A stretch of DNA of 64,000 bases from Alkalihalobacterium alkalinitrilicum (lineage in GTDB: Bacteria > Bacillota > Bacilli > Bacillales > Bacillaceae_F), in assembly GCF_002019605.1 (NCBI RefSeq), contig NZ_KV917368.1:5343885-5407884 (forward strand). Direction: 5' to 3'. Both the position numbers and the translations under genes were made by a program. Positions 1 to 64,000 of this stretch are shown here, in pieces (position 1 is the stretch's first letter; each line of letters starts with the position of its first letter). A model generated the notes under the pieces. It saw nothing but the letters and a program-made list of their open reading frames with translations. It was not told the origin of the DNA and searched no databases.

Positions 1-842
1 CGACTTGGAAAATCGGTGGCCCAGCTGAAGTATTAGTTGAGCCTAAAAATATAGCAGCATTGAAGAAGTTAATGGGGATTATTCGAAGAGAGAATATCCC
101 TTGGCGTGTTATTGGAAGAGGTTCAAACTTACTTGTCAGTGATCTAGGAATTGAGGGAGTTGTCATCAAATTAGGAGACGGAATTAGTCACCTTGAAATT
201 GACGGTGAGGAAATTACCGTCGGTGGTGGCTATTCAGTAATCAAACTGGCCATGGTGATAAGTAAAAAAGGCCTTTCAGGATTAGAATTTGCTAGCGGGA
301 TTCCTGGGTCGGTCGGTGGTGCTGTTTTTATGAACGCAGGTGCTCATGGATCTGATATATCGCAAATTTTATCGAAGGCGCATATTCTATTTGAGGATGG
401 CACAATGAAATGGCTTACAAACGAAGAATTAGACTTTTCTTACCGAACGTCTAAATTACAAAAGGAAAATGGAATTTGTGTTGAAGCGACTTTTCAACTA
501 AAAGCAGGAAACCGTGACGAAATTGTGAGAGTGATGCAAAAAAATAAAGATTATAGACGTGTTTCTCAACCGTGGAATTACCCGTGTGCTGGTAGTGTCT
601 TTAGAAACCCTTTACCTAATTATGCTGGTCAATTAATTGAAAAAGCGGGGTTAAAAGGATTTCAATTAGGTGGTGCTCAAGTTTCAGACATGCATGGAAA
701 CTTCATTGTGAACGTTGCAGATGCAAAGGCAGATGATGTACTAAGTCTTATTCAACATATAAAAAACACAATACGTGAGAAGTTCGCTGTAGAAATAGAA
801 ACAGAAGTTGAGATTGTAGGAAAAAAAGAAAACAACGACTGA
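1..842 (+). CDS. murB: UDP-N-acetylenolpyruvoylglucosamine reductase MurB (5' truncated)
   Basis: FAD enzyme that reduces UDP-GlcNAc-enolpyruvate with NADPH to UDP-MurNAc in cytoplasmic peptidoglycan precursor synthesis. The frame is open from base 3 and begins inside the N-terminal FAD-binding region (TWKIGGPAE), so the true start lies left of the window; the TTG at 60 is internal. Visible family motifs are the glycine-rich SGIPGSVGG...MNAGAHG loop, the YRTS segment and CAGSVFRNP, which carries the catalytic serine of the Bacillus-type enzymes. The C-terminal ETEVEIVG segment matches the family's conserved glutamate. It ends 116 nt before divIB, with a hairpin between, in the order murB-divIB known from the B. 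subtilis dcw cluster. The part present looks intact. Confidence 0.96.
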
Positions 843-859
843 GCAAATCCGTTGTTTTG

Positions 860-868
860 TGCTATAAT
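860..868 (+). promoter_or_regulatory. Extended -10 promoter upstream of divIB
   Basis: TGCTATAAT is a perfect SigA -10 hexamer with a TGn extension, right after the murB stop. No good -35 lies 17 bp upstream, which extended -10 promoters tolerate. Transcription would start near 875 and give divIB-sbp a promoter independent of murB. Its transcript would begin with the hairpin at 898-925. Confidence 0.5.
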
Positions 869-897
869 ACAAAGATGTAAACACAATTCTCAAAATG

Positions 898-925
898 AAA
901 CGGCATAAATCTTTTATGCCGTTTT
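898..925 (+). terminator. Hairpin between murB and divIB
   Basis: A perfect 12-bp inverted repeat (AAACGGCATAAA and TTTATGCCGTTT, 3-nt loop) followed by a short T/C run. It could be an intrinsic terminator for transcripts from murB, or a leader hairpin for the promoter at 860-868. The weak T tract suggests partial termination. Confidence 0.55.
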
Positions 926-958
926 CGAAATATGGGCGTGTATAATGGAGGTTGGACT

Positions 959-1738
959 ATGGCTGATGAAAAAGTCATTACCATCAACGACAGAATTCCT
1001 AAGTTAAAGGAACAAAGAAAGCAACGAGCGAACCGAAGATTAATTTTCTTTTTGTCTTTCTTTTTTTTACTCATCCTCTTAGTAATATATTTTCAATCTC
1101 CGTTAAGTCACATTAAGACGATCGAAGTCCACGGAAATGATTACTTACCTAAAGAGATAATCGTCAATAGTTCGAAATTAAGTAGTGGGACAAGCATTTG
1201 GCAACTTGATAAAGAAGAAGTAATTGCCCGAATAGTTTCTTTAAAGGAAATTGAGTCAGCAGACATTTCAAGAAAGTTTCCAAATAAGATTGAAATCCAT
1301 ATCGTTGAATATCAACGAGTGGCGTATATGTACCAAGAAGGAAAGTATTATCCGATTTTAAGTACAGGGGCTTTTTTAGAGGAATTACCCCCTAATGTAA
1401 TGCCAGTAGATGCTCCTATCTTAAGAGACTGGGAACCTGGACCAGTTGCCCAAGAGCTAGCAGCTGAACTAACAAAGTTATCCGATGGACTTTTTAATAG
1501 AATCTCAGAAATTTACTATACACCTACGGAAGCCGATCCACTAAGAATTATTGTTTTTATGAATGATGGGCATGAAGTGCATTCAACCGTTCGGGATTTT
1601 TCCGATAAAATTGCACCTTATCCTTCAATTGTTAAAGAAATAGACCCAAATAAGATAGGGATTATCCATATGAGGATGACTCCTTATTTCGAAGAGTTTG
1701 ACGTTGAGGAGGAAGAAGAAGGTGAAGGTGAGGGGTAA
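959..1738 (+). CDS. divIB: Cell-division protein DivIB (FtsQ family)
   Basis: Bitopic division protein that in B. subtilis works with DivIC and FtsL at the septum. The ATG at 959 follows GGAGG (947-951) at 7 nt, which is better than the in-frame ATG at 932. The 259-residue product has a basic cytoplasmic N-terminus, one membrane span (about residues 27-47, FFLSFFFLLILLVIYF) and an outer POTRA domain starting IKTIEVHGNDYLPKEII, then the FtsQ/DivIB beta domain. The C-terminus is a very acidic tail (DVEEEEEGEGEG). The 3' end overlaps the start of ylxW by 17 nt. Length and order fit the Bacillus gene. Confidence 0.95.
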   Translation: MADEKVITINDRIPKLKEQRKQRANRRLIFFLSFFFLLILLVIYFQSPLSHIKTIEVHGNDYLPKEIIVNSSKLSSGTSIWQLDKEEVIARIVSLKEIESADISRKFPNKIEIHIVEYQRVAYMYQEGKYYPILSTGAFLEELPPNVMPVDAPILRDWEPGPVAQELAAELTKLSDGLFNRISEIYYTPTEADPLRIIVFMNDGHEVHSTVRDFSDKIAPYPSIVKEIDPNKIGIIHMRMTPYFEEFDVEEEEEGEGEG

Positions 1739-2435
1739 ACACGTTATTCTTTCCCTTGTCTTATTGGTAACGGGGTTTATCATAGCATTATCTTATCAAT
1801 TTGCTAATGAGCATCAAGATACAAATCCAATCTCACAGCGCCAATGGAGACATGAAGATGAATTACGTAATAATATTATACTAGAGCAAGCAGTCAACCG
1901 TAATTTACAAGAAGACTTACGAGGGTACCAAGCTCAACTAAGAGAAATTGAAGCTGAAATTGCAGATTTAACGGAAGAACAAGAAGTTAGAGTAGCCTCT
2001 TTAATTGAGGATTTAGACAGATTGAGAAAAATAGTAGGTACTGTTAAAGTTAATGGGCCTGGAGTTGAAGTCACATTAGCCGACAATTCATATGTTCCCG
2101 ATGGAGCTAACCCTAATGATTATATTGTTCATGAAGAACATGTTCATAAAGTCGTTCAAGAATTATTAGTCGCTGGCGCTGAAGCTGTTGCGATTAATGG
2201 GCACCGTCTATCGCACAATTCATTTATTCAATGTATTGGACCTGTTATTTATATTGATGGTCATACGTCTTATGCGCCATTTGTAGTTACGGCCATAGGA
2301 GATTCTTTAAGTTTAGAAGGCTCAATGACATTACCTGGTGGAGTAAGGGACCAGTTAGTGAATGATCTTATCGAAGTAAGGGTGCAACAAAAAAATGAAG
2401 TTATTATGGAACCTTACTTATCTGAAAGCAGGTGA
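1722..2435 (+). CDS. ylxW: DUF881 membrane protein YlxW
   Basis: YlxW/DUF881 family, found in Bacillus division clusters; its molecular role is not settled. The 237-residue product has one N-terminal membrane span (VILSLVLLVTGFIIALSY), a coiled coil at about residues 45-100, and a C-terminal alpha/beta DUF881 domain with the VNGPGVEVTLADNS and AVAINGHRLS segments. The GTG at 1722 was chosen because GAGGAGG (1706-1712) sits 9 nt upstream; this start lies inside the end of divIB, suggesting translational coupling. YlxX follows with another overlap and is a paralogue. Confidence 0.9.
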   Translation: MKVRGKHVILSLVLLVTGFIIALSYQFANEHQDTNPISQRQWRHEDELRNNIILEQAVNRNLQEDLRGYQAQLREIEAEIADLTEEQEVRVASLIEDLDRLRKIVGTVKVNGPGVEVTLADNSYVPDGANPNDYIVHEEHVHKVVQELLVAGAEAVAINGHRLSHNSFIQCIGPVIYIDGHTSYAPFVVTAIGDSLSLEGSMTLPGGVRDQLVNDLIEVRVQQKNEVIMEPYLSESR

Positions 2436-2440
2436 CATCA

Positions 2441-3148
2441 TTGAGTAAACAAGTCATTTTTATGATTGTGACTCTTATTATTGGTTTTATGTTAGCAATT
2501 CAATTTCAATCAACAAAAGAACCTGTAGTCAGGGATACGAGAGATATTCGAGAATTGCGTAAAGAATTACGTGCAGAACAGGACAAGCACCAGCAACTAG
2601 TACAAGAAATTGATAAATATGCTTCATTAATAGATCAATATGAAGTTTCGTTAAATGACCATAAGGAAAACGTTGAAAACGTAATGGAAGACCAAATTGA
2701 TAGTCTAAGAAAAGAAGCGGGTTTAACAGAAGTATCGGGTGAAGGAATTATCCTTATAATCGAGCCCCTATATCATGATCAATTTTTTGGGAATCAAAGG
2801 CACTCAGTATCTCCAGTTTTACTTCGTTTTCTTGTTAACGAGTTAAATTTTAATGGAGCTAAAGAGATTGCGATCGGTAATCAAAGAATTATTTCAACAA
2901 CTGCCTTTCGAGAAGTAAATGGAGTAACTCGTGTTAATAATAGGAGACTTCCACCATTACCTATAGAAATAAAAGTTATATCAAACGATGCTGAAAAACT
3001 TCATAATGAAATGGTCGTTTCTGAATCAGTAGAGTATTTTGAAATTGATAATTTAAAATTAACGTCTACGCCAATTAACTATCTTGAATTACCAGCTTTT
3101 GATGATACACCAAGGGTGAGGTATATGGAGCAAATGAAGGAGGATTAA
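2441..3148 (+). CDS. ylxX: DUF881 membrane protein YlxX
   Basis: Paralogue of the preceding YlxW with the same plan: an N-terminal membrane span (VIFMIVTLIIGFMLAIQF), a coiled coil at about residues 30-85, and a DUF881 domain (GEGIILIIEPL, AKEIAIGNQRIIS). The start is probably the TTG at 2441, six bases after CAGGTGA, which also contains the ylxW stop; the GTG at 2432 has no usable ribosome site. About 235 residues. The tandem ylxW-ylxX arrangement between divIB and sbp is that of B. subtilis. Function is unknown; the predicted topology puts the DUF881 domain outside the membrane. Confidence 0.9.
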   Translation: MSKQVIFMIVTLIIGFMLAIQFQSTKEPVVRDTRDIRELRKELRAEQDKHQQLVQEIDKYASLIDQYEVSLNDHKENVENVMEDQIDSLRKEAGLTEVSGEGIILIIEPLYHDQFFGNQRHSVSPVLLRFLVNELNFNGAKEIAIGNQRIISTTAFREVNGVTRVNNRRLPPLPIEIKVISNDAEKLHNEMVVSESVEYFEIDNLKLTSTPINYLELPAFDDTPRVRYMEQMKED

Positions 3149-3155
3149 CTGACCG

Positions 3156-3515
3156 ATGTGGTTACCAATTATTGGTCTAATTTTAGGGGTAATTTTAGGA
3201 TTTTTTACAGAGTTTCGTATACCTGATGAGTATTCCAACTATTTGTCAATTGCGGTATTAGCTGCATTAGATACATTATTCGGTGGAATACGTGCTCATT
3301 TACAACACAGCTTTGATTCCAATGTTTTTTTAACAGGTTTCTTTTTTAATATCCTTCTTGCTGCAGGTTTAGCTTTTCTAGGTGTTCATCTTGGTGTAGA
3401 CTTATATTTAGCAGCAATATTTGCTTTCGGTGTAAGACTTTTCAATAATATTGCAGTTATACGTCGGATGTTGTTGTCGAATTGGAACGAAAGAAGGAAT
3501 GAAAACAAGGCTTAG
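3156..3515 (+). CDS. sbp: Small basic membrane protein Sbp (DUF1290)
   Basis: A 119-residue hydrophobic protein of the Sbp/DUF1290 family with three to four predicted membrane spans and a basic C-terminus (RRMLLSNWNERRNENKA). The ATG at 3156 follows AAGGAGG (3137-3143). It is the last gene of the murB-divIB-ylxWX run and is separated from ftsA by 255 nt, as in B. subtilis. Its biochemical role is unknown; conserved position suggests a cell-envelope function. Confidence 0.9.
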   Translation: MWLPIIGLILGVILGFFTEFRIPDEYSNYLSIAVLAALDTLFGGIRAHLQHSFDSNVFLTGFFFNILLAAGLAFLGVHLGVDLYLAAIFAFGVRLFNNIAVIRRMLLSNWNERRNENKA

Positions 3516-3551
3516 AAAACGATATAATGGTTCTCTTAAGTTATGAAAACA

Positions 3552-3580
3552 AGAGGATTTTTGAAAAAAAAGTGAGAAAT
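3552..3580 (+). promoter_or_regulatory. Possible SigH-type promoter before ftsA
   Basis: AGAGGATTT (3552-3560) fits a SigH -35 and GAAAT (3576-3580) partly fits the -10 at suitable spacing. B. subtilis ftsAZ is known to have a SigH promoter that raises FtsZ at sporulation onset. The -10 match is imperfect, so this is tentative. Confidence 0.3.
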
Positions 3581-3739
3581 GTAAAGAAAAACAAAAAAAA
3601 TAAAAGGGAAACTACATTTAATGTTGAATTATTTTATAGTTAGATGAATTTCTCTTCATATTCTCTCACTAGAACTTTTTAATCGTTAACGCAATTGATA
3701 ATCACAGAAGTTTCAGTTAAAAATATAGCAGTGTTTTTA

Positions 3740-3748
3740 TGCTATACA
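3740..3748 (+). promoter_or_regulatory. Extended -10 element upstream of ftsA
   Basis: TGCTATACA is an extended SigA-like -10. A start about 7 nt downstream would leave an unusually short leader before the ftsA ribosome site (3756-3764), so it may not be the main promoter. The A/T-rich 3516-3739 stretch holds no gene. Confidence 0.3.
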
Positions 3749-3770
3749 GAATAAAAAGGAGGTGCCACAG

Positions 3771-5048
3771 ATGAACAACAATGATATTTATGTAAGCTTA
3801 GACATCGGTACATCCAATGTAAGAGTTATCATTGGAGAAATGGCCAATGGAACACTAAACATCATTGGTGTTGGAAATACGAAGTCCCATGGGATAAAGA
3901 AAGGCTCCATTGTAGATATTGATGAAACTGTAAAATCAATTAAGAGAGCTGTCGATCAAGCGGAGCGCATGATCGGTTTATCGATAAAGCAAGTTATAGT
4001 AGGTGTTAATGGGAATCATGTTCAGTTACAGCCTTGTCATGGTGTGGTTGCTGTCTCTAGCCCTGACCGTGAAATTGGTGATGAAGATATCGCTCGAGTC
4101 ATCGATGCAGCCCAAGTGGTATCAATTCCACCAGAACGTGAAATCATTGACGTTATTCCACGTCAATTTATCGTTGATGGTTTAGATGAAATTAATGATC
4201 CACGAGGAATGATCGGTGTAAGGTTAGAGATGGAAGGCACTATTATCACTGGATCCAAAACTATATTACATAATTTGTTGCGGTGTGTAGAGCGAGCTGG
4301 TTTACAAATTGCTGACATATGCCTTCAACCACTTGCAGGTGGTGCAGTTGCGATCTCTAAAGATGAGAAAAGTCTTGGAGTAGGCCTTGTCGATATTGGT
4401 GGTGGTTCAACTACTGTTTCTATCTTTGAACAAGGGACACTGAAAACTACTTCTGTTATACCGATTGGCGGAGACCATGTTACGAATGATATTGCGATTG
4501 GGTTACGTACTTCTAGTGAAGAAGCAGAACGTATTAAATTAAAGTATGGACATGCCTACATTGATGAAGCATCAGATGCAGAACTGTTTAAAGTGGCTGT
4601 TATCGGAAGTAATGATCAAGATGAATTTTCGCAGTATGATATTGCACACATTATTGAAGCACGAATGGATGAAATATTTGAACTCATTGAAAAAGAAGTT
4701 CATCGGTTAGGGTATCGTGATTTACCGGGTGGCTATGTACTTACTGGAGGAGCAGTTATGGTTCCAGGAGTTTTAGAATTAGCTCGTGAAGTGTTACAAA
4801 GTAATGTAAGAATTGCTATACCTGATTATATTGGTGTTCGTGAACCTCAATATACAATGGGTGTTGGATTAATCCAATTTGCTTATCGTAATGTTAAAAT
4901 TCAAGGAAAAGAAGTTGCAGCCTCGGTTTCTGACTTGAATCAAGGAGAAAAGACGAATCCTAAGAAGGAAAAAGCAGCTCCTAAGGCGAAAGAGGATAAA
5001 GAAGGTATGAAAAAGGTGAAGAATTGGTTTAAAGTATTCTTTGAATAA
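3771..5048 (+). CDS. ftsA: Cell-division protein FtsA
   Basis: Actin-like ATPase that tethers FtsZ filaments to the membrane. The ATG at 3771 follows AAGGAGGTG at 6 nt; the upstream GTG at 3762 is part of the ribosome site. The 425-residue protein begins [16 protein letters not shown] (phosphate-1 loop at about D11-N16), has the phosphate-2 loop VDIGGGSTT at about 205-215, the adenosine motif [14 protein letters not shown], and ends in an amphipathic basic/hydrophobic helix ([10 protein letters not shown]) that in the family binds the membrane. A lysine- and alanine-rich linker precedes that helix. ftsZ begins 41 nt downstream. Confidence 0.97.
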
Positions 5049-5089
5049 TCGTGATTTACGGCATACATGATGAATTAGGAGGACCTTAC

Positions 5090-6238
5090 ATGTTAGAGTT
5101 TGAAATGGATATGGAACAACTAGCGACAATCAAAGTCATCGGTGTTGGCGGTGGCGGAAGTAACGCTGTTAACCGTATGATCGAAAATGGTTTACAAGGC
5201 GTTGAGTTTATCGCTGTAAATACAGATGCACAAGCTTTGCATTTATCGAAAGCAGAAATCAAGCTACAATTAGGTGGTAAATTAACTCGCGGACTTGGTG
5301 CAGGTGCAAATCCAGATATCGGAAAAAAAGCTGCAGAAGAAAGTAGAGAGCAACTTGAAGAAGCGTTAAAAGGCGCTGATATGGTGTTTATTACAGCAGG
5401 CATGGGTGGAGGTACAGGAACAGGTGCTGCACCAGTAATCGCTGAAATTGCTAAAGAATTAGGAGCATTAACAGTAGGTGTTGTAACGCGACCATTTACG
5501 TTTGAAGGACGTAAACGTTCGACACAAGCTGGTGGTGGTATCGACGCTTTAAAAGAGAAAGTTGATACATTAATTGTTATTCCTAATGATCGCCTTTTGG
5601 AAATTGTTGATAAAAATACTCCAATGCTAGAAGCGTTCCGTGAAGCGGATAATGTTCTTCGTCAAGGTGTACAAGGTATTTCCGATTTAATTGCAGTTCC
5701 AGGGCTAATTAACTTAGACTTTGCAGATGTGAAGACAATTATGGTTGATAAAGGGTCTGCGCTAATGGGGATTGGTATTGCAACAGGTGAAAATCGAGCT
5801 ACGGAAGCGGCTAAGAAGGCCATTTCAAGTCCTTTACTTGAAACTTCAGTAGATGGTGCCCAAGGGGTATTAATGAATATTACAGGTGGTTCAAACTTAA
5901 GTTTATACGAAGTTCATGAAGCTGCTGAAATTGTTTCTGCTGCTTCAGACTCTGAAGTAAATATGATTTTCGGATCTGTTATTAATGAGAACTTAAAAGA
6001 TGAAATCGTTGTTACAGTAATTGCAACGGGATTTGAAGATAGTGAAAGTAACACGGTTAACAACAGACAACAGTTGCAACGTCCTTCGGTACAACCAAAG
6101 GCTACAACTACACAAGCACAACCAAAGCAAGAAGAAGTGAAGGAGCCGAGATTTAATCCACAAGCTCAGCAACCTGAACAAGCGGATACACTTGATATTC
6201 CAACGTTTTTACGTAATCGAAAAAGACGTTCAAAGTAA
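5090..6238 (+). CDS. ftsZ: Cell-division GTPase FtsZ
   Basis: Tubulin homologue that polymerises into the Z-ring. The ATG at 5090 follows TAGGAGGA; the in-frame GTG at 5051 lacks a ribosome site. The 382-residue product has the length I recall for the B. subtilis protein. It shows the T1 loop [11 protein letters not shown], tubulin signature GGGTGTG (residues 106-112), and T7 loop [11 protein letters not shown] (from about 208) that supplies the acid for GTP hydrolysis in the neighbouring subunit. A Q/P-rich linker follows, then the conserved C-terminal peptide DIPTFLRNR that binds FtsA, SepF and other partners. sepF lies 5 kb downstream. A separate, distant member of the superfamily is encoded at 36494. 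Confidence 0.99.
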
Positions 6239-6247
6239 ATGAAAAAG

Positions 6248-6278
6248 AAGTTGGCCTATGAGCCAACTTTTTTTTTTA
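6248..6278 (+). terminator. Intrinsic terminator after ftsZ
   Basis: Stem AAGTTGGC / GCCAACTT with a 6-nt loop, running into about ten T residues. It ends the ftsAZ transcript and separates it from the spoIIG operon. Confidence 0.92.
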
Positions 6279-6358
6279 CCTAAAAAGATTAACGATTTAT
6301 ATGGAATGGGAGACAAATGATTTTATTATTATTGAAAATTATTATTCATAAAAAATAT

Positions 6359-6387
6359 TGTCAAATCGTAAATATGTTACTTTGACA
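6359..6387 (+). promoter_or_regulatory. Candidate Spo0A boxes upstream of spoIIGA
   Basis: TGTCAAA (6359-6365) and, in reverse orientation, TTTGACA (6381-6387) each differ by one base from the 0A box TGTCGAA/TTCGACA. They lie roughly 85-115 bp upstream of the predicted start of the promoter at 6434-6467, near where B. subtilis spoIIG has its distal Spo0A site. Confidence 0.45.
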
Positions 6388-6433
6388 GTATATGTGAAAA
6401 TCTATCAAAATAACTATTTTATCTCGTCATAAA

Positions 6434-6467
6434 CTGACAGACTTATAAATAGAATTTGATATATACT
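6434..6467 (+). promoter_or_regulatory. spoIIG-type promoter with 22-bp spacer
   Basis: CTGACA (6434-6439) and TATACT (6462-6467) are near-consensus SigA hexamers separated by 22 bp rather than 17. This overlong spacer is the hallmark of the B. subtilis spoIIG promoter, which SigA polymerase uses only with phosphorylated Spo0A. It lies 39 nt before spoIIGA. Confidence 0.7.
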
Positions 6468-6506
6468 TGGCTAAACATTACCAAATTGCGATTGAGAGGA
6501 CATGCA

Positions 6507-7430
6507 ATGACCATTTATTTGGATGTAATTTGGGTTCTTAATCTATGTATTGACTTTCTCTTAATTTGGATAACTGCAATAACACTAAAAAGAACGGTAC
6601 ATATATGGCGGTTATTCCTAGCAGCTCTATTTGCGTCACTAATCGTTTTTTTGATGTTTACACCATTTGGTCATTTGTTTTATCAACCATGGATGAAATT
6701 TTTATACTCAATGGCCATTGTTTTAATTGCCTTTGGGTTTCACCGATTGATCTATTTTATTCAAAACTTATTTATGTTTTACTTTGTAACTTTTATGACG
6801 GGAGGAGGCTTATTTGCGCTTCATTTCTTTTGGCAAACTGAGTTTGAAGTTTTAGATGGTGTCATGTTTACGAAAACGTCAGGGTTTGGTAGTACGTTTA
6901 GCTGGTTATTTGTGTTAATTGGTTTTCCACTCGTCTGGCTTTTCTCAAAACATCAGTTAAAACAAGTTGAGACTAGAAAAATTCATTATGAACAAGTCGT
7001 TACTGTTGAAATCTCAATTGGTCAAGAAACGATAGAACTGAAAGGTCTCGTCGATAGTGGGAATCAATTACATGATCCTATTACTAGAGCCCCTGTTATG
7101 GTCATAGAAAAGGATGCATTACATTCTATGCTAAATACTGATGAAATTGAACTACTTCTCTATTATGAAAATTTAGAAAGAATTTTTGAGATGAAACATC
7201 CATTAGCAGAAAGAATTAGAATTATACCATATCGAGTCGTAGGGAAAGATCAACAATTTATGGTCGCAATTAAGCCAGATTATGTTAGAGTGACGACGGC
7301 CGATGAACAGCATCTTGTTAAGAAAGTACTGATTGGGATTAACGATATGAAACTATCAAATGACGGAGACTATCAATGTATTGTTCATCCGAAGATGCTT
7401 GTTGCAGGACAAGGGAAAAAATTAGCTTAG
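6507..7430 (+). CDS. spoIIGA: Sporulation sigma-E processing aspartic protease SpoIIGA
   Basis: Membrane aspartic protease that removes the pro-sequence of SigE in the mother cell after a signal from SpoIIR. The ATG at 6507 follows GAGAGGA. The 307-residue protein has five hydrophobic spans in its N-terminal half (residues about 5-155), then a soluble protease domain with the catalytic D-S-G triad at residue 183 (LVDSGNQL), where I recall the B. subtilis catalytic aspartate. The dimeric enzyme uses one such Asp per subunit. It is directly followed by its substrate gene sigE (26-nt gap), the spoIIG operon. The bpr-type protease genes found here in B. subtilis are absent. Confidence 0.96.
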   Translation: MTIYLDVIWVLNLCIDFLLIWITAITLKRTVHIWRLFLAALFASLIVFLMFTPFGHLFYQPWMKFLYSMAIVLIAFGFHRLIYFIQNLFMFYFVTFMTGGGLFALHFFWQTEFEVLDGVMFTKTSGFGSTFSWLFVLIGFPLVWLFSKHQLKQVETRKIHYEQVVTVEISIGQETIELKGLVDSGNQLHDPITRAPVMVIEKDALHSMLNTDEIELLLYYENLERIFEMKHPLAERIRIIPYRVVGKDQQFMVAIKPDYVRVTTADEQHLVKKVLIGINDMKLSNDGDYQCIVHPKMLVAGQGKKLA

Positions 7431-7456
7431 TTTCACTTTATTGAGGAGGCAATAAC

Positions 7457-8170
7457 ATGCTAAAGTTGAAGTTTACATTGATGTGGCAAAGAATTTTATA
7501 TCGCTTAGGAATGAAACCAGATGAAATATATTACATAGGTGGAAGTGAAGCACTACCTCCACCTTTATCTAAAGAAGAGGAAGCACACTTGTTAAGCAAA
7601 TTACCTACAGGGGATAAAGCGGTTCGAGCGATGCTTATTGAACGAAATTTAAGGCTTGTCGTCTATATTGCCCGTAAATTTGAAAATACAGGAATTAATA
7701 TTGAGGACTTAATTAGTATTGGAACAATTGGTCTTATTAAGGCAGTGAATACATTTAATCCCGAAAAAAAGATCAAATTAGCAACATATGCTTCACGCTG
7801 TATAGAAAATGAAATTTTGATGTATTTACGTCGTAATAATAAAATTCGTTCAGAAGTTTCTTTCGATGAACCTCTGAATATTGACTGGGATGGAAATGAG
7901 TTATTATTATCAGATGTTCTCGGAACAGAAGATGATATTATTACAAAAGGTATTGAAGAAAAAGTCGATCGAAAATTGTTAGTTAAAGCTTTGCACACTT
8001 TAAATGATCGAGAAAAACAAATTATGGAACTTCGTTTTGGTTTAGCGGGTGATGAAGAAAAGACACAAAAAGATGTAGCCGATTTACTCGGGATATCACA
8101 ATCATATATATCACGTTTAGAAAAACGCATCATTAAGCGGTTAAGAAAAGAATTTAATAAAATGGTGTAA
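7457..8170 (+). CDS. sigE: RNA polymerase sigma-E factor precursor (pro-SigE)
   Basis: Early mother-cell sporulation sigma factor, 237 residues. The first about 26 residues form the membrane-associated pro-sequence ([20 protein letters not shown]); the [15 protein letters not shown] segment holds the tyrosines at which SpoIIGA cleaves in B. subtilis. Sigma region 2 follows ([31 protein letters not shown]), and region 4 has the helix-turn-helix [19 protein letters not shown]. No sign of the recombination-split (skin) gene form known for sigK. The start has TGAGGAGG at good distance. sigG follows 153 nt later. Confidence 0.98.
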
Positions 8171-8258
8171 GTTCGAAAAAAAATATTTTATTGCTCAGCA
8201 ACGTAGTTATACCATGAACTCATTCGTTTTTATTCAAAATTAACTAAAGAGTTATCGT

Positions 8259-8286
8259 GCATATTTTTCCCTCTCAAGGAGATACT
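8259..8286 (+). promoter_or_regulatory. SigF/SigG-type promoter of sigG
   Basis: GCATA (8259-8263) and GGAGATACT (8278-8286) match the forespore consensus GyATA / GGnnAnAnT with a 14-nt gap. The B. subtilis sigG gene is transcribed by SigF and then SigG itself. Transcription would start near 8292, just downstream of the left arm of the hairpin at 8265-8321. Confidence 0.65.
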
Positions 8287-8321
8287 TTACATGAACATCA
8301 TTCTCCTGTTGGGAGGGAAAG
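8265..8321 (+). promoter_or_regulatory. Hairpin masking the sigG ribosome-binding site in read-through RNA
   Basis: TTTTCCCTCTC (8265-8275) can pair, with two G-U pairs, over 11 bp with GGGAGGGAAAG (8311-8321), which contains the sigG Shine-Dalgarno sequence. The left arm lies upstream of the predicted forespore start site, so the hairpin can form only in transcripts reading through from spoIIG. Confidence 0.65.
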
Positions 8322-8323
8322 AA

Positions 8324-9109
8324 TTGACACGAAATAAGGTTGAAATTTGTGGAGTTGACACAGCGAAATTACCTGTACTGACGAACAAGGAAATGCGCGA
8401 ATTATTTACACAAATGCAAAGTGGTGATATTAGTGCCCGTGAGAAGTTAGTCAATGGTAATCTTCGTCTTGTCCTAAGCGTAATCCAACGCTTTAATAAC
8501 CGTGGTGAATATGTAGACGATCTCTTTCAGGTTGGTTGTATCGGGTTAATGAAATCAATTGATAACTTTGATTTAGGCCAAAATGTAAAGTTCTCTACAT
8601 ATGCTGTCCCTATGATCATCGGTGAAATAAGAAGGTACTTAAGAGATAATAATCCTATTCGAGTATCTAGGTCTTTACGTGATATTGCTTATAAAGCGTT
8701 ACAAGTTCGAGATCAGTTAATGGCTGAAAAGAACCGAGACCGAGAGCCGACGGTGCAAGAGATTTCGAAGGTGCTTGATGTTCCAAAGGAGGATGTTGTT
8801 TTCGCTTTGGACGCTATTCAGGATCCAGTTTCATTATTTGAACCGATTTATAATGACGGTGGAGATCCAATTTATGTGATGGACCAAATTAGTGATGATA
8901 AGCAAAAAGATGTAAATTGGGTTGAAGAAATTGCCTTGCGCGAGGCAATGATCCGCTTGAACGACAGGGAAAAGCTAATTTTAAATATGAGGTTTTTCCA
9001 AGGGAAAACACAAATGGAAGTAGCCGATGAAATTGGAATTTCTCAGGCTCAAGTATCTAGACTTGAAAAAGCAGCAATTCAACAAATGAATAAACACGCA
9101 CAAAGCTAA
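8324..9109 (+). CDS. sigG: RNA polymerase sigma-G factor
   Basis: Late forespore sporulation sigma factor. The TTG at 8324 was chosen: it follows GGGAGGG (8311-8317) at 6 nt and gives the conserved N-terminus MTRNKVEICGVDTAKLPVL. The ATG at 8291 would add residues absent from the family. The 261-residue protein has the near-invariant SigG region 2 (FNNRGEYVDDLFQVGCIGLM), region 3, and a region 4 helix-turn-helix (KTQMEVADEIGISQAQVSRL). A weak start codon and a maskable ribosome site should keep synthesis low. It stands alone behind the spoIIG operon with its own forespore promoter and terminator. Confidence 0.98.
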   Translation: MTRNKVEICGVDTAKLPVLTNKEMRELFTQMQSGDISAREKLVNGNLRLVLSVIQRFNNRGEYVDDLFQVGCIGLMKSIDNFDLGQNVKFSTYAVPMIIGEIRRYLRDNNPIRVSRSLRDIAYKALQVRDQLMAEKNRDREPTVQEISKVLDVPKEDVVFALDAIQDPVSLFEPIYNDGGDPIYVMDQISDDKQKDVNWVEEIALREAMIRLNDREKLILNMRFFQGKTQMEVADEIGISQAQVSRLEKAAIQQMNKHAQS

Positions 9110-9112
9110 ATA

Positions 9113-9155
9113 AAAGACTGAGTGGCATAAATTAATTTATGTGCTCGGTCTTTTT
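9113..9155 (+). terminator. Intrinsic terminator after sigG
   Basis: AAAGACTGAG pairs with CTCGGTCTTT (one G-U) and is followed by TTTTT. The 23-nt loop contains a further small A/T inverted repeat. Confidence 0.8.
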
Positions 9156-9197
9156 CATGCGATTTAATATGCCAGAAGGGGGCAGGAGTAGGACTTT

Positions 9198-9452
9198 CGC
9201 TTTTCTATGTCTAGCTGCAGGCGCCAGCTCCTCGAGCTCAAATAACCTGTCAGGACAAAAGTTAAGGAGCGAACTTTCGCTAGCCAGAACATTTGCATGT
9301 CGGAGCTAATCAGGCGCCTTCCGCTTTTCTATGTCTAGCTGCAGGCGCCAGCTCCTCGAGCTCAAATAACCTGTCAGGACAAAAGTCAAAGAGCGACTTT
9401 CGCCAGCCAGAACATTTGCATGTCGGAGCTAATCAGGCGCCTTCCGCTTTTC
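9198..9452 (+). repeat. Two tandem copies of a ~124-bp intergenic repeat
   Basis: Two near-identical units (9198-9321 and 9322-about 9444) plus the first bases of a third. Each begins CGCTTTTCTATGTCTAGCTG, contains GGCGCCAGCTCC and ends GGAGCTAATCAGGCGCC, so the unit ends can pair through GGAGCT/AGCTCC and the GGCGCC palindromes. Copies differ at a few bases and one indel in the middle. GC content is much higher than the surroundings. No ribosome site or plausible coding frame is present. This fills most of the 424-bp gap between sigG and ylmC. It resembles repeated intergenic elements I know from Bacillaceae genomes. Confidence 0.85.
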
Positions 9453-9533
9453 AATATTTTAGAGATATTATTGGTTGTTTTATCATATAGATAAAGTAAT
9501 ACAGCGTGGTCAAGAAGGAAGGTGGGCTTAAAT

Positions 9534-9797
9534 ATGATGAAAATATCTGACTTACAATCCAAAGACATCGTAAATATGGAAAATGGGAAACGTTTAGGCC
9601 ATTTAACGGATCTAGATATTAATTTAACGACAGGTCAAATTGATGCCATCATTATAAATGGAACTGGAAAAATGATGAGTTTTTTCAATAGAGATACAGA
9701 AGAGTTTGTAATACCTTGGGGAAACATCGTTAAGATTGGAAACGATGTCATATTAGTACATGTTCCAGAACCATATCTGCCTTATCAATCAGGTTAA
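9534..9797 (+). CDS. ylmC: PRC-barrel sporulation-family protein YlmC/YmxH
   Basis: An 87-residue PRC-barrel protein of the YlmC/YmxH family, annotated in Bacilli as sporulation-associated but without a defined activity. The barrel covers nearly the whole protein (MKISDLQSKDIVNMENGKRL at the start, then FVIPWGNIVKIGNDVILV). The ATG at 9534 (or 9537) follows AAGGAAGG; the GTG at 9522 overlaps the ribosome site. It sits between the repeat block and pgeF. The ylmA gene that precedes ylmC in B. subtilis is missing here. Confidence 0.88.
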   Translation: MMKISDLQSKDIVNMENGKRLGHLTDLDINLTTGQIDAIIINGTGKMMSFFNRDTEEFVIPWGNIVKIGNDVILVHVPEPYLPYQSG

Positions 9798-9852
9798 AAT
9801 TAGCAAAAATCGCATTACACCACGAAACTTCATACTATTTGCATGAAAAATA

Positions 9853-9861
9853 TGCTAAAAT
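9853..9861 (+). promoter_or_regulatory. Extended -10 promoter upstream of pgeF
   Basis: TGCTAAAAT is an extended -10 about 70 nt before the pgeF start. No clear -35. The same ATGCTAAAAT word precedes lspA. It probably starts the pgeF-ylmE-sepF-ylmG-ylmH transcript. Confidence 0.45.
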
Positions 9862-9933
9862 AGATAAAAACAATCAAAATTTTGGCAGTTTATGTTGAGA
9901 AAATTATGAAATCCATGGATAGGAAGTGATTTT

Positions 9934-10791
9934 TTGATCCATGAACCGTTTATCCAAACGGAACACCATTTATTAAAGATAGCAGAATGGGAAAAGAATG
10001 ACAGAAACTTAACGGCAGGTTTTACAACTCGAATTGGAGGGGTAGGGCAACCACCATATCACTCCTTAAATGTTGGCCTTCACGTAGCTGATGACGATAC
10101 TATTGTATTAAAAAATCGTGAACACGTTGCAAGAAAGCTTAATATTCCTATAGAACAGTGGGTAGTTGGGGAACAAGTTCATGATGCAAAAATTAATAAA
10201 GTTATGAGGAATGATGTTGGAAAAGGTGGACAGTCTCAAAAGACAGCTATAAAAGGAGTAGATGGGTTATATACTCGAGAAAAAAATATATTACTTGTGA
10301 GTTTATATGCTGACTGTGTCCCATTGTACTTTTATGTACCTAAACAGCAATTGATTGGATTAGCTCATGCAGGCTGGAAAGGAACCGTTAGTCAAATTGG
10401 TTCGAAGATGGTAGAGATCTGGACAAACATTGAGGGAATTAACGCCAGTGAAATATTAGTTGCAATTGGTCCATCTATTAGTCAAACCGAATATGAAGTG
10501 GATCAAAATGTAATACAATCTGTTAACAAAGTATTACCTCAAGGCGAAGAAAGGCCGTATCAATTAACGAGACCAGGACATTATCTACTAGATTTAAAAA
10601 CGTTAAATGAACAAATACTTGTTCGTGCTGGAATTCCTAAAGAAAATATAATCAAGAGCCAGTATTGCACGGCTAGTAATACTAACTTATTTTTTTCGCA
10701 TCGAAAAGAAAAGGGTAAAACTGGGAGAATGATGAGCTATATCGGTTTAAAGGGTGGATTAAGCCAGAAAGAAAGGAGAACGCTTGATTGA
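9934..10791 (+). CDS. pgeF: Peptidoglycan editing factor / purine nucleoside phosphorylase-like YlmD
   Basis: Member of the YfiH/YlmD (DUF152, 'laccase domain') family, whose members have been assigned purine nucleoside phosphorylase/deaminase activity and, in E. coli, a peptidoglycan-precursor editing role. The 285-residue protein contains the family metal-site segments: GEQVHDAKI, ADCVPLYFY and the hallmark HAGWKGT, plus the C-terminal YCTASNTNLFFSHR. The TTG start at 9934 follows AGGAAGTGA closely. The stop codon overlaps the TTG start of ylmE, so the two are translationally coupled. Which activity dominates in Bacilli is not shown by sequence. Confidence 0.88.
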   Translation: MIHEPFIQTEHHLLKIAEWEKNDRNLTAGFTTRIGGVGQPPYHSLNVGLHVADDDTIVLKNREHVARKLNIPIEQWVVGEQVHDAKINKVMRNDVGKGGQSQKTAIKGVDGLYTREKNILLVSLYADCVPLYFYVPKQQLIGLAHAGWKGTVSQIGSKMVEIWTNIEGINASEILVAIGPSISQTEYEVDQNVIQSVNKVLPQGEERPYQLTRPGHYLLDLKTLNEQILVRAGIPKENIIKSQYCTASNTNLFFSHRKEKGKTGRMMSYIGLKGGLSQKERRTLD

Positions 10792-11462
10792 CAGTTAAAG
10801 AAAATCTACAAAAAATTGAAGATGAAATAATTGCAGCCTGTCAACGTTCGGGTCGAGACCCTGATGTAGTAAAGTTGATTGCGGTTACAAAATATGTAAC
10901 TGTCGAGAGAACACAAGAAGCAATTGACTCAGGCATTTTCCATATCGGTGAAAATCGAGTTGAAGGTATTCTTGAAAAAGAAGAAACCATCACTGGAGCA
11001 ATCAATTGGCATTTTATTGGGTCATTACAGTCAAAAAAAGTAAAAAAGATTATCAGCAAAATTCACTACCTTCATTCTCTTGATCGGTTAGCGTTAGCAG
11101 AAGAAATTCAAAAAAGATGGAGTAAATCAGAACCATTAAAATGTTTTGTTCAAGTAAATGTTTCGGGAGAAGAATCAAAATCAGGTCTTAATCCTAAAGA
11201 AGCCATCACATTTGTAAAAAATCTTGAACAATATCCAGCAATTGAAGTGGTGGGCCTTATGACAATGGCACCATTTGTAGAGGACCCAGAAGAAACACGA
11301 CCTGTATTCAAGCAACTTCGATTATTACAACAAGATGTACAAGCCCTAGCACTTCAACATGCACCATGTGAAGAACTTTCGATGGGAATGTCCAATGATT
11401 ACATAGTTGCAGTAGAAGAAGGAGCTACTTTTTTACGCATCGGCTCTTCGCTTGTCGGTTAG
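10788..11462 (+). CDS. ylmE: YggS/YlmE pyridoxal-phosphate homeostasis protein
   Basis: A PLP-binding TIM-barrel protein of the PROSC/YggS family, which buffers PLP and affects amino-acid pools. The 224-residue product has the lysine segment LIAVTKYV (PLP Schiff base, about residue 36), GENRVEGILEK, WHFIGSLQSKKVKKI, and the phosphate-binding end MGMSNDYIVAVEEGATFLRIG. Start TTG 10788 overlaps the pgeF stop and has AAAGGAGA upstream. Neighbours are pgeF and sepF as in B. subtilis; the family has no fused domains and this one is full length. Confidence 0.93.
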   Translation: MTVKENLQKIEDEIIAACQRSGRDPDVVKLIAVTKYVTVERTQEAIDSGIFHIGENRVEGILEKEETITGAINWHFIGSLQSKKVKKIISKIHYLHSLDRLALAEEIQKRWSKSEPLKCFVQVNVSGEESKSGLNPKEAITFVKNLEQYPAIEVVGLMTMAPFVEDPEETRPVFKQLRLLQQDVQALALQHAPCEELSMGMSNDYIVAVEEGATFLRIGSSLVG

Positions 11463-11490
11463 AAAAGTTGAGATTTAAGGAGGATTTGAA

Positions 11491-11934
11491 ATGGGGATGA
11501 AATCGAGATTCAAACGATTTTTTGAACTAGAAGAAGATACGCAAGAATACGAGTCCTACAGTGAAGAAGTGGCAGCAAGTCAGGAGGAAGTGCCTCAATA
11601 TCGAAGAGGTGATAAACAGTCCAAAAGTCAAAATATCGTGAGCTTACAAAGTGTCCAAAAGGCTGCCAAAGTGATACTAATTGAACCTAGAACGTATGAT
11701 GAAGTTCAAGACATAGCAGATCATTTAAAAAATCGTAAAGCTGTAATTATTAATTTACAGCGAATTTCAAATGACCAAGGAAAACGGGTTGTCGATTTTT
11801 TAAGCGGAACGGTGTATGCTATAGGGGGAGACATTCAAAAACTTGGTATGCAAATATTCCTATGTACTCCAGACAATGTGGACGTTTCCGGTTCAATTAC
11901 AGAAATGATCCAAGAAAGATTTGAACAACGTTAG
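11491..11934 (+). CDS. sepF: Cell-division protein SepF
   Basis: FtsZ-bundling and membrane-anchoring division protein (formerly YlmF). The 147-residue product starts with an amphipathic N-terminal helix ([15 protein letters not shown]) that binds membrane in the family, then a flexible acidic/polar linker, then the SepF core domain from about residue 55 to the end ([34 protein letters not shown]). In the known family the core forms rings and contacts the FtsZ C-terminal peptide, which is intact in this window's FtsZ. Good AAGGAGG upstream. Confidence 0.95.
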
Positions 11935-11953
11935 AATGGTGGTGGATTAGTTA

Positions 11954-12211
11954 ATGCAAGGAATTGGAGCTTTACTAAATTTGGCAATCATGGTTTATTC
12001 TTATATGATAATCGCTTATATTTTAATGTCATGGTTTCCTAATGCGAGAGAGTCATCGATCGGTCAGTTTTTAGGTTCAGTCGTCGAGCCATACTTAGCA
12101 CCGTTTAGAAAATTTATTCCTCCATTAGGGATGATTGATATTTCCCCAATTGTAGCTATTTTTGCTTTATCATTTGCACGATATGGGGTTGCTGCGTTAT
12201 TTGGAATGTAA
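11954..12211 (+). CDS. ylmG: YggT-family membrane protein YlmG
   Basis: An 85-residue YggT family protein with two membrane spans (residues about 5-24 and 62-83) joined by a loop with the conserved WFPNARESSIGQFL and EPYLAPFRKFIPPLGMIDISP segments. The family is linked by context to division and, in chloroplasts, nucleoid distribution; no biochemical function is established. It lies 19 nt after sepF and 16 nt before ylmH in one operon. Confidence 0.9.
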   Translation: MQGIGALLNLAIMVYSYMIIAYILMSWFPNARESSIGQFLGSVVEPYLAPFRKFIPPLGMIDISPIVAIFALSFARYGVAALFGM

Positions 12212-12227
12212 GTGGTGTTAGAGTAGC

Positions 12228-13001
12228 ATGAGTATTTATCAGCACTTTCGTATTGAAGAACGAATATTTGTAGATCAAGTGTTAGATTGGAAGCAAGACG
12301 TTATTGTTCAATATACTTATAAATTAACTGATTTTCTTGATCCGCGGGAGCAAGATATTTTAAAGACTATTATTGGTAAGGATGAAGAAATTAGCCTCTC
12401 CTTTTGGGGAGGCGCTTCTAGTACTGAACGAAAACGTGCTATGCTGTTTCCTTCTTATTTTGAACTGGCTAAAAATGACTTTCAGATTCAAGCGTTTGAA
12501 CTACGTTATCCAAGAAAATTTATAACATTAGAACATCGAGACATTCTTGGTTCAATAATGGGTTTAGGTATGAAACGTGAAAAATTTGGTGATATTCTTA
12601 TAACAGATGAAGTTATTCAAGTATTAGTTGCAAATGAAGTTGCTAGCTTTATTGAATTAAATCTACAAAAAGTTGGACAAGCTAAAGTTAAAATTGTACC
12701 TATTAATGAAGAAGATATTATAGAAAACGTTGAAGAGTGGACAGAAGAGTCAACCACTATTTCTTCCTTGCGTTTAGATACACTTCTTTCAGCCATATAT
12801 AATATTTCACGAACTAAATCTTCTCTTTATATTGACAGAGGACTAGTTAAGGTTAATTGGAAAACGATTGAAGACGGTGCTTTCCAAGTTCAAGAAGGAG
12901 ATTATTTATCTGTAAGAAATTTTGGGAGAAGTAAATTATTATCGATTGCTGGCTCTACAAAAAAAGGTAAAATCCGCATCGTTTTTGGAAGAAAAAAATA
13001 A
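12228..13001 (+). CDS. ylmH: S4-domain RNA-binding protein YlmH
   Basis: A 257-residue protein with a C-terminal S4 RNA-binding domain (about residues 180-250: SSLRLDTLLSAIYNISRTKS, then VQEGDYLSVRNFGRSKLL) after an N-terminal alpha/beta region containing FWGGASSTERKRAMLFPSYF. YlmH homologues have been implicated in rescue of stalled ribosomes that carry obstructed peptidyl-tRNA; RqcH, another rescue factor, is encoded at 46163. ATG at 12228 follows directly on ylmG. Full length for the family. Confidence 0.9.
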   Translation: MSIYQHFRIEERIFVDQVLDWKQDVIVQYTYKLTDFLDPREQDILKTIIGKDEEISLSFWGGASSTERKRAMLFPSYFELAKNDFQIQAFELRYPRKFITLEHRDILGSIMGLGMKREKFGDILITDEVIQVLVANEVASFIELNLQKVGQAKVKIVPINEEDIIENVEEWTEESTTISSLRLDTLLSAIYNISRTKSSLYIDRGLVKVNWKTIEDGAFQVQEGDYLSVRNFGRSKLLSIAGSTKKGKIRIVFGRKK

Positions 13002-13086
13002 ATTAATAATAGAAAAAGAAGGAAAAGTGCTTTTCCTGTCGAATAAATATTAAGAATTATTACGACTAGATTTGGAGGTGGAGTTC

Positions 13087-13581
13087 GTGCCTTTAACACC
13101 GCTTGATATCCATAATAAAGAGTTTACTCGCGGATTCCGTGGTTACGATGAAGATGAGGTTAATGAGTTTCTTGACCAAATCATAAAAGACTACGAAGCT
13201 GTACTACGGGAAAAGAAGGAAATGTTTGAGCGAGTTCAAGACCTTGATGGGAAACTAGAGCATTTTAATAAAATTGAAGAAACATTAAATAAATCAATTT
13301 TAGTTGCCCAAGAATCCGCTGAAGAGGTTCGTCGCAGTGCTCAAAAAGAAGCACAGTTAATTGTTAAGGAAGCAGAAAAAAATGCTGATCGAATTATTAA
13401 TGATGCCTTGACGAAATCAAGGAAAATAATGATGGAAATTGAAGAGTTAAAGAAACAAGCATCTGTATATCGTATTCGGTTTAAAATGCTTGTTGAAGCC
13501 CAATTGGAAATGCTCCAAACAGAAGATTGGGACGACTTAACAAAGGTGGATAACTCGTTAGAAAAAGAAACGGTAGAATAA
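13087..13581 (+). CDS. divIVA: Septum/pole-marking protein DivIVA
   Basis: Coiled-coil protein that binds negatively curved membrane and recruits MinJ and other partners, and in sporulating cells helps anchor the chromosome at the pole. The GTG at 13087 follows TTTGGAGGTGGA and gives the family N-terminus MPLTPLDIHNKEFTRGFRGY; the TTG at 13072 lies inside the ribosome site. The 164-residue protein has the N-terminal lipid-binding domain (residues 1-60, FRGYDEDEVNEFLDQIIKDY) and a long second coiled coil (about 65-150). The C-terminus is acidic and short. Confidence 0.96.
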   Translation: MPLTPLDIHNKEFTRGFRGYDEDEVNEFLDQIIKDYEAVLREKKEMFERVQDLDGKLEHFNKIEETLNKSILVAQESAEEVRRSAQKEAQLIVKEAEKNADRIINDALTKSRKIMMEIEELKKQASVYRIRFKMLVEAQLEMLQTEDWDDLTKVDNSLEKETVE

Positions 13582-13692
13582 CCGTTTTCTTGACGAGTAA
13601 ATGAATTTATTTTAAACTTTAAGAAAGTTTGACTACTTTTGATGAGAATGAAAAAACGGTATCATTTTCAACTGACCGTACGTTTTCTCATC
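13566..13692 (+). terminator. Two weak hairpins after divIVA
   Basis: The first overlaps the divIVA stop (AAACGGT/ACCGTTT, then TCTT). The second pairs GATGAGAA (13641-13648) with TTCTCATC (13685-13692), and ACGGT with ACCGT inside. Neither has a long T run. They may together end the ylm-divIVA transcript before the ileS leader. Confidence 0.35.
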
Positions 13693-13734
13693 GTTTACTA
13701 AAATTAAAAATATTGTACAAAACTATGATAGGGA

Positions 13735-13963
13735 GAGTACTTTATCATACTTCAATGTAGCGAGTCGGGGATGGTGAAAGCCTGATATTGAAGTGGTATG
13801 GGAAGATCACCCTTGAGTTCTATACCGAACGGTAATTCAAGTAGGCTATAGCGATTCATTCACGATACGAATGATGAGTGAGTAATAACATTTGATGTTT
13901 TTATTCAATAGGGTGGTACCACGGGTAACCTTCTCGTCCCTATAAGACGAGAAGGTTTTTTGC
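13735..13963 (+). promoter_or_regulatory. T-box leader of ileS (isoleucine-tRNA sensing)
   Basis: Contains the diagnostic T-box GGGTGGTACCACGGG (13911-13925), whose bulge pairs with the acceptor end of uncharged tRNA. Upstream is a stem I region with GGATGGTGAAAGCC and a likely specifier codon ATC at 13806-13808 (GAAGATCACC), matching isoleucine. Downstream a perfect 12-bp terminator stem (13927-13938 with 13946-13957) runs into TTTTTT. Uncharged tRNA-Ile should favour antitermination and ileS expression. The leader's promoter is not clear; TATGAT at 13724-13729 is a possible -10. Confidence 0.93.
13927..13961 (+). terminator. T-box regulated terminator before ileS
   Basis: AACCTTCTCGTC / GACGAGAAGGTT with a 7-nt loop followed by six T. 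It competes with the T-box antiterminator. The remaining 13964-14138 stretch to the ileS ribosome site shows no gene. Confidence 0.92.
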
Positions 13964-14138
13964 TGTCTTCTAGCTTCCCTTTAGCCCAAAGCGACTTCAC
14001 TCACCTCCTACGATAAGTCAACATCGCATCGTCTACCCTGCGTGTTTCCTTTATCTTACCTGGAGGCTTTAGTCCATATATGGTGCTATCGGTTTGATAT
14101 TGTTTTACTTGTTTACATAATAATTAGGAGGAACAAAC

Positions 14139-16901
14139 ATGGAGTATAAAGATACATTACTAATGCCTAAAACGGAGTTTCCAATGCGTGGAAACTTGCC
14201 AAATCGTGAACCAGAAATGCAAAAAAAATGGGATGAAATGAATATCTATGAAAAAGTTCAAAAACGTACAGAAGGGCGCCCATTATTTGTCCTTCATGAT
14301 GGACCACCATATGCGAACGGTGATATCCATATGGGACATGCTTTAAATAAGGTATTAAAAGATATGATTGTTCGTTACAAATCAATGAGCGGGTATCATG
14401 CACCGTATGTTCCAGGTTGGGATACTCACGGCCTTCCAATTGAAACGGCACTAACAAAAAATAAAAAAGTAAAACGTAAAGAAATGACGGTCGCTGACTT
14501 TAGGAAACTTTGTGAAGAGTACGCTCTTGAGCAAATTGATCGTCAACGGGAACAATTTAAACGACTAGGTGTTCGGGGAGATTGGGAAAATCCCTATATT
14601 ACGTTAAACAAAGAGTATGAGGCTCAACAAATAAAAGTTTTTGGGGATATGGCAAAAAAAGGTTATATCTATAAAGGTTTAAAGCCAGTGTATTGGTCTC
14701 CTTCTTCAGAGTCTGCATTGGCAGAAGCTGAGATCGAGTATCATGATAAGCGGTCTCCTTCAATTTATGTTGCATTTCCTATTAAAGATGGTAAAGGCTT
14801 ATTAGAAGGTGATGAAAAAATTGTCATCTGGACGACAACACCTTGGACAATACCAGCAAATCTTGGTATTACCGTTCATCCTGACCTTGATTATAGCGTT
14901 GTACAAGTCGAGCAAGATAAGTTTGTCGTGGCTTCTGGATTACTTGAAACATTGGTAAAAGAATTAGACTGGGAACACTACGATGTAGTGAAAACATTTA
15001 AAGGTGAGCAATTAGAATTTGTCGTTGCAAAACATCCAATATATGATCGTGATTCACTCGTGATGTGTGGTGATCATGTTACGCTTGATGCAGGAACAGG
15101 TTGTGTACATACGGCACCTGGCCACGGGGAAGATGACTATATCGTCGGACAAAAATATAATTTAGACGTATTATGTCCTGTGGATGATAAAGGTGTAATG
15201 ACAAGTGAGGCAGAAGGGTTTGAAGGTGTTTTTTACGATGAAGCGAATAAACCAATTACTGAAAAATTAACAGAAGTAGGTGCTCTTTTAAAGCTTTCGT
15301 TTATTACGCATTCGTACCCACACGACTGGAGAACGAAAAAGCCAGTAATTTTTAGAGCAACGGCGCAATGGTTTGCCTCAATCAAAGATTTCCGAGAAGA
15401 ATTGCTTCAAGCGATTAATGAAGTAGAATGGATTCCAACATGGGGTGAAACACGTTTATATAACATGGTCCGTGACCGAGGTGATTGGTGTATTTCCCGA
15501 CAGCGTGCATGGGGCGTTCCGATTCCCATTTTTTACGGCGAAGACGGAGAACCAATCATTACCGATGAGACTATTGATCATGTTTCGACTTTGTTTAGAG
15601 AGCATGGATCGAATATTTGGTTTGAATGGGAGACTGAGCAACTTCTACCTGAAGGTTTCACTTCTTCTCATAGTCCAAACGGCAAGTTTACTCGTGAAAT
15701 GGATATTATGGATGTGTGGTTTGATTCTGGTTCATCCCACCAAGCAGTACTTGTAGAACGAGATGACTTACAACGTCCTGCAGACTTATACCTTGAAGGG
15801 TCAGATCAATATCGTGGTTGGTTTAATTCTTCGTTATCAACAAGTGTAGCCGTTTCTGGAAAAGCTCCATATAAAGGAGTTTTAAGTCACGGGTTTGCTT
15901 TAGATGGTGAAGGACGTAAGATGAGTAAATCTTTAGGAAATGTCGTTGTTCCGAATGATGTGATGAAACAATTAGGTGCAGACATCCTTCGCTTATGGGT
16001 TGCATCTGTTGACTATCAAGCAGATGTCCGTGTATCTGATAATATTTTAAAACAAGTTTCTGAAGTATACAGAAAAATCAGAAACACGTTCCGTTTCCTT
16101 TTAGGTAACTTGAATGGATTTAATCCAGAGACAGATTCTGTATCAATTGAAGACTTACCTGAACTCGATAAATATATGCTTGTAAAATTACATGATGTAA
16201 TTGGTAAAGTGAATAAAGGATATGAACAGTATCAGTTCTCAAATGTTTATCATGCATTAAATAACTTCTGTACCGTTGAGTTAAGTTCTTTCTATATGGA
16301 TGTGGCAAAAGATACATTATATATTGATGCACCGAATAGTCATGCTCGTCGTTCTATTCAAACCGTAATGTATGAAACAGTAGTTGCACTAGCCAAGCTT
16401 GTTTCTCCAATCTTATCTCATACTGCAGATGAAGTTTGGCCACACATTCCTGGTGTAGAAGGGGAGAATGTTCAACTAACAGATCTGCCTAAACCAGAAA
16501 CATTTACAAATGTTGAAGAGCTTGTTCAAAAGTGGGATCGTATCATGAATGTTCGTAATGATGTTTTAAAAGCATTAGAAAATGCAAGAAACGAAAAGAA
16601 AATTGGAAAATCATTAACAGCACAAATTGTTTTATATCCAACAAACCATTTGAAGGAAACATTTGAAAATGTAGATTTACAAAAATTGTTTATCGTTTCT
16701 CAAGCCGTAATTGGCGGTGACAAAGAAGCGGCTCCTGCATTTGCCGATGTTTATGATGATCTTGCTATTGTCGTTGATAAAGCTGAAGGAGAGACGTGTG
16801 AACGTTGCTGGGTGGTTACGAAAACGGTTGGAGAAAATGAAAAACATCCAACATTATGTACTTCTTGCGCAACAATCGTTACAGAAAATTACAATGGATA
16901 A
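14139..16901 (+). CDS. ileS: Isoleucyl-tRNA synthetase
   Basis: Class I synthetase that charges tRNA-Ile. 920 residues, the usual Bacillus length. The HIGH motif reads HMGH at residues 64-67 within [17 protein letters not shown], and KMSKS is at 594-598. The editing domain includes [14 protein letters not shown]. The C-terminal zinc site has C887, C890, C907 and C910. The active-site order and bacterial C-terminal zinc knuckle fit the mupirocin-sensitive bacterial type, though sensitivity cannot be read with certainty. ATG follows AGGAGG and is controlled by the T-box upstream. Confidence 0.98.
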
Positions 16902-16909
16902 TTAAATTC

Positions 16910-16981
16910 AGGTTGTTCCATACAAAAGTGTCAAACAACTCCATTTTTAAATGGTAAGTTTAACACTTTATGGAGCAACCT
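16910..16981 (+). repeat. Long imperfect hairpin between ileS and ylyA
   Basis: The 72-nt stretch folds back almost completely: AGGTTGTTCCATA..AAAGTGT..AAAC on the left pairs with GTTT..AACACTT..TATGGAGCAACCT on the right, with CCATTT/AAATGG at the tip. It is followed by TCTTCTTTATTTT and may serve as a terminator for ileS, or be a degenerate small repeat element. Confidence 0.6.
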
Positions 16982-17095
16982 CTTCTTTATTTTACAGACA
17001 TAACAAATGTTGTTTCGGCTAACAACAATCATTCTGGTCAAACTAAAGAGGTACATGTTCATCGTAAAAGGGCTTGTACAAAAAGGGGGAGAAGA

Positions 17096-17746
17096 ATGGG
17101 ACAATATGATCAATTGAGAAGAGAACTTGAACAACGTCAAGCTAACTTAAAGGAAAGAGTGAAAGAAGCCGATTATTATGGTTTAGCAGTTACATCAAGC
17201 TTCTCAACAGGAGAGTTGTCACAGTATGATAATCACCCAGCTGATACTGCTACTGACTTATATGAACGTGAAAAAGACATTGCCATTTACGAAAAATTGG
17301 AAAAGGAATTGGAAGATGTCGAATATGCGTTAAATAAAATGGATAATGGTTCATATGGAGTTTGTGAAGTAACGGGTCAACAAATCCCTTATGATCGTTT
17401 AGAAGCTAACCCAACTGCAAGGACTGTTGTTGAACATTCAAATGGTCAATTGGCACAGCATCGTCCAGTAGAAGAAGATGTGCTAGGTAATTTTGAAAAG
17501 TATAATTTTGACAATCGGGATGACGAAACTGAATTTGACGCTGAGGACGCTTATCAATCGGTTGCATCTTTTAATGAAAACAGTATGGTTTTTGAAGATT
17601 CTTCATTAGATCGTACAGGGGAGTTAGTTGGTTATGTAGAGGAATTAGAAGCATTTGCTTCTACTGATATTTATGGTTATCAAGGTGATGATTCCGTCGA
17701 ATTCCAAAGAAACATTCATTATGATCAATATCTAAACGAAAAATAA
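17096..17746 (+). CDS. ylyA: YlyA-like RNA polymerase-binding protein (DksA/TraR-type fold)
   Basis: In B. subtilis, YlyA is a forespore protein reported to bind RNA polymerase and adjust SigG-dependent germination genes. The ATG at 17096 follows GGGGGA at 5 nt; the longer frame from 16970 starts in the hairpin. The 216-residue protein has a coiled-coil N-terminus (MGQYDQLRRELEQRQANLKE), a second helical pair (about 60-95) and a degenerate DksA-type zinc motif (YGVCEVTGQQIPYDRLEANP) in which only one cysteine remains, so zinc binding is unlikely. The C-terminal third is acidic. Position between ileS and lspA is as in B. subtilis. Confidence 0.85.
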   Translation: MGQYDQLRRELEQRQANLKERVKEADYYGLAVTSSFSTGELSQYDNHPADTATDLYEREKDIAIYEKLEKELEDVEYALNKMDNGSYGVCEVTGQQIPYDRLEANPTARTVVEHSNGQLAQHRPVEEDVLGNFEKYNFDNRDDETEFDAEDAYQSVASFNENSMVFEDSSLDRTGELVGYVEELEAFASTDIYGYQGDDSVEFQRNIHYDQYLNEK

Positions 17747-17756
17747 TTTACAATAA

Positions 17757-17830
17757 GTGAAGCTGACTATTGTCGAAGTGGCTAAAACACCATGTGAATT
17801 GTTGACACTTCGAGTCAGCCTCACATGGTG
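17757..17830 (+). repeat. Interleaved inverted repeats after ylyA (possible pseudoknot)
   Basis: GCTGACT (17762-17768) and CGAAGTG (17774-17780) pair with AGTCAGC (17813-17819) and CACTTCG (17806-17812). CACCATGTGA (17788-17797), in the loop, pairs perfectly with TCACATGGTG (17821-17830), outside it. The order left1-left2-right1-right2 allows either an H-type pseudoknot or two alternative hairpins. On the opposite strand the second repeat is followed by a T-rich run. Confidence 0.6.
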
Positions 17831-17886
17831 AATAATAAAAATAAGTCATAGTTGAACAAGTAGAAAAAGACACTTTCATCATTTTA

Positions 17887-17895
17887 TGCTAAAAT
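17887..17895 (+). promoter_or_regulatory. Extended -10 promoter upstream of lspA
   Basis: TGCTAAAAT, an extended -10 with no clear -35, 36 nt before the lspA start. Confidence 0.4.
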
Positions 17896-17930
17896 GCTAA
17901 CGTATGCATAATGAGATGGAGGAAATGATT

Positions 17931-18401
17931 TTGATTTGGTTATATTATGTTATTGCACTAGTAATTATCTTGTTAGACCAATGGACGAAATGGATCGTTG
18001 TACAATCGATGGAAATAGGTGAACGAATTTCACTTATTGAAAATTTCCTTTATTTTACATCCCATCGTAACCAAGGAGCGGCCTTTGGAATTCTCCAAGG
18101 ACAAATGTGGTTTTTCTATATTATTACAGTTATCGTCGTTGGTTTCATCGTGTATTATATTCAAAAAGAAGCTAAGAGCAGTTGGTTGCTCGGGATTTCT
18201 TTAGGGTTGATATTAGGTGGTGCCATTGGTAATTTTATCGATAGGGTTTTTCGTGGCGAAGTTGTAGACTTTATTGATACATTTATTTTTACATACAATT
18301 TCCCTATTTTTAATGTAGCTGATTCTGCCCTATGTGTTGGTGTAGCATTGATTTTCATTAAAATAATAAACGACGAAAGACTAGCAAAGGGGAAAAAATG
18401 A
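17931..18401 (+). CDS. lspA: Lipoprotein signal peptidase (SPase II)
   Basis: Membrane aspartyl protease that removes signal peptides from diacylated prolipoproteins. The TTG at 17931 follows GGAGG (17918-17922) at 8 nt and yields 156 residues, close to the B. subtilis length; the ATG at 17904 would add a polar extension unlike the family. Four membrane spans are visible. Catalytic aspartates lie in [17 protein letters not shown] and [11 protein letters not shown], with [12 protein letters not shown] before them. Its stop overlaps the rluD start (ATGA), implying coupled translation. Confidence 0.95.
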
Positions 18402-19306
18402 TGGAGCAATTTGAATTTAAGATTTCCGAAGAACAAGCAAATGAACGAATTGATAAACTAATGACCACTTTTCACCCTGATTGGTCACGAACACAAATTC
18501 AGCAATGGATTAAAGAAGGAAATATTACCGTTAATGGTGAGACCGTAAAGACCAATTATAAGGCCCAATTTAATGACAAATTGGAATTAGAAATTCCAGA
18601 ACCTGAACTTTTAGAAGTGGAACCAGAACCGATTGATTTAGAGATCGTATATGAAGATGAGGATGTAATTGTTGTGAATAAACCACGTGGGATGGTTGTT
18701 CATCCTGCACCTGGGCATTCTTCAGGTACTTTAGTAAATGGTTTGATGTATCATTGTAAAGATTTATCAGGCATTAACGGTGTTATTCGTCCAGGTATTG
18801 TTCATCGAATTGATAAAGATACATCAGGTTTATTAATGGTAGCTAAAAACGATCGGGCACATGAGTCATTAGTTAACCAATTAAAAGCTAAAACTACAAA
18901 GAGAGTATATAAAGCGATTGCTCATGGTGTGATTTCACATGATGTGGGTACAATTGAAGCGCCGATTGGTCGTGACAAAAAAGATCGTCAAAGCATGACA
19001 GTAACTGAAGATGGTCGTGATGCTGTTACCCACTTTACAGTTCTTGAGCGGTTCGACAACTATACTTACGTTCAATGTGAACTTGAAACAGGAAGAACAC
19101 ATCAAATCCGTGTTCATATGAAATATATTGGTTTTCCAATAGCGGGTGATCCGAAATACGGTCCAAAAAAAACATTGAATATTGAAGGGCAAGCTCTTCA
19201 TGCAGCTGTTTTAGGATTTGAACATCCACGGACAAAAGAAAACCTTTTATTTGAAGCACCCCTTCCACAAGAAATGGTAACCTTACTTGAAGAGTTACGA
19301 CAATAA
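18398..19306 (+). CDS. rluD: RluD-family 23S rRNA pseudouridine synthase
   Basis: Converts uridines of large-subunit rRNA to pseudouridine. 302 residues: an N-terminal S4 RNA-binding domain (about 13-75, [20 protein letters not shown]) and an RluA-type catalytic domain with the hallmark [17 protein letters not shown], whose aspartate is the nucleophile. The [16 protein letters not shown] and [17 protein letters not shown] segments are also conserved. Equivalent to B. subtilis ylyB. ATG 18398 has AAAGGGG upstream and overlaps the lspA stop. Exact target uridines cannot be inferred. Confidence 0.93.
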
Positions 19307-19348
19307 GATGTAAGAATTGTTTTAATTTTTGTAATACTAAAAAACAGA

Positions 19349-19377
19349 TTGACTTTATTGTCGAACAGTGGAATAAT
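19349..19377 (+). promoter_or_regulatory. SigA promoter of the pyr operon
   Basis: TTGACT (19349-19354) and AATAAT (19372-19377), spaced 17 bp; start expected near 19384, upstream of the first PyrR attenuator. Confidence 0.65.
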
Positions 19378-19403
19378 AACGATAACAAGTAAATAGATCC
19401 TTT

Positions 19404-20111
<708 letters not shown>

Positions 20112-20127
20112 GGAACTAAATAAAGTA

Positions 20128-20250
20128 ATACTCTTTAATTCGGTCCTGTGAGGCTGACAAGAGACAATTATGCAGTATCGACAGGATTACACTGTTCCTT
20201 CTGCGTACACTTGCCTCTTTGTCATCCTAAAGACGAAGAGGTTTTTATTT
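20128..20250 (+). promoter_or_regulatory. PyrR attenuator 2 (pyrR-pyrP)
   Basis: PyrR-binding loop CGGTCCTGTGAGGCTG (20141-20156), then a terminator CCTCTTTGTC/GACGAAGAGG (20214-20223 with 20232-20241, one G-U) followed by TTTTTATTTTT. It separates pyrP expression from pyrR. Confidence 0.93.
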
Positions 20251-20372
20251 TTTGTAGAAATAATAAAAAATAGGTCTTCTTCAAAAGGTTGGTCAATACA
20301 TCTATTAATAATGAATAAGATTCATTTTACAACAAACGCTTACTAACAACAGACATTAAGGGAGGAAAAGGA

Positions 20373-21680
20373 ATGTCACATCAAAAAGAGATTGGTATTC
20401 AAGAGGTGCCACGTTTTGATAAATGGTTAACCTTTAGTATTCAGCATTTATTTGCGATGTTCGGTGCAACAATATTAGTGCCATATTTAGTTGATTTAAG
20501 TCCAGCAGTTGCTTTATTTTCAAGTGGATTAGGGACATTGGCTTACTTATTAATAACAAGAGGACAAATTCCAGCATACTTAGGTTCCTCATTTGCGTTT
20601 ATCGCACCGATTATAGCGGCGACAACAATCGGTGGGCCAGAAGGTGCAATGATCGGTAGTTTTCTAGCAGGAATTATTTACGGGATCGTAGCGCTTTTAA
20701 TTAAAGCAAGTGGGGTAGGTTGGCTTTTGAAAATTTTACCCCCTATTGTCGTAGGTCCTGTTATTATGGTTATCGGTCTTGGATTGGCAGGTGTTGCGAT
20801 TGACATGGCGATGAACGTACCAGGTACGGGACAATATAGTGGTACATTGTTCTCCGTGGCGATTGTCACATTAGGTATTACTGTTTTATCAGCATTTTTC
20901 TTGAAAGGGTTCTTCGGACTTATCCCATTTCTATTTGGTATTATTGGTGGGTATATATATGCCTACATTATGGGAGTTATAGATTTCACCCCAGTAAGAG
21001 ATGCGGCAATATTCGCAGTTCCAGACTTTATCGTTCCTTTTGTAACGTATACACCGAGTTTTAATTGGCATATTGCTGCAATTATGGTTCCAATAGCGGT
21101 AGTAACAATTTCAGAACATATTGGAGACCAGATGGTTCTTAGTAAGGTTGTAGGGAAAAACTTTATAAAAAAACCAGGTTTACATCGCTCTCTATTAGGG
21201 GATGGAGTTGCAACGATGATTGCTTCTGTCTTAGGTGGACCACCAAATACAACGTACGGTGAAAATATTGGTGTGCTAGCTATTACACGAGTATTTAGTG
21301 TATTTGTGATAGGTGGTGCCGCAGTACTGGCAATGACACTGGCGTTCTTTGGAAAGTTTGCAGCTTTAATTCAAACGATCCCAACAGCGGTAATGGGGGG
21401 AGTATCAATCCTTCTCTTTGGGGTTATCGCATCATCAGGTTTGCGTATGTTAATCGAAAATGGCATAAACATGGGGTTAAAGCGCAACTTAATTATATCT
21501 TCCACTATTCTAGTTATCGGGATTGGAGGAGCTTTCATCCAAGTATCGGATGAAATTCAAATCGCAGGTATGGCATTAGCAACCATTATCGGGATTGTTC
21601 TTCACTTAGTCTTACCAAATAAAGAGGAGAGTTACGGTACGAAATCGATGTTTGAAGATGATCAAAAAGTAAATCAATAA
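20373..21680 (+). CDS. pyrP: Uracil permease PyrP (NCS2 family)
   Basis: Uracil:proton symporter of the nucleobase-ascorbate (NCS2) family in the cytoplasmic membrane. 435 residues with about 12-14 hydrophobic spans beginning at residue about 20 (WLTFSIQHLFAMFGATILVP). Family signatures: the first-half glutamine/histidine segment SIQHLFAMFG, TISEHIGDQMVLSKVVG, and GVATMIASVLGGPPNTTYGENIGVLA. Placed between attenuators 2 and 3 as in B. subtilis, so uptake is tuned with synthesis. Start ATG has GGGAGG upstream. Confidence 0.96.
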   Translation: MSHQKEIGIQEVPRFDKWLTFSIQHLFAMFGATILVPYLVDLSPAVALFSSGLGTLAYLLITRGQIPAYLGSSFAFIAPIIAATTIGGPEGAMIGSFLAGIIYGIVALLIKASGVGWLLKILPPIVVGPVIMVIGLGLAGVAIDMAMNVPGTGQYSGTLFSVAIVTLGITVLSAFFLKGFFGLIPFLFGIIGGYIYAYIMGVIDFTPVRDAAIFAVPDFIVPFVTYTPSFNWHIAAIMVPIAVVTISEHIGDQMVLSKVVGKNFIKKPGLHRSLLGDGVATMIASVLGGPPNTTYGENIGVLAITRVFSVFVIGGAAVLAMTLAFFGKFAALIQTIPTAVMGGVSILLFGVIASSGLRMLIENGINMGLKRNLIISSTILVIGIGGAFIQVSDEIQIAGMALATIIGIVLHLVLPNKEESYGTKSMFEDDQKVNQ

Positions 21681-21689
21681 TACAACCTT

Positions 21690-21796
21690 TAATACAAGTC
21701 CTGTGAGGCTTTGAAGGGGGTTAGAAGATCGCTAGTAGTTGTGATTTCAACTGCTCTCTTCCAAGCACCCTTTTGCAAAAAAAGGGTGCTTTTTTC
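21690..21796 (+). promoter_or_regulatory. PyrR attenuator 3 (pyrP-pyrB)
   Basis: Binding loop CAAGTCCTGTGAGGCTTTG (about 21695-21713) and terminator AAGCACCCTTTT/AAAAGGGTGCTT (21763-21791) ending in T6. It controls pyrB to pyrE. Confidence 0.93.
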
Positions 21797-21841
21797 TAGG
21801 TAGATAAAAATGTAGTGAAAATCATAGAGAGGAAGATGATG

Positions 21842-22732
21842 ATGCACGTATTAACGATGCCATTACTTGAAACGAATGAAATTCATCAAATTTTGCATGA
21901 AGCTCAAGCATTTTTAAATGGTGAACGATGGATACCAAACCGAGAAACATTTGTAACCAATCTTTTCTTTGAGCCTAGTACGCGAACGAAATTTAGTTTC
22001 GAGGTAGCTGAAAAAAAATTAGGTCTTCAAGTTTTGAATTTTGAAGCCCAAACTTCAAGCGTTACCAAAGGGGAAACTTTGTATGATACAGTAAAAACGC
22101 TTGAAGCTATTGGGACAAATATAGTGGTTATCCGCCATCAGCAAGATCATTACTTTGATGACCTGGTTGGGAAAATATCAATTCCCATCATAAATGGTGG
22201 AGATGGTTGCGGACATCATCCTACTCAATCTTTACTTGATTTATTAACAATAAAGCAAGAGTTTGGCACATTTGAGGGTTTAAAGGTCGTCATAGTAGGT
22301 GATATTAGGCACAGTCGAGTTGCTCGATCGAATGCAGAAGTACTTCATCGATTAGGTGCTAGCGTTTGGTTTTCAGGGCCGCGTTCATGGATTGACGAGT
22401 CAATCCCATATGGAAACTTTATTGATATTGATGATGCTGTAGAAATGGCAGATGTCATGATGATGTTACGGATCCAGCATGAACGTCACGCCGTAAAAAT
22501 GGTGACTACAAAAAGTGACTACCATCAACAATATGGTTTAACAATAGAAAGAGAACAACGAATGAAAAATGATAGTATTATTATGCACCCTGCGCCAATC
22601 AACCGTGATGTTGAAATCGCAAGTGAACTTGTTGAATGTCCACGCTCAAGAATTTTTAAACAAATGACAAATGGAGTTGCCGTAAGGATGGCAGTTTTGA
22701 AACGTGCAATTGAAAAGGGAGGGCTTAAATAA
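21842..22732 (+). CDS. pyrB: Aspartate carbamoyltransferase catalytic subunit
   Basis: Condenses carbamoyl phosphate and aspartate to carbamoyl-aspartate, step 2 of UMP synthesis. Three in-frame ATGs follow GAGAGGAAG; the one at 21842 has the best spacing and gives 296 residues. Carbamoyl-phosphate motif [25 protein letters not shown] and the aspartate-binding [11 protein letters not shown] are visible. No PyrI regulatory subunit gene is present, which fits the unregulated Bacillus trimer. The stop overlaps the pyrC start. Confidence 0.97.
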
Positions 22733-24015
22733 TGAAAACATTAATTAAAAACGGGAAGCTTCTTAATGAGTCTGGTGAACTTTATAATGGTGATGTCTTA
22801 TTAGAGGATCAGAAAATTATACAAATTGGTAGTGATATAGATGGACAAGCAGATGAAGTGATCGATGTTAATGGAAACCTAGTTATTCCAGGAATGATTG
22901 ACTTACATGTCCATTTAAGAGAGCCTGGTGGAGAACATAAAGAAACGATCGAAACGGGGACTTTAGCTGCTGCCAAAGGTGGATTTACAACAATTGCTCC
23001 CATGCCAAATACACGTCCAGTACCTGATACGAAAGAACAATTAGACTGGCTTCAAAACAGAATTAAGGAAACAGCACATGTTAGAGTACTACCTTATGCT
23101 TCCATTACAATCCGTGAATTAGGACAAGAATTAACAGACTTTGCGGCATTATCTGATAGTGGTGCATTTGCTTTTACAGATGACGGCGTTGGGGTCCAAA
23201 ATGCTGATATGATGCTTAAAGCGATGAATGAGGCAGCCAAAATTAAAAAAGCGATTGTGGCTCATTGTGAAGAAAATACACTTATTCATAAAGGTGCTGT
23301 CCATGAAGGAACGTTTTCAACTAAACACGGGATTAATGGGATACCGTCTGTTTGCGAATCTGTACATATTGCTCGTGATGTGCTACTTGCTGAAGCTGCT
23401 GATGCTCATTACCATGTATGTCACATCAGTACAAAAGAATCTGTACGTGTCGTTCGTGATGCGAAAAGAGCAGGAATTAAAGTTACAGCAGAAGTAACAC
23501 CACATCACTTATTACTTTGTGACGAAGATATACCAGGTTTAGATCCGAATTATAAAATGAACCCACCATTAAGAGGGAAAAAGGATCTTGAAGCTTTAAT
23601 AGAAGGCCTAATGGATGGAACGATTGATTTCATAGCGACAGACCATGCTCCTCATAGTGCAGATGAAAAAGCAATAGGAATGGAAAAAGCACCATTTGGA
23701 ATTGTTGGACTTGAAACAGCCTTTCCATTGTTATATACAAATATGGTTGAAAAAGGAATCATAACATTAAAGCAACTAGTAGATTGGTTAACAGTAAAAC
23801 CAGCAGAGACGTTTGGTTTACCATATGGTACGCTATCAGAAGGTGTTGATGCTGATATTACTGTCATTGACCTTGAAGAAGAAGAAGCGATTAATCCAGA
23901 AACGTTCGTCTCTAAAGGGAAAAATACACCATTTGCTAATTGGAATTGCAAAGGTTGGCCGACACACACATTTGTCGCTGGTAAGCTTGTATGGAAAAAG
24001 GGGGAGCAGCAATGA
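22732..24015 (+). CDS. pyrC: Dihydroorotase
   Basis: Zinc amidohydrolase that cyclises carbamoyl-aspartate to dihydroorotate. 427 residues, class I (large) type. Metal ligands: [10 protein letters not shown] at about residues 57-66, then [20 protein letters not shown] and ATDHAPHS. The barrel is complete and the C-terminal beta domain follows. ATG 22732 overlaps the last base of the pyrB stop and follows GGGAGGG; its own stop overlaps the start of pyrAA (ATGA). Confidence 0.97.
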
Positions 24016-25100
24016 AAAGACAGTTAATTTTAGAAGATGGAACTGTATTTGTTGGAAAAGCATTCGGAAGTGAACATGAAAAAGAAGGAGAAGTTGTTTT
24101 TAATACAGGGATGACAGGATACCAAGAAATATTATCGGATCCTTCTTATTGCGCACAAATCGTAACACTAACGTATCCTTTAATTGGTAACTATGGCATT
24201 AATCGTGATGATTTTGAGTCGATTGAACCTGCCATCCATGGACTAATTGTGAAAGAAGCGGCTATTTATCCAAGTAACTGGAGATGTGAAGAGTCGATCG
24301 ATGATTTATTAAAAGCAAAAGGAATTCCAGGATTAGAGGGAATTGATACGAGAAAGTTAACTAGACTCATTCGTAAGCATGGTACGTTAAGAGGAAGACT
24401 TTGCAGCATGGAAGTGAATGTTGAGGAAGTAGTAAAAGAGTTGAATGCCGCAGAAGAACCGAACGATCAAGTGAAACGTGTTTCAACTAAGGATCCATAC
24501 CACTGTCCTGGACGAGGGCACCGCGTAGTTTTAGTGGATTTTGGTGCAAAACACGGTATTATTCAAAACTTAATTCAACGAGATTGTGATGTTATTGTCG
24601 TACCGTACAATACGTCGGCTGAAGAAATTTTACGTTTATATCCAGATGGCATTATGTTATCAAATGGTCCTGGTAATCCAGTAGATGTGCCAGAAGGTAT
24701 TGAAATGATTAAAGGTTTATTAGGAAAAGTGCCGATTTTCGGAATTTGTTTAGGACATCAACTCCTTGCATTAGCATGTGGGGCAAAATCTGCAAAGTTA
24801 ACGTTTGGTCATCGAGGATCAAATCACCCAGTAAGAGAATTAGAAACTGGCAAAATTGATATCACATCACAAAATCATGGATATACAATCGAAAAAGATT
24901 CACTAGAAGATACGCGATTAATTGTGACTCATATTGCTGTTAATGATGAGACGGTCGAAGGTGTTGCTCATTTAGATTATCCAGCATTTAGTGTTCAATA
25001 TCATCCAGAAGCATCACCAGGACCAGAAGACTCAAACCACTTGTTTACGAAATTTATCAATTTAATCGAAGAACATAAACAAAGCCGCGTTCGCGTTTAA
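24012..25100 (+). CDS. pyrAA: Carbamoyl-phosphate synthase, pyrimidine-specific, small (glutaminase) chain
   Basis: Provides ammonia from glutamine to the large chain. The ATG at 24012 follows GGGGGAG; the ATG at 23991 lies within pyrC. 362 residues: N-terminal small-chain domain (to about 150) and a class I glutamine amidotransferase domain with nucleophile motif [13 protein letters not shown] and catalytic His/Glu in YHPEASPGP. It ends 19 nt before the large chain. In Bacillus this pyr copy is separate from the arginine-specific enzyme. Confidence 0.97.
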
Positions 25101-25119
25101 CAAATAAGGGGGATTCAAC

Positions 25120-28100
25120 ATGCCAAAACGTACGGATATTAACAAAATTTTAGTAATAGGGTCAGGACCGATTGTCATTGGACAAGCAGCTGAATTTGAT
25201 TATGCAGGTACACAAGCGTGTCAAGCATTAAAAGAAGAAGGTTATGAAGTTATACTAATTAACTCTAATCCAGCGACGATTATGACAGATACAACGATGG
25301 CTGACCGAGTATATATAGAGCCGATTACGTATGAGTTTGTTAGCCGCATCATTCGTCAAGAACGCCCAGATGGTCTACTTGCAACATTAGGTGGACAAAC
25401 AGGTCTTAATATGGCTGTTGAATTGGAAGAATCAGGGATATTAAAAGAATACAATATCGAATTGTTAGGAACACATCTTGATGCCATTAAGCAAGCTGAA
25501 GATCGTGATTTGTTCCGTTCATTAATGAATGAATTAAATGAGCCAGTTCCTGATAGTGATATCGTCCATAATCTTGAAGAAGCGTATCGCTTTGTGGAGC
25601 GTATTGGTTATCCGATTATTGTTCGACCAGCGTATACGCTTGGTGGAACAGGTGGCGGACTTGTTTATAACGAAGAAGACCTCATTGAAATTGTAACGAG
25701 TGGACTTAAATATAGTCCTGTAACTCAATGTTTATTAGAGAAAAGTATCGCAGGATTTAAAGAAGTTGAATACGAAGTGATGCGTGATGGTAAAAACCAA
25801 GCGATCGTTGTTTGTAACATGGAAAATATAGACCCAGTCGGTGTTCATACAGGAGACTCAATCGTTGTCGCACCAAGTCAAACACTATCTGATCGTGAAT
25901 ATCAAATGCTACGTAATTCATCTTTAAAAATCATTCGCGCATTAGGAATTGAAGGTGGATGTAATGTTCAGTTCGCGCTTGATCCTGATAGCTACCAATA
26001 TTATATTATTGAAGTAAATCCACGTGTAAGTCGCTCATCTGCACTTGCATCGAAAGCAACAGGTTATCCGATTGCGAAAATCGCTGCAAAAATTGCTGTT
26101 GGTTATGCATTAGATGAAATTATGAACCCAATTACGAAAACAACATATGCGAGTTTTGAGCCAGCGCTTGACTATGTCGTCAGTAAAATACCACGATGGC
26201 CGTTTGATAAGTTTGAGTCAGCCAACCGTACACTTGGAACACAAATGAAAGCGACAGGGGAAGTTATGGCAATTGGTCGTAACTTAGAAGAATCCTTGTT
26301 AAAGGCCATCCGTTCATTAGAAGCAAATGTTTTCCACTTAGAAAGAAGCGGCTTAGAAACACTTGAAAATGATGAAATAGAAAAACGTGTAGCGGTTGCG
26401 GACGATGAGCGTTTATTTGTCATAGGAGAAGCATTCCGTCGTGGATATACAGTAGAACAGTTATGGAAACTGAGTCAAATTGACCGTTTCTTCCTTCATA
26501 AAATGGAAGATATCGTTAAATTAGAAAAGTTATTAAAAGAAAGTAAAGGGAACATAGAATTATTAACTGAGGCAAAAGAAAAAGGATTTGCGGATGTTAC
26601 GATCGCTAAATTATGGGAAATGGAAGAAGGCGATATCTTCGACCTACGTGAAAAAGAAGGACTAATGCCAGTTTATAAAATGGTCGATACGTGTGCGGCT
26701 GAGTTTGAGTCTGCAACTCCATACTTCTATGGTACGTATGAAGATGAAAACGAATCATTCATTTCAGATAAAAAAAGCATTCTCGTTTTAGGTTCTGGCC
26801 CAATTCGTATCGGACAAGGGATCGAATTTGATTATGCGACAGTTCATACCGTATGGGCAATTAAAGAAGCTGGATATGAAGCGATTATTATTAACAACAA
26901 TCCAGAAACAGTTTCAACTGATTTCAGTACATCTGACAAGCTTTACTTTGAGCCATTAACTCTTGAAGATGTTCTGCATGTAATTAAGCAAGAACAACCA
27001 GAAGGTGTAATCGTTCAGTTTGGTGGTCAAACAGCCATCAATTTAGCGGCTGGTTTAGCAGCACGTGGTGTGAAAATTTTAGGAACAGCACTCGAAGATA
27101 TGGACCGTGCCGAAGACCGTGATAAATTCGAACAAACGTTACAAGAGTTAGCTATTCTACAACCGTTAGGAAAAACAGCAACATCTGTAGAGCAAGCTGT
27201 CAAAATTGCTAGTGGAATTGGGTATCCAGTTTTAGTTCGCCCTTCTTATGTACTCGGTGGACGTGCAATGGAAATAGTCTATAAAGAAGCTGAATTACTA
27301 AACTATATGGAAAATGCTGTTAAAATTAATCCGAAGCATCCCGTTTTGGTTGATCGCTATTTAACGGGTAAAGAAATCGAAGTCGATGCGATTTCAGATG
27401 GTGAAAACGTCTATATTCCTGGAATAATGGAGCATATTGAGCGTGCAGGTGTTCACTCAGGTGACTCGATTGCTGTTTATCCTCCACAAACGTTATCTAC
27501 TGAGATTAAAGAAAAAGTCATAGAGCGTACGATTGCCTTAGCTCGTGGATTAAAAATTGTCGGACTTTTAAATATCCAGTTTGTATTGCATGATAACGAA
27601 GTTTACGTACTAGAAGTAAACCCACGCTCAAGTCGAACGGTTCCGTTCTTGAGTAAAATCACGGGAGTAGCTATGGCAAACCTTGCAACTAAAGCAATCC
27701 TAGGTAAAAAGCTACCTGAATTAGGGTACGAAACAGGCTATCATCCTGAAGGAAAAGAAGTATCAGTTAAAGTACCTGTGTTTTCATTTGCGAAGCTTCG
27801 TCGTGTCGACATTTCGCTTGGGCCAGAAATGAAATCGACTGGGGAAGTTATGGGGCGTGACTATACGCTAGAAAAAGCTCTATATAAAGGACTAATTGCA
27901 TCTGGAATGAAAATTCCGAAATTTGGATCAGTCTTATTTACGATAGCGGATAAAGATAAAGAAGAAGGCTTGGAATTAGTTCATCGTTTCCATCGAATTG
28001 GCTATAACATTTTAGCTACTGAAGGAACGGCGCAAATGATTAAGGAGCTCAACATTCCAGTTACAACAGTTAATAAAATTGGTTCTGAAAAACCGAACTT

Positions 28101-28308
28101 GCTTGATGTGATCCGTGAAGGACAAGCACAATTTGTTATCAATACATTCTCTAAGGGGAAACAGCCAGCTCGTGATGGTTTCCGCATTCGTCGTGAAGCG
28201 GTGGAAAATGGAGTTGTATGTTTAACCTCCCTTGATACAGCAGAAGCTTTACTAAAGGTTATTGAGTCGATTACATTTGCTTCAGAAAGTATGCCAGCAA
28301 TGCAATAA
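25120..28308 (+). CDS. pyrAB: Carbamoyl-phosphate synthase, pyrimidine-specific, large chain
   Basis: 1062-residue enzyme making carbamoyl phosphate from bicarbonate, ammonia and two ATP. Two homologous ATP-grasp halves: the first begins [20 protein letters not shown] (about residue 8), the second [20 protein letters not shown] (about 555). Each contains a glycine-rich loop ([26 protein letters not shown]) and metal-binding EVNPR. An oligomerisation region separates them and a C-terminal MGS-like allosteric domain ([20 protein letters not shown] onward) binds effectors. Intact and full length. Confidence 0.98.
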
Positions 28309-28325
28309 AAAGGGGGAAGTGTAGA

Positions 28326-30009
<1,684 letters not shown>

Positions 30010-30010
<1 letters not shown>

Positions 30011-30723
30011 TGAAGAGACCGGTTATGATTGCTTTAGATTTTTCCAGTACCGATGCTGTAGAAGAGTTTTTATCGAAAATGCCGAATGAATCTCTTTTCT
30101 TAAAAGTAGGGATGGAATTATTTTATAGTTCAGGTGTTTCACTGATTCATCAGTTGAAAGAAAGAGGACATCAAATTTTCTTAGATTTAAAGTTGCATGA
30201 TATTCCGAATACGGTAGAAAAAGGTATGAAGGCACTTGCTAGGTTGAATGTTGATATTGTTAATGTTCATGCAGCTGGTGGTTCAGAAATGATGAAACGC
30301 GCGTTGGAGGGTCTACATGCGGGAACTCCAACTGGAATTGAACGGCCGAAGCTCATAGCAGTTACTCAATTAACGAGCACGAGCGAGCAAGTAATGCAGC
30401 AAGAACTGAAAATTCATGGAACGATGAAAGAAACGGTTCAAGCATACGCAAAGTTAGCGAAGGAGAGCGGCTTAGATGGAGTAGTGTCTTCCCCATTAGA
30501 GGTACCGTTAATTCATGAAGCTTGCGGAGAAAGCTTTTTAACCGTAACACCAGGTATTCGTCTTGCAGGCGATGCAGTTGGAGACCAAAAACGAGTGACA
30601 ACGCCAATTGATGCTAGAAAGTTAGGAAGCTGGGGTATTGTTGTCGGTAGAAGTATTACAGCAAGTGCTGATCCAACGAAGTCTTATGAAAAAGTCGTAG
30701 CAGAATGGGAGGAACAATCATGA
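30010..30723 (+). CDS. pyrF: Orotidine 5'-phosphate decarboxylase
   Basis: Decarboxylates OMP to UMP without a cofactor. 237 residues, TIM barrel. The catalytic Lys-Asp-Lys-Asp network is in [13 protein letters not shown]; the phosphate site is at [17 protein letters not shown] and [14 protein letters not shown] 30010 follows GGGAGGG and overlaps the pyrD stop. The gene ends inside the ribosome-site region of pyrE. Confidence 0.97.
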
Positions 30724-31352
30724 AACAACAAATTGCATCACACTTACTAGACATTAATGCTGTATATTTACGTCCAAATGATCCATTTACGTGGAGCTCT
30801 GGAATGAAGTCTCCCATTTATTGTGATAACCGTTTAACACTTTCTTATCCAAATATTCGTAAAGATATTGCCAACGGTTTAAGACAGCTTATAGAAGAAA
30901 ACTATGCTGAAGTTGATGTGATTGCAGGGACTGCAACAGCGGGAATTCCGCATGCCGCTTGGGTTAGTGATTTGATGGAAAAACCGATGGCTTACATTCG
31001 TAGTAAAGCGAAAGGGCATGGGAAAGGAAATCAAATCGAAGGTAAAATTGAAGCAGGCGATAAAGTCGTTATTGTCGAAGATCTCATTTCTACTGGAGGC
31101 AGTGTCATTACTGCTGCTGAAGCGGTTCGTGAAGCAGGTGGAATTGTTATTGGTGTCGTTGCGATTTTTACATACGGACTGGAAAAAGGTATTACCCAAC
31201 TCGAAAAAGCGAGATTGCCATTTCAAGTACTTACCGATTACGAAACTTTATTACAAGTGTCACTGGAGCGAAATGATATTAATGAAGAAGAACTAAAAAA
31301 ACTTAAAAAATGGCGTGAAAATCCATCTTCAACCGATTGGATGAACGCATAA
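30720..31352 (+). CDS. pyrE: Orotate phosphoribosyltransferase
   Basis: Joins orotate to PRPP to form OMP. The ATG at 30720 follows GGGAGG (30707-30712) and overlaps the pyrF stop. 210 residues, type I PRTase with the PRPP loop [19 protein letters not shown] and the orotate-binding N-terminal segment [16 protein letters not shown]. Last gene of the pyr operon; a 14-bp hairpin follows. The accessory island starts downstream. Confidence 0.97.
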
Positions 31353-31356
31353 TGAA

Positions 31357-31392
31357 TGAAGAGGCCAACTAATTCTCGAGTTGGCCTCTTCA
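31357..31392 (+). terminator. Strong hairpin closing the pyr operon
   Basis: TGAAGAGGCCAACT pairs perfectly with AGTTGGCCTCTTCA around an 8-nt loop, 4 nt after the pyrE stop. The following sequence AAATTGTC is not a T run, so termination may rely on the hairpin strength. The remaining 31393-31718 gap shows no gene; it is A/T-rich with one promoter candidate. Confidence 0.7.
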
Positions 31393-31592
31393 AATTGTCA
31401 AAAGTGAATCAGGTGTTATCAAATATAGAATGAATAATAGTGAGAATGAAATGTAACGAAATAACCTCCCTTTTACCCCGCATAATGCTAGCGCTAAAGG
31501 AGTTTTCATCTAATGAAACAAATATTCTATTTCCAAACATGAAAAAAATGGATGTTTGCAGCCTTATTTTTCAAGAATTTCCTATTTTTTTA

Positions 31593-31620
31593 TTCAGAGT
31601 AGTTCCTCACGTAGTATAAT
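31593..31620 (+). promoter_or_regulatory. SigA-like promoter before the methyltransferase
   Basis: TTCAGA (31593-31598), 16 bp, then a perfect TATAAT (31615-31620), about 100 nt before the gene. Confidence 0.45.
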
Positions 31621-31718
31621 AAAAACGAAAGTTCAAGTGATTATATGACATCGAGGGATAAAAGACTTGAGCCAGCTAGTGTGTGCAATATTAATAAAAA
31701 GAGGGAGGGGGAACACAG

Positions 31719-32375
31719 ATGCGAAAGATGAATGGAGAGGAATTTGATCCATTAGTTCCTTTTTTTGATGCGATGGCCTGTACAAATTGGTTAAGTGACG
31801 TCCACTTTCAATTAAAACAAGCAACAGGAAGTTGGGTTGGAAAAAAAGTGTTAGATGTTGGGTGTGGAACAGGGCGTTTACTCTTAAGAGGGGTTGACGA
31901 AGCTAGTCAAGTCGTTGGTGTCGACTTGTCTGAAGGAATGATTCAAGCAGCCATTGAACTTTACAATGAGAAGAGTAAAAATAATAAAGCGTCTTTTCAA
32001 GTTGGAGATGCGTATCATTTACCTTTTACAGAAAATGAGTTTGACTTAGTTCTTTCAACTTGTGTTTTATTCCTATTACCAGAGCCTGACAAAGGAATGA
32101 AAGAAATGATCCGTGTTGTAAAAGACGGCGGGATGATTGTGACGCTAAATCCTTCTGAGCATATGAACCAACTTGCGGCAGCAGACTATTGTAAACAAAA
32201 CAATATTACACAATTTGAGGAAACAACATTATTAAAGTGGTCTAATATTTCGACATTACGACATCGTTATAATTCAGAAGAGCTTTCAACTTTCTTAAGA
32301 GATTGTGGTGCAAAAGAAATCAACCATTTACCAGTGGTTGGTGACTTGGCTTTGATTACGATATGTAAATTCTAA
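31719..32375 (+). CDS. Class I SAM-dependent methyltransferase
   Basis: A 218-residue soluble methyltransferase of the Methyltransf_11/25 (UbiE-like) type. Motif I KVLDVGCGTGRLLL (about residues 43-56) and the acidic motif II GVDLSEGMIQAA bind S-adenosylmethionine; motif IV region DLVLSTCVLFLLPEP and VVKDGGMIVTLNPS follow. The substrate cannot be inferred; the C-terminal part does not point to a known rRNA, quinone or small-molecule subfamily. The ATG at 31719 follows a strong GGGAGGGGG. It has its own promoter candidate and terminator, so it is not co-transcribed with the pyr operon or with the CARF-HEPN gene, and may or may not belong to the system downstream. Confidence 0.85.
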   Translation: MRKMNGEEFDPLVPFFDAMACTNWLSDVHFQLKQATGSWVGKKVLDVGCGTGRLLLRGVDEASQVVGVDLSEGMIQAAIELYNEKSKNNKASFQVGDAYHLPFTENEFDLVLSTCVLFLLPEPDKGMKEMIRVVKDGGMIVTLNPSEHMNQLAAADYCKQNNITQFEETTLLKWSNISTLRHRYNSEELSTFLRDCGAKEINHLPVVGDLALITICKF

Positions 32376-32376
32376 T

Positions 32377-32412
32377 TAAAAAGCTAGGGATTTCAAATCC
32401 CTAGCTTTTAGA
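32377..32412 (+). terminator. Intrinsic terminator after the methyltransferase
   Basis: TAAAAAGCTAGGGA / TCCCTAGCTTTTA around a 7-nt loop, with further T-rich sequence (GAGTTTTATC). Confidence 0.82.
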
Positions 32413-32480
32413 GTTTTATCACTATCATCATAGGAAGAAATGTAAAGTTTTTTAGTTTAGTATAAAGGGTTTTTACAGAG

Positions 32481-32490
32481 TTTGTCGAAT
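32481..32490 (+). promoter_or_regulatory. Perfect Spo0A box upstream of the CARF-HEPN gene
   Basis: TTTGTCGAAT contains the exact 7-mer TGTCGAA with the consensus T-rich 5' flank. It lies 60-90 nt before the gene; TATATA at 32511-32516 is a possible -10. See the second box at 34101-34110. Confidence 0.4.
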
Positions 32491-32569
32491 ATACAACTTT
32501 AGTTAATAGGTATATATAACTATGAAAACAATGAGATGAAAGACAGCTATGAAGGGAGAATACAAAAAG

Positions 32570-34048
32570 TTGAACGAAAAAGTTAAAATTTATACAGAAA
32601 AATTAAAGACGGATCGTAGTGCTGCAAATCAGTATTATCGTGAGCATTTATTTGAAGAGGTGTCGCAGTCTTTTATAAAAAAAGTTCATGATAAACAAGA
32701 AAAGAACGAGTTTAAACAATACGATTATCTAATTATGTCTGTCGGGTTTAGTATCGGGCCGTTAGTTATGTGGATACGAGCACTACGTCCGAAAGAAGTC
32801 TTCTTTATCTGTTCAGAAGAAACAGAAGACCTTGTAAATGAGATTTGCATGTTATCAAATTTAAAATTTACTCAATGTGATCATACGATTGTTCGCCGTA
32901 CCAATGGGAAGGACGTTTATGAAAAGATTAATGAATATATTGATAAACATCGTATAAAACAACAAGGGCTATTGAACTTAGTAGCGATTGATATTACGGG
33001 TGGGAAGAAAAATATGGTATCGGGATGTAGTCTTGCTGCCAACCATTTAGGAATTGACTTATTATATATCGATAATAATGGCTATTTACCAGGAGTGAGG
33101 AAACAACTTCCTGGAAATGAAGAGCCAATTCTTCTAGAAGACCCGCTCGAAGTCTTTGGGGACCGCGACTTATTTAAAGGTATTACGAAATTTAATAGTG
33201 AAGATTTTGAACAGGCAACAGAAATTTTTAGAGGCATTAAAGAAAGGGTAGTACAAACGAGGAACTATGAAACTTATGAACAACTGTCAATCGGATATAG
33301 CCATTTAGAAGGGATGCGTTTTCATAAAGCTCATTATCACATTTCTCAAGCGATTGAATGGGCAGAAAAACTAGAAATGACAAATATTCCACTTCCTTTA
33401 TTAAAACAACAGTTAATTGCCATTGAGCCACTTATAAAACTTCACGAAATACCTGAGCGTCAAGTCCTTTCAGACAACAGGTTATTTTGGCACTTATTTG
33501 GATATTTATTTAAAATGGCTGACCACTATATGAATGGAAAAAAATACGATATAAGCGCATTGTTAACGTATCGATGTTTAGAATTTATTGTTCAATCTTT
33601 ATTGTTAAAACAATTTGATATTCATCATTCAAATCCACGCTATACACATCTTGATACAAAAAAAATCTTAGAAAAATTTAATGAAATTTCTAATGACGTA
33701 TATCACGACTATCGCCCTTTACATCGACTGCCTAACAAAGTTACGTTAATGACAGGGTTAATTATGCTTCGAGCGTTGGATGAGCCAATGATTCGAAATG
33801 TTAATATTCGATCAATGAATGAATACATAACAGCAAGAAATAAAAGTCGTCTAGTTCATGGATTTGATTTGCTTGATAAGTCTCAAGTAGAGCCGTTTAT
33901 TGGCAGAGTTCGAGGACTTGCGAGTTATATATGGAACCACGAAAAACATGAACTTAGTTTTACAGAAGGGTTTGATCGTTTTGCAAGTCGATATGCTTTT
34001 GTAAATATTGAGTTAAATCGAAACCCTCAGCAGGTGCCTCACCATTGA
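32570..34048 (+). CDS. CARF-HEPN protein (Cas02710/Csm6-like predicted ribonuclease)
   Basis: Resembles the Cas02710 (TIGR02710) branch of CARF proteins. The Rossmann-like N-terminal half has YLIMSVGFSIGPLVMWIRAL (strand 1 and loop), KEVFFICSEET, and the ligand-binding hallmark AIDITGGKKNMVSG with its aspartate near residue 141, then LGIDLLYIDN. In the family this domain binds cyclic oligoadenylate or a related signal. A helical linker follows. The C-terminus has the HEPN RNase motif R-x6-H in ARNKSRLVHGF (R423, H430 from this start). The TTG at 32570 follows AAGGGAGAA (32551-32559) at 10 nt; the ATG at 32549 (506-residue numbering shifts by +7) is an alternative with a poor ribosome site. 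No CRISPR array, Cas10 or other cas gene is in the window, so a signal source must lie elsewhere or differ. The neighbouring operon is 194 nt downstream on the same strand. Confidence 0.8.
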   Translation: MNEKVKIYTEKLKTDRSAANQYYREHLFEEVSQSFIKKVHDKQEKNEFKQYDYLIMSVGFSIGPLVMWIRALRPKEVFFICSEETEDLVNEICMLSNLKFTQCDHTIVRRTNGKDVYEKINEYIDKHRIKQQGLLNLVAIDITGGKKNMVSGCSLAANHLGIDLLYIDNNGYLPGVRKQLPGNEEPILLEDPLEVFGDRDLFKGITKFNSEDFEQATEIFRGIKERVVQTRNYETYEQLSIGYSHLEGMRFHKAHYHISQAIEWAEKLEMTNIPLPLLKQQLIAIEPLIKLHEIPERQVLSDNRLFWHLFGYLFKMADHYMNGKKYDISALLTYRCLEFIVQSLLLKQFDIHHSNPRYTHLDTKKILEKFNEISNDVYHDYRPLHRLPNKVTLMTGLIMLRALDEPMIRNVNIRSMNEYITARNKSRLVHGFDLLDKSQVEPFIGRVRGLASYIWNHEKHELSFTEGFDRFASRYAFVNIELNRNPQQVPHH

Positions 34049-34103
34049 AAACTAGTACTTTATATACATAACCAATCCTTTTTGGAGGAAATTTACTAGT
34101 TTT
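34048..34103 (+). repeat. Perfect 10-bp inverted repeat between CARF-HEPN and vWA genes
   Basis: AAAACTAGTA (34048-34057) and TACTAGTTTT (34094-34103), with 36 nt between. It could be a weak terminator (T run within the right arm) or an operator; its right end overlaps the Spo0A box at 34101-34110. Confidence 0.55.
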
Positions 34104-34110
34104 GTCGAAA
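34101..34110 (+). promoter_or_regulatory. Perfect Spo0A box upstream of the vWA-tubulin operon
   Basis: TTTGTCGAAA matches the extended 0A box consensus. It is about 135 nt before the vWA start and about 75 nt before a weak SigA-like promoter. Confidence 0.4.
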
Positions 34111-34181
34111 TTAGGTATTATTAGTATCTAAGAAAAAACAACTATGAGATCATACTCAATGAAAATGGGTATCTTAGTTGA

Positions 34182-34209
34182 TTGATATTGTACTTTTTCT
34201 AGGTATTTT
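34182..34209 (+). promoter_or_regulatory. Weak SigA-like promoter of the vWA-tubulin operon
   Basis: TTGATA (34182-34187), 16 bp, TATTTT (34204-34209); start predicted about 25 nt before the vWA start codon. Confidence 0.4.
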
Positions 34210-34242
34210 ACATTAGCTAAGTAATTGAGACAGGAGAGAACC

Positions 34243-36468
34243 ATGATACAAATCAATACAAGAGTATTAATGATATGGCTGATATGTTTTATAACCTTAG
34301 TTCCAACCATTTCGTATGGAGAGGAGACTGTCGTAAAGAAAAGGGTAGTTACTCTAATCTATGATGACTCAGGTAGTATGTGGTTTACGTATGACGATCA
34401 AGGAGAACAACTACCGAGTGATAACTGGAAGTTTGCTAACTACTCGTTACAAAGTTTAATCGGACTACTAGGCGAAAATGATCAGCTTAATGTTGTCAGA
34501 ATGACAGACGAACATCAACTTGATACGATTGAAGGTACTTATTCTCAAAGACAACGTGAAATCGAACGAATCTCTAATTGGGATAAACGCGGTTGGACAC
34601 CGTTTGATACCGTAATAACAGCTACTGAACAATTAAAAACAGCTGTTCAACAAGAAGAAGATGCGGAATTTTGGTTTATTATTGTTATGGATGGCGTTTT
34701 CAATGATTTAGACTATTTACAAGTGACGGATGAAAAAGAATTAGCACGAAATTATGAGCTTGCTATTCAAACATTACAAGACTACTCTTTATTTATGCAG
34801 GAAAACAATGTAAAAGCTAATAGCATTTTAGTAACAATTGAGTCGTTTTTAACTCCTGAAGAAGTAGAACAAATGATGATTTTTAAAGATATTTGGGAAG
34901 AGACTACGGGTGGATTGCAGTTAACAGCAGCTAATGAAGAGGAGATTATTGAGCGAATTAATGAAGTTGCTGCATTAATCACGAATCGTGACCCGAATGC
35001 GGAAAAGAGTAATGTTGATTTGAGTCCAAGTTTTGAGGGAAGTAAAGTTTTTCTCGATTCTCCTTATCCACTAAAACGATTAACATTGCTTCAACAGTCC
35101 CCAGGACAACGGTCAAATGTTTCATTATCCGATGTAACGATAAATGATGGAACAACACCTTTACATATTAATGGTCCTTTTCAAATAGAATCTCCCTATG
35201 ATGAATTTGAGCTAAGAGACGATTTGTTCGGTACCATTACTCACATTGGGCATGCTCAAAAAGATGGGGTTAATGAAGAAGGTCAATATATTATTGAGTT
35301 TGACCGTGAAATTCAACTCAATGAACAACAATATTTTCATTTTATTGCAGAACCTGCGATTGATTTCCAAGTGAGTTTGTTGAAACAAGAAGAGGATGGC
35401 ACGTTACATACTGATCAAGAAACGTTTTTCTATGGAGCAGATATGAAAATGGAAGTGGAGCTCATCCGCAGTGGTAATTCAGATAAAATTTCATTTACAA
35501 ATCGAAATGTCAGTGAGGAAGTGGAAGTTACAACTCGGATTGGTGAAGACGTGATCCAATTAATTTGGAATGAGGAAAGGCAAAGCTTTTTAGGTGATTT
35601 CACAATGCCTGATGAATATACTGAAGCCCTAGTTACAACGCTCGTTCATGGGTTTTATCAAGAAACAAAACGTGTATCTCTTCAAGGCGTCGGTGGTAGA
35701 GAGATAGAACTCATTTTATTATCAGAAAACTGGTCAAGTCAACTTGATGTATTAGGGGACGCAACACCGATTCAAATTGAACCACATATTAACGGTCGTC
35801 CAATGACAACTGAAGAGTTATCAGAAGTGTTTTCAACAATAGAAGTGACTAGTGAACAGCGAATACAATTTCGATATGAACAAAATGATCAGTGGATTGA
35901 GATTTATCCAACAATAAACTGGTTACCGATGCTGACCGATGTCGGAACACTAGATGTTAACGTTCAAATAGCTGGGAAGTATTCAGGGGAACAAGCAAGT
36001 TTATCTTTTTCCATCATGATTGAAGATATTTCGTGGTGGAATAAATATGGAATTTATTTAACGTACTTATTGGCCATTATTGCATCTATTATTTGGCTCA
36101 TTGGAATTATAAAAAAGCCGCGTTTTGCAAAAAATGCATCTTACGTTTCGTTAACTACGAAACAAATGTTAAATGGTCGAACATTAGGAGAATATACGAG
36201 TACTGAACAATTTCAGACGAATTTCTTTGGGCGCTGGTTTGTTCCATATATACCAGAAAAAGCAGTGATCCAAGGGCTAACGTTTAAAGCACACCCAAAT
36301 AAAGATCGAATTTTACTGGTAAAATCATCACAATCACCAGAAATGATTGTTCAAGATCGCAGATTAGAAGACGATAGTGGTAGAGATGATATTTTAATTT
36401 TTAGCAACGATACAATTGTAATCGAATACCATCATCAACAAGAAATCTACCAATTTATCAAAGATTAA
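34243..36468 (+). CDS. Membrane-anchored von Willebrand factor A protein (tubulin-like system)
   Basis: 741 residues. An N-terminal signal peptide or anchor (MIQINTRVLMIWLICF..., ending near SYG, about residue 29) is followed at once by a vWA domain whose MIDAS motif is complete (D41-D-S-G-S45, in YDDSGSM), with WTPFDTVITA as a likely threonine ligand and IVMDGVFNDL as the next conserved aspartate. A long beta-rich region (about 270-595) follows, then one membrane span (WWNKYGIYLTYLLAIIASII, from about 598) and a basic C-terminal cytoplasmic domain of about 115 residues. The predicted topology is an external metal-dependent adhesion domain linked to a cytosolic tail. The ATG at 34243 follows CAGGAGAG. 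It is the first gene of a four-gene operon; a vWA protein together with a tubulin-superfamily protein is a known genomic pairing (Makarova and Koonin 2010). The cellular role is unknown. Confidence 0.82.
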   Translation: MIQINTRVLMIWLICFITLVPTISYGEETVVKKRVVTLIYDDSGSMWFTYDDQGEQLPSDNWKFANYSLQSLIGLLGENDQLNVVRMTDEHQLDTIEGTYSQRQREIERISNWDKRGWTPFDTVITATEQLKTAVQQEEDAEFWFIIVMDGVFNDLDYLQVTDEKELARNYELAIQTLQDYSLFMQENNVKANSILVTIESFLTPEEVEQMMIFKDIWEETTGGLQLTAANEEEIIERINEVAALITNRDPNAEKSNVDLSPSFEGSKVFLDSPYPLKRLTLLQQSPGQRSNVSLSDVTINDGTTPLHINGPFQIESPYDEFELRDDLFGTITHIGHAQKDGVNEEGQYIIEFDREIQLNEQQYFHFIAEPAIDFQVSLLKQEEDGTLHTDQETFFYGADMKMEVELIRSGNSDKISFTNRNVSEEVEVTTRIGEDVIQLIWNEERQSFLGDFTMPDEYTEALVTTLVHGFYQETKRVSLQGVGGREIELILLSENWSSQLDVLGDATPIQIEPHINGRPMTTEELSEVFSTIEVTSEQRIQFRYEQNDQWIEIYPTINWLPMLTDVGTLDVNVQIAGKYSGEQASLSFSIMIEDISWWNKYGIYLTYLLAIIASIIWLIGIIKKPRFAKNASYVSLTTKQMLNGRTLGEYTSTEQFQTNFFGRWFVPYIPEKAVIQGLTFKAHPNKDRILLVKSSQSPEMIVQDRRLEDDSGRDDILIFSNDTIVIEYHHQQEIYQFIKD

Positions 36469-36493
36469 ATTGAAATAGTGGAAGGGGATAAAT

Positions 36494-39400
36494 ATGAGTC
36501 ATAATGTACCTACTATATTAGTTGGATTAGGTGGACTAGGAAGTTCTATTGCCAATACGGTTTACGGTCGAATTCCTGTTGAAAGTAGAGGGAATGTCGC
36601 AATCCATGCTTTTGACACGGATGTTAACACGATAAAAAAAATGGAACACATCGCAAATAATATTACGCAAACAAGTACAAGAAAGTCGGTCGGTGAATAT
36701 TTACATCAAAATCCCTCGTTATTAACGTGGTTCCCTGATAATCCTCATTTACGTAAAAAGACGATGACCGAAGGAGCGGGGCAAATTCGATCAGTTTCTC
36801 GTTTAGCTTTTCGTGCGGCAATGGGAGAAGGAAAAATGAATTCTCTCTGGGAAGGAATAGACAGTATTTTTCCAGTGAACAGTGACGCGATGACATACGG
36901 AGTCCGTGTAATTATCATTAGTTCAATGGTAGGTGGAACAGGGTCGGGTATATTCCTACAAGTAGCGATGTACTTGCGTGAAATGCTTGAGCGGAAATTT
37001 GGTCACTCCAGTGTTTTAGTACGTGGAGCTTTTCTATTGCCAGATGTATTAGTTCGGACTAATACGTTAGATGAACGTGAATGGGAATCGGTACGTGCTA
37101 ATGGCTATGCGAGTTTAAAAGAGTTAAATGCGATTACGATGAGTGCTGCTAATCAGTTAGCAAGTGAAACAGATGTAACCATAGATTTAGAATATCGTCC
37201 GAACCAAGTTGACCTTGAAGGTCGAACTACTCATGCAATTACAGAAAGACAATTACCGTTTGACTTTGCCTTTTTATATGATTATGAGAACTTACGTGGA
37301 CAACACTTAAATTCTGTTTCACATTACATTGATCAAATGGCGAGAACTATTTATTTGCAATTGTTTAGCCCTATTTCTGCTAAACATTTTTCGCAAGAAG
37401 ATAATCAAATCTTAGAAATCATCCGTTCAGAAGGACAAGGAAGATATTGTGGAGCAGGGGCGGCAACATTAACTTATCCGTATGAAGATGTTGTGGAATA
37501 CTGTGCATTGCGTTGGGCAGCTTCGGGTCTTGATGATTCTTGGTTAATGTTAGATCGTATGTTTGAAGACGAACGTCACCGTTATGAATTAGACCTTCGT
37601 AGGGGGATTAATCGAGAACGTCCAGAGCGTGGGAAACGTTATATGTGGAATTTAGAACAACTCGTAAACGATGATAAACCTCAACAGTTCTTCAAGCAAG
37701 TGTATCAACAAGTTCGAGAAGAATTAGATCAAGGAAAGCTTGGTGAAGCAAAAGCTACACGTTTTGTTAATGCAGTAGAGGCTAGAGTTGACCAAGTTTT
37801 AGCAGGTGATCCCGAATTACGTGTATTTGAATCCAATTGTCGCGTAAATGAAGGAAATTTAAAATTAAAACAACAAACAAAGCGAGAAATTGGAAAGATT
37901 GAATCAGCCTTGAGTTTTTATAATGAACAAATTAACAAAAAAGTCTATGAGTATCGTACATTTATTACTCACCAAATTGTTGATCAAGATTGTGATGCTC
38001 CAAGTGGTGCGGAAGGTCAAGACTATCGTTTGAATACGTGGTTTATGCAAAAACCAAGTCCACTTCATCCTGTTGCGACGAGGTTTATGCTATATCAAAT
38101 TAGTGATGAAATAAATCAACGGATTCTTAAGCTACGTAAAGATAATGAAACGATGAAGAAGGAGATTGACCAATATAAAGAAGCTTTCAACATTAAAGAC
38201 ACAGAGACGATTGAAAACGCACTACAAAGAGTAGACACTGCCCTAAAGCAAGGTTTATTAGGAAGTCTATTTAAAAACGAATTTAAAGTTTTTATAGACG
38301 AATATGCGCAAAAGTCTTCAAGACATTTAAACACTTTAAACCGTTATAAAAAAGGGTTACTATTAGAACTCGTATATACGTCAGTCGATCAAGCTGTTCA
38401 AAGTATGATTCGTGATTGGGAACGTTTCTTTGAAAACTTAAAAGATACCCGAGATAGTTTGCTAGCTGAGATTAATCAACGTTCAGTTCAATATGAAAAC
38501 AGCACCGATCAAACGAAAGAATTTGTCTTAGCAACAAGAGAGTTTTTAGACCAAACGTGGGAAAGCTTACGTTCATCAGTCGATCAAGGAACATTGCCAG
38601 AAGATATATCTCAACAAATCTATTTAAGTCATTACCGCCAATATTGTAAACGAAATGAACAAACGTATACAAATTATATTGAAGAGATTAAAGTTGAGGA
38701 ATTGTATCGAGAAAATGTATTAGGATATTGTCGTGAAGAGTTGACGTCTAGATACCGTGATCGTCTTGATTTAACGGTCATTCAAGCTTTACGTCGTGAA
38801 GCTGCGTATAAAGGTGAAGAACCAACGAAATACATCGAAAAGCGAATTTCACAACTTGACCATTTGGCGAGTCCGTTTATTCCAAAAATTGAAGAACATC
38901 GTGAACTTAAATTCTGGGGAATTCATTCCGAGAGTTTACAAGACTTAGGAGAAAGCAGTAGTCAAGAAGTGTTTGAAGGAAAAGAAGTGAAAGATGATGC
39001 ATTTTCCAAATACGAAGTCGTTTGTTACCGTGCTCATTATGGGTTAGGAGTGAAAGACTTTGCTAAGTTTTCCTCTGGAGACAGTTCGGACTTACACAAT
39101 CGTCAGCCTGGTGTTTATTACGAAGCTTACCGTAGAAGAATTGATCGGTTAAACCGTGGTGAAGCAACAGTAACACCGCATTTAGATCGTCGTTGGCATT
39201 TACCAGCGTTTATGCCAGATTTAAACCCTCAACAAGTGGAGTTGGATACAGAAAGAAACGATCGCGCTCTACTGTTAGGGTTAATTCATGGCTGGTTAGT
39301 GCTCGTTCGAGATGCTGGGCGTTTCGTTTATCAATATAACGGGTTATCTGGCTCTTCACTCATCTTGAAAAGTGGAGCTGTCGTAACAGAAGAAACATAC

Positions 39401-39853
39401 AATCTTCACCAGGCTTTAAATCATAATCCAGCCATTTATGAAGAAATTTTAGAAAGAGCAGAAGAACAAAAGCTGCATGACAAACGTCGATCAGCTAACA
39501 TTTTAGAGCATGCTTTCATTCAAGGGGCAAAACAAATATCAATACAAAAAGATAGCATTTCTAGTATTCTTGATATTACGCTAGCTTATGAAACTGAAGG
39601 ATTAGGAAATGAAGCACTCCCTGAAAGAGGTACGCGTCTACGTACCCGTTTATTAAATGAAATTGTTAATTATTATAAAGCGATTTATGGTAACCATCGT
39701 GCGTATCAAGCGCAAATCGATGCAGCAGCAATGATCGAAGAACTATGGCTCGATTCAACTTTCCGTCAAATTTCGGATGAAGGCTCATCAGAATATTCCA
39801 ATTGGAAAAATACAATTGATAATACCATTCGTAAGCTCAAGCAGCATTCATAA
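36494..39853 (+). CDS. Large tubulin/FtsZ-superfamily GTPase-like protein (Tubulin_2 type)
   Basis: 1119 residues, about three times the length of FtsZ. The N-terminal about 330 residues look like a tubulin-type GTPase: nucleotide loop T1 VGLGGLGSSIANTVYGRI (G11-G16), IHAFDTDVNTI, and the tubulin signature GGTGSG at residues 147-152 (SSMVGGTGSGIFLQVAMYL). The remaining about 790 residues are mostly helical, with coiled-coil stretches around 440-480 and 540-680 and no recognised domain. It resembles the Pfam Tubulin_2 group ('tubulin-like') rather than FtsZ or TubZ; there is no C-terminal FtsZ peptide. I could not identify a clear T7-loop catalytic acid, so filament formation and GTP hydrolysis are only inferred. 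The gene is 25 nt after the vWA gene and 12 nt before the next, with GGAAGGGG upstream. Confidence 0.85.
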   Translation: MSHNVPTILVGLGGLGSSIANTVYGRIPVESRGNVAIHAFDTDVNTIKKMEHIANNITQTSTRKSVGEYLHQNPSLLTWFPDNPHLRKKTMTEGAGQIRSVSRLAFRAAMGEGKMNSLWEGIDSIFPVNSDAMTYGVRVIIISSMVGGTGSGIFLQVAMYLREMLERKFGHSSVLVRGAFLLPDVLVRTNTLDEREWESVRANGYASLKELNAITMSAANQLASETDVTIDLEYRPNQVDLEGRTTHAITERQLPFDFAFLYDYENLRGQHLNSVSHYIDQMARTIYLQLFSPISAKHFSQEDNQILEIIRSEGQGRYCGAGAATLTYPYEDVVEYCALRWAASGLDDSWLMLDRMFEDERHRYELDLRRGINRERPERGKRYMWNLEQLVNDDKPQQFFKQVYQQVREELDQGKLGEAKATRFVNAVEARVDQVLAGDPELRVFESNCRVNEGNLKLKQQTKREIGKIESALSFYNEQINKKVYEYRTFITHQIVDQDCDAPSGAEGQDYRLNTWFMQKPSPLHPVATRFMLYQISDEINQRILKLRKDNETMKKEIDQYKEAFNIKDTETIENALQRVDTALKQGLLGSLFKNEFKVFIDEYAQKSSRHLNTLNRYKKGLLLELVYTSVDQAVQSMIRDWERFFENLKDTRDSLLAEINQRSVQYENSTDQTKEFVLATREFLDQTWESLRSSVDQGTLPEDISQQIYLSHYRQYCKRNEQTYTNYIEEIKVEELYRENVLGYCREELTSRYRDRLDLTVIQALRREAAYKGEEPTKYIEKRISQLDHLASPFIPKIEEHRELKFWGIHSESLQDLGESSSQEVFEGKEVKDDAFSKYEVVCYRAHYGLGVKDFAKFSSGDSSDLHNRQPGVYYEAYRRRIDRLNRGEATVTPHLDRRWHLPAFMPDLNPQQVELDTERNDRALLLGLIHGWLVLVRDAGRFVYQYNGLSGSSLILKSGAVVTEETYNLHQALNHNPAIYEEILERAEEQKLHDKRRSANILEHAFIQGAKQISIQKDSISSILDITLAYETEGLGNEALPERGTRLRTRLLNEIVNYYKAIYGNHRAYQAQIDAAAMIEELWLDSTFRQISDEGSSEYSNWKNTIDNTIRKLKQHS

Positions 39854-39865
39854 GGATGATGACCA

Positions 39866-42043
39866 ATGCATACTATTGTTATACATTTACAAGATCAGCC
39901 CCAAGATTGGCACCTTATAGAACCTTTTTTCTATAAGGCCCAATCTTCTGGGCTGCTGTCTTTTTTTCAATGTAAACCTAACTTTAATCGAGAAGATGAC
40001 ATCGAAACGGTTTATAACGATATTATTCACCATTTAATTCAGCAAAGAATTTCTCACTGGAATTTTGTCGTTATGATGTACATCCCTTCGCCGATGTATA
40101 GTAACAAGAGGTTAACAGTCCAGCTGAATCAAATTAAAGAAACATGGTTACGAAAATTTACTGATCATGATATGAGTCCGCAAACAGTAACAGCACTAAT
40201 ACTAGATCCGTTAAGACGAGACTCTATGGAAGCACCAGAAGATGGCATAAGTCATAGCTACTGGCAAATCGATAATTTTGGATATTTTCATGATGAGGAA
40301 AAAATTGGAAACCCTCAAAATATGTTTGTAGCTTCAGAACTTACTGAACTAAATGAAATATGGGGGAATCCTATAAATTTACAAGAAGCAGGTCTTCTAG
40401 AAAAACCGAACACGTCTTTTCTAGAATTACTCTTCGATAAACGAACAAGAGTAATTGACAGATTTCAGACACAAATACATGAAAAAAAACGATATGCAGA
40501 AAATCTTGAAATTGAACCTGTACTACATAAAGCAAACGTTTTATCTACTGAGATGTTAACTGAAATTGAAGAAATGTTTGTAAATCAAGTGACGACGATG
40601 TTACAGAAACGGCCTCTTCCAAAAGAAATTGATGCTTTTTCTCCAGGTCAATTACTTGAGAACATTTTAAAAGAAAAAATTGCGCTCCCTTCTGTCATTT
40701 CTGATTTTAGAGTCATTCGTCAATTGTCTTCCATTCATTCCGTTGAACGAAGAACCAAAGCATTATTATCGGTTGCGCTGTTTATCAATGCAATTACAAC
40801 AACGAACGAGTTCATAAAAAAGTTGCCAAAGGGAACAACATACGAATTGCTTACAGTGGTCAATGATGCCGAGTTAGAACAGCTATTGTCTGATTACTCT
40901 GCTAGTCTTCAAACCGCGGCAACAAAAGTAGAAAATCAAATTTTACAACGAAAGTCAATTATGAAACGTAGGTTTGAACCGATAAAAGTAACGCCTCACA
41001 CGGCTAATTTTTTAACGGAACCTGACTTTTCAGTACCTCCTTTTAAGGTACGAAACCAAAAAACGTATTATCAAACATGGGAAGTATTTGTACAAGAAGT
41101 TGAAGAGGAGTTACAACGACGTGAACGCTCGATGTTAAGAGAAGCTGCAAAAGGAGCCGATGTATTATCGGTAATTAAAAGGCAGAAGCCTATTACTCGT
41201 GATGAACAAGTTGATCTTCATGAGTATATGGAGGAGCTTCAGCAGCAAATGGATGTCATTTATTCGGAATTAGAGGAAATTGGACCTGGTGTTTCTGAAC
41301 TAGACTCGAGTTGGGAAACGTATGCAGAAAAGGCAAACTTTGAAATGGATATTCACGTTAAAGCATCCCCAACCAAAAAGCAAGTTGCAGTTGCTTTATC
41401 ATTATCAATGTTGTTCTTACTAGGCCCCCATTTATATGTTCAAAATTGGGAGTTCTTGTTATTTCAAGAAAAATGGTTAGACTTTTTAGTGATTCCATTA
41501 TTGACAGCAATTGCGGTATTGTCGTGTGGTTATATAGTAAAACAAAAAATGGTTAAACCAATTGAAAAAATTATTTCAATTACTAAATCGGAAAAGAAGA
41601 AACTGTATGATGAACAGCTCAGTCGTCAAAGTCAATACAATCAATATTTAAATAAGCTGTACGAATTGTATCGAACGATGCAACAGTATTTTCTTATCAA
41701 AGAAGAATACGACAAAGAGAAGCGTGAGAATTCGCTTTATCGCTACCACTTAAGTGAGATCCAGGATTATTTGGAATCCTGTGAAAATTTAATTCGGAAC
41801 CTTGGATTATTGGTTTATCAAGAAAACCAAAACTCGTATCATCATTTTGATGCAAAGTTTAAAGTGACAAAAAATATTGAAAATAACCCGATCTATTCTC
41901 CTTTTGATTGTGTTTCGTCGACAGTTCAAAAAAATAATTCGTTCGATCTCCATATCGGTCAAAAGAAGTCAACATATAATAGTGGTTATTTAACTGTGCT
42001 TGAACGTTTGAAATTTGAAAAAGATCAGGTGTATAAGTTATGA
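39866..42043 (+). CDS. Coiled-coil protein with two membrane spans (system component, unknown function)
   Basis: I do not recognise the family. 725 residues. The first about 170 residues look like a compact alpha/beta domain (MHTIVIHLQDQPQDW, FVVMMYIPSPMYS, TALILDP). A long helical and coiled-coil part (about 200-480) leads to two membrane spans (about 509-530, VALSLSMLFLLGPHLYV, and 540-560, FLVIPLLTAIAVLSCGYIV), then a further coiled coil (about 570-650) and a short tail. Both ends are predicted cytosolic. It lies 12 nt after the tubulin-like gene and overlaps the next gene by 4 nt (ATGA), so it should be made in step with both. A plausible role is a membrane anchor or adaptor for the tubulin-like protein, by position only. 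Confidence 0.75.
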   Translation: MHTIVIHLQDQPQDWHLIEPFFYKAQSSGLLSFFQCKPNFNREDDIETVYNDIIHHLIQQRISHWNFVVMMYIPSPMYSNKRLTVQLNQIKETWLRKFTDHDMSPQTVTALILDPLRRDSMEAPEDGISHSYWQIDNFGYFHDEEKIGNPQNMFVASELTELNEIWGNPINLQEAGLLEKPNTSFLELLFDKRTRVIDRFQTQIHEKKRYAENLEIEPVLHKANVLSTEMLTEIEEMFVNQVTTMLQKRPLPKEIDAFSPGQLLENILKEKIALPSVISDFRVIRQLSSIHSVERRTKALLSVALFINAITTTNEFIKKLPKGTTYELLTVVNDAELEQLLSDYSASLQTAATKVENQILQRKSIMKRRFEPIKVTPHTANFLTEPDFSVPPFKVRNQKTYYQTWEVFVQEVEEELQRRERSMLREAAKGADVLSVIKRQKPITRDEQVDLHEYMEELQQQMDVIYSELEEIGPGVSELDSSWETYAEKANFEMDIHVKASPTKKQVAVALSLSMLFLLGPHLYVQNWEFLLFQEKWLDFLVIPLLTAIAVLSCGYIVKQKMVKPIEKIISITKSEKKKLYDEQLSRQSQYNQYLNKLYELYRTMQQYFLIKEEYDKEKRENSLYRYHLSEIQDYLESCENLIRNLGLLVYQENQNSYHHFDAKFKVTKNIENNPIYSPFDCVSSTVQKNNSFDLHIGQKKSTYNSGYLTVLERLKFEKDQVYKL

Positions 42044-45000
42044 GCGAATGGAAATTAATTACTTACTCAATAATTGGTTTTATTTTGGTCATTCTTTTTT
42101 TAGCTGTTACTAACTATAAGAAAGATGAACGATATAAACAAATATCGTTCCCATTATTAGCGGTAGGATTTTCGTTCATCGTCATAAAGACTGACTTTAT
42201 AATGAACAATCCGGTCACTGCCTATTTGTTTTCATTGTTTCCTAGTTTAGAAGGGCATACGGTTTTATTGTATAACTTTGTCATACTTTCAGTTTTTGGA
42301 GGCGTAAAGTTAGCTTGGAAGTTTTCAGATAAGACAATAGTTTGGGTGACAGGAAAATTGAAAAAAGGGCACTCCATAGGAGAAAGAAGCTTTTGGGCGA
42401 ACCTATTTGCTAAACTTGTTCAAACCTTACCTGAAGATTGGCGTTTACGTTTTATACGTAAAAAAGGTGGAGATCGAACGGTTGCGATTGCTTATCAACA
42501 AAATATTCGAGATGTCACCTTAAAACCAGAATGGTTTTTTCCTAGAAAACTGTTTTTAGTGATGAGTATCATTCCTCTAATAATGATCGTCTTTTATATC
42601 GTTAGTATTCATGTCCAATTATTTGATTGGTTGATGCTACTTTTACCGACCTACCCTGCGTTATCGATTATTTTATTGTTGGAATGTGCATGGTTTTTAG
42701 GTGGGAAAACACCTGAGTTTCGAAAAGAAACGATTACAGGTAGAGATGTGGAAAGTAAAATTCATACCGAATATGAAGCACTTTATGAAGAGTATCAGGA
42801 GAAATGGCCAGATCGGATATTAGCAAACGATTATATAAAATCCCCTTCAGCGATACAGGAAGGATTGCCTTATCACGTAGAAATGATGCATTCAACTAAC
42901 GAAATTAAACAGCAGTATGATGAAATTTGCCGTAGACTTCGGGCAAAAAAAGTGAATCTATCAGCAAATGATAGTGAAATTTTAGGTCAACTCTTAGAGG
43001 GAAAAGATGTTCTTATTGAAGACCCGGTTTACGGACATATCGAACATATTCTTTTTCCAGCATTATTAAATTTACTCGTGCAAAATAAAAAACTACTTGT
43101 TATTACGAAAAATAGTGAGGCTACCAATGATTGTAAAACGTGGCTAAGAAACGGATTCAAACAATCCAACGGATTTGAATTTTTATGGAAAATTTCATCA
43201 CTAGACGAAGCGCTTGAAGACAATGTGGATACGGATGTGCTCATCGTTTCCGTGGATAAAATTACACAAAACGTTTGCTATGATTTTATTAAAAATGGTA
43301 ACGGTACAACGCAATATGAAGCTGTACTGATTTTAGAATCTGAGCAAATCATTTCGCAATACAATCTTTTGTTACATACTTTTTTTCACCGACTAGAAGA
43401 TATCGTGAAGAAACGTCCACAGTATATTCTGTTATCGCAATGGTATGAAGATTTGGAAACGTCCGCTCGGAAAGTAACAAAGACGACAATGGTTAATAAG
43501 GACGCTAGAAATTCACGAAGTAAAAATTTATTCTATATTATTTGGCAAAAAGAAGGGGAAGGTCGTTTTCAAAAAGCAATATTACCGCGATTTACCCATC
43601 GTACGATTGAACCAGAAGCTGTTTTGGCGGCTTTAGCATTAAAATATCAAATTGAACAAATTCGCTTTATCTACCAAGATAAAAACCCAATTCATGAAAG
43701 TATCGAAGAACTGATCCATAATAAGGATCAGTTGAAAAATATTGATGTACCGACAGTTGCTTTAGATACGATCCGGCATAGGAGTGTATTTCATAAACAG
43801 TACTGGTTAGTACCATACGGTGATTATGCATTCTTAATATTGCGAGATGTTAATTATAATTTAATTGATACACTATCACAGTGGTGGTCGAATGCGAAAA
43901 ATGATTTATTCGTGCAAATTGTTAGTCCGCCTTATTTATTAAGAGATTATTTAGCAGCTACTATTGATTTTTACTTAGATAATAATCGGAAAATATCTCC
44001 AATTGCACCACGCTTAGCACAAACGAAATCAGCAACTGCTTACGCTTTATTAGAAAGAATGTCACAATCCTATTTAACGGAAGAGGAAGTTCACTCGTAC
44101 CTTGTCCGTGTTGATATTAAGAAGGGTTCAATTATTGATGGAGTAAATATGTTATTTCAAGAATGTTTTCAGCGGGGGGAAGATTATCGTCATGCCATTG
44201 AAGTGCGAAAAGCTTCCGTTTTTTACCCAGCCAAAAATAAGTTCCAAGATGAAATTACATATAAAATTACGACGAGAATTAGAGAAAGACTTTTAGAACA
44301 CCGTCATCAGTTTATAGAAATTAAAACGCATGCAGGTAAGGTATTAGGTCATCTATTTGAAGGGCATTTGTATCAAAACTATTTATTCGGGCAACTTCAT
44401 GCTTTTGATGGCCACTTGTATCGTGTTCGCAGTTATGATGAGAAATTAGCTACGTTAAATGTAAATTTCGAAAAAATTGTGGATACGGGCATGTACCGGC
44501 AAAATCGAACGTATCAATTAATGGATTGGAAACATGCTGAGCAAAATCTATATGAAAAATGGTCAACGATGGAGTGGCAATTTGAATTGGCTGAAGCAGA
44601 AGTGAATGTTATGACAGAAGGTTATTACACATTTGATCAACAAATTACGTTTAATGAAAATAAAGCTAAATATCATTTTTTAACAGAAGAACAGCAGTCA
44701 CAAGTAAAAAGAAGGTATTCTCACGGGAAAGTTTTAAAAATAACTTTACGCACATTACAAACTGCTTTTGTTGAAAAAGATAAAGTCGCGTTTACACTTT
44801 CATTCTTATTAAATGAAATGTTTTATACCCTTTATCCAAACACTTATATGTATGTTCAAGTTTCGACGCAATTGAAGGAGACTTTTTTTAATGAAAATAT
44901 CGAAATGAAACAAATTTTTCCTACACTAGAAATGTCTGAGGAAACTAATAATGAAAATGAGCTTGTTTTATATGTGTTTGAAGATTCGCCTTTACAACTC

Positions 45001-45879
45001 GGTCTAATCGAAAGTATTCTCATGAACCGTGCACATATCATTGAAATTCTTGAAGATTATTTAACATGGGTGCTTAAAGAGCCTACAAAAAATGAAAAGT
45101 ACTTAAAATTCGGCAAAGATTCCGTCAATTCGTTATTTGCTATTGAAGAAGCAGCTAAACTTGTGCGGAACTTTTTAGGGGATCATATTTTGAGTAATGT
45201 ACGTCAGGCCTTTGAAAAAAACCATATCGTTCAGAAAGATATAGAAGAAACGGAAATGAAACAATGTGATTTCTGTGCAAGACAATATCCATTAGCTGAA
45301 TTTGAGGAATTAGATGATGGACGTCACCGTTGTCAATATTGTAAACAAAGTGCGATTAATCGTGTGGCTGACCTATCATCCCTTTATGAACAAGTAAGGA
45401 GCTATTTTGTTGAACAATTTGGCGTACAATTAAGAAAAGATATCTATATTGAATTAATGAATGCGAAACAACTTCATGCGCTAAGCGGATTACCATTTAT
45501 TCCGACCAATGACTATGATCCTCGGATCGTCGGTAAAGCAGTCATTGATGATGAGAAAAACATTTCCGTTTATATTGAAAATGGTGCTCCACGCATCCAG
45601 ACATTATTAACGTTTGCCCATGAAATGACCCATGTATGGCAATTTGACTATTTAAATATTCAATACATGACACTTGAAGAACTTGAAGGCTTTGCGAGTT
45701 GGATTGAAGTTCACTTTGCAGAAACGTTAGGTGAAATGGATTACGCGGAAATGCTTCATCAGCAGCTGCTCAATCGAACCGACGAATACGGTCGAGGCTA
45801 TCAAATGATGGTTGAAAGGTTAGCAAACAATCGACTCTTAAAAACGCCATTTGATATTTATATACAACAAGAAGTGTAA
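42040..45879 (+). CDS. Multidomain membrane protein: helicase-like region, LIM-like zinc finger, DA1-like metallopeptidase
   Basis: 1279 residues. The N-terminus has about five hydrophobic segments (about residues 5-95 and 168-222). The middle (about 310-560) is weakly reminiscent of a superfamily 2 helicase: blocks like GKDVLIEDPVYGH, KKLLVITKN, DVLIVSVDKI, AVLILESEQII and YILLSQW appear in motif I-III order, but neither a Walker A lysine nor a DEAD/DEAH box is present, so ATP-driven activity is doubtful. A four-cysteine zinc finger (C1076, C1079, C1098, C1101) precedes a gluzincin-type domain with H1194-E-M-T-H1198 and a likely third ligand E1216 in ELEGFASW. Zinc finger plus HExxH peptidase at a C-terminus resembles the DA1/LIM-peptidase arrangement. 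ATG 42040 overlaps the preceding stop. It is the last gene of the operon; a repeat and a converging gene follow. Confidence 0.75.
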   Translation: MSEWKLITYSIIGFILVILFLAVTNYKKDERYKQISFPLLAVGFSFIVIKTDFIMNNPVTAYLFSLFPSLEGHTVLLYNFVILSVFGGVKLAWKFSDKTIVWVTGKLKKGHSIGERSFWANLFAKLVQTLPEDWRLRFIRKKGGDRTVAIAYQQNIRDVTLKPEWFFPRKLFLVMSIIPLIMIVFYIVSIHVQLFDWLMLLLPTYPALSIILLLECAWFLGGKTPEFRKETITGRDVESKIHTEYEALYEEYQEKWPDRILANDYIKSPSAIQEGLPYHVEMMHSTNEIKQQYDEICRRLRAKKVNLSANDSEILGQLLEGKDVLIEDPVYGHIEHILFPALLNLLVQNKKLLVITKNSEATNDCKTWLRNGFKQSNGFEFLWKISSLDEALEDNVDTDVLIVSVDKITQNVCYDFIKNGNGTTQYEAVLILESEQIISQYNLLLHTFFHRLEDIVKKRPQYILLSQWYEDLETSARKVTKTTMVNKDARNSRSKNLFYIIWQKEGEGRFQKAILPRFTHRTIEPEAVLAALALKYQIEQIRFIYQDKNPIHESIEELIHNKDQLKNIDVPTVALDTIRHRSVFHKQYWLVPYGDYAFLILRDVNYNLIDTLSQWWSNAKNDLFVQIVSPPYLLRDYLAATIDFYLDNNRKISPIAPRLAQTKSATAYALLERMSQSYLTEEEVHSYLVRVDIKKGSIIDGVNMLFQECFQRGEDYRHAIEVRKASVFYPAKNKFQDEITYKITTRIRERLLEHRHQFIEIKTHAGKVLGHLFEGHLYQNYLFGQLHAFDGHLYRVRSYDEKLATLNVNFEKIVDTGMYRQNRTYQLMDWKHAEQNLYEKWSTMEWQFELAEAEVNVMTEGYYTFDQQITFNENKAKYHFLTEEQQSQVKRRYSHGKVLKITLRTLQTAFVEKDKVAFTLSFLLNEMFYTLYPNTYMYVQVSTQLKETFFNENIEMKQIFPTLEMSEETNNENELVLYVFEDSPLQLGLIESILMNRAHIIEILEDYLTWVLKEPTKNEKYLKFGKDSVNSLFAIEEAAKLVRNFLGDHILSNVRQAFEKNHIVQKDIEETEMKQCDFCARQYPLAEFEELDDGRHRCQYCKQSAINRVADLSSLYEQVRSYFVEQFGVQLRKDIYIELMNAKQLHALSGLPFIPTNDYDPRIVGKAVIDDEKNISVYIENGAPRIQTLLTFAHEMTHVWQFDYLNIQYMTLEELEGFASWIEVHFAETLGEMDYAEMLHQQLLNRTDEYGRGYQMMVERLANNRLLKTPFDIYIQQEV

Positions 45880-46030
45880 CGTAGGATTAATTGACTAGCG
45901 AAGCTTAATTTATTAGAGCTAAGAACTCGACCCAAGGCTTGGAGGATAGAAAAGGTGAAGAGGAAATAAAGTTCCTATTACAGGTAAGTTCCCTTACGCC
46001 TATGGCAACATCTGTGTGATCCGTATCTTG

Positions 46031-46094
46031 TGGGCTGAACTAACAATCAGTGGGGGATAAAGGAAAGCTCTCAATGAATGAAGTTTCCACTTAA
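46031..46094 (+). repeat. Intergenic repeat copy 1 (degenerate hairpin element)
   Basis: Contains ATCAGTGGGGG..AAGGAAA..CAATGAATGAAGTTTCCACTT. It is a degenerate relative of the element at 51097-51162 and of hairpin repeats I know from Bacillus intergenic regions; the stem here is decayed. It fills most of the 283-bp gap between the island operon and rqcH; 45880-46030 has no other recognised feature. Confidence 0.55.
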
Positions 46095-46110
46095 TTAATG
46101 TTTAAAAGAG

Positions 46111-46147
46111 AAAGGACAGTCCAAATAAAAATGGGACTGTCCTTTTA
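46111..46147. terminator. Bidirectional terminator between island operon and rqcH
   Basis: AAAGGACAGTCC and GGACTGTCCTTT form a perfect 12-bp stem with an 11-nt loop; T-rich sequence flanks it on both strands. It serves the convergent 1279-residue gene and rqcH. Confidence 0.85.
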
Positions 46148-46162
46148 ATCATGATTACCTTA

Positions 46163-47872
46163 TTATTTACGTAATTTCAACACCACATCTTCATTTGGTG
46201 TGACATATAATGTGGTTTGATTGTCATAAATTACAAAACCAGGTTTGGAGCCGTTGGGCTTTTTTACGTGGCGAATTTTTGTGTAATCGACAGGAACACC
46301 GCTTGATTGCCGAGCTTTACTAAAGAAGGCAGCGACTGTAGCTGCTTCTGTTAATGTCGTTTCATCTGGGTCAGTATGGCGAATCAATACATGTGAGCCT
46401 GGGATGTCTTTAGTATGAAGCCATATCTCGTCTTGACGAGCTAATCGATTCGTTAAATATTCGTTTTGCTTATTATTTTTCCCAACAAAAAATTCGACGC
46501 CAGTTGATGAAACATACGACTCAATTTGGGGCTTTGTCGGTTTTTTCTTCTTCTTGCTGTCTTTTTGACGACGTCTCACATAACCTTCTTCAATTAGTTC
46601 TTCTCGAATTTCCTCGATATCTTTCGGTGACGCCGCCTCCATTTGTTGTATGAGTTGTTCTAAATACTGCATTTCTAGTTTCGCTTTTTCGATTTGTTCT
46701 TCGACGACGGCAACAGAATTTTTTGCCTTATTGTATTTACGAAAATAATGTTGAGCGTTATCAGACGGTGATTTCTGTGGGTCTAATGTAATCGATACTG
46801 TAGCGCCGTTTTCATCATAATAGTCGAGAACGTTAATTGCTTGATCACCTCGTTTTACGAGGTGAAGATTAGCCGTTAATAGTTCTCCGAACCGTTGGTA
46901 CGTTTGCGCCTTTTCGGCATCAACTAATGTTTTTTCAAGTTTTTTGATTTTCTTTTCATTTTTTTGAAATTCATTTCGTAAAAAACGTTCTAAATCATGG
47001 GCTTGCTGTTTGACGCGGTCGCGTTCTCCTTTTCCAAAGAAGAAGCGATCTAGTAACTCACTTACAGATGTAAAAAATCGTACATCGCCTTGCAGGTGCG
47101 TAAGTGGAAAAAGGGAAAAAGCTTCTTTGTTCTGAGCCAAAACCATCTGTGGCTCAAATTTATTATTTTTTAACGGTCCAATCACGTCAAAAAAAGCTCC
47201 TGCAACCGCCTTTTGTTGTGTTAATTTGGCCCGATGAACAATTTCTTTTGTTACTTGTGGTGATATACCTGAAAACGTCTCGAGTATTTGCTTATCTAAT
47301 TTTCCTTGGTTAAAATCAAGTCTACTAAGTAACCCTTCTTCATCGATTGAAAAAGGATTTATTTTCCCTTGCGCAGGTGGAAATTCGTATGTTTGCCCAG
47401 GTAATACCGTTCGAACACTACTTTGCGATGGAGAAATATGTTTGATACTATCGATGATTTTTTTGCTATCTTTATCGACGAGTGTAATATTACTATGGCG
47501 CCCCATAATTTCAATAATTAACGTCTTATACGTTGTATCTCCTAACTCGTCTTTTCCTTTAATATCGATTGTGATAATCCGTTCCATATCAATTTGTTCT
47601 ATTTTTTCAATAAAACTTCCTTCTAAATGTTTACGTAGAAGCATACAGAACATCGGAGGTTCTTGAGGGTTTTCATATTTTTCTGTTGTTAAATGGATCC
47701 TAGCAAAGGAAGGGTTTGCAGATAGAAGTAAAGAATGATTTGTACCTTTTGCTCGAATCGTAAATAATAACTCTGTTTTATAAGGTTGATAGACACGAGA
47801 AATTCTTCCCGTTTCTAATTTTTCTTGTAATTCTTTTGTTATTGCTTTTGCCATTAATCCATCAAATGACAT
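46163..47872 (-). CDS. rqcH: Rqc2 homologue RqcH (NFACT family, formerly YloA/FbpA)
   Basis: Ribosome quality-control factor that binds stalled large subunits and recruits tRNA-Ala to add C-terminal alanine tails marking nascent chains for proteolysis. 569 residues in the NFACT order: NFACT-N (about 1-180, with EIMGRHSNITLVDKD), helix-hairpin-helix segment (about 190-225), long coiled-coil middle (about 275-440), and NFACT-R at the end (about 450-545, FFVGKNNKQNEYLTNRLARQ, DEIWLHTKDIPGSHVLIR). Historically annotated as a fibronectin-binding protein. The start ATG lies at 47870-47872 with GAGGAAG upstream on the minus strand. It is the only gene on the minus strand in the window. Confidence 0.95.
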   Translation of the reverse strand: MSFDGLMAKAITKELQEKLETGRISRVYQPYKTELLFTIRAKGTNHSLLLSANPSFARIHLTTEKYENPQEPPMFCMLLRKHLEGSFIEKIEQIDMERIITIDIKGKDELGDTTYKTLIIEIMGRHSNITLVDKDSKKIIDSIKHISPSQSSVRTVLPGQTYEFPPAQGKINPFSIDEEGLLSRLDFNQGKLDKQILETFSGISPQVTKEIVHRAKLTQQKAVAGAFFDVIGPLKNNKFEPQMVLAQNKEAFSLFPLTHLQGDVRFFTSVSELLDRFFFGKGERDRVKQQAHDLERFLRNEFQKNEKKIKKLEKTLVDAEKAQTYQRFGELLTANLHLVKRGDQAINVLDYYDENGATVSITLDPQKSPSDNAQHYFRKYNKAKNSVAVVEEQIEKAKLEMQYLEQLIQQMEAASPKDIEEIREELIEEGYVRRRQKDSKKKKKPTKPQIESYVSSTGVEFFVGKNNKQNEYLTNRLARQDEIWLHTKDIPGSHVLIRHTDPDETTLTEAATVAAFFSKARQSSGVPVDYTKIRHVKKPNGSKPGFVIYDNQTTLYVTPNEDVVLKLRK

Positions 47873-47913
47873 ACGTTCACCAACTTCCTCATCGATCTTT
47901 TAAAATAAGTTCT

Positions 47914-48072
47914 TAAAATAAGTTCATAAAGGAGGACAAAAAGACCCGAGAAGTTCGAAGTGGTGCAGTAGCGAGTACCACAGCGTATGCTGTTAATACG
48001 TGAGGAACACAGCCGCAAACCAACGAAGAAATTCGACAGAGATTTTTCCCAGACTTATTGAACATCCTCTAA
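47914..48072. repeat. Probable dispersed intergenic element upstream of rqcH
   Basis: The sequence from CATAAAGGAGGACAAAAAGACCCGAGAAG to the TATTGAACATCCTCT end resembles a repeat I know from Bacillaceae intergenic regions; no second copy is in this window. Just before it is a short direct repeat (AAAATAAGTTC twice, about 47900-47926). The 301-bp divergent gap between rqcH and yloB is mostly this element; no coding frame. Confidence 0.45.
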
Positions 48073-48173
48073 AAATTTATAATTCTAAATCATTCCCACC
48101 ATCAGTATAGCATTTTTTAGGACTTGCCTGAATATGATGCTTGTATAAAGTGTACAAGATGTGGGGTGTCTTC

Positions 48174-50879
48174 ATGAAATGGTATGAGATGGAGGTAAAT
48201 GAAGTTGAAAGATCAACAGGAACAGACGGAATACAAGGTTTATCAGATAAGGAGGCACAAAAACGACTAAAACAATATGGAGAAAACAAATTGGATGAAG
48301 GTGAAAAACCTTCGGCACTATTAGTTTTTTTAGGACAGTTTAAAGATTTTATGGTGCTTGTCTTACTTGCTGCGACACTTATTTCTGGTTTATTAGGTGA
48401 ATACATCGATGCGATAACCATCATGATTATCATCTTATTAAATGGTGTATTAGGTTTTGTTCAAGAAAGAAAAGCAGAAAAGTCATTAACGGCTTTAAAA
48501 GAATTGTCAGCGCCTCAACTCATTGTACTTCGGAACGGTGAATGGAAGAAAATCCCGTCGAGTATGGCAGTTGTAGGTGATATCGTTAAAATTACGAGTG
48601 GGGATAGGATTGGCGCTGATTTGCGTCTTTTACAAGTGAATGGTCTTCAAATTGAGGAATCGTCACTGACAGGAGAATCGGTGCCTGTCCAAAAAAGTGA
48701 AAAGGTCTTACAAGGAGAAGAACTTGAACTTGGTGATCAAGCGAACATGGCATTCATGGGAACACTTGTTACTCAAGGAAATGGAATTGGTGTCATTGTT
48801 GCTACTGGAATGAAAACAGAGATGGGAAAGATTGCCCACTTGCTTCAGTCCACTGAAACATTAGTTACGCCTTTACAAAGAAAACTCGAACAATTAGGAA
48901 AAATTCTAATTGGTGTTGCATTACTCCTAACTGCCCTCGTTGTTCTTATTGGTGTGTATCAAGGGCATGATGTTTACACGATGTTCCTCGCGGGTGTATC
49001 GTTAGCGGTAGCAGCAATTCCCGAAGGTTTACCTGCCATTGTTACGGTTGCATTAGCACTCGGTGTTCAGCGAATGATTAAGCGAAAAGCGATCGTGCGT
49101 AAATTACCAGCGGTTGAAACATTAGGTTGTGCCTCTGTGATTTGTTCTGATAAAACAGGAACGTTAACACAAAATAAAATGACAGTGACTCACCTTTGGA
49201 TCGGCGGTAAGACGTGGCATGTGACAGGAACAGGTTATGAGCCTACAGGAGATTTCTTAGCTAATGGTGAAAAAGTCAATATTCAAAGTGAACGGGCACT
49301 CCAACAAATGTTAGCGTTCGGTTACTTATGTAATAACGCTAAAGTAAATGAGAAACCTGTAAATGAAGGTTTATTAAAAAAGAAGAAAACTGAATATATA
49401 CTAGACGGCGACCCAACAGAAGGAGCACTCGTTGTCGCAGCAATGAAAGCAGGAGTTTCGTCAACAGGACTTAAAAAACAATTTACTATTTTGAAAGAGT
49501 TTCCTTTTGAATCTACACGAAAGATGATGACGATAATTGTTCAAGACAAAAATGGAAAAAGGTTTGCTATAACCAAAGGTGCACCAGATGTTATCCTTGC
49601 AAATAGTAAAAATATCTTTGTGAATTCGCGCGAAGAAGAGATGACAAATCGTAGTCGAACGTTAGTTGAAGATGCAATTACAACACTAGCTAGCCAAGCA
49701 CTACGAACAATAGCGATTGCTTATCGTCCACTGACGAATGCGGATAAAGTAGATCATCCTTTAGATGTAGAAAAGGAATTAACGTTCATCGGTCTTGAAG
49801 GAATGATTGATCCACCACGACCAGAAGTGCGAGATTCTATACGTGAATGTCGTGAGGCTGGGATTAAGACAATTATGATTACTGGAGATCATGCGATTAC
49901 AGCTCGGGCGATAGCAAAACAACTAGATATTCTTCCTGAAAACGGAAAAGTGTTAGACGGGCAAACCTTATCGAGGATTAGTGTTCAACAGCTCGAAGAA
50001 ATCGTGGACGACGTGTATGTTTTTGCTCGCGTTTCTCCAGAGCATAAATTAAAGATTGTTAAAGCGTTACAAGCGCGAGGACATATTGTTGCAATGACAG
50101 GTGATGGTGTTAATGATGCACCCGCCATTAAAGCAGCTAATATTGGTATAGCAATGGGTATTACAGGCACGGATGTTGCAAAAGAAGCTTCATCTCTAAT
50201 CTTAAGCGACGATAATTTTGCAACGATAAAAGCTGCAATAAAAGAAGGGCGGAATATATACGAAAATATTCGTAAATTTATCCGTTACATGCTCGCTTCC
50301 AATGTTGGGGAAATTCTCGTTATGTTATTTGCGATGATCTTAGGGTTACCTTTACCTCTCGTTGCGATTCAAATTTTATGGATTAACCTCGTGACAGATG
50401 GTTTACCTGCAATGGCGTTAGGGATGGATAAAGCAGAAGGCGACGTGATGAAACGACCACCTCGAAGTCCTGATGAAGGCGTTTTTGCTAGAGGACTAGC
50501 ATGGAAAATAATAAGTCGTGGGTTTATGATTGGGATCGTAACACTTATTGCGTTCATGGTAACATTGAATGCGAACCCAGATGATTTAACTAAGGCTCAA
50601 ACAGTAGCGTTTGTTACACTCGTTATGGCACAGCTTATTCATGTTTTTGATTGTCGTAGTGAATATTCTGTATATCATCGAAATCCTTTTGAAAATATGT
50701 ATCTCGTTATTGCGGTAATCTCGTCCATTTTACTCATGCTTGCCGTCATTTACTATCCACCACTCCAAACAGTTTTCCATACGACGTTCATGGATGCTCG
50801 TGACTGGCTTCTTATTCTCGGTATGGCTGCCATTCCGACTGTAGTACTTGGGGCAGGTCAATTGTTTGGTAAGCGCTAA
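48174..50879 (+). CDS. yloB: Calcium-transporting P-type ATPase YloB
   Basis: P-type IIA (SERCA-like) ATPase; in B. subtilis YloB is a Ca2+ pump linked to spores. The ATG at 48174 follows GGGGTG and matches the family N-terminus ([19 protein letters not shown]); the frame from 48141 adds a poorly supported extension. 901 residues: actuator motif LTGESVPV, phosphorylation site [11 protein letters not shown], nucleotide-binding KGAPDV, hinge [11 protein letters not shown]. Ion-site residues are in [11 protein letters not shown] (TM4), ASNVGEI (TM5) and [16 protein letters not shown] (TM6). Ten membrane spans are expected. Positioned next to rqcH and yloC as in B. subtilis. Confidence 0.95.
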
Positions 50880-50913
50880 GTTTTCAGACTTGCTATTTTA
50901 ATAAAGTTTCGTT

Positions 50914-50957
50914 AGGCTGTTAAAGGTAACTTTTTACCTCTAACAGCCTTTCTTTTT
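50914..50957 (+). terminator. Intrinsic terminator after yloB
   Basis: AGGCTGTTA..AGGTAA pairs with TTACCTCTAACAGCCT and is followed by TTCTTTTTT. Confidence 0.9.
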
Positions 50958-51096
50958 TACCCTGTTTAACTGACATCCATACTCCTACTTGAAGGAAGAC
51001 AAAGTATTGGAAAAAAAAGAAGGATAAACGCCAGCAGTTCTAGGAGGATATAAACAAGGACTAATGCTTCTAATAGAACATTTGTCTGGCCTACAC

Positions 51097-51162
51097 CGAT
51101 AAGACTCAACTACCATCAGTGTGGGTGAAGGAAACCTCCCACTGAATGGAGTTTCACTTTAT
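51097..51162 (+). repeat. Intergenic repeat copy 2 (hairpin element)
   Basis: CATCAGTGTGGG..AAGGAAACCTCCCACTGAATGGAGTTTCAC. The CAGTG-GGG/CCCACTG arms form a hairpin. Related to copy 1 at 46031-46094. It overlaps the possible yloC promoter -35 region. Confidence 0.6.
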
Positions 51163-51180
51163 CGTTGAAGATGGTAAAAT
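51152..51180 (+). promoter_or_regulatory. Extended -10 promoter before yloC
   Basis: TTTCAC (51152-51157), 17 bp, then TAAAAT (51175-51180) preceded by TGG, an extended -10. The -35 lies in the end of the repeat, so the element may contribute to the promoter. Confidence 0.4.
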
Positions 51181-51211
51181 TAGATAGAATAGAAAAAGTG
51201 GATGTGATAAG

Positions 51212-52093
51212 ATGATTACAAGTATGACAGGATACGGTCAAGCGGTCTTAGACAATGAACGCTTTAAAGTTTCAGTTGAAATGCGTTCCTATAATCATCG
51301 TTTTTTTGAAGTAATGATTCGTATGCCTAGACAGCTTCTCCCTATTGAAGAACAATTAAAAAAAGCGGTCCAAAAACAAGTGAATCGAGGAAAAGTCGAT
51401 GTTTTTGTTAACATAGAAGGCGAAGGCCTCTTTAAAAAGCGGCTTGACGTAGATTGGGATTTATTTCACGAATACATTCACACGGCGAATGAAATGAAAA
51501 AACAAGCAAACGTTACTGGCCAACCAACAGTTGACGGATTACTTTTACATGAAAAGATTGTAAGTGTTCACGAGCAAGAGCAGATGGACGAAGGACTTTT
51601 CACTTTGCTAGTTAAAGCGACTGAAGAAGCTGCACTTAAATTAGTAGAAATGCGACAACGTGAAGGTCATTCATTATTTACCGACTTAAAAACCCGAGTA
51701 GAACTTGTAAACCAGCTTGCTAACGAGTTGCGTAAGTACGCGCCAAATGTTGCTGATCACTATCGTTCGAGATTGCAAAAGCGAGTAGAAGAATTTTTAC
51801 AAGGTCAAGTCGAATACGATGAAGGCAGGTTATTAAATGAAGTTGCCTTTTTTTCAGACAAGGTGAATGTTGATGAAGAGTTGATCCGATTAGACTCTCA
51901 TACCCTCCAGTTTTTAAAAATAATGGAAGATGGTGGGGTTGTCGGTAGGAAGCTTGATTTTCTCATTCAAGAAATGAATCGAGAAGTGAATACGATCGGT
52001 TCGAAGGCAAATGACATACATATTAGCCGGCATGTGGTAGAATTAAAGAGTGAGATTGAAAAAATTAAAGAACAAGTGCAAAATATTGAATGA
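51212..52093 (+). CDS. yloC: YicC-family endoribonuclease YloC
   Basis: YicC/YloC family; recent work assigns members an endoribonuclease activity. 293 residues with the conserved N-terminus SMTGYGQAVLDNERFKVSVE, SYNHRFFEVMIRMPRQL, and the C-terminal domain RKLDFLIQEMNREVNTIGSKANDI whose acidic and asparagine residues are the family's likely metal site. Full length. It precedes remA and gmk as in B. subtilis. ATG at 51212 with a GTGGATGTGA site. Confidence 0.92.
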   Translation: MITSMTGYGQAVLDNERFKVSVEMRSYNHRFFEVMIRMPRQLLPIEEQLKKAVQKQVNRGKVDVFVNIEGEGLFKKRLDVDWDLFHEYIHTANEMKKQANVTGQPTVDGLLLHEKIVSVHEQEQMDEGLFTLLVKATEEAALKLVEMRQREGHSLFTDLKTRVELVNQLANELRKYAPNVADHYRSRLQKRVEEFLQGQVEYDEGRLLNEVAFFSDKVNVDEELIRLDSHTLQFLKIMEDGGVVGRKLDFLIQEMNREVNTIGSKANDIHISRHVVELKSEIEKIKEQVQNIE

Positions 52094-52258
52094 TTTTATA
52101 GAAAAACCCCCATTCTTCGTATATAGTATTTTTAGGATGGGAAAAATAATGAGAGTGAGTTTTTCTTTTTTACAATAAGACACGTGTCAGCAACTTCCAT
52201 TTTTGGGGAAAAGCTAAAGTGGTCCAATTCACTCCTCTCAAAAAGCGAGGGAGAATAG

Positions 52259-52519
52259 ATGAATATTAAGTTAATTAATATCGGCTTTGGTAACATCGTA
52301 TCTGCAAACCGGATTATTTCAATTGTAAGTCCAGAGTCAGCTCCGATTAAGCGAATTATACAAGAAGCAAGAGAACGAAACATGTTGATTGACGCAACGT
52401 ATGGAAGACGTACTCGAGCGGTAATTATTGCGGATAGTGATCATGTTATTTTAAGTGCAGTTCAACCTGAAACGGTTGCTCAGCGTCTAACGAACAAGGA
52501 TGAATCAGAAGACGCTTAA
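52259..52519 (+). CDS. remA: Extracellular matrix regulator RemA (DUF370)
   Basis: Small DNA-binding activator of biofilm-matrix and osmoprotection operons in B. subtilis (formerly YlzA), forming oligomeric rings. 86 residues, [20 protein letters not shown] at the start, [20 protein letters not shown] central and a short acidic tail. The conserved basic and glycine residues of the family are all visible. ATG follows GAGGGAGAA. Next to gmk and rpoZ, the usual Firmicutes arrangement. Confidence 0.95.
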
Positions 52520-52630
52520 GACATACATATATTTATTGCTCGGCGCATTTGCCGAGTTTCTTTACACTTTTAACAAAAGGCTTGTCGTAACGTACGTTGT
52601 AAAAGAGTGACAAGTTAAACGGAGGTATTT

Positions 52631-53245
52631 ATGAAAAAGGAAAAAGGGTTGTTAGTTGTTCTCTCAGGTCCTGCTGGTGTAGGAAAAGGAACAGTTTGTT
52701 CAGCACTTCGACAAGAGAACACAGACATACAATATTCAGTGTCTGCAACCACTCGTGCTCCACGTGAAGGAGAAGTAGATGGTGTTAATTACTTCTTTAA
52801 ATCACGAGATGAATTTGAAGAAATGATTAAGAATGATGATTTATTAGAGTGGGCTGAATATGTTGGAAATTACTACGGAACTCCAATTGATTACGTGAAA
52901 AAAACGATCAATGAAGGTAGGGACATCATTTTAGAAATTGAAGTTCAAGGTGCTTTAAAAGTGAAAGATCGTCTACCTGAGGGAGTGTTTATCTTTCTAA
53001 TGCCGCCTAGCTTAGCTGAATTAAGAAAGCGGATTGAAGGGCGTGGGACGGAGACAGCTGACGTAATCAATAAACGAATGACGGTGGCGAAAGAAGAAAT
53101 CGATATGATGAAGAAATATGATTATGTCGTTGAAAATGATGAAGTTCAGTTAGCTGTTGATCGAATAAAAGCAATTGTAACAGCTGAACATTGTAAACGT
53201 GAACGATTAATCGAAAAATATAAACAGTTAGTGGAGGTCGAATAG
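52631..53245 (+). CDS. gmk: Guanylate kinase
   Basis: Phosphorylates GMP to GDP with ATP. 204 residues: P-loop [12 protein letters not shown] (about residues 11-22), GMP-binding [17 protein letters not shown], and LIEIEVQG-like [11 protein letters not shown]. Lid segment [19 protein letters not shown] is intact. ATG follows GGAGG. rpoZ begins 1 nt after its stop, suggesting co-translation; the pair is coupled across Firmicutes. Confidence 0.97.
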
Positions 53246-53246
53246 T

Positions 53247-53453
53247 TTGCTATATCCATCAATTGACTCATTATTAGATAAGTTAGATTCAAAATATACG
53301 CTCGTCACTGTATCTTCAAAACGAGCTCGTGAAATTAAAGAGGATAAAAAACGTGGACCATTAGTGGTTAAGCCAGTTTCTCATAAGCCAGTAGGGGTTG
53401 CTTTAGAGGAAATCGTATCAGACCAACTTCAATATGAGCGCCTTGAAAAATAA
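53247..53453 (+). CDS. rpoZ: RNA polymerase omega subunit
   Basis: 68-residue omega subunit that binds beta-prime and helps assemble RNA polymerase. Start is TTG at 53247 ([20 protein letters not shown]) with GTGGAGG upstream; no better start exists. Core motif [12 protein letters not shown] is the family signature. The C-terminus is longer than the minimal omega, as in Bacillus. Confidence 0.93.
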
Positions 53454-53485
53454 CAACCTATTCTTACAATAGGTTGTTTTCTTTT
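53452..53485 (+). terminator. Intrinsic terminator after rpoZ
   Basis: AACAACCTA / TAGGTTGTT with a 9-nt loop, followed by TTCTTTT. Confidence 0.88.
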
Positions 53486-53653
53486 ATACTTTAAACAAGT
53501 CTCACTTATTTAGCGGATAATTCGTCTATTTCTAATAATTTATGAAAAATTATTTTCTAATAAGAGTTAAAATAGAAGAAACTACATTGATTTTCGCTTA
53601 TAATTGGCGATAATTCATTACTACGAACAGTAAAAGTATGGGGGGAAGAGAAG

Positions 53654-54868
53654 ATGTTAAACGGAAAAAAAATTTTACTTTGTGTGACAGGTGGTGTAGC
53701 TGTATTTAAAGCAGCTGCGTTAACGAGTAAACTTTCACAAGCGGGTGCAACGGTTAAAGTCATGATGACAGAAGCAGCTGAGAAGTTCGTTACCCCGTTA
53801 ACGTTTCAAACCCTTTCTAGGCAACCCGTCTATAATGATACCTTCGATGAGAAAGACCCTAGTGGAGTGGCTCATATTGATTTAGCCGATTGGCCCGATG
53901 TTGTGCTAATTGCACCAGCTACTGCTAATATGATTGGAAAACTTGCAAATGGGATAGCAGACGATATGATTTCGACAACATTACTTGCGACAACCGTACC
54001 AGTGTTCATTGCACCTGCAATGAACGTACATATGTATGCACATCCTGCTGTAGAAAAGAACTTACAAACATTAAGTCAATACGGATTTCATTTTATCGAA
54101 CCTGAAGAAGGATTTTTAGCGTGTGGTTATGTTGGAAAAGGTCGTTTAGCTGAACCTGAGCAAATTATTCAACAATTAAACCAATTTTTTCAAAACCGAT
54201 CACATCAACCATTGAAAGGGCAACAATTTCTTGTAACTGCAGGACCTACTCAAGAAAAGATTGATCCAGTACGTTATATTACTAACCATTCTTCAGGGAA
54301 AATGGGGTACCAAGTGGCTGAAGTAGCAGCTAATTTAGGTGCATCAGTGACACTTATCTCAGGACCAACTCAACTTAATACTCCTAGAGGTGTAAAGCGG
54401 ATTAATGTTTTATCAGCACAGGAAATGTATACTTCGGTTATGGAACACTTTGCTACTGCGAATGTAGTCGTTAAGACGGCTGCTGTCGCAGATTACCGTC
54501 CCAAAGTGGCTCACAATCAGAAGATGAAGAAAAAACCTGGTGATGCTGTCATTGAGTTAGAACGAACAACAGATATATTAGCGACACTAGGTGAATTAAA
54601 AACCCATCAAACGCTAGTAGGTTTTGCAGCAGAGACGGAACAAATTGAAGAGTATGCAAAAGGCAAATTAGAACGAAAAAATTTAGATATGATCGTTGCA
54701 AATAATGTCACCGAAGCAGGAGCTGGATTTAAGGGGGATACAAATCGAGTATCCATCTTTAAGAAAAATGGGGAGGCTGTAGAGCTTCCAATGATGACAA
54801 AGCGAGAAGTAGCTGAGAAAATTCTAGACGAAGTCATTCAATATCAAAAAGGAAGTCTTAATAAATGA
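53654..54868 (+). CDS. coaBC: Bifunctional phosphopantothenoylcysteine decarboxylase/synthase CoaBC
   Basis: Two steps of coenzyme A synthesis: CTP-dependent joining of cysteine to phosphopantothenate (CoaB) and FMN-dependent decarboxylation (CoaC). 404 residues. CoaC half: ILLCVTGGVAVFKAAALTS, PATANMIGKLANGIADD, and the PAMNVHMY (PXMNXXMW-type) motif. CoaB half from about residue 190: TAGPTQEKIDPVRYITNHSS and the VKTAAVADYRP segment. ATG at 53654 follows GGGGGGAAG. A perfect TATAAT at 53599-53604 (no clear -35) may drive it. The stop overlaps priA (ATGA). Confidence 0.96.
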   Translation: MLNGKKILLCVTGGVAVFKAAALTSKLSQAGATVKVMMTEAAEKFVTPLTFQTLSRQPVYNDTFDEKDPSGVAHIDLADWPDVVLIAPATANMIGKLANGIADDMISTTLLATTVPVFIAPAMNVHMYAHPAVEKNLQTLSQYGFHFIEPEEGFLACGYVGKGRLAEPEQIIQQLNQFFQNRSHQPLKGQQFLVTAGPTQEKIDPVRYITNHSSGKMGYQVAEVAANLGASVTLISGPTQLNTPRGVKRINVLSAQEMYTSVMEHFATANVVVKTAAVADYRPKVAHNQKMKKKPGDAVIELERTTDILATLGELKTHQTLVGFAAETEQIEEYAKGKLERKNLDMIVANNVTEAGAGFKGDTNRVSIFKKNGEAVELPMMTKREVAEKILDEVIQYQKGSLNK

Positions 54869-57273
54869 TTGCTAGAGTTGTTGTCGATGTTCCAAGTGGA
54901 CAAACTGATCGCCTTTTTGATTATAAAATACCAGCAGAGTGGTCACACATTTTAGAAAAAGGGATGCGTGTTGTTGTTCCATTTGGTCCAAGATCTATAC
55001 AAGGTTTTGTTGTTGAGATTATAGAAACCTCAACTGTCGATAAATTGAAAGAAATTAAAGATATATTAGATGTTACACCTGTATTAACAGAAGAGTTATT
55101 GAAACTAGGTGATTGGCTAACAGAACAAACTTTATCTTATAAAATTTCAGCCTATCAAGTAATGCTACCAGCAGCATTGAAAACAAAAGTAGAAAAAAAA
55201 CTAGTTTGTCTTAAACCGCAGCACTTACCTTTTTTGCTACAACCTTTTTTTGAGAAACAATCAATAATGAGCTGGAATGAGATTGTTGAAACGAACCCAA
55301 GCTTATTAAAAACAATTAAGGAAGCAGTTAAAGAAGGATTACTTGAAGTTGAATATTCCGTAAAAGATAAAGGTAAAAAACAAACGCATCGAATGATTGA
55401 GTGTCTATTTTCAAAAGAGCAACTAGTAAGTCTTATTGACACTCTCCCACAGAGGGCAGAAAAACAAATAGCGATTGTCCACTATTTTATGAATAATGTA
55501 GGTAAAGTGCCGTTAATTAGATTAATTGAACTTACCGATAGTAGTCGGTCATCCGTAAAAGCCCTTGTTGATAAAGGCATCCTCATTGAAAAAGATGAAG
55601 AGTTTTATAGAGATCCATTTTTGAATGAGCAGTTTGAACAAACAAAACCATTACCTTTAACTGAACAACAACAACAAGTAACAATACCTATTCTTACTTC
55701 GATTGAAGAAAACGTACACCATACTTTTTTATTACATGGCGTGACAGGAAGTGGAAAAACGGAAATTTACTTACAGGTGATTGAACGAGCATTATCTAAG
55801 GGACAAGAAGCGATCGTTCTCGTACCAGAAATCTCGTTAACCCCACAAATGGTTGAACGGTTTAAAGGGCGATTCGGTTCACAAGTAGCTGTTCTTCACA
55901 GTGGTCTGTCGCTTGGTGAAAAATATGATGAATGGCGAAAAATTCATCGCAAAGAAGTAAGAGTTGCGGTAGGTGCGAGATCAGCGATTTTTGCTCCTTT
56001 TGAAAATTTAGGGGTCATCATCATTGATGAAGAACATGAAGGAAGTTATAAACAAGAGGAGATGCCCAGATATCATGCAAGGGATGTAGCCATTTTTCGC
56101 GGTCAATTTTATCATTGTCCCGTTATATTAGGAAGTGCGACTCCTTCATTAGAAACATTTGCCAGGGCCAAAGTGGGTAGATATGAGTTACTTACATTAG
56201 GAGTGCGTGTAAATAAAGGTCCACTTCCGACCGTTGACGTTGTCGATATGCGTGAAGAGTTAAGAGCAGGAAATCGCTCGATGTTTTCAATTGCACTTTT
56301 TGAAAAAATGCAAGATCGTTTAAATAAAAAAGAACAAATGGTCTTATTATTAAATCGTCGTGGATTTTCGACTTTTGTAATGTGTCGTGATTGCGGATTT
56401 GTTGCAACTTGTGAACATTGTGACATTTCCTTTACCTATCATAAATCAAACCATTCTCTTAAATGTCATTATTGTGGACATGAAGAACGGATGATATCGA
56501 CTTGTCCGTCGTGTGCAAGTGAGCATGTCCGCTTTTTTGGAACGGGGACGCAACGAGTAGAAGAAGAGTTAGGGAAAGTCTTACCTGAAGCCCGTGTAAT
56601 TCGAATGGATGTTGACACGACAAGAAGAAAAGGTGCTCACCAAAAATTGTTAAAAGACTTTGGTAATGGAAAAGCTGATATTTTATTAGGCACTCAAATG
56701 ATCGCGAAAGGTCTTGATTTCCCGAACATTACACTTGTCGGGGTCCTCACAGCGGATACAATGTTACATCTACCAGACTTTCGTTCTTCAGAAAGAACTT
56801 TTCAACTGTTAACCCAAGTGAGTGGTAGAGCGGGTCGTCATAAACTTCCTGGAGAAGTTATCGTTCAAACATATACACCGGAACATTATAGTATTGAACT
56901 TGTCAAAGAGCACGATTATGTGAGCTTTTTTCAACGGGAGATGTTTATCAGGAAAAATAGTGGGTATCCTCCATATTTTCATATTGCTCTAATCAATGTT
57001 TCACACCAGGAACTTCCTAAGGTTATTCATGTGACCGAAAAAATTACTCATTTCATTAAAGAACAACTTTCCAATGAAGCGAATGTCCTAGGGCCTGTCG
57101 CTTCACCCGTTGCGCGGATAAAAGATAGATATCGATATCAATGCATGATAAAATACAAAAATGAACCAGCACTTGGTAAAATATTACGTGAAATACAACA
57201 GCATTACAGTCGAGAAGTTTCGCAAGGAGAATTGCTAATTTCCATAGATATGAACCCACAGATGTTCATGTAA
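54865..57273 (+). CDS. priA: Primosomal replication-restart helicase PriA
   Basis: 3'-5' superfamily 2 helicase that reloads the replisome at collapsed forks. 802 residues: N-terminal DNA-binding domain (to about 110), winged-helix part, helicase core with Walker A GVTGSGKTEIY and DEEH box IIIDEEHEGSYKQ. Eight cysteines in two zinc sites interrupt the core (CRDCGFVATCEHC and CHYCGHEE...CPSC). RecA2 motif GRAGRHKLPGEV follows. Complete. def, which follows priA in B. subtilis, is absent; fmt starts 48 nt later. Confidence 0.97.
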   Translation: MIARVVVDVPSGQTDRLFDYKIPAEWSHILEKGMRVVVPFGPRSIQGFVVEIIETSTVDKLKEIKDILDVTPVLTEELLKLGDWLTEQTLSYKISAYQVMLPAALKTKVEKKLVCLKPQHLPFLLQPFFEKQSIMSWNEIVETNPSLLKTIKEAVKEGLLEVEYSVKDKGKKQTHRMIECLFSKEQLVSLIDTLPQRAEKQIAIVHYFMNNVGKVPLIRLIELTDSSRSSVKALVDKGILIEKDEEFYRDPFLNEQFEQTKPLPLTEQQQQVTIPILTSIEENVHHTFLLHGVTGSGKTEIYLQVIERALSKGQEAIVLVPEISLTPQMVERFKGRFGSQVAVLHSGLSLGEKYDEWRKIHRKEVRVAVGARSAIFAPFENLGVIIIDEEHEGSYKQEEMPRYHARDVAIFRGQFYHCPVILGSATPSLETFARAKVGRYELLTLGVRVNKGPLPTVDVVDMREELRAGNRSMFSIALFEKMQDRLNKKEQMVLLLNRRGFSTFVMCRDCGFVATCEHCDISFTYHKSNHSLKCHYCGHEERMISTCPSCASEHVRFFGTGTQRVEEELGKVLPEARVIRMDVDTTRRKGAHQKLLKDFGNGKADILLGTQMIAKGLDFPNITLVGVLTADTMLHLPDFRSSERTFQLLTQVSGRAGRHKLPGEVIVQTYTPEHYSIELVKEHDYVSFFQREMFIRKNSGYPPYFHIALINVSHQELPKVIHVTEKITHFIKEQLSNEANVLGPVASPVARIKDRYRYQCMIKYKNEPALGKILREIQQHYSREVSQGELLISIDMNPQMFM

Positions 57274-57321
57274 CAATATATGAAAAGATATGTCTACATT
57301 GAAAGGTAGGTTATTCAGAAA

Positions 57322-58281
57322 ATGAAAATCGTCTTTATGGGTACACCCGATTTTTCCGTCCCTGTATTACGTCAGCTCATTGAGGATGGATATGATATTG
57401 TCGGTGTTGTTACACAACCCGATCGACCAAAAGGAAGAAAAAGAGTATTAACTCCACCTCCTGTGAAAGTGGAAGCCGTTTTGCATGGTTTAACTGTCCT
57501 GCAACCGGAAAAAATAAAAGAAAAAGAAGAATTAGCAAAAGTACTTGCACTCGAGCCAGATTTAATTGTGACTGCGGCATTTGGTCAAATTTTACCGCGA
57601 GAAATTTTAGAAGCTCCAAAGTACTGTTGTATTAATGTCCACGCCTCTTTATTACCTCAATATCGTGGAGGTGCACCAATTCATCAAGCAATCATTGATG
57701 GACAAAAAGAAACAGGAATTACGATTATGTATATGGTAGAAAAGTTAGACGCGGGTGACATTTTAACACAAGCTGTCGTTCCAATCGAAGAAGAAGACCA
57801 CGTCGGTTCTTTACATAATACGCTAAGTGCAGCAGGAGCGAAATTATTATCTGAAACGATTCCATCTCTAATTCGTGGTGAAATAAAGCCCATTGAACAA
57901 GACGACTCGGAAGTAACATTTGCAAGAAACATCTCACGAGAACAGGAGAAAATCGATTGGCATAAACCAGGTGAAGAAATCTATAATCAAATTCGCGGAC
58001 TTCACCCATGGCCTGTTGCTTTTACCACATTTGCTGGACAGCCTATGAAAATTTGGTGGGGGAATAAAGTACGAGTGAAAAAGGCGGAAGCACCTGGTAC
58101 AGTAATAGCAGTCGAAGAGGACGGGTTTATTGTTCGAACAGGTAACGAGATCGCGATTAAGGTGACCGAACTTCAACCCGCTGGAAAAAAACGAATGTTA
58201 GCGCAACAGTTTTTACGAGGCGCTGGTATTACAACAGGAGATAGATTAGGAGATCATCATGAAAATGAAAACCGTACGTGA
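57322..58281 (+). CDS. fmt: Methionyl-tRNA formyltransferase
   Basis: Transfers formyl from 10-formyl-THF to Met-tRNAfMet for initiation. 319 residues. N-terminal catalytic domain with [14 protein letters not shown] and the active-site [21 protein letters not shown] (Asn, His, plus the downstream aspartate KLDAGDIL). Flexible loop PDRPKGRKR (residues near 40) contacts tRNA. The C-terminal OB-like domain is present ([19 protein letters not shown]). It overlaps the start of rsmB by 23 nt. Confidence 0.96.
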
Positions 58282-59608
58282 AGTAGCTCTAGATGTGTTA
58301 CTTCAAATTGAAAAAAATCAAGCGTATAGTAATTTACTCTTAAATCAAACGGTACAAAAATCAAATTTGGACCCGAGAGATGTCGGCTTGTTAACAGAAA
58401 TCGTGTATGGTACCGTTCAGCGTAGGGATACCCTTGACTTTTACTTAGAACCTTTCATAAAAAAAGGGAAAAAGAAGTTAGAGGATTGGGTGCTCGTTTT
58501 ATTACGACTCTCCCTATATCAAATGGTATACCTTGACCGTGTACCCGACCGTGCGATTGTCCATGAAGCCGTGACAATTGCAAAGCGAAGAGGTCATCAG
58601 GGGATTTCTGGAATGGTCAACGGTGTGTTGCGAAATATCAGAAGGCAAGAGTTGCGGTCGTTTGATGAGATTAAAGATGAAACGAGTCGTCTTGCCATTT
58701 CAACAAGCCACCCGTTATGGTTAGTAAAACGCCTGATTAAACAGTATGGAACAGAAGTGGCCGAACAAATCTGTTTGACCAATTTGCAACCCCCTCAAGT
58801 AACGGTTCGTGTCAATCAAACGAAAGTTACTGTGGATGAAGCAATGGAGCTTCTTCAAGGAGAAGGCGTTGATGTGGAGCGTGGCCATCTTTCTGACGAT
58901 GCCCTTATTATAAAGAAAGGAAACGTCACACATACGAATGCTTTTCAAAACGGGATCTTTACCATTCAAGATGAAAGTTCGATGCTAGTAGCTAGAGCCC
59001 TTGGTCTAAAAGAAGGTATGAACGTATTAGATTGTTGTGCGGCACCAGGAGGGAAATCAACACACCTTGCTGAGCGAATGAATGATAATGGACGAGTAGT
59101 TGCTCTTGATTTACATGAACATAAAGTGAAATTAATTGATCAACTAAGCAATCGTCTTGATTTAAAATCTGTCCAAGGAATGGCAATGGATGCACGTCTG
59201 GCAAGTTCTCATTTTGAGAATGAGAGCTTTGACGCGATCTTAGTCGATGCTCCTTGTTCAGGTTTAGGAGTCATTCGGAGAAAGCCTGATATAAAATGGA
59301 CAAAAAATGCTAAAGATATTGAGGCTATACAAAAAATTCAAAAAGAAATATTAACAGCCGTTGTTCCGCTATTAAAACAAGGTGGGCGGCTTGTTTATAG
59401 CACATGTACGATCGACAATTCCGAAAATGAAGAAATGATACAATGGTTTTTAGATCATTTTAACGAATTTACGATGGATCCATCACTTAACGATCGTTTA
59501 CCAGATCATGTATCAATTAATGTGGAAATGAATGAGGGTAGTTTAACCATTTTGCCACACCATTTTCAAACAGACGGATTTTTTATAACCTCAATGATCA
59601 AACGGTAA
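58259..59608 (+). CDS. rsmB: 16S rRNA (cytosine-967 C5) methyltransferase RsmB
   Basis: SAM-dependent m5C methyltransferase acting on small-subunit rRNA (Sun/YloM). 449 residues: N-terminal NusB-like RNA-binding domain (1-140, [20 protein letters not shown]), then the RsmB/Nop2 domain with SAM motif [19 protein letters not shown]. Catalytic cysteines are in the [19 protein letters not shown] and VYSTCTID segments. ATG 58259 after TAGGAGAT, within the end of fmt. The next gene, rlmN, follows in 33 nt. Confidence 0.95.
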
Positions 59609-59641
59609 ATCAATGAAAATGAGGACATGAAGGGAGTTCTT

Positions 59642-60730
59642 ATGGAGGATAAAAAAATAGAAGCAAAGTTGGTCGAAACTGGAAACTTACCTTCCATTTA
59701 TTCGCTTCAATTTAATGAATTAAAACAGTGGTTGCAAGAAAATAATGAGCCTGCATTTAGAGCTGGACAAATTTATGAGTGGCTTTATAGCAAACGGGTG
59801 GAATCTTTTGAGGAAATGACGAATTTATCCAAAGAACTACGTATGAAGCTAGTAGAGCAATTTAATTTAACCACATTAAAAACGGTGACGAAACAAGAAT
59901 CGAGTGACGGGACAATTAAATTTTTGTTTGAACTTCATGATGGTTATTCGATCGAAACGGTTATTATGCGTCATAACTATGGTAATAGTGTTTGTGTAAC
60001 GACTCAAGTTGGTTGTCGAATTGGTTGTACGTTTTGTGCTTCAACACTAGGGGGGCTTAAACGTAACCTAGAAGCTGGAGAAATTGTCGCCCAAGTGCTA
60101 GAGGCCCAACGCGCAATTGATGAAGTTGATGAACGAGTCAGTTCTGTAGTCGTCATGGGAATTGGGGAGCCATTTGATAATTACGAAGCACTCGTTTCAT
60201 TCTTAAGAACAATCAACCATGACAAAGGATTAAATATTGGCGCACGGCATATTACAGTTTCAACGAGTGGCATCGTTCCATATATTTATAAGTTTGCTGA
60301 TGAAGGGATGCAAATTAATTTTGCAATTTCACTTCATGCTCCAAATACAGAACTACGTTCAAAACTTATGCCGATCAATCGAGCATATTCGTTACCTAAA
60401 CTAATGGAGTCTATTGATTATTATACGAATAAAACAGGACGTCGCGTTACGTTTGAGTATGGTTTATTTGGAGGCGTGAATGATCAAGCGGAACACGCTG
60501 AAGAATTGGCTGATTTAATTAAAAATCTAAAATGTCATGTAAACTTAATTCCGGTAAATTTTGTACTAGAAAGGGATTATAAGCGGACACCTAAAGAGCA
60601 AATCTTTGCTTTTGAAAAAATTCTAAAAGATCGTGGTGTTAATGTAACGATCAGGAGAGAGCAAGGACATGACATAGATGCTGCTTGTGGGCAGCTCCGA
60701 GCGAAGGAGCGTAAAGAGGAGACGAGGTGA
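59642..60730 (+). CDS. rlmN: Dual-specificity 23S rRNA/tRNA (adenine C2) methyltransferase RlmN
   Basis: Radical-SAM enzyme making m2A at 23S rRNA A2503 and, in the family, tRNA A37. The ATG at 59642 follows AGGGAG at 5 nt; the upstream ATG at 59627 is part of the site. 362 residues. [4Fe-4S] cluster cysteines C125, C129 and C132 in [15 protein letters not shown]. The other conserved cysteine (methylated intermediate/resolving) is in the C-terminal DAACGQL. Substrate-binding [14 protein letters not shown] and [11 protein letters not shown] are present. The stop lies 7 nt before prpC. Cfr-like resistance features are not evident. Confidence 0.95.
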
Positions 60731-60737
60731 AGAATTC

Positions 60738-61493
60738 ATGAAGTATGCATTTAATACGAGTGTAGGAAGAGTGAGACCCCATAATGAAGATAGTGGAGGA
60801 ATTTTCCTACACCCTAAAGGAGCCGTTTTGGCAATAGTTGCAGATGGTATGGGGGGGCACCAAGCTGGTGACGTTGCAAGTCAAATGACAAGTGATATTC
60901 TACAACAAAGATGGTTAGCTACATCAGAGTTACGGAAACCAACTGAAATTGAACAATGGATACGAGAATCGATTGAGGTTGTTAATGAAACCTTGTTTAT
61001 GCATGCTAAAGAAAATCGAGACTGTCAAGGGATGGGGACAACGGTCGTTGTTGCTGTTTGTACGAATGATTTCGTATCTTTAGGTCATGTTGGAGATAGT
61101 CGTGGATATTTGCTAAACAGATGTGGATTTCAACAGAAAACTTCTGACCATTCTTTAGTCAATGAACTCGTCCGAACAGGTCAAATCACAGTTGAACAAG
61201 CGGAGCACCATCCGAGAAAAAACGTGCTTCTTCGTGCGCTTGGAACAGAACCTACCATCAAAATTGATGTAGAAACGGTCGATTGGGAAGAAAATGATAC
61301 GATTATACTTTGTTCAGATGGGCTTTCAAATAAAGTAACGGATCTTGAGATCGAGGAGTTGCTCCAAACTAAAGGTCATAGCGTTAACGAAAAGGTAGAC
61401 AAGCTTATAAAGATGGCGAATGAACGTGGAGGAGAAGACAATATTACCGTAGCGATTGTCCACTATACTCATGACCGTCAGGAACAGGGGTGA
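60738..61493 (+). CDS. prpC: Serine/threonine protein phosphatase PrpC (PP2C family)
   Basis: Cytosolic PP2C phosphatase that reverses phosphorylation by PrkC. The ATG at 60738 follows GAGGTGA at 7 nt; the longer frame begins inside rlmN. 251 residues with all PP2C motifs: TSVGRVRPHNEDS, ADGMGGHQAGDVAS (metal aspartates), GMGTTVVVA, HVGDSRGYLL, LCSDGLSNKV and GGEDNITV. Overlaps the start region of prkC. Confidence 0.96.
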   Translation: MKYAFNTSVGRVRPHNEDSGGIFLHPKGAVLAIVADGMGGHQAGDVASQMTSDILQQRWLATSELRKPTEIEQWIRESIEVVNETLFMHAKENRDCQGMGTTVVVAVCTNDFVSLGHVGDSRGYLLNRCGFQQKTSDHSLVNELVRTGQITVEQAEHHPRKNVLLRALGTEPTIKIDVETVDWEENDTIILCSDGLSNKVTDLEIEELLQTKGHSVNEKVDKLIKMANERGGEDNITVAIVHYTHDRQEQG

Positions 61494-61498
61494 CGTTT

Positions 61499-63463
61499 AT
61501 GATAGGTACACGCATTAACGGTCGTTATCACATTTTAGAAACGATTGGCGGCGGCGGAATGGCATTTGTGTATAAAGCACGTGATGTTATTTTGGATCGT
61601 ATCGTTGCTGTTAAAGTTTTACAGCCACAATTTTCAAGAGATGAACAGTTTATTAAGCGATTTAGACGTGAAGCTCAAGCGGCTACAAGTCTAGCACATC
61701 CGAATGTTGTTAGTATATTTGATGTTGGAGAAGAAGAAGATTTATACTATATCGTAATGGAATACGTAGAGGGACCAACATTAAAAGAATTAATTCAAGA
61801 CCGTGGAGCCCTTTCACTTGATGAAACTATTGATATTATGTCCCAAGTTACATCAGCAATTGCTCACGCACATGCAAATCAAATAGTTCATCGGGATATT
61901 AAACCGCATAATATATTGATTAGTAAGAATGGTGAAGCAAAAGTTACTGATTTTGGTATTGCGCGTGCAATGTCAAGCGCGACGATTACTCATACTAATT
62001 CTGTTATGGGGTCCGTCCATTATCTATCACCTGAACAAGCAAGAGGTGGAGTTGTTACTTACAAGTCAGATATTTACTCTCTAGGAATTGTTCTTTATGA
62101 GATGGTAACGGGTCAGGTTCCTTTCTCGGGAGATACAGCGGTAACAATTGCTTTAAAACATCTTCAAAATGATGTTCCCTCCCCAAGACAAATCAATCGA
62201 TTGATCCCGCAAAGTGTTGAGAATATTATTCTACGTTCTACTGCAAAAGATGCATTTCATCGATATGAAAGTGCTTTAGAAATGGGGGAGGATCTAGAAA
62301 CAGCTTTAGATTCGTCACGTGCAAATGAACCCAAATTTACAGCTTCGGATGATGATGATGATGTCACAAAAGCGATTCCAGTCATTAAAGATCAAGGTCA
62401 TTTAGAAAATTTAGATAAAACGATAGAAGTTAAGCCTTTAGATAATAAAACTGAGAAAAAAAAGCCTGCCAAACCACCAGAAAAGAAAAAAAAGAAAAAA
62501 CGTTGGTTAACGACGTTACTCGTTATATTTTTCTTAATTATTGGCTCAGGAATAGCTGCTTTTGCCATTTTTCCAACTCTTTTAAAAGTAGATGAAGTAG
62601 AAGTTATCGATGTCATCGGTAACGAAATTCAAGAAGCTGAAGATTTGTTAGACGACCTTGGCCTTATCGTAGTACAGGAAAGAATTCCTGATGATGAAGT
62701 TCAAGCAGATCATGTTATACGTCAAGATCCTGCGGGGGGATCAGTGGTAAAAGTAGGGAGTACGGTGAAGTTGTTCGTAAGTGAAGGTCAAGAAAAGTAT
62801 GAAATGCCTAATGTTGTCGGTATGCAAAGAGATCGAGCAGAGCGCATCTTGATTGATTTCGAGAATATCGAGTATCAGGAACGGCAATCGGATGAACCGC
62901 CAGGGATTATTTTAACACAAGAACCACAATCAGGCACTCATATCATTGCCGAAGAAACGACGGTTTATTTAACATATAGTGTTGAGCAAACTATAACTTT
63001 AAATAATTTACGAGGATTAACAGAACAAGAAGCGTATAATTACTTAGATGGAGAAGGTCTTTTAGCAAATGTAACATATGAACACTCGAATAATGTACAA
63101 AAAGATCATATCATTTCGCAGTCCCCAAGTGCTTTTACACAAGTTAGGAAAGGTTCAGAAGTAGCAATCACAGTTTCAAAAGGTCCTGAGCCGCAAAAAC
63201 CAGTGGAGCCGAAAGAAGAAGAAAAAGAACCAACGAAAACGATTACCAGTGTACTTCCAGTTCAAGTAGATGAAGGAGATTCACCGCATATATTGATACG
63301 TTATGAAGATGCTACGACAGATGGGGAAAAAGTATTTTTTGATGATACGATTACAGAGTCTGTAACATTTCGAATTCCGTTAACAGTTACGCCAACTATA
63401 GATGGTTCTTATAAACTTTACATCGATGGAGAACTTTATAATACGTATGATTACACGTACTAA
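61499..63463 (+). CDS. prkC: Membrane serine/threonine kinase PrkC with PASTA repeats
   Basis: Eukaryotic-type kinase that senses muropeptides and prompts spore germination and growth signalling in B. subtilis. The ATG at 61499 follows AGGGGTGA at 5 nt. 654 residues. Kinase domain: G-loop IGGGGMAFVY, catalytic lysine K39 (AVKVL), HRDIKPHNIL with D133, DFG at 151. After a charged linker comes one membrane span (about 338-358, LLVIFFLIIGSGIAAFAIF), then three extracellular PASTA repeats (about 365-565) and a C-terminal Ig-like segment. The activation-loop threonine/serine region SATITHTNSVMGS is intact. Confidence 0.96.
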   Translation: MIGTRINGRYHILETIGGGGMAFVYKARDVILDRIVAVKVLQPQFSRDEQFIKRFRREAQAATSLAHPNVVSIFDVGEEEDLYYIVMEYVEGPTLKELIQDRGALSLDETIDIMSQVTSAIAHAHANQIVHRDIKPHNILISKNGEAKVTDFGIARAMSSATITHTNSVMGSVHYLSPEQARGGVVTYKSDIYSLGIVLYEMVTGQVPFSGDTAVTIALKHLQNDVPSPRQINRLIPQSVENIILRSTAKDAFHRYESALEMGEDLETALDSSRANEPKFTASDDDDDVTKAIPVIKDQGHLENLDKTIEVKPLDNKTEKKKPAKPPEKKKKKKRWLTTLLVIFFLIIGSGIAAFAIFPTLLKVDEVEVIDVIGNEIQEAEDLLDDLGLIVVQERIPDDEVQADHVIRQDPAGGSVVKVGSTVKLFVSEGQEKYEMPNVVGMQRDRAERILIDFENIEYQERQSDEPPGIILTQEPQSGTHIIAEETTVYLTYSVEQTITLNNLRGLTEQEAYNYLDGEGLLANVTYEHSNNVQKDHIISQSPSAFTQVRKGSEVAITVSKGPEPQKPVEPKEEEKEPTKTITSVLPVQVDEGDSPHILIRYEDATTDGEKVFFDDTITESVTFRIPLTVTPTIDGSYKLYIDGELYNTYDYTY

Positions 63464-63596
63464 CAATTTATTTAATAATGAGGCTGTTTTCATAAAAATA
63501 ATGGAAATAACTCAACAGGCGTTGGTTGTATTAATGGCCAATTCTGAATGAAGAGTCTAATCAGTAGGAGACAGTCTCAAAGATCAGGAGGATTTC

Positions 63597-64000
63597 ATGC
63601 CAGAAGGAAGAATAGTTAAAGCCCTGAGTGGCTTCTATTATGTCCACAATGAAGAGGGTATGTTTCAATGTCGTGGTCGAGGTGTTTTTCGTAATCAAAA
63701 CATTAAGCCACTTGTTGGTGATTTTGTTCATTTTGAAGCAGAAAACCGAACAGACGGCTATATTTTGGACATTTTTGAACGTGAAAATGAAATGATTCGT
63801 CCACCAATTGCAAATATCGATCAGGCTATTTTAGTTTTTTCCGCTTTAGAGCCTGATTTTAGCCCGCTTTTATTAAATCGTTTTTTAGTCCATATCGAAG
63901 CTCACTATATTGAACCACTTATTTGTATAAGCAAAGTCGATTTATTAGACGATATTAAACAGCAAAAAATTATAAAATACAAAAGTGATTATGAGAGTAT
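63597..64000 (+). CDS. rsgA: Ribosome-assembly GTPase RsgA (3' truncated by window)
   Basis: Circularly permuted GTPase (YloQ/CpgA) that acts late in 30S subunit maturation. The frame starts at ATG 63597 after CAGGAGGA and runs open to the window end (about 134 residues of a usual 290-300). Visible: N-terminal OB-fold (MPEGRIVKALSGFYYVHNEE, GVFRNQNIKPLVGDFVHFE), linker with NIDQAILVFSALEPDFSP, and the G4-type ICISKVDLL, which in this permuted order comes before the P-loop. It follows prkC as in B. subtilis. The 63464-63596 spacer holds no clear terminator. Confidence 0.93.
   Translation, partial: MPEGRIVKALSGFYYVHNEEGMFQCRGRGVFRNQNIKPLVGDFVHFEAENRTDGYILDIFERENEMIRPPIANIDQAILVFSALEPDFSPLLLNRFLVHIEAHYIEPLICISKVDLLDDIKQQKIIKYKSDYES

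Follow-up and report, generated by a model that had tools for sequence, protein, structure and literature searches.

A rare four-gene vWA–tubulin–peptidase operon of Bacillales and its recurrent, dispensable CARF–HEPN partner

The window analysed here is a stretch of 64,000 nucleotides from Alkalihalobacterium alkalinitrilicum (contig NZ_KV917368.1, positions 5,343,885 to 5,407,884). Between a SAM methyltransferase gene (31719–32375, + strand) and rqcH it carries an island of about 13.8 kb (32376–46162), which is made up of five genes, with no additional ORF of at least 80 aa. All five are on the + strand: a CARF–HEPN RNase gene of Csx1/Csm6 kin (32549–34048, 499 aa), a vWA gene (34243–36468), a Tubulin_2 gene of the FtsZl1 kind (36494–39853, 1119 aa), a gene for a coiled-coil protein with two membrane spans (39866–42043, 725 aa) and a gene for a membrane pseudo-helicase/peptidase (42040–45879, 1279 aa). 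A check of the ORFs bears out the original prediction as to the order and coordinates of these genes, and also as to the intergenic distances (194, 25, 12 and −4 nt), provided that the vWA gene starts at the ATG at 34243; its ORF itself opens at a TTG (34225). No Rfam element is found between 31300 and 46300 at an E-value of 0.5.

The original prediction began the unit at 31719, with the methyltransferase gene. In three genomes of the same genus, pyrE, the methyltransferase gene and rqcH are present and none of the five genes is; the methyltransferase gene is 106 (G001), 58 (G002) and 376 bp (G003) from rqcH in these genomes, as against 13.8 kb in the window. Because it sits beside rqcH in these island-free congeners, the methyltransferase gene is a resident flanking gene and is ruled out as a component of the system, and the unit spans about 32376–46162. 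All five genes are thus in one insert relative to the three congeners. A single gain at this site is simpler than three losses, and a gain in one step would look the same as a gain in several. Repeats were rejected as island borders: there are just short two-copy repeats, and no pair joins both ends. The repeat of ∼100 bp at the right end (45999–46098, + strand) is not a boundary either, as it is a genome-wide interspersed element, with at least 39 further matches in the same genome (40 of 86 candidates scored).

The identity of the CARF–HEPN protein is firm. It matches TIGR02710, the Csm6 HEPN family and the PADLOC profile CARF1--CARF_HEPN (1.2e-111), its best solved relatives are Csm6 proteins (E-value 1.1e-19), and it has both a CARF motif (DITGGKK) and a HEPN motif (RNKSRLVH). 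The vWA protein has no Pfam match of its own, and its assignment is supported through its relatives: in an alignment of 19 vWA proteins, VWA_2 matches seven and VWA matches three (best 5.9e-10), and the window protein has a MIDAS motif (DxSxS, as DDSGSM). Hydropathy gives this protein an N-terminal signal or anchor, a transmembrane segment near residues 604–622 and a cytoplasmic tail, which would place the vWA domain outside the membrane. The 1119-aa protein is a tubulin-like GTPase, as predicted, since it matches Tubulin_2 (PF13809) at 9.1e-63 and has the T4 loop GGTGSG, invariant in the four tubulin proteins aligned; we read Tubulin_2 as equivalent to FtsZl1 from the description of the latter in the available text of PMC2875224.

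The coiled-coil protein has two transmembrane spans by hydropathy. Its predicted structure suggests that it may have a degenerate tubulin fold, with the GTP motif absent; a sequence relation between this protein and tubulin was not found, and its model has no significant match in BFVD. All transmembrane segments reported here come from a crude hydropathy scan, which also marked a segment in the tubulin protein and another in the CARF protein; we take these two as false calls. PADLOC defence profiles give no match for the vWA, coiled-coil or peptidase proteins, and the PADLOC match of the tubulin protein (E-value 0.05) is at chance level.

The 1279-aa protein has five predicted transmembrane spans (42055–42687, + strand; residues 6–216, from hydropathy only), and its charge pattern puts the C-terminal part inside. 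At the C-terminus is a zinc finger (CDFC...CQYC) followed by a metallopeptidase motif (HEMTH...E) (45265–45876, + strand; residues 1076–1279). A zinc CxxC...CxxC, the HExxH and the downstream E are found in all 16 aligned proteins of this family, so the membrane, zinc-finger and HExxH parts of the original prediction stand; what it missed is a region resembling a helicase, which takes up most of the protein. The structure model matches MrfA (E-value 6.8e-24), with residues 281–1042 (42880–45165, + strand) aligned to 6zns. An SF2 RecA1–RecA2 core is present, and MrfA is the best match over a longer region; pTM of the whole model is 0.41. As for the OB–CON–DUF1998 part of this family, the MrfA alignment extends to residue 1042, and the 18 Pfam families that match the 16 proteins at an E-value of 10 do not include DUF1998. 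Walker A (GK[ST]) and DExD/H motifs are absent from the aligned motif blocks of the 16 proteins, and the four stray GK[ST] triplets in these proteins lie elsewhere, outside those blocks. The protein thus models as a MrfA/YprA-type helicase that lacks the ATPase motifs and is apparently dead, fused to a HExxH peptidase. As for the peptidase family, DUF6782 matches all 16 proteins (best 7.5e-5; the window protein, at 14.5 bits, is below the cut-off of 27), and a DA1-like profile matches two of the 16 (best 0.018). The HExxH, MIDAS, tubulin T4, CARF and HEPN motifs are all intact in the window proteins.

Scanning genome contigs with the tubulin alignment gave 24 loci, to which the loci from the genome search were added; duplicate records of one genome (e.g. 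L010 and G149) were counted once. Among the 17 distinct loci with the 1279-aa gene (window included), every one carries the vWA, tubulin and coiled-coil genes as well, in identical order. This count sets aside a remnant of 79 residues in one genome (G253), which stands without the other three genes. The operon genes are therefore not found mostly apart; the four form a strictly linked unit, and a rare one, the 1279-aa gene being found in nine of the 397 genomes of the order (window included; eight full-length copies and the G253 remnant). In Ornithinibacillus halophilus (L019/L054) the operon is decaying, with three of the four genes broken: the vWA gene is truncated, the coiled-coil and peptidase genes are split, and the tubulin frame is open. 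Four loci of Ectobacillus and Bacillus sp. 165 have the vWA and tubulin genes, with the other two absent within the flanks available, and in one of seven Bacteroidetes-type loci the tubulin gene is accompanied by a vWA relative.

The neighbours of the Bacillales loci (about 30 proteins identified) vary from clade to clade and are mostly metabolic, regulatory or transport proteins, and no defence islands are seen. Ten of the neighbours were compared with PADLOC profiles; a subtilase and an ABC ATPase gave matches to defence profiles, which we take as generic. In four loci of the Neobacillus type (L014:6722–7549; also L015, L016 and L029), a gene directly upstream of the operon encodes a protein with a C-terminal cysteine cluster and a weak PD-(D/E)XK match; it may be an effector, but the family match is just 0.0017, and the gene is confined to this one clade.

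The CARF–HEPN gene adjoins the operon in four of the 17 loci, from four genera. It is upstream of the operon in the window and downstream in the other three: in Sutcliffiella horikoshii, Evansella tamaricis and Alteribacter natronophilus, a relative of the CARF–HEPN gene (55, 51 and 46% identical to that of the window, respectively) is directly downstream of the 1279-aa gene and on the same strand. The adjacency is therefore not peculiar to the window's strain; it is recurrent and not obligate. All four linked genes keep the CARF and HEPN motifs, with a D for G in the CARF motif of Sutcliffiella. The CARF alignment has no match in the genomes of the other 13 operons, and one genome (G095) has the CARF gene without the operon. 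Of the co-occurrence proposed in the original prediction, the part that concerns the four operon genes holds, as they travel together; the part that concerns the CARF–HEPN gene holds in four of 17 loci, and to speak of one five-part system is too strong. On these counts the operon is the core and the CARF–HEPN gene a recurrent, dispensable partner.

At a threshold of 1e-10, the CARF alignment matches five of the 397 genomes of the order, four strongly (the window's genome G000, G149, G095 and G209) and one weakly (G010, whose matching gene is part of a type III-B locus that includes Cas10/Cmr2). The search at this threshold undercounts distant CARF relatives, as a gene in G253 was missed although hmmsearch scored it 3e-16. 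In a sample of the class (398 genomes, threshold 1e-50) the window's genome alone matched. A full-length 1279-aa gene and a strong CARF match are found together in only two genomes of the order sample, and the two genes are neighbours in both. In the incomplete genome G209 (62%), the CARF gene is found on two short contigs (4–5 kb), with no operon gene beside it.

In the tubulin tree, the CARF-linked operons form one clade together with the operon of G005, which has no CARF match and is nearest by path to the window's operon; the support of this clade (89/94) is below the mark of 95. As these operons form one clade, the simplest reading is a single gain of the CARF gene, with later relocation and loss. 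Resolution in the CARF tree is too poor for a test of co-inheritance.

The G253 remnant lies 198 nt downstream of a different CARF–HEPN gene (L058:7666–9366 and to 10584), which follows a 310-aa gene similar to a gene of the G010 type III-B CRISPR locus. This CARF–HEPN gene belongs to another subtype, with 47% identity to the CARF gene of the G010 locus, and is weak as support for the link between CARF gene and operon.

The two parts are separable, as can be seen from two genomes: G095, of the Sutcliffiella group, has the CARF gene alone at the site, and G149 has CARF gene plus operon at the corresponding site. G095 lacks the operon block, with a single breakpoint 3 bp ahead of the CARF start codon, a pattern that insertion and deletion would leave alike. 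Ten genomes of the genus of G149 were searched with the G095 site and the stretch was inspected in four of them, which have neither the CARF gene nor the operon at the site and no match to the CARF gene or the 1279-aa gene elsewhere either. In the family of G149 (18 genomes) the CARF gene is found in two genomes and the 1279-aa gene in one. Two repeat families of ∼100–140 bp are seen at L050 (7267–7408 and 8585–8689), both of them abundant in a number of genomes of the genus, and the second family adjoins the CARF island. The CARF island is accompanied, in two genomes of a single genus, by a gene coding for a small hydrophobic protein and by another, short gene (L050:10261–10734 plus a small gene upstream; L010:7067–7525). 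The short gene resembles, we presume, a VbhA-type antitoxin.

An origin from type III CRISPR is unsupported for the window's CARF gene, as Cas10 was not recognised in its genome by the palm and Csm1 models (Cmr2 had no model of its own). The Csm1 model gave no match there, and the Cas10 palm model gave one match below the cut-off (21 bits, in a frame of 329 aa). There is no palm match in G149, G095 or G209, and no Csm1 match in G149 or G095. In Evansella (G397) a palm match is over the cut-off (29 bits, 361-aa frame), with a Csm1 match of 22 bits. We take short palm matches as GGDEF proteins, because the palm model also matches in Escherichia coli. With no Cas10 recognised, a cyclic-oligoadenylate pathway is doubtful in the window's genome. 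Carriage by phages or plasmids was rejected too: phages give no match for the CARF protein, neither the CARF nor the peptidase protein has a relative among IMG/VR viral contigs (searched with two peptide patterns each), the CARF proteins on two plasmids are just 23–25% identical, and the plasmid tubulin matches are distant.

We prefer the reading, which we rate at an even chance, that the locus is an accessory four-gene membrane machine, most likely for defence, and that one clade has gained a CARF–HEPN RNase as an optional effector of it. A defence function of the cassette is plausible from sequence and genomic context, given the CARF–HEPN partner, the helicase fold from a defence-rich family, the plasmid sets with brxL described below, the patchy islands and the mention, in the accessible part of PMC10910872, of vWA-related systems that include tubulin proteins and lie near CRISPR loci. 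Against it are the lack of a defence-island setting in the checked Bacillales loci, the minority of operons with a CARF gene and the empty two-pattern searches of viral contigs. We infer functions in membrane sensing, filament formation, proteolysis and RNA cleavage. The vWA protein would be a receptor that responds to an event beyond the membrane (entry of a phage or damage to the envelope), and the GTP-bound tubulin would polymerise under the membrane together with the coiled-coil protein anchored in it. The dead helicase module of YprA type may be a docking sensor for nucleic acid or protein that gates the adjoining zinc peptidase, and the first response would be cleavage of a target. Where present, the CARF–HEPN RNase might provide a second, growth-arresting response, triggered by a nucleotide ligand that does not come from Cas10. 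The cassette is naturally present or absent among close relatives in Bacillaceae and offers a testable HExxH active site and, in some, an attached RNase.

A less probable reading is that the operon is a machine for membrane remodelling or envelope stress with no immune role, carried on an accessory island that it shares with an unrelated defence gene, the CARF–HEPN gene. Membrane remodelling is what has been predicted for FtsZl1/vWA operons (PMC2875224, from the available text), and the 13 of 17 operons without CARF–HEPN, the CARF gene without operon in G095 and the metabolic or regulatory neighbours all fit this reading. It does not explain well why the CARF gene adjoins the operon in four genera, on one side or the other, and why the window has all five genes in its insert, nor why the helicase fold belongs to a defence-rich family and three Thermaceae plasmids group vWA–tubulin genes with brxL. 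That the whole cassette is for defence, with CARF–HEPN where present as an integral, regulated effector activated by a signal made by the operon, is unlikely: four of the five operons of one tubulin clade keep the adjacency and all four linked genes keep the CARF and HEPN motifs (the Sutcliffiella substitution apart), but the five proteins include no recognised nucleotide cyclase, no Cas10 is recognised in the window's genome, G095 has a CARF gene without operon and G005 an operon without CARF match.

A bolder form of the preferred reading, the accessory membrane machine with an optional RNase, would make it a Gram-positive transmembrane immune machine, in which an extracellular vWA receptor acts on a heteropolymer of active tubulin and membrane-anchored pseudo-tubulin, and this in turn on a dead YprA helicase that gates the metallopeptidase fused to it, with CARF–HEPN as an exchangeable effector under a nucleotide signal from outside CRISPR; we offer this only as a speculation with a low chance of being right.

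As for known systems, the locus shares features with several of them. Among Csx1/Csm6 effectors of type III CRISPR, the window protein has the same CARF and HEPN motifs; unlike theirs, its gene adjoins a tubulin operon, and no Cas10 is recognised in the window's genome, G149 or G095. The YprA/MrfA helicase family is, according to the available text of a preprint (PMC12458937), central to DISARM, Dpd and Druantia, and is also found in ARMADA. The 1279-aa protein shares the predicted fold of this family (residues 281–1042) but has no ATPase motifs, has five transmembrane spans in addition and carries a peptidase instead of a nuclease. In that text of the preprint there is no mention of tubulin, vWA, peptidase or transmembrane. 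In the window protein the YprA helicase fold would be put to uncommon use, bound to the membrane, with the ATPase motifs gone and a protease fused.

Sets of vWA, tubulin, hypothetical and brxL genes are found on three of the five plasmids inspected, from Meiothermus taiwanensis, Allomeiothermus silvanus and Thermus oshimai (L094:10051–18128, L095:10111–19203 and L096:10149–18108). They share with the window operon the two-gene vWA–tubulin start and a third gene of similar size (677–686 aa), which has no detectable sequence relation to the coiled-coil protein; unlike the window operon, they have brxL in place of the pseudo-helicase/peptidase, and an IS element intervenes in Allomeiothermus. The Meiothermus set lies downstream of HmaB- and HmaC-type genes. 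Helicase and methyltransferase genes are near two of the sets, and exonuclease and RecQ-family helicase genes near the third. Two Azospirillum plasmids with a tubulin gene have no brxL; on Azospirillum sp. TSA2s plasmid p2 (L098:11665–22772), the tubulin-like gene is among three caspase-family genes and OmpA-family genes.

GAP1-N2 GTPase-centric conflict systems that include tubulin and vWA were described by Kaur et al. in 2020 (PMC7159879). In the available text, their Firmicute versions resemble the window's arrangement in having two genes in which tubulin domains are joined to coiled coils, and an extracellular vWA on transmembrane helices, and differ in that the window has a peptidase with a dead helicase instead; Pfam matches to GAP1, TRAFAC GTPase or HSP70 are absent among the five window proteins (GAP1 had no model of its own).

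The FtsZl1/vWA operons, for which Makarova and Koonin predicted a role in membrane remodelling in 2010 (PMC2875224), share with the window, as far as the accessible text goes, a tubulin-superfamily gene beside a gene for a vWA protein that has a metal-binding motif, partners associated with the membrane and a patchy spread. The window has Tubulin_2 with its T4 loop, and an operon partner with vWA and MIDAS. Unlike these operons, the window's five genes include no protein kinase, P-loop GTPase or OmpA, and the window operon has a pseudo-helicase/peptidase and, in some loci, CARF–HEPN, neither of which is met in the accessible FtsZl1 description. The locus can be seen as a compact version of the predicted FtsZl1 membrane machine. 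In a full-text search of mostly open papers, we did not find vWA, tubulin, pseudo-helicase–peptidase and CARF–HEPN described together. The vWA–FtsZl1 operons (2010) and the tubulin/vWA conflict systems (2020) are already known, and their combination with the other parts may be undescribed; the locus itself is real, recurrent and partly new.
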